Shown: positions 1 through 64,000 of the stretch, one piece after another
Layout: the number at the start of each line of letters is the position of its first letter
How positions within the stretch are numbered: the stretch's first letter is position 1
Assembly: GCF_937616625.2 (NCBI RefSeq)
Contig: NC_065572.1
Location: 57,213,653 to 57,277,652 of the forward strand
DNA length: 64,000 nt
From: Mercurialis annua
Lineage: Eukaryota; Streptophyta; Magnoliopsida; Malpighiales; Euphorbiaceae
Direction of reading: 5' to 3'
Made by a program: the position numbers and the translations under genes
Notes under the pieces: model-generated
The model's input: only the letters and a program-made list of their open reading frames with translations
Databases searched by the model: none
Told to the model about the DNA's origin: nothing

Positions 1-1797
1 GTTTTTATGAATGAACATAGACCTTGGATGCTTAAATTTGATGGGTCTAGTACAGATAGGTCTGCGGGTGCTGGAATCATAATAGTATCACCTTCTGGAG
101 CTAAGACCTCCTTGTCTTTTAATCTTGACTTTGAATGTACAAATAATCAATCTGAGTATGAGGCTTTGATTATTGGATTAGAAATCCTCCTAGATCTAGG
201 TGCTAAAAAGGTCAAAATAATTGGAGATTCTCAATTGGTTATTAGACAAGTGTCTGGCGAATATAAATGCATGAGTTACTCTTTAACTTCTTATTATGCT
301 ATTGCTATACAGTTAATAGAGAGTTTTGAAGAGGTTGAATTAGTACATGTTCCTAGAGAGGAAAATTGGGAGGCCGATGAATTATCACAGCTAGCATCTG
401 GCCTACGTCTGTCGGAGGAGTTAACCCACCGACTAGTAATGGTACAAAGAAAAACTCACCCTTCAATTTTTAAAAGAGGAGTACAACTAGATATTTTCAA
501 TATTGATGATAACTTAGTACAGGATTGGAGGAGAGATATTAAAAAGTACCTGGAGAATCCTAGCAAGAAGATGATGTATAAAGTAAGAGTGAGAGCTGTT
601 AACTACGTGCTCATAGAAGATGTTTTATACAGAAGAGGATTCGACAACCTATTGCTAAGATGCCTTGGAACTACAGAGGCACTAGAGGTCATGAAACAAA
701 CTCATGAAGGAGTTTGTGGAGCACATCAATCCGGAGTGAAAATGAGATGGCTGATCCGAAGACATGGTTACTTCTGGCCATCTATCCTAAAAGATTGCAT
801 GACTTTTGCAAAGGGTTGTCAATCGTGCCAAAGGTATGGAAACATACAAAGACTTCCAGCTGCTGAGTTGAAGTCTGTCATCAAACCATGGCCATTCAGA
901 GGTTGGGCCATAGATTTGATAGGTAAAATATATCCTCCATCTTCTAAAAATCACAGTTTCATAATTGTAGCTACTGATTACTTTACCAAATGGGTAGTCG
1001 CTAAGCCATTGGTAAAGACAGAGCAAAAAGATGTTATTAAATTTATTAAAGAGGAAATTATTCATCAATTTGGAATTCCACAATCAGTAACTACTGACCA
1101 GGGCACAATGTTCACTGGTAAGGAGATGCAAGAATTTGCCACTGATTATGGAATAAAATTATTGACCTCTACACCTTATTATGCTCAGGCCAATGGCCAA
1201 GCTGAATCTTCTAATAAAATTATCATCAACATAGTTCAAAAAATGTTGGAAGAAAATCCAAAGGATTGGCATCGGATTTTATCAGAAGCACTCTGGGCAT
1301 ATCGCACCTCTAGGCGAAATGCTACAGGAGTAAGTCCATTTATGCTAACCTATGGTCATGATGCAGTGTTACCCATGGAGGTGGTGGTGAGGTCATTGAG
1401 AGTAGCTAAGCAGAATCATTTGACTCCAGAAGATTACAATGAAACCATGATGATGGAGTTAGAAAATCTAGAAGAAGGGAGACTTCAGGCTTTAAACAAC
1501 ATGATAATACAGAAGAAGAAAGTCTCCAGAAGCTACAACAAGAAAGTTAGACCTAAGACATTTCAAGAAGATGAGCTAGTATGGAAGTTGATCTTACCCC
1601 CTGGTACTAAAGATAGAGAATATGGGAAATGGTCTACTAATTGGGAAGGGCCATTCTTAGTCCACAAGGTGATGAAGGGGAATGCGTACTGGCTATCAAG
1701 TCTAGAGGGTGAGCCTCATAGAAAATTTATTAATGGAAAGTACTTGAAGAAATACACTCCCACCATCTGGGAGAAATACAACTTAGAAATGACTTAA
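1..1797 (+). CDS. Retrotransposon pol, partial: RNase H and integrase
   Basis: The frame is open from base 1, so the ATG at 7 is internal and not a true start; the stop is at 1795-1797. Residues 1-135 are an RNase H with the acidic set in LKFDGSS, NNQSEYEAL, GDSQLV and NWEADELS. Around residues 235-280 is the integrase zinc finger (HEGVCGAHQ ... CQSCQRYG). The integrase core has D in AIDLIG (about residue 303), D in TTDQGTMF and E in GQAESSNK, the last two separated by 35 residues (D-D35-E). The C-terminus has the usual NWEGPFLV motif. I see no internal stop or frameshift, so this part could be functional. Confidence 0.93.
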   Translation, partial: VFMNEHRPWMLKFDGSSTDRSAGAGIIIVSPSGAKTSLSFNLDFECTNNQSEYEALIIGLEILLDLGAKKVKIIGDSQLVIRQVSGEYKCMSYSLTSYYAIAIQLIESFEEVELVHVPREENWEADELSQLASGLRLSEELTHRLVMVQRKTHPSIFKRGVQLDIFNIDDNLVQDWRRDIKKYLENPSKKMMYKVRVRAVNYVLIEDVLYRRGFDNLLLRCLGTTEALEVMKQTHEGVCGAHQSGVKMRWLIRRHGYFWPSILKDCMTFAKGCQSCQRYGNIQRLPAAELKSVIKPWPFRGWAIDLIGKIYPPSSKNHSFIIVATDYFTKWVVAKPLVKTEQKDVIKFIKEEIIHQFGIPQSVTTDQGTMFTGKEMQEFATDYGIKLLTSTPYYAQANGQAESSNKIIINIVQKMLEENPKDWHRILSEALWAYRTSRRNATGVSPFMLTYGHDAVLPMEVVVRSLRVAKQNHLTPEDYNETMMMELENLEEGRLQALNNMIIQKKKVSRSYNKKVRPKTFQEDELVWKLILPPGTKDREYGKWSTNWEGPFLVHKVMKGNAYWLSSLEGEPHRKFINGKYLKKYTPTIWEKYNLEMT

Positions 1798-2039
1798 TGG
1801 CTTTTAGCCATACATGTACTGCAGATTATGTAACTTGTTTTAGCAATATCAGTACATGAGTCGTAACATTGTGGCTTTTTAGCCGAGTGTATTATCAGAT
1901 TTTTAGTAGTTTGGCTATTTTGGCTAAACCTGTACTTTTTCATTAACTTATGGATTTTGGCACAAGATGTAATGTAATGGCTTTTAGCCATTTTTGATAA
2001 TTAAAATTCTAAAATTTGGCTACTTTAGCTAAATTGGTG

Positions 2040-2280
2040 AGGCTATAATTAGTCGACTATAGAAAATTAATTCCAGAAGTTGGTTCTAGAAGTCGACTCC
2101 TAAAAGTTGATTCCTAGAAGTTCTAGAAGCTGACTTCTAAAAGTGGACTCCTAAAAATTAATTCCAGAAGTTTGTCCTAGGAGTTGATTTCTAAAAGTTG
2201 ATTCCTAGAAGTTCAAGTTGACTGGTCAGTTGATCCTCTAAAAGTTGATGTCAAGAGTTGACTGTCAAAGGTGGAAAGTC
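2040..2280. repeat. Degenerate 14-bp minisatellite in the spacer
   Basis: Repeated variants of the word CTAAAAGTTGATTC (also TAGAAGTTGACTCC) follow each other at about 14-bp spacing. The same motif forms a cleaner array in the 3' LTR at about 5130-5345. Confidence 0.75.
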
Positions 2281-2397
2281 AAACTCCTACTATGTTTATA
2301 AGTCTCTATTCTGCTAAGACTTCTTAAACTTTGGCTAACTAAACTAAAGGGATAAAAAGAAAATTCAACAACATTCAACAGCAAACAAAAACGGCCC

Positions 2398-2760
2398 TGT
2401 AATGCAATGCATGGCTGTAAGTGACATATGTGATTTGTTCGTGAAACAAGTCCTGGTATGGACATCACATCACTACACAAGTATATGGCAAAAGCCATCT
2501 TCATACCAGGAACATAAACACATAGTGAAAATGCAATGCATGGCTGTACCTGTAAGTGAATCTTGGTGTGGAACACAACAAGCAAACAAATGGCTGGAGA
2601 GCCATCTTCACACCAAGACATTTGAAGTTTAGAAAGTACCTGAATGGCGTCTCTGTAATGCAATGCATGAACAAGTGAATATGTGCAAGTGTACGTGTCA
2701 CAACAAGCAAGTAATGGCCAAAAGGCCGTGTGAGAAAAATATCGTCTGAGATAAATAGAA
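2398..2760. repeat. About three imperfect ~125-bp tandem repeats
   Basis: Each unit begins with a variant of CTGTAATGCAATGCATG (about 2398, 2530 and 2653) and contains a short hairpin ending in GCCATCTTCA or a related form (ATGGCAAAAGCCAT, ATGGCTGGAGAGCCAT). Tandem repeats in the 3' spacer are known in some Tat families such as Retand. Confidence 0.7.
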
Positions 2761-2986
2761 GGAACATAATCCAACAACTTTTGAAGGTACTAAATTATTA
2801 CAACCATCAACTACTTGACTAGTTCGATATACAAATACTGCTAAATAGTATCAAAGTTGGTGGAGGAGTCCTGAGCAGTATGTGACAAGTGAGATGGAGG
2901 AAAATTTGAAAAGAGATGCTACACCTCAGCTTATCTCATTATTATCGGCAAACGGACTTCACTTTCACAAACTCTGGATAAACGGC

Positions 2987-4638
2987 CTATAAATTCATGA
3001 CATGATGTTTCTCTTGGATGGCGACGTGCAAATGTTGAAATTTGAAAAAGACAGGATCTCTATAATCAACAATGCCATTTACTTCATTCTTTTCTCTCCC
3101 ATTGGCAAACCCTTCCAAAAGAGGATAAATTGGAATAGTCACAGCTGGCGTGACTAACTCAGAACCTGTAAGTATAAACTCTACTTATAAGCAATATGCA
3201 CACTTATTCAAAATTGGCGAAAATAAGCAGAGTAATTGGTTTTTTTTTATGAATTTCAAAACAAGCGAATCTAAACTAATTACTTGGCCAATTTGGTTTT
3301 TTAAATGGTTCAAAGGAAATTAGAGTGAACAGGGTATATGCAGATGACAAAATTAGGCCAAAATGCCATATGGCCTTAAATTTTGTTTAACTTAACTATT
3401 TAGAGATCTTGTGACTTCTAAAGGCTAAAAGCAATTTAACTAATTCATAGCCTGAGGAAGTTGCAAGATTTCTAATACTGCAATGGTATCCTAAAAACCA
3501 TTAAAAACAATACCTGCATATGAAAATCCATTCCAAACAAACAACACTATGCCAAATCCATACCAACCAATCCACAAAAAACAAGCAATTATAATGAAAC
3601 TAAATTTTGCTTACTTGTACTTGTCAAAAGGTTGGATGTGGATCACATGGCAAAGGCATTAAAAGCTGGCTTCTGAGCCGCAAAGTCAGAGAAATTGGTG
3701 CTTGTAGTTGCCAATGTAGGAGATTCTGCAAGATTTAAATACAAACATATTCAACAATTCAAAATCAACAACAAAACAATATCAAAGATTCTGAAATTTA
3801 ATCTTTATATGTTGATTGGATTACATTTTCTTGCAAAGGATTAGTTGCTATAGTGGGTCTCAAAGGCGGAGTAGCTATTGACCCGTCTAAAAAGTAAAAG
3901 ACCGACGGCTTCAGAGATGAAGAAGCCGTGGTAGAGTCTGAAATTGACGCTAAAATTCTTAGCAGTTAAACTCAATTGTTGACATTGATACAGATTTTGA
4001 ATAATTAAATTTAAATGTTGACATTGACTCCAATTTTAGGCAATTAATTTCATAATCTTGCCTGATAAACCAAATCAAAGATCACATTACGGCAACTAAA
4101 ATGTAAGAATGTAAATTGAAGAGTTATACCTGCCGTGATGGTGATCGGACTTGTTAAGGTCACCGTCGGGTTGCAGCTAGAGCTTGGCGGGCAAAGCCGC
4201 GAGGGAGATGGCGAGCTGCTGGGCGTGACCGGTTGAGAGTTGCTGATGACCGTTGGAGCTGGTGACTATCGTTGCTAGGACGCCGCCGCTGCTGCTAAGA
4301 CGCGAGACGCCACTGCTGCTGGCAAGGAAAACGCCGTCATGCCTGGAGCTGCTGGGTACGGTGACGGCGTGCAGCTGGGAGGACTGCCGTTTCTGAGAAG
4401 ACTGCCGTTGGAGCTGGGTGAGAAGAGCTGGACGGCGAGGAGCGGTCAGCTGGAGTAGCCGGCGACGAGCAGCAGGTTGGAGAGAAGAGCTGCCGAGCGG
4501 TGGATCAGCTGCTGTAGTGCGTGCCGTTGGTGCCACCGCTTCCCTGTTGGTGGCCGGCGGGTGAACCTCCTTTTTCCCAATTATTAATTTAATTGATTTG
4601 GGCAAAATTTGGGTTGAGAGAATATAAGATAAATACAT
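2987..4638 (-). other. Candidate antisense gene of element 1 (exon-like segments)
   Basis: On the reverse strand an ATG-started frame runs 4638-4177, and a strong donor CAG|GTATAACT lies at 4130/4129. Further acceptor-bounded segments are 3937 (TTTCAG|ACTC, open for about 45 codons), 3725-3615 (TTGCAG|AATC to CAA|GTAAGC) and 3165-2987 (TTACAG|GTTC, open for about 57 codons to a TAG). I could not build one continuous frame through all of them, and no known domain is visible. The first segment is GC-rich with a Ser/Ala/Gln-rich translation. It may be a decayed or divergent relative of the antisense gene in element 2, or unrelated captured DNA. Confidence 0.35.
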
Positions 4639-5129
4639 TAATTTAAATTTTTGGGATTTTAGATTTGTGCTAAGAGGTTTAGAGGAGGAAGAAGATTAAA
4701 GCACTTGGGCTTTTTAGAGGCCCTGAATTTAAAAAAAAAAAAAAATATTAAGCCATATGAATTTTGCATATTCTTTGGAGTTCTTAGAAAAATTTGAATT
4801 TTTGAAAATCTAACGGCTAAAACACATGCCGCGAATTTTCAGAATCTCTAATTTTAGACTCTCTATGATGGAATATAATTAATTTTGGCTAAAAGAATAT
4901 ATATAAATGGCTTTAGTCTTAAAAAGCCAATTATACAGGGGGCATTGTTTGCACCAAAATTAAAAATATGACTTAAAGGCCATAAAGCCCCTATTCTTTT
5001 CAAAAGATAAAAGAGGTATTATTAATGATTGGCTTAAATTAATTTTTAGAGGTTGACCAATTTTGATTTCAGAGGGTGATTTCTAAAAATTGACTGTTTG
5101 ACTAGGAAGTTAATTTCTAGAGGTTGACT

Positions 5130-5345
5130 AGACTTTAGAAGTTGATTCCTAAAGGTTGATTCCTAAAGGTTGATTTCTAAAGGTTGATTCCTAAAGGTTG
5201 ATTTCTAAAGGTTGATTTCTAAAGGTTGGTTCCTAAAGGTTGATTTCTAAAGGTTGGTTCCTAAAGGTTGATTTCTAGAGGTTGACTAATGCTGACAGAA
5301 GTTAATTTCTAGAGGTTGGTTTCTAAAGGTTGATTTCTAGAAGTT
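5130..5345. repeat. 14-bp minisatellite in the LTR U3
   Basis: About a dozen head-to-tail copies of CTAAAGGTTGATTY, with CCT and TCT variants alternating. It matches the degenerate array at 2040-2280 in the spacer of the same element. Confidence 0.85.
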
Positions 5346-5582
5346 GACTACTCCAGAAGCTAATTCAAAAAGTCCAAGCCCAGTTGCAGAAGATTAAGCC
5401 CAAATTTGAGATGGCCATTAAATATTAATTTAAATGGCCCATAAGCCCAAGAAAGTCCATTCCAGAAGAAAAGAAGTTAAAAAGCACGTGCAGCAGAAGT
5501 AAAGACACGATTGGCAGTTCCTGAAGGTGGGGAAGAACGTGTGCAGTTGGTTCATGAAGCAGCAGTTTTCAAATGATGAAGC

Positions 5583-5590
5583 TATAAATA
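5583..5590 (+). promoter_or_regulatory. TATA box of the element 1 LTR
   Basis: TATAAATA lies about 350 bp before the LTR end, the usual position for the U3/R promoter. Confidence 0.55.
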
Positions 5591-5935
5591 AGAGAAGAGC
5601 AGCCAATTTGCAGCCCCCGATCAAATCCAACAAAAACCAGCCCAAAGGCAAAAACACTCAGCACTTAGCATTCTCAGTTTTCTTCAATCAGTAAACAACT
5701 TTACAATTGAACTTTTGCAATTTCTACTCAAACACTTGTATTTTCATTTCATTCAATTAGTAAACACATTTACAATTGGATTCTTTGTTTTAGCATTACT
5801 TGATTGGAGTACTTGTTATAAGGTTAACCAAACCCCAATCGCTCGTTTAAGAAGTTAAGTTACATTTTGGAATCCGCTTCCTGGCACGCCCGCATTTCAC
5901 ACGCTTGTTGTTACAAACGCAAAACGCCAGTAACA

Positions 5936-6459
5936 GGTTGTTATGCTGCACAGAAATGAAAATGCTGAAACGGAAAACACTAGAACGAAGTGTTTATGTA
6001 AATGAAAATGAAAATAAAACGTCGAAATACTAGACTTGACAAGTTGCCGTGCAACATAGGATGTTAGATGACAACCAGCTCAAAATTAGCATGGCAAGCA
6101 CAGACAAAACCATAACTGGATGTAGACAGTTTCAAGTGACTTATGCATTGTCTTATCCAGAAACAGAAACTAAAGTTACAGAATGCGAGATACATACCAG
6201 AGAGCAGCCATTGATTTGCTAAATCGAGCAATGTAAGTATTTCATATTATCTGAATTTTGTGTCTGTAAAATTTACATTTCAAGATACAACACCTCACGT
6301 TGGAATTCCAACAAAAAAGGTTGGAATTTCCACTCTCAAACTGAATATCTAGATACAATAGTGACACTGAAGAACAGCCTCTGCAGAAGCAAAAGCTACA
6401 ACATCACTTGAACAACAAAATGAATTAATAACCTCTCGGAGCAAAAACCGATAAAGATC
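5936..6459. other. Intergenic stretch and 3' flank of the 535-aa gene
   Basis: No coding frame, RNA gene or clear repeat is seen. The part nearest 6460 probably holds the 3' UTR of the reverse-strand gene. Confidence 0.5.
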
Positions 6460-8067
6460 TTAAATCTCAACTGGCATAGGAGACATTTTTGTAGGATCAT
6501 GTACGCGTCTTCTCCTTCTATATACAAATTTTAACATCGAACAGGACGCAACAGTAATCAAAAGGGCTAGAACTCGACCACCTACAAGTCCAGCAAGAAC
6601 AATAAGAAACAGAATCAGATAAGCAGAGTTACCTCCGTTTTCTATATCCACAGTTTCCTCAACGACAATCTTATCCGACTTAGTATGCAATCCAGTGCTA
6701 AAACTCGAAATTTTCTGCTCGAATTTCTCATCCCCGTCTTTCGTACACATCACTTTTTCCTCTTCTTGACAATATTTTTCCTTCTCCTCTTCTTTTCCTT
6801 CCTCTTTCCAACATTTTTCCATTTCTTCTTCCTCTTTTTTATCTTCTCTTCCATTTTCTTCTACCATCAATTGCCATAGTTTGAACTTGCTTGCTTGTTG
6901 CTCTTCTGCATCTTCATTTGGCCATAATTTATCCTCTCCCCAATAGCTAGATGTTTCACTCACTAAATCAACTTCATTGAACTCCTTCTTCCCTTTCTTC
7001 ATTTTTCGCAACTTCTTCGGCACTAGCTTCTTCATGATCTTCCTTCTCATCTTACAACTAATCCCATGCTGTTTCTCACAATTCAAACCCCCATCTCCAC
7101 ATCCATCTTCATAATAATTCTTCTCATCCATATCTAAAGTCCCCCATCTATTATTCCACCTCAACAAATCCCTAATCGTTTCGTTCTCCACACTCTTATC
7201 GCCTTCAAGCCGCGAAACCTTATCTAATCTAGGTTCCGAGACCCGAGTTTCCTCAATACAACAGAACGGTCCAACACTCTCAATCAAATCACTACCATCA
7301 ATCACATTATCACCCTCATCATCCTCATCACCACCTTGCAAAACGCTCGACGTTTTCGTCCTTTCTTCTTTCGACCTCCTTCGAATCCGAAAGAAGAAAA
7401 GAACCCTCTGAATCAAAGATTTAAAAGAAACAACTCCTACACTAAAACAAGGTTTCAAGAAACAAAAAAAACGCTTCCCTACATATTCAAGAAAAATTAG
7501 AAAAGAAGCCGACAATGTAATACCGACAGCAAGTCTCTTAGTACTTAAAGCCAAAACAACAACAACAAACATCTTCAAAACCGCCATTAACACACATTTC
7601 CCATTCTTACCATCATCCCCATTAATATGAATCTCACTATTATTATAACTATCAACAACAGCCTTAAGATCACCACAAGAACCAAGATTCCGATCCTCAC
7701 TAACAAAAAACACTTCACTTTTCTTCTTACTCAGCGGCTTACTCTTAAACTCAGCCAATTTCTCCAGCCGCTTAGCCGTCTTGGTCTCCTTCTTAACGAC
7801 CAAATCTCTCGAGCTAGACAAAGGAATGGGATCGGAGATGACAAGCTCCGGCGCCGGCTGGGGGTGGTGAAACTGAGTTGGGTGGTGCTTCTTTTTTTTC
7901 TTGATGGGTTTCTTTAAACGATCACGGTTCTTGACAAAAAGATCAACGAGAGACGTGGGGAAGCCAGTTTCAACAACCAGAGAAGAATTTGCAGGCTTTG
8001 ATGGCTGAAGATCAGCTACAAACCGAGAAATTCTTGAAGTTTTTCCTTTCTTCCATGGCAAAGGCAT
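6460..8067 (-). CDS. Plant-specific membrane-anchored protein, 535 aa (resembles 'ethylene-responsive nuclear protein'-like family)
   Basis: This is an intact single-exon frame of 535 residues with start ATG at 8067 and a TATA box about 80 bp upstream. The N-terminus (MPLPWKKGK, then ETGFPTSLVDLFVKNRDRLKK) resembles, from memory, plant proteins annotated as ethylene-responsive nuclear protein-like; that name is not a proven function. A Lys run (about 54-60) is followed by two or three hydrophobic helices (about 158-220). Then comes an acidic Glu/Lys-rich, probably helical region (about 390-460), a C-terminal membrane segment (about 480-514) and a basic tail with five Arg. The hydrophobic helices make a purely nuclear location doubtful; an ER or nuclear-envelope protein is equally possible. 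No enzyme motif is seen. Confidence 0.85.
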   Translation of the reverse strand: MPLPWKKGKTSRISRFVADLQPSKPANSSLVVETGFPTSLVDLFVKNRDRLKKPIKKKKKHHPTQFHHPQPAPELVISDPIPLSSSRDLVVKKETKTAKRLEKLAEFKSKPLSKKKSEVFFVSEDRNLGSCGDLKAVVDSYNNSEIHINGDDGKNGKCVLMAVLKMFVVVVLALSTKRLAVGITLSASFLIFLEYVGKRFFCFLKPCFSVGVVSFKSLIQRVLFFFRIRRRSKEERTKTSSVLQGGDEDDEGDNVIDGSDLIESVGPFCCIEETRVSEPRLDKVSRLEGDKSVENETIRDLLRWNNRWGTLDMDEKNYYEDGCGDGGLNCEKQHGISCKMRRKIMKKLVPKKLRKMKKGKKEFNEVDLVSETSSYWGEDKLWPNEDAEEQQASKFKLWQLMVEENGREDKKEEEEMEKCWKEEGKEEEKEKYCQEEEKVMCTKDGDEKFEQKISSFSTGLHTKSDKIVVEETVDIENGGNSAYLILFLIVLAGLVGGRVLALLITVASCSMLKFVYRRRRRVHDPTKMSPMPVEI

Positions 8068-8144
8068 GGTTTTTTTTTTTAAATTTTCTTGGATTCAAGA
8101 ACAAGAAATGAAAAGAACCCAAGAACAAGAATTTGTGCGGGATC

Positions 8145-8154
8145 TTTATATAAA
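8145..8154 (-). promoter_or_regulatory. TATA box of the 535-aa protein gene
   Basis: TTTATATAAA is centred about 80 bp upstream of the ATG at 8067 on the reverse strand, a normal plant spacing for a short 5' UTR. Confidence 0.6.
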
Positions 8155-9080
8155 AAAGAAACCCTAATTACAATTTAATGAAGAAATTTATAACGGTGAG
8201 GCGCGTGTTGAGCTGTTTAGGACAAGAAGTTGTTGTAATAAAGGATTTGGAAACTGTAAGGAAGAACAGTGGCTTTTCCTTTTTTTTTTTTACCTTTTAA
8301 ATTGATAAATATCTGTAAGGGAGGATAAATATTGTTTTTGTTACTGTTTGTTATTTTTTACTGTTTTTTTCTTTTAAGGTTTTTTCTAATTTTGGATTTT
8401 AATCATCTCTGTAATAGTGATTATTTCACTATTCAACAGGTGATTTGTTGCATGGAAATTACCATTTCTTTGTTGAAATATCTGTTGAATGTTTAAAAAT
8501 ATTCCCTCTAATACAGGTAAGTTTTACTCTAGTCTTTATTGTATTTCCCTTTTTTTGGTTTGGAAACTTTCAAATATCTAATTTTTTTTAACTAATTTAG
8601 AGTCGAGTTAGGTAAGTTATCACATAAAATGAGTAAAATACCTTTAATACTATTTACTGAAATTACATCTCTTGAATATATTGTTGTTTTGATGGTAAAA
8701 TATTTTAATTTCATTTGAGCTACTATCAAACCAACATATGGTTAAATGTTTTACAAAATTAAAAATAATGTTTGTTTTCTTTTTATTTTTGATTATAAAT
8801 GTTTATCTTTAATTTTTTATAAGGATTTAGATTCGTATTATGGATATTTTTATATCTCAAAGTTTAATTAGGGATTCTTCAAAAGTATGAGTTACTATAG
8901 GTTATTTATTAATGAGAGTTGTTTATAATTGTGAATTGTTTCATAAAAGTACTACTCTTAATTGTTACTGTTACTGTCTATTCATTATTTATTACATCCG
9001 GGGTATCATAACTTTCAAAATTTTGAATAACATTTAAAGTTAAACTTTATAAATTTCATTTTCAGGAAAGTTTATAATCT
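8155..9080. other. AT-rich intergenic DNA
   Basis: Upstream of the 535-aa gene. I see no coding frame, RNA gene or repeat with clear ends. Confidence 0.5.
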
Positions 9081-9089
9081 ATCCAAAAA

Positions 9090-9450
9090 GGATAATTGAT
9101 TCTAAAGGTCACTGTACTTTTCAAGAATTGCAAAATGGTAGCCGAACTTCAAAACGTCACAAAATAGTTACTAAACTTTTAAATATGTGATTTTTAGAGT
9201 TTTTAAGTGTTTTACGGTCAAATTATACATATGTAATAATCAAAATTTGATTATTGATGACAAATATACCTTATATTTACATATACACACAATCAATAAA
9301 AAATCGACTCGAAATATTTTTCTTCAGTGACCAAAAATCCTTCTATCATAACATAACCAAATAGTATAATAACTAAAATGTTATGTTTTAAAGTTCGATC
9401 ACCATTTTGCAATTTTAGAAAAATATAGTGACCTCCAAAATCAATTATCC
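9090..9450. mobile_element. Mutator-type MITE, 361 bp
   Basis: The two ends form inverted repeats of about 66 bp: GGATAATTGATT on the left and its complement AATCAATTATCC on the right, both leading into GGTCACT and then TTGCAAAATGGT. A perfect 9-bp duplication, ATCCAAAAA, flanks it (9081-9089 and 9451-9459), as expected for Mutator-like transposition. There is no coding capacity. Confidence 0.9.
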
Positions 9451-9459
9451 ATCCAAAAA

Positions 9460-10492
9460 TTTAAACTTTTTGGTAGATATATTATAGTAGCGAATTAATC
9501 TCACACTTCTCATATGCCTTTTTTTAATTTTTATGACTGAAAAAAAAAATATTAGTTTTAATAAAAGAGTTTAAAATAAAATATTAATTAATATAAAAAA
9601 AATAAATTCTTTAAATCACTTAAATTTATAAAAATATTTGGACTCAATTAATTCGGACTGGACAACGGGTGCGCTGTTTAACTTATCTAATAGATTCAAC
9701 CGATTTATTGGATCAATTTGTTAAGAGACATATTTTTTCTAAATACAATTTATTTAATAATATAGTTGATAAAGTTAAAATATTAAAATATTAATATAAA
9801 TAAGATATTTTTACTAATAAGTTAAGCATTCTATTATTGATGTACCACTTCAATAATTTTATTCCCTCAAAAGGGGAAAAAGAAGGTACAATTCAATAAT
9901 TTAAGAAGGATATTAATATGAACATCCCCAATAGGCCAAGAACCAATACAAATCGAACACAAAGTTTTTCTCCAATTCTGTGAATATCTCTAATTTGGAC
10001 AGATATTTGCCATTATGGTTAAATTAAAATCAGATAGTGGAGACTTAAAATATCATTAACCAACCGAAATAGGAAATCTAAGAAAGAAAAATTATTAATA
10101 TACAGACGAAAATGACACATTCAAGGGATGTGGCATAAAACTCTTTAATATAAGGAGTGTGAAGCCAATTAAGATATAGGGACCCAAATGAAAATATTTT
10201 TGATAAGAAACAAAAGTTTATCAAAAAGGGGCATTTTGTGGGGTCTATAGAAAATAATTAAAGACAAGAGAGGTAATGTGAAGTGGAAGTAAAAAGAGTG
10301 GACATTATATAATGAGAATCACGTGGCGTTCATGATCTTCACTAGTTTTTGGTCTTACCGTGTTTTTTTCACTTCTTTTGGTGAACACGTGTCCAAAATA
10401 AATGCTACTACTACTTTTCTTTTTTGGGTCAGGAAATGCTACTCTTAAGTCTCTTGACTCTTAAGTATTAAGTTTTAAATAAGGGTGTGTGG
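9460..10492. other. AT-rich intergenic DNA
   Basis: No gene or clear repeat is visible between the two MITEs. Confidence 0.5.
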
Positions 10493-10500
10493 ATGGGTAG

Positions 10501-10813
10501 ACCTGTTCATGGGCCGGGTTTGGACGGACTTAGACGGGCTCGATTTTTTTAAAGATAAGTCCAAGTCCGTCCAAGTCCGATTCGGACTTTAAATATACTA
10601 TCTAAATCTACTAATGCACTATTTTTACAGGTTCGGGCTGTACTTAGATAGGCTTATGTTATTTTTTTATAATATTATAAGCCCGAGCCAGCCAATAAAA
10701 AGTCGGGTTTTTTTCGGGATCGGACTCGGGCCGGATTTGGAACCAAAAATTGGTGTCTAAATCCGGCCCTGGGCGGGCGGGCCAGATATCCAAGCCCATC
10801 AACATGATGCAGC
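10501..10813. mobile_element. hAT-like MITE, ~313 bp
   Basis: A GC-rich island in AT-rich DNA, rich in GGGCCGGG-like words. The ends are imperfect inverted repeats (TGTTCATGGGCC against TGTTGATGGGCT on the complement). An 8-bp duplication, ATGGGTAG, flanks it (10493-10500 and 10814-10821), the size known for hAT elements. The outermost few bases of the right end do not pair, so the exact boundary is uncertain. Confidence 0.6.
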
Positions 10814-10820
10814 ATGGGTA

Positions 10821-13800
10821 GAGAAAATTACACCATATCCCTCAAAATCTCAAAAGTTTATGTTAGTGACCCATCTTTTTTTTTTTTGCAAAAATCCCTC
10901 AATTGTAAAACATTTTTTTCATGCCTACCTTTTTATATTTATTATTCCTATTCTATCCCTATAGTATATGTTTCTTATTGTGTGTTCCTTACACATAATT
11001 ATTTTTCCCACCATTTTCTTCTTCACTACCCACACAGCTATCTAATTAAGTTCGATCCAAAACATCACAACTTCTTCACTGTTCATGACATTCTCTATAA
11101 TCTCCTATATTTCTTCCATTTTCTCCTAATCTCTGCTTTTATTTCTTACTTTTTACCTATTTTCATGGTTACTACACGCGGTGCATCTGAGAAGACCGTT
11201 GCAAAAGAAAATTCTAAAGAGATAAAACTATATTTGCAGACCTGTTATAATGGAAGAAAGAATAGGTAAAATGGAAATTTTAATTTAAATGGTGGGGATT
11301 TGATGTGTTGGGTAGTAGTATAAATTTGAGAAATTGAAGTTTAAATTTGATTTAATTGTGTGGAAGTCAAGAAGCAGTATCCATCATGATGATTATTAGC
11401 GATGGCCGGTGATGGGACGGCGGAGATTGGAGGTCGGAGATGGAACAATAGCTTTTGCTTCATAGTTTTATTTTTTAAGATTACTAATTTTTAAACTATG
11501 TTTTTTAATCAAGAAGAATTTTACTCAATTACAACTGATGAAGAAGACGATTGAGAAAATAATACAAAGGAGGTGGTGATGGTGAGGAATAGTAGAGATG
11601 ATAGTAATAATGATGTTAGAAGAATGGTTTAAGGTTATTGGATAAATAAATGTACATTTAAAATGGAGAATACATGAATATGATATAACATATACATTGA
11701 AAGTGGAAATTGAATTATATCAATACTGAATGGTTAGGTTGGGATATGTTATATTGTACAATTTACTAATGGTTTGTTTTATTAAAAAAAAATAGAAGTT
11801 AAAGATGAGGTAAAAAGTATCATTTTAATATGATGATGTTAAATTGATATTTTAACAATTATTAAAGAAAAGTTATATTTTTATCACAATTCATGTCATT
11901 ATATTTTTAAACTTTTTATTTGATATAGATATTGAATAAATTAAAATTTATCATAAAATTACAGCCTTAAATGATGTTTTATATGTAGAAAATTTTGAGA
12001 TTTATTGTAGTATACAAATAGAATCCCTCTTTTAATTGAAATGTATTTGAAAGTTTTTAAAACCAAAAAATAAACCTGATGTGAACTGGATGTGAACCTA
12101 TATCAACTGAATATCCTAATTTAATTTTTAATAAAATTTGTCTTACTGCTCTTTACAATCTTAAAAGATGTTTTAAATGTATATAATTTTTTTAGATTTC
12201 GTGTAATACACAAATTAAATCTCTCTTTTAAATTAAATGTATTTAGCAGTTTATAAAACCAAAAATCAACCTAATGTAAACCAGATATAAACTTATATTA
12301 ACTGAAGTACCCTAATTCTTGTTAACTCAATATGAACCTGATGTAAACTTAATACAAACCTAAACTCTATATAAACTTGATATCAACTCCGTGTCAACTT
12401 AATATCAACTCAATGTAAATTAATTTAAAATAAATTCTTAGTAAATTTATTGTAAATCTACAATTAACTTACGATAATCAAATTAATTGAATATATTTTT
12501 TAAGTGAAATATATTTGACAGTTCATAAAATCGAAAATCAACCTGATGTGAACCGAATGTGAACCTATATCAACTGAACTATCTTAATTTAATTTTTAAT
12601 AAAATTTATCTTGCTGCTCTTTATAATCTTAAATTACATTTTATACAGAGAAAATTTTGATATTTAGTGTAATCACAAATTGAATATATTTTTTAAGTGA
12701 AATATATTTGACAGTTTATAAAACCAAGAATTAACCTGATGTGAACTGGATGTGAACTTACATCAACTGAACTATCTTAATTTAATTTTTAATAAATTTT
12801 GTCTGAATACTCCTTACAATTTAAATGACATTTTATGTGGAGAAAATTTTGAGATTTAGTGTAACTTAACAAATTGAATATCTCTTTTAAGTGAAATATA
12901 TTTGACAGTTTATAAAATTAAAAATTATCCTGATGTGAACCAGATTATTATATTTTAATAAATTTTATTATCTAAAACAAATTATTATATTTTAATATCA
13001 TTTTTTTTATGTAGCTTATTGATTGATACTTAATAAACATTTGGATGATGGACAATACATTAGAACACTCAACTCAATGAGATAATCATTTGGCAAAAAA
13101 GAAGAAGACAATCAATAAAAATTGCAGAGATCTGCAATATCATAGGTAATATTTTCTATAGCTGGATTTAACTCCTTAAGCTTTTTTCATATACCTGTAT
13201 AGACACCCACACTATAGAAATGAATTAGTAAAATTATAGCCAATAAATTTGAACTATTATTAGTCTTCGCATAAAGAAATCTGCTATTGCCCAAAACAAG
13301 CAAACAAGGAAGCCAAGCATTCCTCATATACACATTTCAACAAACAGATAATATGCAATTCAAGATTCAGACAAACTCAGCCATTAATTTATTATTTTTT
13401 ATCTTTTAACCCAACCAAAAGCACATATTATAAAAAGATAAATCTAAATCTATAGATGTAAAAATAAGAATCCTAATTTTTCACAATATGTAACTTCAAA
13501 TTTTATTTTCAATTCCTGCTACCAATGATTTGAACTCAGCTTCAGAATACAGTATGGCAGAAGGATTAGCAATTACAACAAAACAGAACAATATAACTCA
13601 TCAGTGAAAAATGCAACAGACCATACAAATGATAATTTTCTTCCATTTGAATGACTATGAAGAAGAAATTGCAGATATCAATTGAAGTTGTATTGTCGAT
13701 TTTCTTTATCTCTTGCCGGCGATGGATCTTTATTTCTCCGGCGGTAGGTGACCACCGCGCCGCCGGTCCGACCACCATGGTCCGACTAGGATGATAGCAC

Positions 13801-14045
13801 TTGAGTTATCTTTAGTTTTTCTTCTATGTTTTAGTTAAGAAGAAGAGGTATAAGTTTTCTCTTTATTTTACACGGTTTATGCTAGGAGGTTATAATTGTC
13901 CTATTTGTTCTTTTTTTAGTTTACTTTTGATTATGAGGGAATTGTGAAAACTTTTATATTTTATTGAGAGATTACTGCAAAATTAAAAAAACTGAGGTAA
14001 AAACATTATATAGGACTACTTTTGGGGGATTTGTGTAGATTACCC
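10821..14045. mobile_element. Probable non-autonomous Mutator-like element, ~3.2 kb
   Basis: The left end (GAGAAAATTACACC ... ATCCCTCAAAA) and the complement of the right end (GGGTAATCTACACA ... ATCCCCCAAAA) are similar over roughly 80-100 bp. A 9-bp GCATGGGTA lies at both edges (10812-10820 and 14046-14054). No transposase frame is visible. The interior holds ~195-bp tandem repeats. The left edge coincides with the target site of the hAT-like MITE, so one of the two inserted at the boundary of the other. Confidence 0.5.
11960..12950. repeat. ~195-bp tandem repeats, about five units
   Basis: Units share a core around CCTGATGTGAACTGGATGTGAAC followed by TATATCAACTGAA. Cores occur at about 12075, 12270, 12540, 12735 and 12930, a spacing near 195 bp except for one longer interval. 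That interval (12290-12490) is filled by a shorter AACTTGATATCAACTC-type repeat, so it looks like a satellite with an internal sub-repeat. Confidence 0.75.
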
Positions 14046-14054
14046 GCATGGGTA

Positions 14055-14937
14055 TACTTACTTTGATTTGATTAATATACGAGTGAATTATTTGATTTTT
14101 TTTATATTTATTGTAATTTATAATTATTTGAAAAAATTACTACGAGGTCACTTATACTTTTTATAATTTATATTTTAGTTTTTTCTATTTAAAAATTAAA
14201 AGATACTGTCTTTTATTTTTATTTTTGTCAATGATTTAGTATTTTCGTTCATTTTTTGTATTGGTCAACAAAATCAACGAAATTATATGATCCTCTATTT
14301 TTATTTTTCTCAACAATTTCGTCCCTCACTTTTATTTATGTTAACGATTTCGTCCCTCATATTTAAAAATTAATTTACCCTTAGTTCCTTTATTTCATTG
14401 ATCAATACGAAAAATGGACGAATATACTAAATTGTTGAAGGAAATAAAAATGTGGGAGCATATCATTTTCAAATATGAAGGATTAAAGTGTGAATTATGA
14501 TCAATATAGAAGGTCTTATACTAATTAATTTTTTTTGACAATTCAGTAATACAGATCTTTAATTTTATTTCTAATTAATATTATCATTTAATGTTAATCA
14601 ATTAAACTAAAAAAGTAAATTTCTAAAATTAAATTTCACTTTAATCCTTAAATCTATATATTCTCAAATATAAATAAAAGTTAAATTCTTATAAGTTATA
14701 ATTTATGTTTTATATTTCTAGTTTTCTAATTTTCTTATTTTTTTTTCAATTTAAAATAATAAAAGAAGTAGAAAATTTAAAAAAATGAATTCACTAGGTA
14801 ATTAGATGTCATAAAATATAATTTTTATTTAAATTTATATTTAAAATACATTTAATGGTAAATTTGTTTTTTTTTTACATTAAGTCCTTTGATTTAGTTG
14901 TGGTATTAAACTATATGAATATCACGGAAAGGGCATC
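14055..14937. other. AT-rich DNA with a possible old MITE (about 14130-14525)
   Basis: The ends near 14134 and 14520 are weakly inverted (GGTCACTTATACTTTTTATAATT against the complement of the right end), suggesting a much-diverged MITE. I see no target duplication and no coding sequence. Confidence 0.35.
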
Positions 14938-14947
14938 TGATTTTCTG

Positions 14948-16508
14948 TCACGGTCTGAAATCTCAGACCGAGACCGGCGTTAGGGAATGAGAGTGATATC
15001 TCTGAAACTTGTAATAAGTTTAATAGTTCACTAAATATTTTTTGCTTTTTAAACATTAAAACATCGTCGGAGAAACTTTACAATATAACGTTTAAAATAT
15101 TATCGATATAACTCGAATATAACAATAGTGTCATAGTTGATAACAATATAATATCAAGATCAAAGCTGTTATAAAGACAATATTCATTTTAAACAAAACA
15201 CACATCATTTTAAATGTCATCAACGTTATAACAATCCATAAGCAGAGTATACTAGTTCTAGACTAAGTCTATAATCAAACACAGCATATAAAAATCTAGT
15301 TCTACTACGGCGCTAGAGCTAAAATATTATTTTATATTTACATTTTAAAAAAGAAAGACTTCTCAAAGAAGAGTATGGGAGTCCGCGTAAAAATATAGGA
15401 AAATAACGGATAAGTAAAAACTGAGAGTATTTATATAATTAGTAGTGAACACTAAATAAAATTAAATAGCATGATAAAAACATTTATGCAATGCAGCAAG
15501 ATAAGATATTTGAATGAAACCCTAAAACTCAATAAATACATATCTCAATAAACTTCAATCATAATCCAAAGAAGTTCGGACTGTGAATTTTGTACCATCG
15601 TCCAAGACTTTCGCTTGTTTCTTTACAATATCTGAATCGTAAGCCTTACACCATCGCCTCATATTTATATCGGAATCGAGACCGTGAACTATGTAGTATC
15701 GCCTTAAATTTTCTTATTAAGTCTTGGCCGTGACCTATATACTGTCACCTTAGACATATAAATAATCACTACTAATTTTTTTACGATGATTACTGGTGCA
15801 CACACAGTCCTAATGCCACTCAACAGGAAGCATGTTCCATCGGATGTATATCAAATGCAATGTGATTTAAAATAAATATTTAAAAATTTAAATATTCAAA
15901 AATAAAATACAAACTCATAGTCAACCATTTATCCCAAAAATAGAACTCCTTTATGATTTGTTAATTGGCCTGACATTCTGATCCGGAGGCTCTGGAACTT
16001 GTTGGATCTAAAATTAGAAATTAAACGTCAAAATGCAAGAAATTCAGTGGTATCCTAACTCTACTATTGACTCTAGATACAAACAACAATTACAACTCAT
16101 AATAGCATCCATAAAATCGACTAATGAAAACGTCGTTTAAAAAAACTATTATCGTCTCTAGAGTTTGTTATAGAAATCATTTCGTACTTCTGTCGCCCGA
16201 ATTCATAGACTTTAGGTCTGACGTAAAACTTTCACTTTTTATAACACATTATTAACTTCGGAACTCGAAGTCGATAAATTTAAAACTTAGACTTTTAGAA
16301 GTAAAATGTTGTTTTAGTAAATTTTTGAGTAAAACTTTTAATAACTCATTTTAAATTTGTTTAGTGCACTTTAGCTTTAAAACCGACATTTTAAATTATT
16401 TTAAAACTTATTTCTTTTGGAAACTTCCAAAATTTTACTTTTGAAAACATAGCTTTTTTTAAGTTTCAATCTTAAATAAATATTTAGAGTTTAATTATTA
16501 ATTACACT
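14948..16508 (-). mobile_element. Tekay/Del-like solo LTR, reversed, ~1.56 kb
   Basis: Read on the reverse strand it ends in a variant of the CGCCGGT ... CCGTGACA terminus also seen at 47722. It contains the CATGCTTCCTGTTGAG ... TAGGACTGTGTGTGCACC block that matches 46919-46960. Within it (15580-15750) are about four ~60-bp units built around 'gtgaact..tactatcgcc'. Both ends have TG/CA, but I found no 5-bp target duplication, so the right end is approximate. Confidence 0.6.
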
Positions 16509-16735
16509 ACTCCCTCCGTCCCATTTTTTATCCTATTTCTATTCTCACAGATATTAAAAAAAGTTACATATTAACACATTTTTCCTATTACTTTATTATA
16601 TTTCTTGGTTATTGAATTATAATTTATAATTATATATTAAAAAAGACAGATTTACTCCATGCAATATCAAAATATTAAATACCTTGAAAAATCATTTTTA
16701 TTTAATAAAATAATCTAATTTTATATTGAAAATCA
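16509..16735. mobile_element. Truncated Stowaway MITE
   Basis: It starts CTCCCTCCGTCCCATTTTTTATCC after a TA, the canonical Stowaway terminus, but no matching inverted right end is present. The right part was probably lost at the junction with the next repeat. Confidence 0.6.
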
Positions 16736-16736
16736 T

Positions 16737-17215
16737 GGTTGTCAAACTCGAACCGGACCAGCCGGTTCGATCGGAAAACCCGCGAACCGGTCAGATTAAT
16801 GGTTCGGGTTGTTTTAAAACCCTTCCAATTCAAGACCAGCAATTTTTTTCCCAAACCGGCCGGGTAACTGTTAAACCGGAGTAGTTAACCGATCAAATAA
16901 CCGTAAAATCCGGTCTGGTTCAACAAACAAAAAAAATCAACATTGTCCTTATAAAAAAAATAAAGAATTTAATGATAGTGTTAGGATTCAAACCTTGATT
17001 ATATTGTATTTAGTGGGAGTATTCAAGACAACTAGGCTACATTGGTTTTTATACATATATTCCTTATTTTTTAATACATATATGATTATTTAAAGTTATA
17101 ATTTTCTATATACATATATTCTTATAATACGGGTTTAATTCACTCCGGTTGAACCTTAAACCCTTAACCCTCTAGTCTTACCAGGTTTATCACCGGGCCG
17201 GGTTTAACCCTCTAG
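16737..17215. repeat. GC-ended dispersed repeat, MITE-like
   Basis: CCGGTTCGA-rich left end (GGTTGTCAAACTCGAACCGG) and a right end with CCGGGCCGGGTTTAAC are roughly inverted. The middle contains a tRNA-like box B (GGTTTGAATCC on the reverse strand, about 16984-16994). No target duplication was found. Confidence 0.45.
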
Positions 17216-17245
17216 TGTGTTTGACTATTTTAATGTAGTTTTTCC

Positions 17246-18567
17246 GGTTATTAAACTCTCTGGGTCACTATGGTTATCTCAATTACAGAAAGGTCATTAA
17301 ACTCAATTTTGTTACAAAAGTATCACATAATTTACCATTTGATTGCAACGGGATGTCACTCGCATAAAATTCATCGTTTTTGATGACATGACTTGCCGGA
17401 TTTGTCCACATCATATGTGTTTTATTTAGTTAATAAAAGCTCAATAATCATATTAATTCATAAATAAAAATATAAAGACCTACCTTCATCTTTTTCAGGG
17501 TTCTAATTTATAATTGACCATTAAATCTTATTTACCCTAAATTTATGTCTTGTTCTTTTTTTTTCTTCGCCGCTGAGGATGATGCGTTCGAGTTGGGATT
17601 TTTTTTGGCGGGTTTCTTCGATTATTTTTTGTTGGCGTTGTTGCTCATTGTTAACGGCGATGTATTGGTTGGTGGTTTTATTTTATAGAGAGAAAGTTAG
17701 GGTTTGAGGGGATTATAGAGAGAGATAAGACGATACAAAAATGGTGTCTGGTTAAGCGAGAGTAAGTGGGGAAATGAGGGATTTAAAATGGTATAAACTG
17801 TCAAATGTTTGAATTTGAAATTTTTAGGTAACTTTTAGGAATGTGTAAAGTTAGATTGAAGAAAAAGGAGTCGTAAAACCATCAAATTCAGCCTTCGAAT
17901 TCAATGAAATAAGAACAAGAACAAAAGGATAAGGATGAAAAGGAGATGGCGGATGGCCGGAAACAGGAGGCGGAGGAGGAGAAGTTACCGGAGGAAATAG
18001 AGAGATTGTTGGAGCCGGAGAAGGTTTATTACATAATGAGGAGGATTTAGCGGTGCAGGAGGTGGAGCTGTTAAAAACTGAGGCGGAGAAAGAGTCTGAG
18101 CATGGCGGAGGTGGCGGCGGTTGGTGATAAGGGGAATTAGAGTTACAAGAAGCGGCGGAAGAGGAGGCGGCGGTGGAGGTTGATAATTTGAAGTTAGTGT
18201 TATTATAAAAGGATGATACTTTAGAGTTACTGAAGGAGGAGGAACAAGTACATGAAGATGATTTGTTGTTGAAGGCTGATGAGATGGCGAAGGCGGAGGA
18301 GAATAAGGAGCAGTTACAAGAGGATGATGTGTTTGGTCTGATATAATTATAATATTTAATTTATAGATTTGTTTAATGACGTGAAAAATAAGACACGTAT
18401 AATGTGGACAAATCCGGAAAGCCATGTCATCAAATACAATGAATTTTATGGAGTGACATCCCGTTGTAATGAAATGGTAAGTTCGGTGATTTTTTTATAA
18501 CAGAATTGATTTTAGTGATCTTTCTATAATTTGGGATAACCATTGTGACCCAAGGAATTTTTTATCC
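17246..18567. mobile_element. Pack-MULE-like Mutator element, 1322 bp
   Basis: Terminal inverted repeats of about 170 bp (GGTTATTAAACTCTCTGGGTCAC against GGATAAAAAATTCCTTGGGTCAC on the complement) are flanked by a 10-bp duplication TAGTTTTTCC (17236-17245 and 18568-18577). The interior is unlike the flanks: a G-rich, Glu-codon-rich block on the + strand (17935-18350) and a segment on the reverse strand (about 17560-17700) reading as a Gln/Lys-rich helix. Both have several stops. Mutator elements that capture gene fragments are known as Pack-MULEs; the source gene is not identified. Confidence 0.75.
17935..18350 (+). pseudogene. Captured acidic coding fragment inside the Pack-MULE
   Basis: The + strand reads as Glu/Asp/Lys-rich helical peptide in stretches broken by stops and one or two frame changes, for example LELLKEEEQVHEDDLL then KADEMAKAEENKEQL ending at a TAA near 18345. 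The codon bias (GAG, GCG, GAT) is unlike the surrounding AT-rich DNA. No named family is recognised. Confidence 0.5.
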
Positions 18568-18599
18568 TAGTTTTTCCTAATCCAAACTCCTTCGTTAAT

Positions 18600-19330
18600 T
18601 ATCTCATTTAATATTGATTAAAATTAAAAAAGGTAGAACATTAATTTGACTTAACCTAATCTTAGAAATCCTATGTCACCCCTAACCACTATAAATACAA
18701 CTGCTAATCAGTTTAGCTAAGAACCGACTATTTGACTAAAAACCAGAGACTACAAAAAAGGTAGAAACTCAAGGAAAAGACCTAGTTTTTCCGCTCCCCC
18801 TCCACACACACACACACACTCAAATTATTTAATTTTAATCCTAAGAACGAAGATGAAACGTCCTAATCAATCAAGTACGAGTTATACGCGTAGATTCAAA
18901 ACTGGATTATGCATCCAATTTGCCAGTAAGCGAGTCAAAGACTCAAAACGATACTAATGAGGACCCTCAATAAATTTTCTATCACTTTTATGTCATGATA
19001 AAACAAACGCTGAATTTTTTGTGTATCAGCATTCATATTAGTCTACTTTGTTGATTTTTTTTTATCATAAATTGCCATAATTTTCAAATTTAGTGTTCTT
19101 GATGAAACTGATATACAAACTGAAGAAAATCATATTAATAGGCTGTTTTAATGTATTTTGTATGCCATATCCAGGTTTATATTGGTTGCAATGCTTAGAA
19201 TGCATGCTAGGGTGTTTTTATGCTTATTTGCCTTAAGTGCGTTCTTGCTCAGCTTGTTATGAAATCAGCTGTTTAAGTGTCTTATTCGATTTTAAACACT
19301 TTAGAATAATTCCAGTGCGTGTTATTTGCA
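18600..19330 (+). repeat. Dispersed repeat copy 1 (Ogre-like LTR fragment)
   Basis: It matches 56720-57370 over several hundred bases: a TATA-like word, a CA microsatellite, GCATCCAATTTGCCAGTAAG ... GAGGACCCT, and AATTTAAGTGTYTTATTC-type text before a TTTTAAACACTTT word. The second copy leads into an Ogre-like LTR end, so this is probably a fragment of the same LTR family. Confidence 0.5.
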
Positions 19331-20060
19331 TTCCATGTTTTTTTTGAAGAGCTTTAGATTAGACGACTACAAACACGAGCGTTACATCTAGAAATGCTCC
19401 ATCAAATGAAAAGGCTAATTACGATGGTGTCTATAGCTTGCTTGTGCGGCGCTGATGATTCCATTTTGCTCTTTCACATTTATTCAGTTTTACGGTGGTG
19501 ATGGTTGCGGTTCATATTTGATTTTTTTTGTTCGGTATTTGTATAGAAATAGTATGTTTACTGTATATAAATGATATATTAATTGTATATAATGGTATAC
19601 TTATTAAGTTATTGTATATAAACAGTGTATTACCTATAAAACAAGTTCGGGTTTACCAATTTTCTCTAATTATGGTTGATACAAAAAATGGATCTTCAAT
19701 GTTGTCTGATCAGTTCGTGAATTTTTTTAAAAAATAGTAACATAATACAGTATCTTTGTTAATAAACATCAAAATGTAGTATTTGTAATTAAGTTTTAAA
19801 GGACAGTATTTTTTGTAAATTAAATGTTTGTATCATAATTTTGTAATTTCTTTTTTCGAAATATAAATATTTTTGATATTTCTTGATTTATGTAAAAAAC
19901 TCAAAAATCATTGTTGAAATCTGTCTCAAAACGAACGAGCCTGGGCTGAGGGCGGATACCAGGCCCATGAAAAGGTCTAGATTTCGCGAACTTTTTCACA
20001 GCTCTAGAACTTCAAAATCCAACCAATCAGAAGCCCCAGTTTTTGAATAATCCACCTATC
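19331..20060. other. Upstream flank of the beta-tubulin gene
   Basis: No coding sequence or bounded repeat is seen. Its right part probably holds the tubulin promoter. Confidence 0.5.
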
Positions 20061-20067
20061 ATCTACT

Positions 20068-20076
20068 ACTATTTAT
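20068..20076 (+). promoter_or_regulatory. Possible TATA element of the tubulin gene
   Basis: TACTATTTATTCC lies about 70 bp before the ATG at 20141. It is a weak match to TATAWAW; no better one is seen nearby. Confidence 0.3.
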
Positions 20077-20140
20077 TCCTCCATTTTCATTTTTCCCTCA
20101 CTTTCTCAAGAAAACAAAACCCCCCAAATTTCCCGAGAAA

Positions 20141-23032
<2,892 letters not shown>

Positions 23033-23039
23033 TTGAACT

Positions 23040-23350
23040 GTTTGATTACTCAGTATGTGTATAGTTTATATCTTACTGGCTCTATTTTGCGAGTGATTAT
23101 GATTGGTGTCTCTGATCTAAAGAGACCTAGTAAATTGTTATGATTTATTGATATGTATGGGTTGTGGGTCCTTGTACCATAGATGGTAATTTGTGATCAA
23201 TTTTTGCTTGAAATTGCAGTGATGTATGTGTATATCTAGTAGATGAAAATATGAATCGGAAGTGTCCATGTTGATTTTGTAAATGTTTATCTGTACTCAA
23301 TGTTATTGTTCTTTAATTTTGAAAGTGGTAACTATAGCTTAATGTATAAT
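23040..23350 (+). other. 3' UTR and flank of beta-tubulin
   Basis: No coding sequence. No canonical AATAAA is seen; plant genes often lack one. Confidence 0.5.
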
Positions 23351-23355
23351 AGATA

Positions 23356-23630
23356 CTCCCTCCGGTTCATAATATTTGTCGCATTTGGCTATTTCACATA
23401 GATTAAGAAAACAATAAATATGCCTTAATTTGTATATAGTTTTACTAAATTGTCTATATTAATTACCACTTGTTTTATATTTGACTAGTTTTTTACACCT
23501 TACAAAGTATTTATTATTAGGAATAGTTTTGGAAAAATAGCAATTAATACTTTCTTGAAACTCTAATGTGACAAATATTATGAACCAAAAAATATTCTCA
23601 AATGCGACAAATATTATGAACCGGAGGGAG
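23356..23630. mobile_element. Stowaway MITE, 275 bp
   Basis: The termini CTCCCTCCGGTTCATAATAT and its exact complement at the right end form inverted repeats of about 30 bp, flanked by TA on both sides (23354-23355 and 23631-23632). This is the canonical Tc1/mariner-derived Stowaway structure. It lies about 320 bp downstream of the tubulin stop. Confidence 0.95.
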
Positions 23631-23839
23631 TAATATCAAGTTCGACTTCAATTGGACTTTTATTTTTAAAACTCCTTTCAGATACGCATGCAAACTCGAT
23701 CTAGTTTTACTTTAGGTTGCCTAATTCAGAATTCAATTAGATAATCCAGGCTCTAGTCCTTTTTGGTTTGACTAGAGTGTATTTTCTCGTTTATTATAGA
23801 AATATTTGCTGAAAAAACTCTCTTTTCTATTTTATTTGT

Positions 23840-25000
23840 AATATTTATCTCAATTTTTAAAATTAAGTTTTTAGTTTTGTTTTTTTTATTACTTTTACCT
23901 ATGGGGATAATTTTTAAATTTATTTATACCTTTTTCACCATCTTTTCATAATTTCCGTCAGTACTCTTTTTACAAACATATTTATAAAAATGCCTTACTA
24001 TATAGGGTTAATTACATATAAAAGCACAACCTTTACACAAAATTGCAAAAATAACACGACCTTTAAAACATGGCAATTCAGGGTACCACCTTTCATTTCT
24101 TTTCAAAAACAACATGGGCACATTTTTAATGGCGTTTTTGCTGACGTGGCATGACACGTGGCACTCTAATTGGGTGTCCAAGTCAGCAAAATTTTATCTA
24201 AAAAACGTGCCCATGTTGTTTTTGAAAAGAAATGAAAGGTGATGCCCTGAATTGACACGTTTTAAAGGTCGTGTTATTTTTGAGAATTCATGTAAAGGTG
24301 GTGATTTTATATGTAATTAACCCTACTATATATAAAAGACTTAAAACTCATTTTAGGTCATTTAATACACATACAGCCACACTCTCTCTCTCTACTTCTC
24401 TCCCTCTTAAAATTCTCTCTTCTTTTCTTCTTTTTTCTGTTCGTTCACTTCTCTCAACTTTTTTCTTCGGTAAATTTTTCATCGCCGCGATTCTTCCATT
24501 AATTTTTGCGTCACTGCGTTTCTTCTAATGGATTCATCTTTATCGTCTTTTATATTTTTTGTAATTTTTAAGTTCTTTGTGGTAATTTAGATATTTTGTA
24601 AATAGATTTTGTAAATAGATTATTGCGTCACTGCGTTTCTTGTAATTTTTAAGTTCTTTGTTATGAAATTATTCTATTATTCATATAATTATTTTGCTTT
24701 CTCTTATTTTGATGTTACTGATTTTATAAACAACGAATTGCTTTATGGTGTATTTGTAGTGTTTTGAAGGTGTATTTCTGGTGTATTTATAGTGTATTTT
24801 TGGTGTATCAATAATGTATTTCTGGTGTATCCATATTGTGTTTTTGGTGTATCTATATTTTTCTTGTGTATTTTTGGTATTTTTCTAGTGTATCTATGGT
24901 GTATTTGCAGTGTTTATGATGTGTTTGTAGTGTTTTTATGTTACACACTATAAAAACACTATAGATATATTATATATACATCATAAATATATTATAGGCT
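23840..25000 (+). repeat. Dispersed repeat, copy 1 (partner at 60350-61400, reversed)
   Basis: The text TTCATAATTTCCGTCAGTACTC ... CATATTTATAAAAATGCC and, after the MITE, a CT microsatellite, ATCGCCGCGATTCTTCCATT and a run of GGTGTATTT-type words all recur reverse-complemented at 60350-61400. The CT run and Ser/Leu-rich frame look like a 5' UTR and first exon, so it may be an old transposon that carries gene-like promoter sequence. No protein family is recognised. Confidence 0.7.
24005..24323. mobile_element. Mutator-type MITE, 319 bp
   Basis: Inverted repeats of about 120 bp begin GGGTTAATTACATATAAAA and share ACACGACCTTTAAAAC and CACCTTTCATTTC. A perfect 9-bp duplication TACTATATA flanks it (23996-24004 and 24324-24332). 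It sits inside the dispersed repeat; the partner copy lacks it. Confidence 0.93.
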
Positions 25001-25004
25001 AAAC

Positions 25005-25290
25005 CTATTTTAGGATCTCTGAACTATACGTTTTTTTGTTCATTAGGTCCCTCAACTTTTATTTGACTTCCTCAAGTCACTAAACTTTTATTTTTTTGTT
25101 TCATCAGGTCCCTCAATTTTTATTTGGCTTCCTCAGATCCCTAAACTTTCGTTTTTTGATTCTTTAGGTCCTTAAACTTTTGTTTTTTTTACTTCATTAA
25201 GTCCTTAAATGGATCTCCGTTAAAGGACCTAATGAAAAAAAAAACAAAATTTTAGGAATCTGAGGAAGCCAAATAACTATTTAATTTAAT
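25005..25290. repeat. Fold-back repeat with GGTCCCTCAA-type units
   Basis: About three ~60-bp units with the word TTAGGTCCCTCAACTTTTATT are followed by an inverted partial copy ending AAAGGACCTAATGAA ... GAGGAAGCCAAATAA. A MITE-like structure; no target duplication seen. Confidence 0.5.
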
Positions 25291-26790
25291 CTATTGATTT
25301 AATTGCAATCTATTGATTTTTTCTTAGTCCTAATTTATCGAATAATAATTTTCTATTTAAATTTATTATTTTACAATAATTTTATTAGATCCGCTTTAGT
25401 CTAACTGTTATTATTTGAACTTGATTCTAATATCCTTGATTTATTTCTCGCACTTATATTTTGTGACATCTTACTTGATACTTTTAAAAGTACAGATACT
25501 ACAAATTGTCACGTAAGAGCAATTAAATTAATTTTATTAAATTGGATAGATATTCAGTAACTTTATCAAATGAATTTTTTTTTTAATTAAAGGAGGGAGA
25601 GCGTTTGTGTGAGGATTCAAACTCACGACTTATCAGTTTACTGCTCAGCGCTTATAACATTTGAGGTATATCTTATTGGTGTCAAATTGAAATATATTTA
25701 TAATTTTTGAAATATTTGGATAAGTTTTTTAAAAGTCTGAAAAAAATTGGGTTGGACACCATCATAACTAATTTTAATCCCTGAAGGCTGAAACAATTTG
25801 AATTATATTGTGAATTTTTTTATTTGTTAATCATTGTATTCGACTTTATTAAGAGAAAACCGTCAACTAACAGCTAAGCAAAACAGGCAAAAGAAAAACC
25901 AAACACTATAAATAAAATTAATTGAATTGCGTCAAATTAAAGTTGGAAATTGGACTGAAGTTGTTTATTTATGCTTATAATTATAGATTGTGTTTGTTTT
26001 AATTATCTTGTACAGACATGTCTCTATTATATTAATCAAGATTCTTGATGAAGCACTAAAACATTTTGATAGCTAGACAAATCTAGTATTCAATCATGAG
26101 TGTTGACTGATCATGACCAAGTCTTAATGATATATTATGAAGATAATGAGAAGATTATACTATAAATTATGTGTAAGAAAATCTAATAATTAAGGAATCA
26201 GAATATATATCAGCTAAACAGTTCTGGTCATTCATATTTCGACAAATAATTTGATATAATAATTTAAAACCTTAAAAATTAATTGCACGGTTTTGTCTCA
26301 TTTTTTACTGTTTTTTTGTAAAATAAATATTTGAAATTATTATTAATGCAAAAATTTAAATAATTATGTGATATTTTAATGTTATTTATTTATTTGTAAT
26401 ATATATTGTGCAGCTAATGTTTTATCAGACTTTAAAAAGTAGGAATGTACAACAAACTAAACCGACCAAAAAATTAAATTGTTCTGAATTAAAAAAAATT
26501 AATTTCCCTTTTTTTAAAATATTTAATTTTTTTGGTTGGAATCGATTTGTAATTTTTAAAAGAAATCAAAAAACAGTAATAATATACTATCAATATATAA
26601 CAGTTTCTTATAAAAAAAACTTATTAATTTTTCATGTATAATATATTAGTATTTTCTCTATATTTGATTTTCAGTTTTAATATTTTTTGAAATTAAAATA
26701 TTCAAACAACTATTGTGTATTGATTTTAAATTAGATGGAATTAAAACCAGCCTTTCTACGGTTCCGGTCCGGTTTTGACCTGACCTCTAC
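25291..26790. other. AT-rich upstream region of germin-like gene 1
   Basis: No gene. A tRNA-like box B on the reverse strand (GAGTTTGAATCC, about 25613-25624), with CGCTGAGCAGTAAAC and an ATAAGCG block nearby, suggests a SINE relic at about 25595-25680. Confidence 0.4.
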
Positions 26791-26797
26791 TAACAGG

Positions 26798-26806
26798 TAT
26801 ATAAAT
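26798..26806 (+). promoter_or_regulatory. TATA box of germin-like gene 1
   Basis: TATATAAAT lies 85-93 bp before the ATG at 26891; a second TATAAAT at 26815-26821 is closer and less likely. Confidence 0.6.
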
Positions 26807-26890
26807 TCTAGACCTATAAATGTGTAAATATTCATAAACTGAAAACATCTCGCCCCATTGTAGTAGAATATCAAATTTTATTTTTGAGTT

Positions 26891-27835
26891 ATGTCTACCA
26901 AAAGTAGCATTGTATTATTTGCAGCACTTGTTTTTAGTTTCTCCCTTGCTGCTGCATCAGACATTAGTCCTCTCCAAGATTTCTGTGTGGCAAACTCCAC
27001 TAGCCAAGGTAATAAATAATATTATCTTAGATAAAAAAAGTCTACATATTCACATAATTATAATGTAAATTTTAAATGTTTAGATATATAATCGAGTCGA
27101 GTGGATTCGAACTCGATTCTCAATTATTTTAAAGTTTTTGAGTTCGAACCCATCATGTTATAGTCGAGTTTCAAATTTCAAATTTTAAAGCTCCAATCGA
27201 GTTTGAGTTTTACAGTATTTCGACTCGCCTCGAATATAATAAAAGTATACACATACTTAAATTTCTTTCTTTTTATGATTAAAATGGTGTGGTTGGCAGT
27301 GCTAGTGAATGGACTGTCATGCAAGGATCCAAAGCTAGTGGAAGCAAATGATTTCTTCTTGGGAGGGCTACACATAGCAGGCAACACATCGAACCCAGTA
27401 GGTTCAAGAGTGACTCCCGTCGCAGCAACTCAATTACCAGGACTCAACACTCTTGGCATTTCCATGGCTCGTGTAGATTATGCGCTAACCGGTATGAATC
27501 CTCCGCACACGCACCCACGAGCTACCGAAATCCTGACCGTTCTAGAGGGTACACTTGAAGTAGGGTTTGTAACATCTAACCCCGAAAATCGGCTTATTAT
27601 GAAAGTTATTAACAAAGGCGACGTGTTTGTATTTCCGGTTGGTTCGATTCATTTCCAGAGAAATGTCGGACAATGTAACGCGGTTGCTATTGTTGCTCTA
27701 AGTAGCCAAAACCCGGGCGTAATCACAATCGCTAACGCAGTTTTCGGCTCGAAGCCTGACATCTTATCGGATATTCTTGGAAAAGCTTTTCAAGTTGACA
27801 AGAATATTGTTGCTCAACTTCAAGCGAAGTTTTGA
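26891..27835 (+). CDS. Germin-like protein 1 (cupin), 217 aa, two exons
   Basis: A secreted cell-wall cupin. Exons are 26891-27008 and 27300-27835; the joins CCAAG|GTAATA and GGCAG|TGCTAG keep the frame and give 217 residues. Residues 1-23 are a signal peptide, followed by the conserved Cys pair (DFCVAN and SCKDPK). The first cupin box has the metal ligands in [10 protein letters not shown] (two His and Glu), and the second in [16 protein letters not shown] (His). All four ligands for a Mn-type site are present. Germins and relatives act as oxalate oxidase or superoxide dismutase; which applies here cannot be read from sequence. A polyadenylation-like AATAAA lies at 27878-27883. Its 291-nt intron contains a repeat. 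Confidence 0.95.
27080..27235. repeat. TCGAGT-rich repeat in the intron of germin-like gene 1
   Basis: Repeated words such as GTCGAGTGGATTCGAACTCG and CGAGTTTGAGTTTTACAG, partly inverted, resemble a common plant MITE. It accounts for most of the length difference from the 111-nt intron of germin-like gene 2. Confidence 0.4.
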
Positions 27836-27883
27836 AGAATGAGTTGGTGTATACTGCCAAGAAATTGATTATGTTTCAATAAA

Positions 27884-28849
27884 TTGAACTAGGCTTATCT
27901 TTTAATTAATATTTGATTGTGGAGTTGTCATGAGAATCATTTACATTTTCAAAATTTTGTTGTTGTTTAGAGGCTGCAGAAAAAGAATTACCAAAACTTT
28001 ATTAATTCTAAACATAAACAAACTCATTTTAGTCCAAGAGAAAAGTTAGTGTCTTTTTATGTTAGTTATGTGATTGTTTGAGTGTTGTCGAGAATTTCGT
28101 AGAGTAAAGTTGGTGTATTTTAAAATGTGCATTGATTTATATCTTATTTTTAGACCCGTCTTTTACTCGAGCGTCAAAGTTAAACCAAGACTAAGATTTG
28201 TATCATTGTATCGTGAGTTTATATTATTACTATTTTCATTTATTAAGTAACTTGTATTTTGTTATACAAGTATACCAATTTTTTAGAGCTTTTTTATATT
28301 GCTACAAATTAATTAGAATTGGCTACCTATTGGACGTCAATAGGACTCTGTGCTCACCGGTGATAATCATTGGTTAGGTATATAGTTTATATATGTTGGT
28401 TTCGGTTTGAAATACGTCTCGCTGACAGTGAGGGCACAAGTGGTTAATTTTAAGGTTTGGAAAAGTTTCTCCTGAGAAAAGAGGAAAGGAATTTCTTCTT
28501 CTTCGGAAAAAAGTGAAAGAATGGACAATTGAACAAAATGAAAAATGATATATTTTTCTAGACATTCCAACGCCTATTAATGCATTATCTTTTACCCTTT
28601 CCTTTTTTTATTCATTTTTTACACACACACATATTATATTATATTATTTTAATGTTTATATTTGAATTTTACGTCAAAATTGTTTAATTTTAACATTTTA
28701 TATTTCAGCAGTTTTTCCGTATCTTTATTTTTATTAACTACACTTTTATATTAAACCTTTCATTTAATACAAAATTCATTTAAACTCGGAAATTATTCGG
28801 AATAAATGGATATCATTTATAATAAACTTTGCACTAACATCATGATTAT
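27884..28849. other. 3' flank of germin-like gene 1
   Basis: No gene. About 28318-28385 (GGCTACCTATTGGACGTC ... TCACCGGT) is a short relic of the Tekay-like LTR block found at 46919-46960 and reversed near 15800. Confidence 0.5.
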
Positions 28850-29442
28850 TGATGGATACCGAATCCTATTGTAAATATAATGGAGCCGAGTCGCAGGAGA
28901 TCCACTCTCAGACGATACCGGACTCCCCCTGAAGACCGAAAGATATGAAGGAGATACCGAATCTCTAAGATTCGGTAACACGCTAATAAAGACCGAATCC
29001 CATATGATCCGCCAAGAGCGCGTCAGGTCCGGGATTCGGGTAAACGACTAAGTATGGAAATATTGTCCTATTCGGACACAAACACTACATATGGAAAGAT
29101 AAGCTCTACTTTAGGAAGATAAGACTATTTAGGAAGACGTTCCTAAATAGGACTCTTATCAGATTAAGGTAGATCCCGACAAATCAGGAGAATATCTACG
29201 ATACGGCCGAATCCCTACAAAGTAGGATTCACCTGCCTAATACAACTCTACTAGGTATATTCGACTACTATAAAAGGAGCACGAGGTATGCCTAGAATCA
29301 CAATTACATTCATATACTCAAAACGCTGCTCAAAGCTCTAAACTGACTTTAGCATCGGAGAGTTAATCGGACAACCACCGTCCGGTTAGCTTCTACCCTG
29401 TTTTGCAGGTTCACTCACCGGTTCAGAAGGCAGACTCCATCA
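28850..29442 (+). repeat. 5' LTR of element 2
   Basis: Starts TGATGGATACCGAATCC; contains a TATA box at 29269-29276; ends ACTCCATCA directly before the primer-binding site. Confidence 0.95.
29269..29276 (+). promoter_or_regulatory. TATA box of the element 2 LTR
   Basis: TATAAAAG about 170 bp before the LTR end; the same box recurs in the 3' LTR. Confidence 0.65.
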
Positions 29443-29444
29443 AT

Positions 29445-29462
29445 TGGCGCCGTCTGTGGGAA
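29445..29462 (+). promoter_or_regulatory. Primer-binding site of element 2
   Basis: TGGCGCCGTCTGTGGGAA begins two bases after the LTR and starts with the TGG expected opposite a tRNA CCA end. Near-identical or decayed forms follow the LTRs at 40216 and 51841. Confidence 0.8.
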
Positions 29463-29517
29463 AGGCTTAACTAAACTTCAAAAGAAGGAGCTTTTCTGAA
29501 CTCAAATACAAATCTCA

Positions 29518-32500
29518 TTGAAGAAGATGACTTCTGAAAGAGTAAACCTGAAGGATCAAACGACACAGAGAAAACGAAAAGCAACAGAACTCTCAACTCC
29601 TCCTCCAGTAACTTTTGACGGAGAGGACTTCGGAAGAATAGCTGAAGAGCACAACGAAGCTCTGGTAGTGGCCATGATTATCGAACACTGGAACGTTGAG
29701 AGAATCCTGATCGATGAAGGAAGCGCAATAAACCTAATAACAAAAAAGGCCTACGAAAGCCTAGGAGGAGACCTAGCGGAACTAAAACGAAACGCCACGC
29801 CTGTGGTAGGATTTGGGGGCTTGCCAATTAAGCCCAACGGAACAATTACACTCGATGTCAAGCTAGGAAGGACAAGGAAAAGCGAGGAATTACCTACACG
29901 GTTTAGCGTCGTAGAAATCGACCTGCCATACAACGCGATACTGGGGAGACCTTTCCTCCACGACTCAGCCGCCGTGACGAGCATAAAGGCGCTAACCATG
30001 AAGATACCGACGAAACAAGGAATTATCACGATACAAGGAAACCGAGCCGAGGCGAAAAAGTGCTACGAACAAGCAATAAAAGAATCAGGCGAAGCAATGG
30101 CAATAGAAGAAATCCTTAATCACGACATCGAAGAAAAAGAAACAGCACCCGAAGGCGAAACAAAGAAACTCCAACTCGACAAGGAAAAAAGAGTAAATCT
30201 CGGCGCAAACATGAACCCAAAGATCGAAAGCGAAATCACGGCCATGCTGAAAAACAACGTCAAAACCTTCGCTGCAAACGCATCAGAAATAGTCGAAATA
30301 GACCCCCAAGTCATTACTCATGATCTAAATGTAGCAGAAGCGGCGAACCCAGTGAAGCAAAAGAAAAGGAAGTTCTCGGAAGAAAAACAGAAAATAATCG
30401 CTGAAGAAGTAGAAAAACTGGAGAAAGCAGGATTCATACGAGAAGTCCACTACCCCGAATGGGTAGCTAACGTAGTTATCGTAAAGAAAGCCAACGGGAA
30501 AAACAGAATGTGTGTGGATTACACCGATCTAAACAAAGCGTGTCCTAAAGATAGCTACCCTTTCCCAGATATCGATCAACTCGTGGACTCTACTGCTGGA
30601 CACGCGATGTATAGCCTAGCCGACGCAGCTCAAGGCTACCACCAAATTCAGATGAAGGAGCAAGACCAGGAAAAAACTTCATTCATCACGGAAGGAGGAA
30701 CTTACTGCTACACGGCAATGCCTTTCGGCTTGAAAAATGCTGGAGCAACATACCAAAGACTTATGAATTTCATGTTCAAAGACGAGATAGGAAAGCGAGT
30801 CCAGGTGTATGTAGACGACCTAATCATCAAGAGCGAGAAGGAAGAAACCCATGCAAGAGATCTTGAAGAAACATTCAACATACTGAATAAGTTTGGAATG
30901 AAGCTGAACCCCGACAAATGCACGTTCGGCGTACAAGGCGGGAAATTCCTGGGATTCATGATATCTCAAAGAGGAATAGAGGCGAACCCCGAGAAGATCA
31001 AAGCAATTATGGACATGAAGGCACCAAGAAGCATAAATGAAGTTCAAAAACTCAACGGGCGAATCACAGCACTCGGTAGATTCATGTCTTGCTCAGCAAA
31101 AAGATGCTTGCCTTTCTTCAAAGCCCTCAAAGGAACGCAAAAATTTGAATGGAATGAAGACTGCGAGAACGCCTTTGAAGAAATAAAGAAGTTCCTCGTC
31201 ACCCCTCCATTGCTAAGCAGACCGCTGAAAGGGGAGACACTATACCTATACATCAGCACCACGCACGAGACCATCGGGACAGTGCTGGTGAGGGAAGAAG
31301 ATAATGAGATGAAGCCAATCTACTACATTAGTCGAGTCCTGAAGGGCGCGGAGACACGATACCCCGAGATCGAAAAAATGGCACTGGCCGTATTGACCAC
31401 AGCTAAAAAGCTGAGATACTACTTCCAAAGTCACAACGTTGTGGTAAGAACAAATCAACCATTGCGAAAGGCGATCCAACGACCAGAAACTTCTGGAAGA
31501 TTAGTCCACTGGTCCATCCAACTCAGCGAACACGACATAAGATACGAACCTCGTCCGACTCTGAAAGCACAAGCTTTGGCGGACTTCGTAGCAGAAATAA
31601 CTCCAACCGAGACTGGCCAACCCAAACCAGCCTTGGTATGGGAACTCCACGTAGACGGAGCGTCGAATGAAAAAGGAGCTGGAGCAGGAGCCATCCTCAA
31701 AGGACCCGAAAAAATCAGAATCGAATATGGAGTAAACATCCAATTCGCCGCCAGCAACAATGTAGCTGAGTATGAAGCCCTAATCGCAGGCCTCGGCCTC
31801 GCATTAGAAATAAGAACGGAAATCCTAAAGATCTATAGCGACTCCCAGCTGGTGGTAAATCAGGTCAAGGGAGAATATCAAGCCAAAGAAACAGGGATGA
31901 TCGAATACCTGAGTCAAGTCAAAACACAGCTCCAACAGCTGGAGGCACAAGGAGGACAATGGGAAATCATTCAAATCCCGAGAGAGGAAAACACCGAAGC
32001 CGACGCCATCGCCAAATCAGCGTCAGAACTCGGAGATCTATTCGCTAAAATGCAGTTAAAGGAAATTCTCGAATCGCCAAGCACCAGAAAAGCAGAAGTC
32101 ATGGCAATCGAGGAGGCCGACTCCTGGATGACCCCATTGATCAAATATTTAGACCGCGGCGAGTTACCAACAGACAAAGTCGAAGCCATTCGCACCATCA
32201 GAAAATCTGCCAACTACTCTTTTTATAACGGAGTTCTCTACCGAACCTCTTTGACTCATCCATGGTCTAGGTGCGTCTCGCCTCAGACAGGAGATTCCAT
32301 CTTAAAAGAAATCCACGAAGGAATATGCGGAGCACACGAAGGAGCAGTCACCATAGCGAGAAAAACAATACTCCAAGGATACTACTGGCCGACCATCAAA
32401 GAAGACGCGAAAACACTAGTCAAGAAATGTGATAAATGCCAAAGACACGACAACATCAGCCGTGTACCAGCAGTACCTCAAGGATCAATGGAAAGCCCGT

Positions 32501-33360
32501 GGCCGTTCGCCACATGGGGGATTGACATAGTTGGACCGTTTGAAACGGGAAAACACCAAGTGAAATTCCTAATTGTCGCAATAGAGCACTTCACAAAATG
32601 GGTAGAGGTAGCGCCTGTCGCAACCATCACTGCAGCCAAAGTAGAGGAATTCTTCAAGAACGAAGTAATATGCCGATTCGGCATACCCCACACTGTAATA
32701 GCAGACAACGGCAAACAATTCAATTGCAAGCGGTTCAAGGCATTTTGCAAAGGACTGATGATCAATTTGAAATTTACTTCGGTGGCGCACCCTCAGACAA
32801 ACGGAATGACAGAAGTCACCAACCGAACCATAGCACAAGGAATAAAAAAGAGACTTTCTCAGTATAAGGAGAACTGGGCAGAAGAACTATACAGCGTTCT
32901 ATGGGCATACAGAACAACTCCTAGAAAAGGAACTGGCGAAACACCTTTTAGGCTCGCCTACGGTACTGAAGCGGTAATTCCAGTAGAAATTGGCATACCC
33001 AGCATCAGGGTAAACTATCTAGAAGAAGAAACTAACGAGGCTAGAACAAGGCTATGTCTAGACCTACTAGAGGAAAGAAGGGATGAAGCGGCAGCCCGAG
33101 CCGCTACATACAAGAAGCAAGCTGCAAGATACCATAACAAAAGAATGAATTCTAGAGAATTTCAAAGAGGCGATCTAGTCTTACGAAACGCGGAAGTTGG
33201 CAGAGGAAACGCAGGAGTGAAGAAAATGCAGGCTAATTGGGAAGGCCCCTATATTATCGAAGAAGCTACTGGCAAAGGCGCATATAGACTAAAGACAATA
33301 GCTGGATCCATGGTACCCAGATATTGGAATATAGAGCACCTGAGAAAGTATTATCAATAG
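29518..33360 (+). CDS. Retrotransposon pol polyprotein, 1280 aa, gag-less
   Basis: One uninterrupted frame. After about 30 N-terminal residues comes the aspartic protease, with active site LIDEGSA (residues 64-70) and ILGRPF (about 141). Then follow reverse transcriptase (VKKANGK about 321; catalytic YVDD about 431), RNase H, and a second plant-type RNase H with HVDGAS, NVAEYEAL, SDSQLV and NTEADAIAK (about 711-840). Integrase has the HHCC finger (HEGICGAH ... CDKCQRHD, from about 932) and D-D35-E (GIDIVG, IADNG, MTEVTNR). The protease has D-E-G where D-[ST]-G is usual; the related element at 48480 has the same, so this is a lineage trait. No capsid or CCHC zinc-knuckle region precedes the protease. 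Confidence 0.96.
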   Translation: MKKMTSERVNLKDQTTQRKRKATELSTPPPVTFDGEDFGRIAEEHNEALVVAMIIEHWNVERILIDEGSAINLITKKAYESLGGDLAELKRNATPVVGFGGLPIKPNGTITLDVKLGRTRKSEELPTRFSVVEIDLPYNAILGRPFLHDSAAVTSIKALTMKIPTKQGIITIQGNRAEAKKCYEQAIKESGEAMAIEEILNHDIEEKETAPEGETKKLQLDKEKRVNLGANMNPKIESEITAMLKNNVKTFAANASEIVEIDPQVITHDLNVAEAANPVKQKKRKFSEEKQKIIAEEVEKLEKAGFIREVHYPEWVANVVIVKKANGKNRMCVDYTDLNKACPKDSYPFPDIDQLVDSTAGHAMYSLADAAQGYHQIQMKEQDQEKTSFITEGGTYCYTAMPFGLKNAGATYQRLMNFMFKDEIGKRVQVYVDDLIIKSEKEETHARDLEETFNILNKFGMKLNPDKCTFGVQGGKFLGFMISQRGIEANPEKIKAIMDMKAPRSINEVQKLNGRITALGRFMSCSAKRCLPFFKALKGTQKFEWNEDCENAFEEIKKFLVTPPLLSRPLKGETLYLYISTTHETIGTVLVREEDNEMKPIYYISRVLKGAETRYPEIEKMALAVLTTAKKLRYYFQSHNVVVRTNQPLRKAIQRPETSGRLVHWSIQLSEHDIRYEPRPTLKAQALADFVAEITPTETGQPKPALVWELHVDGASNEKGAGAGAILKGPEKIRIEYGVNIQFAASNNVAEYEALIAGLGLALEIRTEILKIYSDSQLVVNQVKGEYQAKETGMIEYLSQVKTQLQQLEAQGGQWEIIQIPREENTEADAIAKSASELGDLFAKMQLKEILESPSTRKAEVMAIEEADSWMTPLIKYLDRGELPTDKVEAIRTIRKSANYSFYNGVLYRTSLTHPWSRCVSPQTGDSILKEIHEGICGAHEGAVTIARKTILQGYYWPTIKEDAKTLVKKCDKCQRHDNISRVPAVPQGSMESPWPFATWGIDIVGPFETGKHQVKFLIVAIEHFTKWVEVAPVATITAAKVEEFFKNEVICRFGIPHTVIADNGKQFNCKRFKAFCKGLMINLKFTSVAHPQTNGMTEVTNRTIAQGIKKRLSQYKENWAEELYSVLWAYRTTPRKGTGETPFRLAYGTEAVIPVEIGIPSIRVNYLEEETNEARTRLCLDLLEERRDEAAARAATYKKQAARYHNKRMNSREFQRGDLVLRNAEVGRGNAGVKKMQANWEGPYIIEEATGKGAYRLKTIAGSMVPRYWNIEHLRKYYQ

Positions 33361-33765
33361 ATTAATTCATGGCATGTACTTATTTCCATTTTTGAAATAA
33401 AAAGGCGATTTGGCGATAAGAAGCAAATTTTATAGGCTCGCTCGAGACCTAATACATATAATTTAACAAGAATCGCTTGAATCTTAGTTAAAAAATAATT
33501 TAGACTCATCCGAGTCAAATAAATAAAAGGATCCGTTCGGACCTACAAATAAATTACACCAGCAGAAGTTTAAATTAACTTCTCAAAATAGCAAACGAGT
33601 TTAGATTAACTCTACAACTAAAGAAAAGCAATGGTCAAAAGATCATTATATTCACAGAAGCAAAATTACAAAGGATCCGCCTACGATCCAATACAAAAAA
33701 GGCGAAAGCAAAAACTAAAGCAAAAAATACAAAAAAGCGAAAAATACAAAAGAAGGAAATAAAAG
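33361..33765 (+). other. Spacer between pol and the antisense gene of element 2
   Basis: About 400 bp between the two convergent stop codons. Words such as GGATCCGTTCGGACC and GGATCCGCCTACGATCC recur, but no frame is seen. It must hold the 3' ends of both transcripts. Confidence 0.55.
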
Positions 33766-35570
33766 CTAAGCCTTCTTCAAAGCATCTTGCTTCTGCTTAT
33801 CAAGCTTCGCCTTCACCTCCTTCGCCAAAGAAGTAGGATCCAACTGATTGACTCCAGAAAGATCGACGCCAGGATTCTGCTCCCGCAGCTTTGCCCCGAT
33901 CGCCAACCGGTATTGAGTCATGACTTGGGAATAAAAGCTCCCAGAGTCACCCAATCGCCGGCGGAGACGCCCCTCTTCTTTCTTCAAATCATCCCTCTCC
34001 TTAGCGAGAGCACCTGAAGAAGACTGTAGAGACTCGACTTCCTCGGACAAAGTTCGAACCCGAGCCTCTAAAGCGGAAATCTCCCGAGTCTTGGCAGATA
34101 CGGAGGACCTCAGCTGTTGGATCAGACCAGTCGCCTCGCCAGCCTCCTCCTCCATCTTTTGTTTTTCGGAGAGCCAGGATTCGGAATCTCTCTGGAGCTT
34201 CTTCAATTGATCCACCGCATCCCTTCGGCGGCGCTCCAAAACAGCGATGGACTGGACCACCTGAGAAAGAAAGCAACAAATAAGAAAAAAGGAGAAGCAA
34301 ATCATAATATAAAACAAAAAAAAAAAAAAAAAAAAAAAAGCATACCGAAAAACCGCCGAGACAGGCGAACTCAGCCAAATTATCGCCATGCTCGCGATCA
34401 ATGGACTCAATGTCCTCTTTTATCATAATATTCTCCATGCAAGCATGAAGAATGGCGACGTTTGAAAGTCGAGGCGGATCTTGTGCGTCCGCCCAAGCCG
34501 CAAACCGAGGTGCCTCCTCGATAGACACCCCAGAAGACTTCTTCTTCTTGGGACGCTTGGCAGAAGCTCCAGCCTGGTCCTCAGCAGGACGTTTCTGACC
34601 GGCGGTAGACAACCCCTTCAGAGAAGGAGTTGATTCCTTCGAAGGAAGCAAAGGCGACTCAGAAGTCGCAGCAGGAACTTGATCGCCGGAAGCAGGACCA
34701 AGATCCACCGAATCAAGCGTTGGATCCGGTACGGCGATCGTAGACGGATTAGGAACGCCACTGGTGACCTCGCCCATATCTACAGTCATATCGACATGAA
34801 AATTGTCAAGCAAATGTTCAAGAGAAGTCGACATCCTACAAAACAAAAACATAACAACAAAAGATTAGAAAAATACCTTCTAAAGGAAGACCCGCCAAAA
34901 GTATTTCACGGCGACTCAAATACTGTTCTAAAAGAACGCTGTACTTGGGCTTATCAAAACGACAATCCGACAGCAAAGACAGGGCGAAGTCCTTCTCCCC
35001 ATCATCCAGATCAGGTACATCAGTAAGCGAAACCTTACTAGAAGTAAAACTCCGCGAAAAAGAGGAGAAAGAAGAGTGCTGAACCAAGAAAAACTTAGGG
35101 GTCCAACCCTTCAAAGAAGAAGGAAGACTAAAAAGAGATCGATTCGGTCGACCACCAGCAAAAATAAATTCCTCACCCTTTCGGCGGGAGAAAACATAAA
35201 AATAATTAAAAAGAGCAAGTGAAGGCTCCTGCATCCGAACCCTACACGATTCCATAAAAGAACAAAGAAGGCGAATCGCGTTCGGATGCAGTTGACCCAA
35301 AGGAACACCTAAATTGTGACAGACCTCTACAATTAAAGACTCTAAGGGAAACCTAAGACCCGCTAAAAGCTGTTCATGAAAAATTACTATCTTGGAGGGC
35401 GAATCGGTGCTATGATTCGCCCGATACGATTTTGCCGGTCTCAGAATAACATACGACTCAGGAAAGTTGAATTCCTCGGCATAACCGAGTATCTGCTCTC
35501 TTGACAAGGAGCTCCGGGTATATTCTAGCTCGTCACGAGCACCCTTCGCCCCCTCAGTTACTTCTGACAT
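33766..35570 (-). CDS. Antisense gene of element 2: Transposase_28-like protein, 543 aa, three exons
   Basis: Best model: exons 35570-34924, 34835-34346 and 34260-33766 (647, 490 and 495 nt), introns of 88 and 85 nt, total 544 codons in frame. The second intron is clear (TCG|GTATGC ... CTCAG|GTG, both phase 0). The first uses CA|GTATTT ... TTTGTAG|GATG and is inferred because it keeps the frame. Residues about 61-140 (HEQLLAGLRFPLESL, then LGQLHPNAIRLLCSF) match my recollection of Pfam 'putative gypsy type transposon' (Transposase_28). Residues 297-315 form a bipartite nuclear-localisation-like motif (KRPAEDQAGASAKRPKKKK), and exon 3 is a long coiled coil (380-490). A candidate TATATAA lies upstream at 35909-35915. 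Despite the family name no transposase activity is implied. Antisense frames are known in Tat elements; their role is unknown. Confidence 0.75.
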
Positions 35571-35908
35571 TTTAAAATTTTTAAAATGGGGGGGAAACAC
35601 GGAGTGATGATGAAATTAAAACTCTAAAAGATCAAAAGATAGGAAAAGACGAAGAACAAGACGAAGAACAAGAAGAACAAAAGGAATAAAATCAAAACTG
35701 AAAACTACCAAGAAATTAAATTAGCGAAAAGGTAAAATACCTCGCAAGCAAATACGCAGGATCGAAAGAAAGATAAGGAGCAACTTGAAAACGAGGAATC
35801 TTGACAGCAGAAGAAGGAAGCCCACAGAAAGTTTGAAGAAATCGAAGATTTAGCAGTTGCAGAGAAAGCAAAGGTTGAAGAAGAAAGAAAATGAAAGAAA
35901 ATGAGCAA

Positions 35909-35915
35909 TTATATA
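35909..35915 (-). promoter_or_regulatory. Candidate TATA box for the antisense gene
   Basis: TATATAA on the reverse strand, 340 bp upstream of the antisense ATG and inside the internal region, so the gene may not need the LTR promoter. Confidence 0.4.
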
Positions 35916-36189
35916 GCCTGAACCAAAGAAACTGAAAAGACGAGATCCCATAATTACAAATAAGGACCAACTAATAGCGCACGAAGACACTTGTCCTTCA
36001 TTCAGTCATAACCCTCTACTGATAAACAACACGTGGCAACGCAGAATCTTACTAAAGATGAAGCGTCGCCCACAAACATATGAAACGACTCGCCCGGAAT
36101 ATAAAACGACTCGCCCGTATAAAAGAACTCAGCTCCAAAAGAGCTAAAATCCACTAAGGCATAAATGCCAAACTACTTCAGCTCACTTG

Positions 36190-36201
36190 CGGGGGGGCTA
36201 A
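36190..36201 (+). promoter_or_regulatory. Polypurine tract of element 2
   Basis: CGGGGGGGCTAA abuts the 3' LTR start TGATGG at 36202; it is the expected second-strand primer site. Confidence 0.75.
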
Positions 36202-36794
36202 TGATGGATACCGAATCCTATTGTAAATATAATGGAGCCGAGTCGCAGGAGATCCACTCTCAGACGATACCGGACTCCCCCTGAAGACCGAAAGATATGA
36301 AGGAGATACCGAATCTCTAAGATTCGGTAACACGCTAATAAAGACCGAATCCCATATGATCCGCCAAGAGCACGTCAGGTCTGGGATTCGGGTAAACGAC
36401 TAAGTATGGAAATATTGTCCTATTCGGACACAAACACTACATATGGAAAGATAAGCTCTACTTTAGGAAGATAAGACTATTTAGGAAGACGTTCCTAAAT
36501 AGGACTCTTATCAGATTAAGGTAGATCCCGACAAATCAGGAGAATATCTACGATACGGCCGAATCCCTACAAAGTAGGATTCACCTGCCTAATACAACTC
36601 TACTAGGTATATTCGACTACTATAAAAGGAGCACGAGGTATGCCTAGAATCACAATTACATTCATATACTCAAAACGCTGCTCAAAGCTCTAAACTGACT
36701 TTAGCATCGGAGAGTTAATCGGACAACCACCGTCCGGTTAGCTTCTACCCTGTTTTGCAGGTTCACTCACCGGTTCAGAAGGCAGACTCCATCA
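36202..36794 (+). repeat. 3' LTR of element 2
   Basis: Identical in length to the 5' LTR (593 bp). The two differences lie near 36372 (CG in the 5' copy, CA here) and about 10 bp later (CCGGG in the 5' copy, CTGGG here). Confidence 0.96.
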
Positions 36795-36799
36795 ATTAT

Positions 36800-37180
36800 C
36801 ATTATACCTTTCATTTAATAATGAAAATTCTAATCCGCGAATTTCATATTTTTATCCATTATATATTTCAATAATTATAATTATAATTTTTATATTTTCA
36901 TGTTAAAATTCAGATGCATCACTCATCATGTGTCAATTATTTTTCACGACGATGCATGGTATTACAAATTAATTATGTAGAAAAAAATGTAATTTTTCAG
37001 GGTAATTTACTTGATAAACAAATGTCAAAACAATGAATTATAAAGTTATATATAGTATCCTATAATCATTATAATTTCTAAGAAGTTACACGAGGAAAAT
37101 TACGTTTTTACTTTTTCTATTTCTTTTCTAAAGAAGTTATATTATTGATAACGTGGGACAATTGGCTCAAAAATAAAAGA
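36800..37180. other. AT-rich flank of element 2
   Basis: No gene or bounded repeat is seen. Confidence 0.5.
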
Positions 37181-37189
37181 AAACTAAAT

Positions 37190-37465
37190 GACTAAAAAAA
37201 GGTCAAACCTTTAATGAAAGTTTTACAAAAATTTAAATCTTTAATTTTATCCAATTTGTTCCGAAACACATGATTTTGTTTCAATTATATCCAACTACAC
37301 TATTTTGCTTATGTGGCGCGCCACGTAGGCGCCACATGAGCAAAATTACATAGTTGGACATTATTGAAATGAAATCATGCGTTTTAGGATAAATTAGATA
37401 AAATTGAAAGATTTGAATTTTTGTAAAAATTTCATGAAAAGTTTGGTTTTTTTTATTATTTGGCT
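37190..37465. mobile_element. Fold-back MITE
   Basis: The left arm (AAACCTTTAATGAAAGTTTTAC ... ATCCAACTACACTATTTTGC) pairs with the right arm over about 120 bp, meeting at a centre with GTGGCGCGCCAC and GGCGCCACA. A target duplication is not clear, so the ends are approximate. Confidence 0.75.
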
Positions 37466-37655
37466 ATAAAATAAATACTAATAACATTATTAGAATAATA
37501 TCAAGTAGTTTTTGTATAAAAAAAGATTTTCATTGACATATACTTTTATAATGCAATGAGGCTATCAAAATTTTGTATCAAAACAGAGAGTAAATTAAGT
37601 TATATTTTGATAAAATTACTCTTTCAATTAGTTAATTTATTTATTTCATTTCTAG

Positions 37656-37805
<150 letters not shown>

Positions 37806-37912
37806 ATAACTCTATATGTTTAACATTTTAGTCTTATATATACCATAACATTTGTAATATTCACGAACAGTTAAGAGCGTGCAAATATTTCTATAAAAAT
37901 AACATTTATATT

Positions 37913-38330
37913 TGATGGGTACCAGACCCAAACTTAACATTAATAGACCACACTAGGAGTAAGTAGGGCCATAACGCGAATAGATCCAGATCCATAACAT
38001 AAAATCAGACAATACCAATTAACGCCATGTACCTGACGCAGACAAGAGATAGCGGCTAGTAGAGAATCTCGGATTTAGAGGGATCAATATCAGATTCCTT
38101 TGACTAGCACACTCATGACATGAGTCTCCATACCAGGAGCTGATAGGCGGGATTATGGGAATTAAAGGTCAAAATCTGCTTAATCTCAACAAGAAAGGTT
38201 CAAGAAAGATAATAGAGAAACAAACAATATAAATGAAAGATTGAAAGCAGGTATGAAACCTAATTTTACACACACACATTCATATACCTTCAATCATTCT
38301 CCATTGAAGACTCAGTTTCTGACTTATGCA
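37913..38330 (+). repeat. LTR-A, 5' copy, left fragment
   Basis: Starts TGATGGGTACCAGACCC and matches the LTR at 55546-56055 as far as CTGACTTATGCA. It overlaps the right fragment at 39813 by about 280 bp of LTR sequence, so the two are not simply halves of one LTR. Confidence 0.8.
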
Positions 38331-38342
38331 CTAGCTCAATCA

Positions 38343-39812
38343 TGTTTGACCATGTATTGATTTTATCTTTTTGTTGTTAATTAATCGACACTTTTATTAT
38401 CATTTTATATTATAATTAAAATACTTGAATGATTAATTCTTTCTAAGGTCATCAAGTATGTGACTTGATAGTAGAATCCTTAGACTTAATAAAGAATTAT
38501 ATTTCATCTATCCCTAGTATTAATAGAACATTAAAACTAGTATGCCGTTAACTGATGATTATGTTTTACTAATCATATATATGAGATATTAAGTCAAATC
38601 GTAGGTGTTATTTGAGAAATAAGGCACTGGATGACCCACTTTGAGAATACTATATAGATCATTGTCATAGGTAATTCTCATTACAGTTTTATTAGTATAA
38701 TTATTTGATCTTAAAATCACTATGGATTTCTACATAGCTATTTCATATTTTGATACAGTCATATATTATTGTTAACAAGATAATGTAATAGATTGTCATT
38801 GGATACGAAAGTAACTATGTGAGAAATGTGAGTGACCGAGAAGAAATTTTTCCCTCATTTATTTGAGTAAGATATCTATGGGCCCTTTGAAAAGATAGAT
38901 TGAAGAAAATGCATGGCCATGCTAAATGAATTGATAAAGAGTTATCATTTTCAGTCTACTTGAAATCATGAAACTAATGATTGAATATTATAAGGATGAC
39001 AATACTATGCTTTATATTCAATCAGGATATTGTTAGACAAAGAGATTAAAATATTATTGTAAATGGTTAAATCAGATAATCGATATTCATATAACTATGG
39101 TAGTCATAATATTTTGCTAGAGGCCTCTTATAATTTGTGGGTCGAAATAGGGATTTCGGGCCTATTGCCAACGTTATACCTACAAGATCGAACACTAAGA
39201 ACAGGCTCAAAACAGCTATGAGTTGTACAAACCCAATAGAATAAAGTGATTAATAGTTTATTATATATATGTATTTCGTAATATATATATAACAATAAAT
39301 ATATATTAAAGTATTATCTTTTGAAGATAATAATAATAATAATTAAAAGGAGTTTTTGATATACATAAACTCAAGAGAGTTATAAAAAACGTAGTGTTTG
39401 AATATGATTGAAAAATACGTTTTTGAGTAAACCCTAAATGTCTTATTTTTCTATAAATAGACCATTAAGTCTAGGGTTTTAGGTATATGTTTTTCGAAAT
39501 AAACACTAGACATATAATCACTAAATTTATAATTGCTTTATGAAGCAATAGTGCTAGCACACAAGCACTCATTTTGGCAAAGGTCTATTCGTGTGGATAC
39601 TCGTAGAGGACGCGTTCTTTTGAAGGTCGTTTCTGTTCTGAGGCAAGGTATCACCAAAGTGAACCATCTCTCTTCCTTCATACATTTCTGATTGAATTCG
39701 ACATTCAAGTAAGTTTTAATTATACAACCTGTTTTTCTATTCGACTTACATGGATCTTATTTGGGTTTTTGATCTGAAATTCCGTTGCGTTATGAACCTA
39801 GAAAACCTAACA
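38343..39812 (+). mobile_element. Copia-like solo LTR, ~1.47 kb
   Basis: TG start and a TTCCGTTGCG ... GAAAACCTAACA end of the kind common to plant Copia LTRs, with a TATA box (CTATAAATAGACC, about 39459). No target duplication: the left neighbour is AATCA and the right TACCT. Confidence 0.55.
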
Positions 39813-40210
39813 TACCTGACGCAGACAAGAGATAACGGCTAGTAGAGGATCCCAGATTTACAGGGATCAATATGCGATTCCCTTGACTAGCACACTCATG
39901 ATGCGGGTTTCCATACCAGGAACTGATAGGCGTGATTATGGGGAATCAGAGGTTAAAACCTGCCTAATCTCAACAAGGAAGGTCTAAGAAAGGTAAAAGA
40001 GCAACAAACAAAATAAATGAAGGATTGAAAGCAGGTATGAAACCTAATTTTACACACATACATTCATTCTATACCTTTAATCATTTTCCATTGAAGACTC
40101 AGTTTGTGACTTAGGCATCTGAGTATATTCGGACCAACACCAAGTTGAATCATTCAAACTTATTTACTCTTTTTCAGGTTGAAGGAACGGTACAAACCAC
40201 ACTAAAACCA
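39813..40210 (+). repeat. LTR-A, right fragment
   Basis: Begins inside the LTR at ACCTGACGCAGACAAGAG and runs to the LTR end ACTAAAACCA, followed by a decayed primer-binding site at 40216-40233 (TGATGCCGTTTGTGGGAA in place of TGGCGCCGTCTGTGGGAA). Confidence 0.85.
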
Positions 40211-40285
40211 TTATTTGATGCCGTTTGTGGGAACAAGTATTCATTTCAGAATCTAACATTTTAATTTTGATTTTTGTGGTTTAAG

Positions 40286-41230
40286 ATGGATAATCGCGAG
40301 GAACCACCTCTACTAGGAGTGACCCGAGCACCAGAAACACGGCCGTTGAACAATGGTTTGGTTCCCCCACCACCTAACCCAGGAGGAGGAATCAACAGAG
40401 TAACAACGGGAATTAATCATGTGCTACCAGCTGATGGAGGAGGACCCTACGATATCGCACCTACAGCAAATCTGAAGAGAAATGACGGGGGACCCCCTCT
40501 CCCCCAAACAGCCCCGCACTGGGGAAATTATACACCAGGATATCACACTCCAATGTCGTACCAACCGACAGGGGGAGGATGGCCTACAAGTTGTTATCCA
40601 ACCACTCAAGGCTATCGAGGTTATCCGAGGCCTCTACAGCCTGTGCCTTTCCTTTCATTAGACACAGAGTGAGCAAGCACCTCTATTCCTCCGGTACTAT
40701 CATACGTGCCACCAGGAGCACAACTACCACCGCTTTACTATGTAGTTGTGATGAAAAGTATAAGTGACTTTCAAGATCGGCTTATTGGATGGGCCAGAGA
40801 ATCAATTACACAGGAGAAACACATGCCCAGATATCCGAAAGATGTTTCGAACCCCACTAAAAACGCAGGGAAGACCACCCCTCACAAAGAAAGGACACCA
40901 AATCCGATCAGGAAAGAACTTTCGAAACCAATACCAAGCAGGAGAGAAGAAGGAACAAACAAAGAGTTCAGGAAAACACTGTCAGAAAAAAGAGGAACCT
41001 CACCGTAACAGAAGAGGAGAATCCTAAGAAGGACCACATCCACATAGACGAAGCCACCTCTAAAGGACCACAAGAAAACGACACGAGTCACAGACCCAAA
41101 TACTTCAAAAAAGAAGCTGAAAGCCGGAACCATGAGAAAAGGAGCCAGAAAGAAGAAAAGACACCATTAACCAGAAGATCAAAGATGCATTCAAAAAATA
41201 CAGAGTTCAAGGGAAACCAGATGAAGAGGA
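40286..41230 (+). pseudogene. gag pseudogene of element 3, N-terminal part
   Basis: The ATG lies 70 bp after the decayed primer site. The Pro/Gly-rich N-terminus and the block SYVPPGAQLPPLY ... FQDRLIG match the gag at 51913-52600. A TGA at 40670-40672 breaks it in frame, and a TAA at 41006 breaks it again. It continues after the insertions at 47723. Confidence 0.8.
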
Positions 41231-41234
41231 CAGA

Positions 41235-41315
41235 GAATTTAGAAGCGACTTAAAATTTTGTTTGAGAGGATTTAGAAGCGACTTAAAATTTTGTTTGAGA
41301 GGATTTAGAAGCGAC
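41235..41315 (+). repeat. 33-bp in-frame tandem repeat in gag
   Basis: Two full and one interrupted copy of a 33-bp unit containing TTTAGAAGCGACTTAAAATT, encoding an 11-residue repeat (GFRSDLKFCLR). The third copy is cut by the solo LTR and resumes as ACGACTTAAAACTTTG at 42878. Confidence 0.85.
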
Positions 41316-42877
41316 TGATGGGAGTAGAAATACTCCTATTTATAAGTTGTTTTCGGAGTCATTATTTGCATTTTATTTGTCGTTTTTGAGTTTATTAGTG
41401 GCTTATTATCATTTTGAGTGTTTCAGGAGAAAAATGCAAATATGGTGACTTTTGGAGCGTTTTTGATGTTTTCTAGAAGTCCCGGGGTCAGAGAGTGTGA
41501 TTAAGCGGAATTTGGAATTAAAGAATGTCATTTTGGGGTTAAGTCAGTTGTAACCCGCTCGCACACTCAATGACAGATCAGTGTGCGAGCTAATTGGGAG
41601 GAGACAGTAGCTAAATTGAAGATTGGAAGAAAAATGAAGAATTGGCCAAGTCAGGAGGTGCGCGTTCGCACACCTCCCAACACGTTCGCACACTTACCCG
41701 CTCGCACACTCAGTGCTGAAGTGGTGTGCGAGCAAAACAGGAGGAGACAGTAGCTAATCAAGAAAAATGGAGTTTTGGCCAAGTAATGGAGTGTGCGATC
41801 GCACACTCCTATACCCGATCGCACACCTGCCTCAAATGCACGACTCAACTGACAAAAATACCCCCCGAATGAGTTCTAAAAGCCGTGAAACACGAGGGTA
41901 CTTCTGGGTTTTCACCAATTTTGACCTAATATCAGATTTTAGTTTCGGGAGCCGTATAAATACTAGTTTGTAACATTGAACAAGGGTTCGCTTAATTTTC
42001 ATTAGACATAAACCCTAGATTAGAGTTTTCTTATCAGTCGATTATCGAATTTATCGGTTCTTCATTATTTTGTTATCGATTATCATTAGTTTACTTTCGA
42101 ACAAGGTACGATTATTATCAATTTCATATTCCGTATTTTATTTAATCTAGCATGAATTCTTTAATGATTGTTTTTAGTATTTTCATTATTATGTGTAGCT
42201 AAACCCTTCGTTGGGGATTATTAATCAAATTATGTCTGTTTAGTTAAATCGGAATTATGGGATTTTGTTCTTGATATGTTCTTAATTATTGTACTTAATG
42301 CCTAGCCTGAACTGATCACTTAGTCTTTGCCAATTTTTTTAATTTTAGCTCAAGAGAGTAAAATTGGAATAGAACAATATATTTAGGAACGTACGAGTTA
42401 ATTGCGCGACAGTGAATTAACGAATGCGTGTTCTTAGGATTTACTTTATAATCATTCAATTAATCAGTAATTAGGTTAATCATTGTGCGAGAGTGAATAA
42501 TTAACCTGTTATCCATTAGTTTTATGCTTTTGCCTGCAATTGCTCGAGAGAGAATTTTAGGTGCTTCCGATTAGTCCGAACCATATCAAAACAATATAAT
42601 CCATAACCCAAATTAAATAAACAGCATAACAAAAATTAATAATCCCTGCTTTTCTCATTATTGTTAAACACCAATTTAATTACAGCTTTAGTTTACTTCA
42701 AATTACAATTGATAAATTCTGTCTTTTAATTTCACAACAAACATAATTTGTCTTTTCGGCTATTCAAATCGAGTCTTTCAACTGGTTCTCTTTAGAGCTT
42801 TCCTTGTGGGTACGATATCCGGACTTCACAGTCTGTATTACTTGTCGATTACGTACACTTGCGTATTTTTACCAACA
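41316..42877 (+). mobile_element. Solo LTR, 1562 bp
   Basis: Starts TGATGGGAGTAGAAATACTCC and ends TACCAACA. The flanks GCGAC (41311-41315) and ACGAC (42878-42882) are a 5-bp duplication with one mismatch. It contains several GTGTGCGAGC/GCTCGCACAC words (41550-41840), including the perfect palindrome GTGTGCGATCGCACAC. Its end (TGGGTACGATATCCGGAC ... TACTTGTCGATTACGTACAC) is of a type common in plant Ty3/gypsy LTRs. Confidence 0.85.
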
Positions 42878-42882
42878 ACGAC

Positions 42883-44558
42883 TTAAAACTTTGGGATGTT
42901 TGAAACATCAATGTGTATTTTGAATACGGAGGATTTTGCCACAGTTGGCTTTTAAAGTATAAACTATTTAAAAAGTGTTTTAACAAGTTTGATTTTAAGA
43001 AAACATAAATTTTGACAATTGAACTGTTTTATAAATTTACAAATGTATTAAAAGTGAGGAAAAAAAAATTCAGACTCAAATGTGGAGATTTTGAAAATTT
43101 TCAAGGGTTTGCAAAACTAATGGTTTTTCAACGGTGTGAGACGTAGAGTCTTTTAAATAGGGTGAAAAAATTTTGTATACAAAATATTTTGTATTAATAG
43201 ATTTTAAACCCCAGGGGTTGGTTTTGAGCGTAACTAACAATCCGGTCGTAGTAAACTGTTCGTAGTGATCTCTTGTTGTATACGAGGTTATAGTCAATTG
43301 ATTGAATAATTTTGAATATTTGAGTTTGATTTGGATATATGATATAGTTGATTTGAGAATCAGGAATCACGGTTAATAGGTTTCGACAACCATGATTGGT
43401 TGATCAATTTTGTTAATTGGTTGATCGTTTTGATCATTGTGAGAGACAATTTTTTTATTTTTTTTAAGTTGTGAGATGCAGTCAAGGTTCAGTTTAGTTG
43501 GGGCATAAAGTTTCTAAATGATTGGAGGAATCATTGTAATTGAGATTGTTTATTACCAATCTGGAGATTCAATTATTATGAGTTAAGTTCACGTTTTCTA
43601 GGAAAAACGGTATGCGTCTTGGTGTTTTATGATTCACAAGTTAATGGTATTATCAAGTTGTTATTAATCGTTAGGATTGGATGATTATTATAGTGTTTGT
43701 TGTGGAACCGAAATATTATCTGAAGTTTATTGGGTTTTGTTATTGATTATTTTGTTATCGAGATATTATAAGTGGAAGTAATTAAGTGTTGTAGAACGCA
43801 AGAATTTATCAGCTTGTGTTTTTTGTATTCCTATTTTGATGATAGGATTTGGAGTTGTAAGAACTGTAATCGAGCTTAGTGCTTGATCTTGTATTTTATA
43901 TTGAGGATTTTATGATGAGTTTCGAGCTGGTTTTGGAAGCCACTCTGGTATAGAGTAATTGTAACTCTCAGTTGAATAATTGTTGTTATTTCTCGTTGCG
44001 TTGAACGAGTATTAGTTGGAGCACCAAATTGTTAGATGCAGAATTTGGTGCATATGTGTGTTGTGATCGCTTATATTGCAAATCAGTGTCAATTTTGAGA
44101 TTCAAGATTCATTCTTAATTATCCTAAGTATATCAGCCGAGTGTTGTGTAGTAGAGTTTGTTTTATCTTGGTTGATCTCACCTAGAGTTGCATTATCGTT
44201 TATGCTCTAGTGGTAGTTGTGTTGGTAATTTGGTGACCTTTGAGTGTGTTCGGTTTATGCAATTGGAGGTATTGAGTTGTTTTGAGGGACAACCTGTTTA
44301 GTTTTACTTACGCAAGTGCGTATATAGTTAAACACGGAATACTATTATTACAGTTGGGTTGGTCCTTGGTTGAGGACTGTTCTTATAAGACTGAGTTCGT
44401 TTGCAATTTTTTTGTCCTTGCTATGTTGGGTATCTTGTTGATATGTTTTCATTTCAGTTTTGTTCATTTTGTTCAGCTAGACGTGTAGTTTTATAATATG
44501 TTATTCGACGGTTGTTTTTGTTTAAATTCGAGGACGAATTTTTTTTAGTTGGGGAGAA
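42883..44558 (+). mobile_element. Non-coding internal remnant of a Tekay-like element
   Basis: Just before the LTR at 44559 are the words ATTCGAGGACGAA and GTTGGGGAGAA, the usual pol end and polypurine tract of Tekay/Del chromoviruses. No long frame is found in the preceding 1.6 kb. The element is either very decayed or a large non-autonomous derivative. Its 5' LTR is absent. Confidence 0.5.
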
Positions 44559-47500
44559 TGTAATACCCCGTGTTATCAAACTTGATTTGTCAATTCGGTT
44601 GATCCGTTAGAAATTAGTTATTTTCTTGAATTATTTGTTCTTTTGTATTTCAGCATGTTCTTGTTATGTTTCCGACTTGATTTTGGATTGTTATACATTA
44701 GAAGTAACACTTGTGATACCTTGGTAGTGTCTTTTTGAGTGTCTCATATGTATCCCATGAGCCCTCATGTGTTCGATGTTCATTAAATTTATTTTTGGGT
44801 ATTTATCGAAACAGTATTCGCATGTTTTCCAAAACTGCGTTGTTTTATATGGATTGAATCATTGTTATTAATATGTCATCCATCAAAAATAACTATTAAA
44901 TCGTTAGACTTCAAACAAATCCCAAGTAAAGCCATAAAAGTCTATAAGTAGACCCCTAATTCATATGAGCAGCCCCCTTTTCCTTCCCACAAACCCTAAA
45001 ACGAATTATTTTATATAAAATACATATTTCCTTCGTTCTAACAAGTCCGGATGCGATTCATTACGCTAAGTATGTGATTTTACATCCTTGTTACAAGATC
45101 TACGCGATTTCATGAATTTTGTTCTTCGTTGGAGACTTGTGGAACCTTTTGATTTCGGTCCAGCCCTTTATACCTTCTATTTATATCTCAATTAACATGT
45201 TGTTCTTCATTATTAGGTAATGGTTTCTCATCCTTATGATTCATGATTTCGTTTTTGGATTATTTTGCCTAGGATTGCATATGTAGGGTTTTATATGGAT
45301 TGAATCATTGTTATTAATATGTCATGCTTACGATACTGAGTTGTATGTATACTATGATTATTGTTTTCATGTATAATCTGATATTACATGTTTTGAAAAG
45401 CGTTTGGCATGATTCATCAATGTTAAGGTTTTTCTAACAAATTTTATATTCTAATCTATTTGGTGTTCTAAATTTATAAGAAAGAGATTCTATGCTTAGG
45501 TTACTGATATGTATGATATGTTTGATGGATTTAATGTTTAAGATCTGATCGATTTGGTTGTATCACACCTTTGGCATGTTCTCGCATGTTTTAGCCGAAA
45601 ATGGTGAATTTATGGTTTTCAAGTGTTGTAATCAATTAAATGTTTTAAATTGATGCACCTACTGTTCTAAGATGATTTAAATTATGTTTATATGATTTAG
45701 GATCAGTGGCTATATGATTTGGGTTGTCGAATGCATGATTTGGCCTGTTTAGCATGTTTAGGTAATTTCTAGCGAAATTGCGTTATCGATTGTTTAAGGG
45801 ATGTTGGCATGAGTTTAGATTTGAGTTGGTTTGGTATTTTGAAATTATGTATGATATAATACTGATCTAAATGAGTTTGAGAGTACGAATCATAAATGTT
45901 TTGGTACGTGTTGGCTTAGTTTGCAAACTAGCTAGTTTTACGTTAAAATGCTTTGATTTCGGATTCGATGCTTTGTAATGACTTAAGATATGAATTACTT
46001 TCATATAATTGATTATGGTATGTATATGAACTGATCTAAGGTGTTTTAGTTTGACGATTCATGTTTGGTCTCGTTTTGGGTTAAGTGCCATGAATGCTTA
46101 ATTGGCTTGATTTTGTGAAAAATATGTCAATTAATTCCAAATGTTTTGCTATGACATGTGTTATATAAAATGTGATTATTAAAAATGCTAGGGCTGTTGT
46201 GTATTGGTTTTTGTCTTATTTGGTTGTGTTTGTCCTTTGGGGACTTTTATCGAACACTTTATAATTATGATGATATAGTTGGGTTTTAATGTTTAATTGA
46301 GTTCACTTGTTTTCTAAATTGATACTTTGGTATATTTAAATAATTCCGGACTTTAAACGAATTGTTTTACTTTGGTTGGATGTTTGGTTTGGGTTAGACT
46401 TGGGTCACCCAATTTGTGAGTATAGGCTTGGCAGTTGTGATAACTCGGCTAGCTCACCACTTTGGTTTAAACTTGGTTTTATGATTTTAACTAAGTTATT
46501 GAAATAATTTCCGGATTATGTTTTCAAAGTGGGAACTCAATTTTAGTTAACTATCGTATGACTTTGGTTATGTTGAGTATGTATGTTTACTCTACTTTGG
46601 TTTATGCTTTGGCTATGGATTAAGTAAGTGTGTTTGCCTTGTCTTGGCTCGTTGATGTTAGTGCTAGTCATGTGTGTTGTCTAGTACTCTCTAGAGTTAG
46701 GACATGTTTTAATTCTGATTTATATTGTCTAGACTAGTCGACTGTTCGTGCTTTGAAGACGAATCAGGATTAGTTGCTTGCCAGGTTATCACGTGGATTA
46801 GCAAGCAGTGAGTTTGTACTTACTATTTACCGCTTTATTAAGTAAATTGTTATTTTGCTATATATATACTGTATACGTATATTTCGAACTGTTTTTATCA
46901 TTATGGCTTCTAGTTAGAACATGCTACCTAATGGGCATCGTTAGGACTGCGTGCGCACCGGTATTGATCTAGATAAGGTATGTGATATGTGGTGGTAACT
47001 CGGTATGAGCATAGCTCTCGGGACCAGTAGAGTAACTCGGTGTAGCTCAGCTCTCGGGACTCTGGTTATGGATTAAGAATGGTCGGTGGTAACTCGGTGT
47101 AGCTCAGCTCTCGGGATCAAGCCTATTGGATTATGGTTATATTTAGTATTGTGGATTAGGGTTCCAACTATTATATGTAATGTTTATATTAAATGTTTTA
47201 AAAGGGGTTTTAAAGGTTTTCCACTTGATAAATGTAAATAGTGGTATGAACTCATCTTAGTATATCTGACCCCGTTGTTTTCCCAATTTTTCCAGGGTTA
47301 TGATTTGAGCGAGTCAGCTGCTCTCCGATTCTTTATTTCCTCGGAGGTTTTACTTTATATTTGAATAAATTTAGTAAACTGATTTTATTCTTAGACCGCA
47401 GTAGTAATTAGAAGTCTTACTTGTCTAATACTTGTTATCAGATTTAGTTCAATTGATATATATATTGTTTTAGCATTTTTATATTAACTTGGGTTAATAT

Positions 47501-47722
47501 GTATTTATGCCATGATTAAGACTCAGAGTTGGCTGAGCACTTTATAATAAATGTTGTATATTATGAACTGCTAGAACTAGGCTGAAGTCTCGGTTGACCC
47601 CGCGCATTGGTTTTCTTGCAGGTTTATGTATTTGATGATTATCGCAAGGCTAACTACGGGTTTTGGTACAACCATACCCATACCCTAGCGCCGGTCGCGA
47701 TTCATGAAAATGGGTCGTGACA
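44559..47722 (+). repeat. Tekay/Del-like 3' LTR, ~3.16 kb
   Basis: Starts TGTAATACCCCGTG and ends GGGTCGTGACA, both typical of Tekay-type chromovirus LTRs, which are known to be unusually long. Three units of GGTAACTCGGTGTAGC ... CAGCTCTCGGGA lie at 46992-47118. A perfect 38-bp direct repeat is at 44842-44879 and 45288-45325. The host gag resumes at 47723. Confidence 0.8.
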
Positions 47723-48515
47723 AATAGAGGCAGTGAAAGTTGGCACCAGATTCGAAGAACTCCGAGACAAGATCTTAATGAAAAAGCCCACCACCTTCCA
47801 AGACCTGATGCTGATTGCCCACAATTATGTGGAACTGGATGAAACCAGACGAACCCTCACGAAATAGCATGAGTCACAGAAGCACGATCACTCAAAGTAC
47901 AGAGGCAAGAAGGAGGAAGATCGACCTATGGCACAAAGATACAATCGGGGGATCAAACCCTATGATTTCACACCACTGAACCGGGCCCCAGTCTACATAC
48001 TCAGCTGGATGAAAACCAGCCGAGTCATGTATAACGCTCCCATGACGATGGATACATACAAAGAAAGAGATAAAAGCAAGTACTACCTTTTCCACGAAGG
48101 ATATAGCAATGATACGGATAGATGCTGGGACTTGAAAAGAGAAATAGAGTAACTAATCCAGTCAGGCGTTCTAAAGAAGTTTGTTAACGACAGAGCAGGA
48201 GAGAAGAGGAAAGGAGATTCCATCGAAAAAGACGATCCTAGTAAACCACCAAAAGAAATCGCAGGTGTAGTTCATGTCATTAATGGAGGAGAGCCGTATA
48301 GTCACACCCATATAAAGAAAAGAAACAGGAGGAGAGCAGAGACTATCTTCGCCATAGAAAGAGATACCTTACAAAAAGTAACATTCGGTCCAAAAGATGG
48401 AGAACACATCAAAGGTCCCCATAATGATGCATTGGTCATAGAAGCAATAATCAAGAATCATCAAGTTTTGAGGATCCTGGTCGATGAAGGAAGCTCCGCG
48501 AATTTACTGAAGTTG
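47723..48515 (+). pseudogene. gag C-terminal part and protease start of element 3
   Basis: The frame reads a gag-like stretch (RFEELRDKILMKKP, TTFQDLMLIAHNYVELDE), a basic linker, and then LRILVDEGSSANLL, the same D-E-G protease site as element 2. Stops are at about 47866 and 48150, and the frame is lost near 48515. Confidence 0.7.
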
Positions 48516-51414
48516 GAAGATTCAAAGGGATGAAAGGCTTTGTGGGAGAGCTAAGAAGAGCCTCTATCCCACTCATCGGGCTCGGAGGAAAACCAATACA
48601 GCCAGAGGGCGCATTTAGCTTATACATGGAGCTGGGGGAAAAAGAAGATGGCCTAATAAAAAGGATGCAAGCGCAGTTCAACAAAGTGGATCTCCCGCTA
48701 GCATATAATGGCATTTTAGGAAGGCCTTTCCTATACCAATCAGGAGCAGCCACCAGCATAAGGTTCCTAACCATGAAGATATCAACCCCAGAAGGAACAA
48801 TAGTAGTACGAGGGAACCAAAAAATAGCCAGAGAATGTTGCATGATAACAACAGTAGAAGATGAAACCATGACCATAGAAGCCTTGCCAGAAAAAACGGA
48901 GGAGACAGAACAAAAAGTCGTAGAACCAGTAGAAGAGATGGAGGAGCTACGTCTTAGTGAGACAAAGACAGTAAAAATAGGGAAAGCGATAACAACGGAT
49001 ATAGAACAAGACATAGAAGACGTGTTGATGAAGAATGTGGAATCATCCGCAGTAGATCCATCAGAAATTCCGGGAATTGACCAAAAAGTGGCATCGCACA
49101 AGCTCAACGTCAAGCCCCAGAGCAAGCCAGTGACACAGAAGAAGAGAAGATTTGTGGAAGGCAAACAGAAGATAATCACAGACGAGGTAAATACCTTGGA
49201 GTCAGTTGGGTTCATCAAGAAAGGTTTTCATCCGGAGTGGGTTGCCAATGTAGTCTTGGTGAAGAAAGCAAACGGTAAATATATAATGTGCGTTGATTTT
49301 ACCGATCTAAACAAGGCATGTCCCAAGGACAGTTATCCTCTGCTCAATATCGACCAGTTAGTTGACTCAACGGCATGCTATAGACTGTACAGCTTTATAG
49401 ACGCAGCCCAAGGGTACCACTAGATACCCATGGACAAAGACGACCAAGAAAAGACGTCATTCGTGATAGACAGAGGCACATACTACTACAACATCATGCC
49501 CTTTGGTTTAAAGAACGCAAGGGCAACGTACTAGAGATTGGTCAGCTTCATGTTTCAAGATCAATTGAGAAGGAACGTGGAAGCCTAGGTAGACGATATC
49601 ATTGTGAAGAGTGTCACAGAGGAGGAACACGCAAGAGACTTAGAAGAGACATTCTCTGTACGCAACAAATTTGGAATGAAGCTCAGTCCAGCTAAATGCG
49701 CCTTTGGAGTAAAAGCTAGAAAATTCCTTGGTTATTTAATCAACCAAAGAGGAATTGAAGCTAATCTCGAAAAAAATCATAGCAGGCACAGAGATGAAAT
49801 CCCCACGAAGCGTGAGAGAAGTGCAGAACTTAAACGGGCGAATTACTGCCTTGGGCATTTTATCTCCTCTTCAGTGAAGAAATCCTTGCCATTCTTCAAA
49901 CAATTAAGAGACATGGAGAAAGTTTGCTTGGGACCAGGAGTGTCAAAAGGCTTTTGAAGAGCTGAAATCTTTCCTAACCACGCCTCCCCTACTCAGCATG
50001 CCAATTGCAGGAGAACCCTTGTACCTGTACCTCTCAGTAGGAAAAGAAACAATAGCTTTAGTACTAGTGAGAGAGGAGGATGAAGAGCAGAGGCCAATAT
50101 ATTACATCAGCAGAACATTGAAGGGCGCATAACTGAACTATCCCACTATTGACAAGCTAGCACTAGCAGTAGTGGTCACATCAAAAAAGTTAAAGCCTTA
50201 CTTCCAAAGCCATACAATTGTCATACATACGAATCAGCCACTCAGAAAGGCTCTTTATCGACCAGAGAACTCAGGGAGACTAGTTAGCTGGTCGGTGCTA
50301 CTGGGAGAGCATGACATCCGGTACGAGCTCAGAAAGACACTGAAGGCGCAGGCACTCGCAAACTTCGTCGCAAAAATGACAGAGAAGCCAATAGGCACAT
50401 TCGCAGAAGACATAACATGGAACTTATTTGTAGATGGGGAAGCAAGTGACCAAGGATCAGGAGCTGGCATCGTCCTACTAGGACCCAACAAAGTAATCAT
50501 TGAGTACGCTGTTCACCTCAACTTCAAATCAACCAACAATGTAGCATGTACGTAAGTTGATCAATATTATTTCAATTATGAAACGTTTGTTTACAGAATC
50601 ACTAACAACATAGCAGAATACGAGGCCCTACTCACAGGGCTGGCTATAGCCAAAGAAGTAAAGGTGGAGAAGTTGAAAATACGCAGCGACTCACAATTGG
50701 TCACTAGCCAAGTTCTGGGACACTTCTAGACCAAAGATGCAAATATGGCGAAGTACATGCAAAAGGAAAAAGAAAGACTCAAAGAACTAGAAAAAAATGG
50801 GAGGACAGTGAGAGATAATTGCCATACCCAAAGAAGAGAATACAAGGGCAAATTTCATAGCTAAAGCAGCAGCGACGCAGAACACTTTGTTTTAGAGAGA
50901 TAGGTCGAAGAAGAGGCTCGAAGAACTTAAAGGAAGATAGGTCGACGAATTATATCATTTCATCTAGGCCTATCGCATCACACCCAAGAGAGAAACCGGA
51001 GAGACTCCTTTTCGCCTCACTTATGGGATAGAAGCAGTCATTCCTATGGAATTAGTAATGTCGACCCTCAGGGTCCAAATCCTAGACCCACAAAGCAATG
51101 AAGTGTCACTGCGACTATGTCTGGATCCTTAGAAGGGAGAAGGTACCAAATAGCCATCAGAGCAGAAGCTTATAGAAGATAGATGAACAGATATCACAAC
51201 GCCAAAGTTAAAGAAAGAAGTTTTCAAAGAAGGAGACTTAGTACTGAAAAAAGCTTAGATTGGCAGAGGAGCAACTGTTGTTGGCAAGCTAGAAGCAAAC
51301 TGGAACAGACCGTACTCGAGTGACTCATGTAGTCGGAAAAGGAGCATACAAAATAGCTGATTTATGGGGACATCGCTACCCAGAACATGGAACATTGAAA
51401 AGCTGAAGAGATAT
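48516..51414 (+). pseudogene. pol pseudogene of element 3
   Basis: Collinear with the pol of element 2: protease end (ILGRPF), RT, RNase H, second RNase H and the integrase C-terminus. In-frame stops at 49413, 49527 and 49588 break the RT, the last replacing the Tyr of YVDD. A partial duplication with a 48-bp insert (50550-50597) splits the second RNase H. The zinc finger and whole D-D-E core of the integrase are deleted near 50940. The frame resumes with AYRITPKRETGETPF and ends IEKLKRY at 51414, where LTR-B begins. Confidence 0.85.
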
Positions 51415-51835
51415 TGATGGATACGCAGTTGACCCCAGTGCATATAGTCAAACAAGCGCAGCAGACAGCAGATACCAAACAGCTGTCATTAGTCAGTAGA
51501 CGCAGATCCTAACTGATATGATCTTTGGAATCCAGAAATATAGAGATTGACCTAATCCCTATTTTCCAGCAGGAGTCCGAATTAAACACAATCACAAGAA
51601 GATGACCTTGAGTCGATGACTTGGACAGGATTCTATATTAATAGAACGAAGACAAAAGGTAAAACCCTAATTCATTCTCTTAAAACTACGTCATTTATCA
51701 TTAAACCTTACAAGGTATCTGACTTAGGCATCGGAGTGTGGTCGGACACAACGTCCGACTCATTCTAACCTATGTTCGTGATCTCAGGTTGACAAGAGAA
51801 GATCCTAAGAGAAGATCCTACCATTCGCAGAACCA
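51415..51835 (+). repeat. LTR-B (5' LTR of a second related element)
   Basis: Starts TGATGGATACGCAG exactly at the stop of the preceding pol and ends CGCAGAACCA. It is followed by a primer site at 51841 (TGGCGCGTCTGTGGGAA, one C short of the one in element 2). No 3' partner is present in the window. Confidence 0.75.
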
Positions 51836-51912
51836 TCATTTGGCGCGTCTGTGGGAATCGATTATTCTTTCCTAAATAAATCAATTTTGGTTCTACGAAC
51901 TGAAACAAATTC

Positions 51913-52600
51913 ATGGACAACCATGATGAACCACCACCACCTGGAGTCGAAGTTATAAATAGAGAGATGGCCGGAGGTAACAATCCAACACTGCTAGTAA
52001 GAACAAACGGGATAGTTTTTCCCCTTCACCCACCTCCGGCGGGGACTGTAGGAGCGACAGGTCCTTTGAGGACAAGCTCAGGAATCCCAGTGGGAACAGG
52101 AGCCACGAGTGCGGGCATCACACCACCGGTTTCCATACCCGGATCAACAGCAGGATTAATGGGCAGAGGAGCGCAACTACCCGGAGCTAATCAGGTATTT
52201 CCTCCTTGGAATTATTATACACCACAGAACATGTACTATCCATCGCCCATGTATAATCAAAACGCGACGAGCTGGCCGCAGACTTATAGCCCGTGGGGCA
52301 GCCAGTATCACCAGGGATATCCAAGACCCACCGCGCCAATTCCTTTTCCGTCCCTAGACGTAGAAGGAACTGTCGCCGCTACAACAGCTGGATACATTCA
52401 ACCATATGTACCACCAGGAGCCCAGCTACCGCCGCTCTACCATGAGACGGTGATGAAGAAATTTAACAAGTTCCAAGATAGGTTGATTGGGATCACAAAG
52501 GAGAAGACGGTAGAGGCAAATAAAGCACCGGCTCAAAGAAGGCAACAATCTGAACCAATCCCAAGAGGAAGAGATAAAGATGCGCGGAATAAAGTTACAT
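51913..52600 (+). pseudogene. gag fragment after LTR-B
   Basis: An open N-terminal gag region of about 230 residues, Pro/Gly/Thr-rich, with YVPPGAQLPPLY and FQDRLIG shared with the gag at 40286. After about 52600 the sequence stops resembling gag and becomes spacer. The capsid, zinc knuckle and all of pol are deleted. Confidence 0.75.
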
Positions 52601-52863
52601 CTTTCTCCCAACACTTACTGCATTTTCTTTTATTACTTTGTCTGCAAAGCAAAAAATAATAAATAAATAAACAAGCACAGAAAATAAAAGACTAGAAAAA
52701 CAGGTTCAATAAAGCAAAGATGACACCAAGTCATCAAAAGTAACAGAATCGCAAAACATAATGTAATGAAAATTGTTCTGAACAAATGTATAGAACAAAC
52801 GAAGGACTACACTAGAAGTAGTTCGCAAAATAAAATCTAGCTAAGCAAGGCCGACAAACAGGC

Positions 52864-55314
52864 CTACGCATCTTTTTCCTCTAGATGGGTCGCTCCCTCC
52901 TTTAGACCCTCAGCATCGGAACACAGAGTTCCATCTTCGGCAACAAGCTCAAGGGAACAAAAAGGATCCTCTGAACCAGGATCCTCCACACCATCGTCAA
53001 CAGAGTCAGGAAGAGAAGAAGCATCAACTATGGGATCCTCAGAGGTAGGAACCTTCTCCCGAACATCATCCAAAGGTACATCTGAACCTTTATCATCATC
53101 AGTACCAGAGGCAGGAACACTGTCACCACCAGCAGAAGAAGTCATAGAAGATGGCGCAATAAAAGGCGGAGGCAAGCCAACTTCTTAGCAGCAACCTTAG
53201 CAGCCCCCCGCTGACCCAGGGCCTTGAGATCAATATACAAGAATTTGTTAATATCGTAATCCGGGTAATCAGCACGGACAATTTTGACAATGTTAGAACA
53301 TAATTCAGTCAGGCATCAATTCATGTACATATTGGCATCTTGTTTGTGGCTCTTCTGCTCCAAAGATAGCCTCTCACAAGAAGACAGCACAGTCAATTCC
53401 TTATCCGCAACTTTCTTCTTCAAAATCTTTACGATAGGTATTGATTTGATTTAACTTCGTCACCCGGGTCTTCTCCGCCAAATAATAGGCACGCAACTCA
53501 GACATCTCTTGATACTTCTTCTTAGCCTGAACAGTCATGTCCTCCAGTCGAGAACGGATCAAAGCGTTCCCTTACACAAGCTGAAAATGACCAAGTTAGT
53601 ACCAAGAGAAGAAACATGATAAAAACAAGAACACACATCCCAAAAGGTCATTACCTGAAGAAGAGAAGCGTCTAACTTATCACAGACCTCACCTTCTGGG
53701 ACAAGACTCCATGCCTCCATAACCTTGGAAAGCTTTAAAAACTGAGAGAACAGGTTGGGAACTTTAAGGGATATAATCCCCAGTAGAGGCTGGTACGATT
53801 CAATTTAACATTTTGTTCGTTCGCGTTTGATTGTGTTAAAGTTTTATAATTAATTGGGATTAGATTTATCGTTGGATGAACTGCATTGCTGATATTGACC
53901 CCAAAAAAGAAACGGGAGGTACAGCTAGTCCTGAACATCCAACCATCGTACTCTAAAAATTGGATAGGTTCGATCTATGGTCATTGGGCCTCCTAAAAAG
54001 ATTTACTAAATTCATCGAGTTGTTGCAAAGGATCAAACTGGCCGGTTATTAATCAAATTCCTTGTCAGCTCCCCGTAAAATATTCATTTGGACGAGGGCT
54101 TCCAAATACATTGTAAGCTAAACCCGTGCTGACGAATCTCACAGTCAAATTGTAAATGTTCTGCTCCAACCAACCACGCGGGTATGGGCAAGGATCTGAA
54201 TTTTTCTTTTGTCTCTTAGTAGCCCCCGACCTCAGACTACCCCGCGGTTCATGAAGTTTTTTCCCAGATGCCGCAGGAGGCAAATCCTCACTCCTTTTCT
54301 CAGTCGTCACAAGCACAGAGGGCAAGGAAGCAGAAATGGCAAGAGAAGGACCCGATAATAATAGGGTTATTTGTATCCTTAAAAGAAAGAGCTAGTCCAT
54401 TGAGGAAGTCGTCATCACCTATAGATACAACAATGAACGCACAAGATAAGAATAGAGAAATAATACAATATAAAATAACTGCACAAAAGAAAAGCATACC
54501 AGCACTCATATTCGTCAAGTCTACAAAAGAAGGAAATGGAGCAGAATGGCAAGACCGAGTCCTTGAACTGTCACTCTCAAAGATGGTCTCAGGCGGAACA
54601 CGAGTAGGTAGAAGGACATCAGGGAAGTTGCGAAGCAAATAACTATCAACTAAGTCACAACAATAATAAACACTCACCCTCGCATCTCTCACAATGTCAT
54701 CCAGAACATCTAGATCAATAGGACCAGAAAGGGGCAGAGTAACCTTAACAACTTTATCAATATATTCAAAGGAAATCCAGCGAAAGCAGACTTATGACTA
54801 ACAAAAAAAAAAGAACGTTGCCACCTTTTCATAACCTTTGGGACTTCCCCAATAACCCTCATACCTCGATGCGCATCAAGTAGTGGTAAAACTCATTACT
54901 TCTACGAGAAATAAAGAAAAGCTTACATAACAAACTAAAAGAAGGAGACAATCCTCGACTATGAACCAGTTCCACAAAAGAACAGAGCACGCGAAAAGCA
55001 ATAGGATGAATTTAAGCAAGGGGAATTTTAAAAGTCAGAATAAAACTCTGAATCAAAGGATCTAAAGGAAAGCGCAAGCCACAACGAAATTGCTCGCGAT
55101 AAACAATAATGTTCCCTTTATCAAATGGAACATTAGCTACAGCCCTAGGGTTGCACACAGACAAGGTATATGTCGCAGGAATACCATACTCATTCCTCAA
55201 TTTGATCAGAGACTCAACATCAAAATTTATGGTAAAAGAGCTTAAAGAATTACGATAATCAACGGTATTACCAGAGAAGGGATTAGCAACAACAGACGAC
55301 CTAGTGCGAGGCAT
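52864..55314 (-). pseudogene. Antisense Transposase_28-like pseudogene of element 3
   Basis: On the reverse strand the first part (55314-55012) contains IIVYREQFRCGLRFPLDPLI, aligning with the antisense gene of element 2. It hits a TAA at 55012 where element 2 has Gln; after it the frame continues IHPIAFRVLCSFVEL. A downstream coiled-coil part (ELRAYYLAEKTRVTKL, about 53460) and an acidic C-terminal frame (53175-52864) remain, separated by stops and a foreign-looking stretch at 53790-54060. The arrangement (N-terminal domain, linker, coiled coil, reverse strand, between pol and LTR) is the same as in element 2. Confidence 0.7.
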
Positions 55315-55545
55315 AACTACACAAAAACTAAACCAAAAACTAAAGGAAAGAAAGGAAGATTATCTGGAGAGGCAGAAGCAAACGCAATGTGAAAAAAGGA
55401 AACGCAATAATAAGAGCAAAAAGAAAGCCAGAGGAAAACAAAACAAGAAGAAAGTAGAAGAAGAAAAGAGGAACAATGGACATACATTTAAAGAAAATTC
55501 TGGAAAACCGCTGACGGTTAAGAGAGTGAAACGTGGCGACTAAAT

Positions 55546-56055
55546 AGACACCAGACTAGGACTTAACATTAATAGACACCAGACTGGGACTAAGTAGGGC
55601 CATAAGGCGGATAGACCCAGATCCATAGCGTAGAACCAGACAATACCAATCAACGCCATGTACCTGACACAGACAATAGATAAACTAGTAGAGGATCCCG
55701 GATTTACAAGGATCAATACCAGATTCCCTTGAATATCATACTCCTGATGCGGGTTTCCATACCAGGAGCTGATAGGTGTGATTATGGGAATCAGAGGTCA
55801 AAACCTGCCTAATCTCAACAAGGAAGGTCCAAGAAAGGTAATAGAGCAACAAGCAATATAAATGAAGGATTGAAGGCAGGTATGAAACCTAATATTACAC
55901 ACACATATTCAGTCCATACATTCAATCATTCTCCATTGAAAATTGAGTTTCTGACTTAGGCATCGGAGTGTATTCGGACCAACACTTGTCTAAATCATTC
56001 TAACATATTTACTCTTTTTCAGGTTGAAGGAACGGTACAAACCACACCAAAACCA
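55546..56055 (+). repeat. LTR-A, 3' copy
   Basis: About 510 bp ending CACCAAAACCA, matching the 5' copies. Its first bases are changed: TGATGG is not found, and the ACCAGACT ... TTAACATTAATAGACACC part is imperfectly duplicated. Confidence 0.8.
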
Positions 56056-56060
56056 TTAAT

Positions 56061-56464
56061 ACTTTAAAAATAAAGTGCTATTTCTAAGTAGCTATAATAC
56101 AATGAAACAAATAAATAAAAAACATGTTTTATTTTCTAATGCCTAATAACACTTAATTTTGACCATTAATGAATAGGAAATGGAAGATTCATTGTGACAC
56201 AGCACACACCACTGCTGACACTAGCATCCTTTTCCAATCTCATATTTTTGTATTCTTATAGACATCTATTTTCCAGACAGGTAAAAAGTGATAACAGACT
56301 GAAGCGTCAAATGATGATCTCCAGAGAAATCCGTTCGGGTGGCGAGCTATCGATTTGCCTGCTGGAATCTAAGCAGGCAAAATCTGTGCATAACTACAAA
56401 CTTGGAGGATTTAAACTTAATTAGCCGTAAATAGTCTATAAGAATACAAAGAAATTGTAGTCTA
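56061..56464. other. Flank between element 3 and the Ogre-like LTR relic
   Basis: No gene or bounded repeat is seen. Confidence 0.45.
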
Positions 56465-58610
56465 TGTCTAGAAATTGGACTAATTTCAATATATTAAAAG
56501 TTTATGGGCAAATTTACAAGTTTTCGGACTAAATTTGACCATACCCAAACTCATAGGGTCTTAGTAGCCTTTTTAACACTTTTAGGCACCTAAATTGACT
56601 TTTAGCACCTTTTTAATTAGCTACCTAGTTCAAATCCGAAAATTAAAGGTAAAATTATAAGGTAAATAATTAAAAGCTAATCCTAATCCTAAAAGCTTAT
56701 CAACACTTCTTCAACCTAAACTCTAACTAGGCAAAATAGTTTATAAACTTAAGAAAACCTTAAACCTTAATCACCTCTATATAAACAACCTTAAGACAGC
56801 TAAGTCAGAGGTTGGACCAGAAAGGTAAAATCCTAGCATACAAATTTTGATCCCTCCCCTTAAAAAATCCTAAGTTTTCCGAATACACACACGCACACAC
56901 CACACACACAAAATTAATCAATCCCAATCTTTAAAACATCTAGTATACGCTTTGATTCTCCAAGAACCAGCCCCGCACAAACTCGAAGCTGAAAGCATCC
57001 ACTTTGCCAACAAACGAGCCAATGACTCGGAACGGTATTTCTGAGGACCCTTTTTATCACTTTAAATATCATATTCCTGCCTGTTGAATTTGAATGCTTA
57101 GGTTGTATGTTTCGCTTATTTTGCTATTTTGCCATGAAATTTTCATATTTAGCTAAATTCAATGTTTTATTAAATTTTCAAGAGTAGCATGGTAATACTG
57201 AATTAAGATGTTTTATATGCTTAAATCCAGGGCCACAATAGTCTAGAACACAATGCATGTTTATGTTGTTTTAAAGACTTTTCACCATGAAAAATAAACA
57301 CCTAAAGTTGTTGTAAATCGACAATTTAAGTGTTTAATTTTCTTTTAAACACTTTCAGACCATTATATTTGTTTTCCTTGTTTGTTTTATGCTTTTTTGA
57401 CTATTTTTGCACGAAAAATGGAGCTGAAACGAGCTGAAAAATGACATGTTGTACCTGCTGCCCTCAACGTCGTCGCTGTAACCGGCGGCGCCGCTAAAAG
57501 AAACTAGCGAGGCCGACACCCCATCCTGGCGATGCTGGCAGTCATACCGGCGCCTTGTTCGTCTCACTCAGATCCCGAGAACTAGACTCGTAGATTCTTC
57601 CACACTCGATCCAGATTTCCAGACACGTTTTCGGGCTCGTTCAGGCTCGGAATCAGGCCCGGTTTGAACCCAGACATAGATAATTTGATATAGTTTAATT
57701 TTATGCATTATAATGGGTCAGAACCACTATAAAGCAGGCCCATAATCCCAAATATGTAACATAAAGTATAAATCATGCCCACGAGCCTGAGGCGAGCAAA
57801 CCCAACAGCTTCCAAAGTAGATTCTGGTTTCACCATAACTTGGAATTCACCGTAGTTCAAACTGATAGAACCATATAAATGAGACGGACGATTTCCGTGC
57901 TTTGATCGAGAACCAGTTCTAACCACACTGACAGTCAAACCCGCGCGAGTGCAAGACACTCAAAAAGTTAATGAGTTTTAAAAGTATTACTAACCTTGTA
58001 TGTATACCAACTTCCCGTGAGCATGTTGACATTGTTTACCGCTTTCCAAAAGTATGTCAAATAACACATTAACAGGCTAAAGGACTAACCACATTAAATT
58101 AGTAGATCAAATCAAATCCAGCCAGTCACTTAGACATCTTAGGACTATCATGAAAACGTAGTAATAGTTGTATTGGTTATTCAATATCGCTTAATAAAAT
58201 TAATCAAACTTAGATATCCGGTTTTTACGCTTTGTGCATGTAATCAATCCAGATGAGTCAGACTTGTGTTATTTTCTAGAAACCGCCAGGTTTAGATGTA
58301 TGTTTAGGAGTATTTGCTACTTGCTTTGCTTGTCCAGTCCAGATCGAGCCATATGCGTGTCAAACGTGTTTACACGCTTTCATACTTGTTTATTTCCAAA
58401 ACTACATCATATGAACTGCTATCGAATGTTGAGATGAGAATAAAATGAATATATCTAGTAAATATATCTGGTAATTGATAAGTCAAGCACACGAGTCTCG
58501 GGGAGGACACGAACCCGGTCTTTTAGTTTGATGCATAATAATTTTACCGGAGGCGTGTAAGGTTATCCAGTCGGTAGAAAAGGCATTTCCTAGTTGAACT
58601 AGGTGACGAC
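56465..58610 (+). repeat. Ogre-like LTR relic with primer-site-like end
   Basis: The right end (ACGAGTCTCGGGGAGGACAC ... GTAAGGTTATCCAGTCGG ... AGGTGACGACTCC at 58601-58613) resembles the LTR end and TGGCGACTCC primer site of Ogre/Tat elements, as I remember them. The left part includes a TATA word, a CA run and the block shared with 18600-19330. The left boundary is a guess. Confidence 0.5.
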
Positions 58611-58989
58611 TCCATTTTTCAAACCATTTCCAGATCAAGAAGTCAGCCATAAGTCTGGGCGAGCAGCTCCCGAACCCCGCTCCGTTCACAATTCTCCACA
58701 TTGAGTCTCCCACAAAAGCTTAATTAACCAATATTTTATTCATCTCCACTTATTTCATTTTCAACTAGAAGAAAATCATGATTCAATGAATGTCCACATT
58801 CTTGAGTTGTGAATATGACATTACTGTAAAATTTAAAATATCTGATCTTACATCAATGACTATCGACATAGGTTGCATTAATATGCAAATTTTAAATGTT
58901 TCCTCATTATTAGATAATACATCCACATAACCACTAATTTTAATTACAAGTTGTTTGCATTAGTTGATTGTAATAAAATGATTCTAAAG

Positions 58990-59640
58990 TTACCTATTGG
59001 TTTTGTATTATATACTTAAAAGCATCATCCATATTACTGCCTCTACAACCGTTACTCTCATATGCATAGTCTAGCATTTGTTGTTCTAATAGTGAGATGT
59101 CGCTATCTATAAGAACTTCCACGGGTGCCACATCTGAAAATTCCTAACACGATTCTATATTACATATAAGAAATAAAATATTAACTAGAAAAAAATGCAA
59201 AACTAATTACAATACTAGAATTACTAATATTATGATCGGATAACATATGGTTTAAGAAGAGGGATTTTACCACATACGCCATACAATTTAACATCGGTGA
59301 CAAAACCTCTTTGCCTCAACTCAATGCTATTTCAGACACCAGAGATTTGATAATTTGTTGATAATATGGTTCATTATTTATTGTTTAACTACTTCTTGCG
59401 CCTTGTAACTGGTATAAGAAGCAAAAAATTTATTTATTACTTAAGTCTGTGAAATAATTGAGACCTAACTCATAAGTTTTATTTGATTCTTTGCTGAAAT
59501 TATAAATATTTCTCTTGTAAGTCTTAAATATTTGAGATCACTTGTCTCTTTTTTCAGCTATTTAAATAGGTAATTCCATGATAAATCATCAACTCTTCAT
59601 GCTTCTCAACAATAGCGGCATTTTCAATGAATAATGTTTT
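58990..59640 (-). pseudogene. Papain-like cysteine protease (SAG12-like) pseudogene
   Basis: On the reverse strand, collinear pieces of a plant senescence-type cysteine protease appear in different frames. AIVEKHEELMIYHG and KESNKTYELGLNYFTDLSN belong to the I29 inhibitor prodomain, RQRGFVTDVK to the start of the mature enzyme, and SLLEQQMLDY and GCRGSNMDDAFKYIIQNQ to the region after the active-site Cys. There are many stops and frameshifts. The catalytic Cys segment is not recognisable (GVCGKIP stands where QCGSCW is expected), and the His and Asn region is absent. It ends at a donor-like TAG|GTAACT near 59000. Confidence 0.8.
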
Positions 59641-59649
59641 ACATCTAAC

Positions 59650-60345
59650 TTGAAACACAAAAATTGATAAAATCACATATGTAGATTTTGGTTGATTTGA
59701 GAATGTCATGGTTATGGCGTAAACAAATTTTAGGTTTAATCAAAATTAAATAGTCTGTCAAAATCTTTATATACTAATAATAGATAAAGAGAAGAATTAA
59801 TAATTTTGGATTGGTATGAAATAAATGTTAAATGTTTTAAAAAGATTAAATATAATGGATGAGATAAATAATAAATGTCAAAATCTAATAATAGATATAG
59901 TTTTACGGTGAAAATATCAAGAATGAAACCTCCTCGCTTATGAACTTTCATCTCTAATCTTCGATATTTCGCTAGCCAATAGGCGGCCGCACGGGCTCGC
60001 CGCCTTCTGTCTGACCCCTCTTCATATGACTAAGGTCATGCATATATTTACATATTTTTGAATTTTGATATTAAATAAAAAAATGATATTTTTGTTTATT
60101 GTTTTTATTATAAGAAAATTGCAATTTTTTCGAATTTTATATGGACTATGGTAAAGAAAAATTCTAACAAACATTTGTAGAATATTAAAAAAAATTAATG
60201 GATAAATAATATGTTAAAAAATAAAGTTACTAACTAAAAAATTTTAATTAGCTAAAGTAAACTATTAACAATATTTATTTATAAACAATTTTTTAAAAAG
60301 AAAATAGTGAACCCAAAAAAAAATCTTATTGAAAATTTTATGACA
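59650..60345. other. Intergenic DNA
   Basis: No gene; a short GC-rich island (GGCGGCCGCACGGGCTCGCC, about 59982) is unexplained. Confidence 0.45.
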
Positions 60346-60349
60346 AAGG

Positions 60350-61117
60350 ATCAATACACCATAGATACACCAGAAATATATTAAAGATACCTAAAAATAC
60401 ACTATAACGTAAATACACTACAAAAACAAACAAATACACTATAAATTAATTCGTTGTTTACAAAATCACTAGCATAAAAAAAGAACATATCTATAAACAA
60501 GAGACAATATAATTATATGAACAACATAATATTTTTAGAAACAAAAAAATAATAGATCTACAATAATCTATTTACAAAAAATCTAAATGATCACAAAAAA
60601 CCTAAAAAATTACAAAAAATCTAAAAAGGTGTCGAGTAATCCATCAGAGGAAACGCGTTGATGAGAAAATTAATAGAAGAATCGCGGCGATGAGAAATCC
60701 ATCGAAAAGCAACAGCAAGAGACACGACGAGAAATCCACTAGAAGACACGCGACGACGATATGAAAGAAAGCGACGTGCGACGGATACACGAATGGACGA
60801 GGAAGTTAAGAGACGAAAAAAGGAATAGAAGAAAAAAGGAAGAGAAGTGAAGAGAGAGAGAGAGAGAGTACGACTACGTATACAAATAATATAAAATACG
60901 TGTAAGTTTTTTATGGATTGGGATTCTCTCAAGTTTAAATGAACTTGACATGTCATCTTCAACAAATTTTCACCATCTATTACAAAATGAATGGTGTAAA
61001 TCAAAAAAGTTCAATTTTAATAAAACTAATCTGCACCATTAATTTTATAATGAAGAGTGTAAATTAATAAACATCACCCATCAAATTCATTTGAATTTGA
61101 GGGAATTTTTATCCGTT

Positions 61118-61195
<78 letters not shown>

Positions 61196-61400
61196 GGGTA
61201 TTTTTGTAAATATATTTGTAAAAAGAATACCAACGGAAATTATGAATAAATGGATGAAAAATGTTTAAATAAGCTTGAAAATCAAGTATTTTAAAAATAA
61301 TCTCTAGTTTTTATTGGTTTTTCAAATTGAAAAAATATTTTATTATTCCATAAAGTATTAAAATATTAAATTTTAGCTATTAATTGTAAGAATTTATTTT
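60350..61400 (-). repeat. Dispersed repeat, copy 2 (partner at 23840-25000)
   Basis: Read on the reverse strand it follows copy 1: TTCATAATTTCCGTTGGTATTC, CATCGCCGCGATTCTTCTATT and the GTGTATTT words, with the CT run between. Where copy 1 carries the Mutator MITE, this copy has an uninterrupted TA tract. Confidence 0.7.
61121..61192. repeat. (TA)n microsatellite, 72 bp
   Basis: Uninterrupted TA units at the place in the repeat where copy 1 has the MITE target TACTATATA. Confidence 0.95.
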
Positions 61401-61590
61401 AAAAATATAATTAAATGCAGAGATTTACTACTAGTTTAAAATAAATGGAAAGAATACAATGACTCATGCAACAATCAACGAAAATAAAAACATACACAAT
61501 AAAACCTCAAAAGCAAACTCCAAACCAGACAAACAGACTACAACAGACAGAAGGAATCATTTTCTTGTTCCATGATTGACATAATTTCCT

Positions 61591-62355
61591 TCAGAATTTT
61601 GACTGCAGATACGTAACAACATTCTTGTCCAATTGAAAAGCCTTAACCAGAACATCACTTGGAATCTCAGGATTAGATCCAAACACAGCATTAGCAACTG
61701 TAATAACACCAGGGTTTTGGCTATTTAGAGCAGCAACAGCAACTGCATTACTACTTCCCACATTTCTTTGAAAATGGATGAGACCAACAGGAAACACAAA
61801 AACATCTCCTTCGTACAGAATCTTAGTAACGAGCCGATTTTCCGGGTTAGATGTGACGAATCCAACCTCGAGACTGCCTTCAACAACGGTCAGGATCTCG
61901 GAGGAGCGAGGGTGCGTGTGGGGTGGGTTGATACCCGATGGTGCGTAGTCGATACGAGCTAGGGAGATGCCGAGAGTGTTGAGACCCGGTATTTGAGCTA
62001 CATTGACTGGTGTTACCTTTGAACCAGCTAGGTTTGATGTGTTTCCTGCTAAGTGAAGTCCACTGAAGTAGAAATCATTGGCTTCGACCATCTTGGAATC
62101 CTTGCAAGGAACCCCATTTACTGTAACTGTCATCAAACAGATGAAATGCAATTAGAAAATCATTAATTGAACCATATATACTGAGTCAGTCGTACGTGTT
62201 GAGTTATCATATTTTTGTGCATGTATATTAATATTACCTTGGCTATTTGCATCTGCCACGCAGAAATCTTGAAGTGAGGCTGGATCAGATGCAAGTGCAT
62301 AACAAAAGAATGAGAAGATCACAAATCCTAGTAAGGAAATAATTGGAGAAGCCAT
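61591..62355 (-). CDS. Germin-like protein 2 (cupin), 217 aa, two exons
   Basis: Exons are 62355-62238 (118 nt) and 62126-61591 (536 nt), exactly the lengths of germin-like gene 1, with a 111-nt intron (CCAAG|GTAATA ... TGACAG|TTACAG). The 217-residue product has a signal peptide (about 1-22), the Cys pair (DFCVAD and PCKDSK), cupin box 1 [10 protein letters not shown] and cupin box 2 [16 protein letters not shown], so all metal ligands are kept. By eye it is roughly three-quarters identical to gene 1. It should be a secreted apoplastic cupin. Activity (oxalate oxidase, superoxide dismutase or none) is not determinable. Confidence 0.95.
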
Positions 62356-62429
62356 TTCAAAATCCTATAATATGATTAAGTGCTTGAGAAGTAGTTTTGT
62401 ATTTTGGAGAAACTGCACTCACCTTCATC

Positions 62430-62437
62430 TATTTATA
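62430..62437 (-). promoter_or_regulatory. TATA box of germin-like gene 2
   Basis: TATAAATA on the reverse strand, about 75-80 bp before the ATG at 62355, the same spacing as in gene 1. Confidence 0.65.
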
Positions 62438-62439
62438 TA

Positions 62440-64000
62440 CATATAAATTAAGTGGTCATACGGATGGACCATTGATATATCTATTGAAATAGTCATCACC
62501 TTTTTGTATAAAACTCATGCAGTATATTAATGCAGAAACAGTCACATTTATCCATATGTTCTGCCGGCAAAATAAGAGAGAATATTTTACAAATCGCAAC
62601 GTTCTTGATAGTCGGCCAAAATAGCCTTGATTTTTAAATGTATTGTCATTATCACAATGTTATTAAATTGGATAATGTATTTCATTTTAATTATGAGTTA
62701 GATTAGATGCTGGTTCTGCAAGATCAACTTAGGAAAGTGGATAATGGTTCGAAACTAGAGTGCTGAATGAGCGTCCGTTAGTTATTAATTTGATATTATC
62801 AGTTTTAAGGATTAATTATAAAAAATCATAAATTTTAACATATTTTGTGATTATAACATAAATTTTAAATTTTTTAAAGTCAGTCATAAACTTTTATTTT
62901 TTTGGTAATTTTTTTTTGATGAACCGAAATATATTAAAAACCACCAACAACGGCAAAAACCTTCTACTCAAAGTTTTGCCACAAGAAGTGACACATATTA
63001 GATGGCACACATATATATTTTCAATTGATGTGGTTGCTGAAACGATGTATATTTTGATGTCGCCATCAATAATTTTTCAATGCAAAATTAATACGTAAGT
63101 GTTATGATTTGTTAAAATATAAAAATTAATAATTGATTTTATAATTATAAAAAAAATAACTGATTTCATACAATATTAAAGTTCATACTTCATAATTATA
63201 AAATTCGTGATTTAGTTTACTGCATCTAACCCTATTTTTATTTATTTTCATTATACCACTAATTAGACCACATTATTCAAATCTAAAAGTTTGAAGTCGA
63301 AGTATGTTCCTCCCTCTTATAATAACCAATTAAAATGAAGGTAAAAATGTATAGTTTGTTTGCTAAATATGCCATTATTTAATTATCAAAAAAAATATGC
63401 CATTATTTAAAAAAATTGTTAATTTAGTTTATCATCTTTTTGAGTGATGCCAAACACATTCATATTTAGTTTATAGTTGACGTGGCGCAATAGTATATAT
63501 GTCAAGTAGGATAAATTTTGTAAATGTGGACGTAAAATAATACGTTATGTCAGCTCGAAATAAGTTATTGGTATATTTGACAAAGTGAACAAAATGATGG
63601 ATTAAACTGGTAAAATATTAAAATCATTGTATATTTAACAAAGGAGATGTAATTATGAATAGATGAATACTTTTTACCTAAAAAGAATTTGATAGTGTCT
63701 AAGCCAGTTTTGGATGCAATATATCACTAATTAACACTTATGTCAATAGTACAGTAGAAATCTTTATCCACACCCGACAACTTTCGTATCCAAGGACCAG
63801 ATCAACTTATAATGAATTTTTTATTCAAAATGATAGTTCTAGTAGACCAGATCAACTCATCATAAGAATTTTTAAATGATAATGATTGTTGGAGTACGAT
63901 AAAATAATCATATTTTTCAGTTGGATTTACTGGGAGAACCTAAATCCATTAATTCTTAAGTATATGATCTATATAGCTGTCACTCAAATGAATATTCAGA
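62440..64000. other. Upstream region of germin-like gene 2
   Basis: No gene is seen. About 63410-63625 has weakly inverted ends (TTTAGTTTATCATCTTTTTGAG against the complement of the GATGGATTAAACTGG end) and may be an old MITE. A poly-T next to GATGAACCG at about 62908 could be the tail of a reversed LINE. Confidence 0.4.

What the first reader, a model, noticed from the sequence alone, without database searches (positions are those of the whole stretch)
33766..35915. Intact three-exon antisense gene inside a young retrotransposon
Seen: between pol and the 3' LTR of element 2 the reverse strand has a complete model of 544 codons, introns of 88 and 85 nt, a candidate TATA, a bipartite nuclear-localisation-like motif and a coiled coil. 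Known: antisense frames and Transposase_28-type domains occur in Tat-lineage elements, and their function is not established. Inference: retention of an intact, spliced, oppositely transcribed nuclear-type protein in a recently moved copy suggests a role useful to the element, such as regulating its transcription or chromatin state. Convergent transcription with pol could also produce double-stranded RNA and affect silencing.
Basis: partly seen in the sequence, partly recalled or inferred. Interest (0 to 1): 0.85.

Follow-up and report, generated by a model that had tools for sequence, protein, structure and literature searches.

The report
Antisense regulator-like gene in retrotransposon

Summary
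The antisense gene is real and looks functional, but the proposed first intron is probably wrong. Element 2 (28850-36794) is a Retand-type (Tat, Ty3/gypsy) element in a Mercurialis annua-like genome: 593-bp LTRs differing at 2 sites, TSD ATTAT, two RNase H domains, no gag. The antisense gene matches PF04195 (28.8 bits, cut-off 26.2). Among 21 copies dN/dS is 0.16 (ORF1), 0.22 (ORF2+exon 3) and 0.09 (pol), so the protein was selected while the family moved. Codon-pattern mapping gives ORF1 (TRP28) 35570-34877, an untranslated 37-41-nt spacer ending in a 3' splice-site-like motif, ORF2 (NLS-like, coiled coil) from ATG 34834, the 85-nt intron, exon 3, and an unexpected coding-like exon at 35802-35741. 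Splice sites kept in 34 of 34 copies allow a 540-aa form (97-nt intron) and a 327-aa form lacking TRP28. Antisense TRP28 genes are a known Retand hallmark; what seems new is the corrected structure, the possible two-isoform arrangement and retention of the gene after gag loss. No RNA evidence was available.

The parts
28850..29442 (+). 5' LTR (TGATGG...CCATCA), 593 bp
   Evidence: 2 mismatches, no gaps against the 3' LTR; TSD ATTAT; read
29443..29526 (+). 84-bp stretch with PBS-like TGGCGCCGTCTGTGGG; no gag between LTR and pol
   Evidence: this stretch sits between LTR and pol, within 2 nt in length, in 20 of 20 fetched full copies
29527..33360 (+). pol ORF: protease-like motif (own reading), RT, RNase H, second (archaeal-type) RNase H, integrase
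   Evidence: Pfam hits; dN/dS 0.093 among 21 copies
33766..34260 (-). antisense exon 3: coiled-coil-like region and stop codon
   Evidence: frame; pN/pS 0.23 against divergent copies; NCBI models P0001/P0002
34261..34345 (-). intron 2 (85 nt here; 70-85 nt in 21 copies), phase 0
   Evidence: GT 34 of 34 and AG 33 of 34 copies; absent from NCBI models P0001-P0003 and from 6 of 7 sister-family models
34346..34835 (-). antisense exon 2 / ORF2 from ATG 34834: bipartite basic motif (NLS-like)
   Evidence: first 54 nt pN/pS 0.19 in this frame, codon-position p 0.004
34780..34876 (-). proposed intron 1 of the long form (97 nt, AAG|GTATTT ... CTGTAG|AT, phase 1)
   Evidence: GT and AG in 34 of 34 copies; in frame; same phase as sister-family intron 1
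34836..34876 (-). untranslated spacer (37-41 nt in copies) with CTAAT/C branch-point-like motif, T tract and TTTTGTAG acceptor-like end
   Evidence: no frame preference; length varies; AG in 34 of 34
34877..35570 (-). antisense exon 1 / ORF1: TRP28 domain (PF04195, residues 62-126)
   Evidence: dN/dS 0.162, PF04195 part 0.036
35741..35802 (-). coding-like exon 0 (KIPRFQVAPYLSFDPAYLLA) ending at donor GAG|GTATTT 35740; no upstream ATG in frame
   Evidence: pN/pS 0.27, 0 stops in 11 sequences; codon-position p 0.005; donor GT 34 of 34; one near copy, L034, has a stop in it
35909..35915 (-). TATA box TATATAA of the antisense gene
   Evidence: 20 of 21 copies; TATATAAG in 4 of 7 divergent copies covering it (by eye)
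36202..36794 (+). 3' LTR

Best explanation
This is the antisense accessory gene of a gag-less Retand (Tat-clade) retrotransposon family that has transposed recently. Shown: the coding segments and their frames, their purifying selection between copies, a conserved TATA box, the PF04195 domain, the loss of gag and the young LTRs. Inferred: RNA polymerase II transcribes the gene from its own promoter against the genomic RNA; the transcript is spliced, and the product is a nuclear protein with an N-terminal TRP28 domain, a basic NLS-like stretch and a C-terminal coiled coil that acts on the element's own DNA, RNA or chromatin. Proposed: two products, a long 540-aa form (97-nt intron 34876-34780) and a short 327-aa form without TRP28 (exon 0 donor 35740 spliced to acceptor 34836, just before ATG 34834); the short form could modulate the long one through the shared coiled coil. 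Introns survive mobilisation because they lie antisense to the RNA that is reverse transcribed. Since gag was lost while pol and this gene stayed under selection, Gag is presumably supplied in trans whereas this gene helps the copy that carries it.
For: PF04195 above cut-off. dN/dS among 21 copies: ORF1 0.162 (bootstrap 0.077-0.296), ORF2+exon 3 0.219 (0.139-0.331), pol 0.093 (0.073-0.117). Frame map from 11 sequences including 9 divergent relatives. The two best-scoring donors, 34876 and 35740, and the acceptors 34836 and 34780 are kept in 34 of 34 copies. NCBI models of the sister family lack intron 1 residues at the same domain boundary in 3 of 7 (P0005, P0007, P0010) and intron 2 in 6 of 7 (all but P0005); L029/L030 DNA shows phase 1 for intron 1 and phase 0 for intron 2. 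LTR divergence 0-1.0% in 21 of 21 copies, matching 5-bp TSDs in 19 of 21. Gag absent in 20 of 20 fetched full copies and in both of the divergent elements, of four tried, that could be read there. Literature: antisense TRP28 ORFs in 97% of clusters, gag-less clusters exist (PMC11963269).
Against: No RNA data. NCBI models P0001/P0002 start inside the spacer (MFLFCRMSTS...), so that annotation uses neither proposed form. P0003, by my reading, uses the 34780 acceptor but another donor and is a chimeric model. Four of 7 sister models keep intron-1-like residues. Exon 0 has no ATG. The first 18 ORF2 codons, intronic in the long form, are constrained as coding, so the 97-nt intron cannot be constitutive. 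Donor 34876 is only 41 nt from the strong acceptor 34836, and joining those two is out of frame. The last 45 nt of ORF1 show no codon constraint against divergent copies (0.93). The 51-nt invariant run over the splice region is not longer than chance. No retrocopy of four tested spliced junctions was found, and the positive control did not complete. Fold comparison of ORF1 gave nothing, so DNA or chromatin action is untested. Selection could partly reflect action in trans.
Confidence: 0.6

Rival explanations
1. One reading: three exons with an 88-nt intron 34923-34836, one 543-aa protein.
For: Open frame of 544 codons with GT-AG sites; the acceptor 34836 is conserved in 34 of 34 copies.
Against: Donor is AT in 9 of 21 copies and GT in 0 of 9 divergent relatives; lowest-scoring of the five donors compared; phase 2, whereas the sister-family intron 1 is phase 1; the first 47 nt of the supposed intron vary mostly at third positions of ORF1 (4 of 5 sites); only 10 of 21 copies keep this model against 16 of 21 for the 97-nt one.
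Confidence: 0.05
2. Two separate antisense proteins without any intron 1: ORF1 (TRP28, ends in the spacer) and ORF2 (from ATG 34834), made from one mRNA by reinitiation (TAGGATG in the window) or from an internal start.
For: ORF2's ATG is in 11 of 11 sequences and its first 18 codons are constrained; the spacer is in random frame; NCBI models P0001/P0002 are essentially ORF2 alone.
Against: The TAGGATG overlap is lost in relatives where the spacer length differs; the spacer keeps branch-point-like and acceptor motifs; three of seven sister-family models make a fused protein by splicing there; it leaves exon 0 unexplained.
Confidence: 0.25
3. Antisense RNA is the functional product: dsRNA with the genomic RNA tunes silencing, and the reading frames are incidental.
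For: Convergent arrangement: pol ends 33360, antisense stop 33766, and a full-length genomic RNA would cross the gene. Proposed for such elements in PMC7264820.
Against: Third-position-biased substitution in the tested coding segments and dN/dS 0.16-0.22 require selection on protein. It can coexist but not replace.
Confidence: 0.06
4. A host gene fragment captured recently by this copy.
For: Introns and a nuclear-type protein resemble a host gene (inference).
Against: 40 of 40 scored places (of 372 candidates) carry it at 95% or more; PF04195 is over cut-off at 150 of 150 scored places of 1718 candidates; a sister family has it.
Confidence: 0.02

Closest known systems
Antisense TRP28 (Transposase_28, PF04195) ORFs of Retand-lineage elements (PMC11963269; abstract, Background, Results and Discussion read)
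   Same: Position between pol and 3' LTR, antisense orientation, PF04195, coiled-coil-type hits (Smc and the like) in other antisense ORFs, gag-less active clusters (seven lack GAG, two GAG and AP).
   Different: Introns are not discussed there (0 occurrences of 'intron') and its ORFs are counted singly; Malpighiales, the order of Mercurialis, does not occur in it. Here the frames are inferred to be spliced parts, with an extra coding-like exon and an unusual out-of-frame ORF1-ORF2 spacer. The pol-3'LTR region (2,841 bp) is slightly shorter than the reported minimum of 2,933.
Maize Grande gene23 (Gomez-Orte 2013; not read, known from PMC7264820, parts 1-2 of 3 read)
   Same: Antisense accessory gene before the 3' LTR with its own promoter and a nuclear protein.
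   Different: No sequence was compared here; nuclear localisation was shown there, only predicted here.
Sister Retand-type family in the same genome (L029, L030; NCBI models P0005-P0011)
   Same: TRP28 exon, basic-stretch exon, coiled-coil exon; intron 1 at the TRP28/basic-stretch boundary, intron 2 phase 0.
   Different: P0005-P0011 are 25-29% identical to the window ORF1; intron 1 of L029 is 99 nt, phase 1, acceptor in frame; no ATG right after the acceptor.
Retroviral antisense genes such as HBZ of HTLV-1 (mentioned in PMC11963269)
   Same: Antisense gene with a nuclear product; works-like comparison only. That HBZ has a leucine zipper is recalled.
   Different: No homology was tested or is claimed; here the promoter is internal, outside the LTR.

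Membership tests
Retand lineage (Tat clade, Ty3/gypsy) | Two RNase H domains, the archaeal type between RH and INT (PMC6317226, passages) | tested here: met
   RH at 545-671, RVT_3 at 712-835, integrase 926-1092 of the ORF counted from 29518
Retand lineage (Tat clade, Ty3/gypsy) | Antisense ORF with PF04195 between pol and 3' LTR | tested here: met
   28.8 bits, cut-off 26.2, at 35387-35193 on the minus strand
Retand lineage (Tat clade, Ty3/gypsy) | Long pol-3'LTR region | tested here: inconclusive
   2,841 bp, just under the smallest reported value of 2,933 in PMC11963269
Retand lineage (Tat clade, Ty3/gypsy) | RT phylogeny inside Retand | not tested
   No reference RT set was at hand; Ogre is argued against only by the antisense PF04195 ORF
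Retand lineage (Tat clade, Ty3/gypsy) | Full gag-pol (autonomous element; not required of the lineage) | tested here: not met
   No gag in 20 of 20 fetched full copies; so a non-autonomous Retand-type family, a kind already described (PMC11963269)
Transposase_28 (PF04195) | Score above the curated cut-off | tested here: met
Antisense accessory gene (Grande gene23-like) | Antisense transcript from own promoter | not testable with these tools
   TATA box conserved; no RNA data
Antisense accessory gene (Grande gene23-like) | Nuclear protein | not testable with these tools
   Basic bipartite stretch only, pattern recalled
Recently active element | Near-identical LTRs and TSD | tested here: met
   2 of 593 sites, ATTAT twice; 0-1.0% in 21 copies, TSD same in 19 of 21

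The most novel reading that the evidence does not exclude
One antisense locus of a plant LTR retrotransposon encodes two nuclear proteins by alternative splicing: a long TRP28-coiled-coil protein, and a short form made by splicing a leader exon over the whole TRP28 ORF (905-nt intron) to an ATG that sits directly behind the acceptor. Sharing the coiled coil, the short form would antagonise or tune the long one, a retrovirus-like regulatory pair that stayed under selection after the family lost gag, which would mean that it acts mainly in cis.
Probability: 0.28. Interest if true: 0.72.

Novelty: new variant of a known kind. Interest (0 to 1): 0.5.

Why it matters
What the antisense TRP28 genes do is an open question in print (PMC11963269, PMC7264820). 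This family offers a natural experiment: gag was lost and its absence tolerated, while the antisense gene stayed intact (16 of 21 copies under the 97-nt model) and under purifying selection as the family moved. That separates what can be supplied in trans from what the element keeps for itself. The exon map also warns that surveys of single ORFs may split one spliced gene into several, and it names junctions that RNA-seq can check at once.

Full report
WHAT WAS CHECKED. The product matches PF04195, 28.8 bits against a cut-off of 26.2. The element is bounded by 593-bp LTRs (28850-29442 and 36202-36794) that differ at 2 sites and carry the TSD ATTAT. With a rate of 1.3e-8 per site and year (recalled, from rice) that is of the order of 130,000 years.

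THE HOST AND THE FAMILY. Mercurialis annua is in Malpighiales, Euphorbiaceae. The window lies in a held assembly of 451 Mb at C3:57213653-57277652; a search with the gene DNA gave 372 candidate places, of which the 40 scored match at 95% or more. I fetched 20 of these as full copies with flanks (L009-L028). With the window these are the '21 copies' below; they are the best-matching ones, so the sample leans to young copies. LTR divergence is 0-1.0% in 21 of 21, and 19 of 21 have identical 5-bp flanking repeats.

THE ELEMENT LACKS GAG. Only 84 bp separate the 5' LTR from the pol ATG at 29527; the pol ORF holds RT, RNase H, a second RNase H between RH and integrase, and integrase. The protease is my own reading of a D-x-G-S motif; Pfam finds none in the first 320 residues. 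In 20 of 20 fetched copies the same stretch, within 2 nt in length, leads from LTR to pol. Of four divergent relatives whose 5' ends I tried to read, two were informative and both also lack gag (L051, L053; L052 and L054 did not reach the site). An earlier try (L049, L050) reached the LTR of the L051 element and missed in L050. So the loss is probably older than this burst. The position of the second RNase H is that of Ogre and Retand (PMC6317226, passages), and the antisense PF04195 ORF points to Retand. RT phylogeny was not run.

SELECTION. Among the 21 copies dN/dS (counting method, all pairs, bootstrap over codons) is 0.162 (0.077-0.296) for ORF1, 0.219 (0.139-0.331) for ORF2 plus exon 3 and 0.093 (0.073-0.117) for pol. 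The PF04195 part is 0.036. Shifted antisense frames give 0.79-2.10; on the sense strand, two of six frames tested mirror the signal (0.25 and 0.34), as expected when degenerate positions coincide, but no sense ORF of 150 aa lies there. Pairwise averages ignore relatedness, so the intervals are too narrow. ORF1 is intact in 18 of 21, ORF2 in 18 of 21, pol in 10 of 21. As LTRs differ by about 1% or less while the gene's synonymous divergence is about 5%, most of the filtered change predates the insertions and happened in moving lineages (inference).

The donor at 34923 reads AT in 9 of 21 copies. In a tree of 34 sequences GT occurs in 13, all close to the window; 0 of 9 divergent relatives have it. 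The change is synonymous (CAG/CAA) if ORF1 runs on, and 4 of 5 variable sites in the next 47 nt are third positions of ORF1. Two donors score best on this strand (weights recalled for Arabidopsis), 34876 and 35740; both are GT in 34 of 34 copies, as the acceptors 34836 and 34780 are AG in 34 of 34.

A FRAME MAP FROM DIVERGENT COPIES. I aligned the window and L031 with nine relatives at about 64-84% identity in the exons (L035-L039, L045-L048; L044 dropped) and scanned three frames. Coding signal: 35802-35741 (pN/pS 0.27, no stop in 11, position-3 excess p 0.005), ORF1 35570-34877 (0.30, p 5e-5), ORF2 from ATG 34834 (first 54 nt 0.19, p 0.004), exon 2 (p 5e-5), exon 3 (0.23, p 5e-5). No signal: 35740-35600 (p 0.37) and 34876-34836 (p 0.91). 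These p values shuffle columns and are not corrected for the number of segments. Against this, the last 45 nt of ORF1 alone give 0.93, though the last 99 nt keep a position-3 excess (p 0.004). The 37-41-nt spacer varies in length so that ORF1 and ORF2 are fused in some copies and not in others, hence it is untranslated. It holds a CTAAT/C motif, a T tract and TTTTGTAG directly before GATG; that these are a branch point and acceptor is recalled knowledge.

TWO FORMS. From 35740 (phase 2 of exon 0) the acceptor 34836 fits ORF2's phase; that skips ORF1 and leaves a 327-aa protein from ATG 34834, with or without exon-0 residues. Exon 0 has no ATG upstream in frame, which I cannot explain; a near-cognate start at the ATT at 35799 is a guess. 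NCBI models P0001/P0002 are essentially ORF2 with six extra residues read mostly from the spacer: they support intron 2 and ORF2, but neither proposed form.

SISTER FAMILY. L029 and L030 hold the same three domains; the related NCBI models are 25-29% identical to the window ORF1. The DNA shows intron 1 in phase 1 and intron 2 in phase 0. P0005 removes intron 1 exactly at the phase-1 site read in L029 (33 aa, 99 nt shorter). P0010 removes it too, but, judged on L030's DNA, with a donor nine nt further on, also phase 1. P0007 lacks the intron-like residues as well; its DNA was not seen. P0006, P0008, P0009 and P0011 keep intron-like residues there. Intron 2 is removed in 6 of 7 and kept in P0005. 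P0005 and P0006 are labelled isoform X2. Whether RNA supported these models is not stated. PF04195 as a whole has 1718 candidate places in this genome, 150 of 150 scored over the cut-off.

FUNCTION. The anatomy (TRP28, basic bipartite stretch, coiled coil) and the literature (nuclear product and own promoter for Grande gene23 as told in PMC7264820, parts 1-2 of 3 read; predicted DNA binding of TRP28 in PMC11963269) point to a nuclear regulator of the element. An AlphaFold model of ORF1 from 14 sequences is middling (pLDDT 63, pTM 0.67) and found no clear match. That pol and this gene are kept while gag is gone suggests cis benefit; whether Gag comes from a partner element was not searched for.

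NOVELTY. Antisense TRP28 genes and gag-less Retand clusters are known. I saw no description of introns or isoforms in them: PMC11963269 has no 'intron' and 'splic' only in its reference list, PMC7264820 calls for looking for spliced antisense transcripts, and among the rows listed by searches no other title or abstract start speaks of it; those papers were not opened apart from PMC6317226 (passages). Subscription papers, Gomez-Orte 2013 among them, were not read.

Noticed in passing
window 7-1797 (+): ORF with RVT_3-type RNase H and integrase: apparently the pol end of another Tat-type element.
   Followed up: no
window 49124-50380 (+): Second pol stretch, 66% identical in DNA to element 2's pol.
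   Followed up: no
window 20141-20857 and 22397-23032 (+): Tubulin gene exons (GTPase domain and C-terminal domain).
   Followed up: no
window 27203-27835 (+) and 61594-62151 (-): Two cupin genes, 73.6% identical in DNA; element 2 inserted about 1 kb downstream of the first.
   Followed up: no
window 33503-33689 (-): Five short hairpins in a 386-nt stretch between the convergent 3' ends; Markov expectation 2.1, up to 7 in 300 trials, so weak.
   Followed up: partly
L009 1259-2177: A complete LTR followed four bases later by a partial LTR (query 273-593) before the PBS: a rearranged 5' end.
   Followed up: no
window 37921-40213 and 55550-56058: Dispersed repeat copies 85-89% identical.
   Followed up: no
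G000, P0003 (LOC126657213): An NCBI gene model that seems to fuse unrelated upstream exons to part of this antisense gene, so retroelement genes are annotated as host genes in Mercurialis.
   Followed up: no
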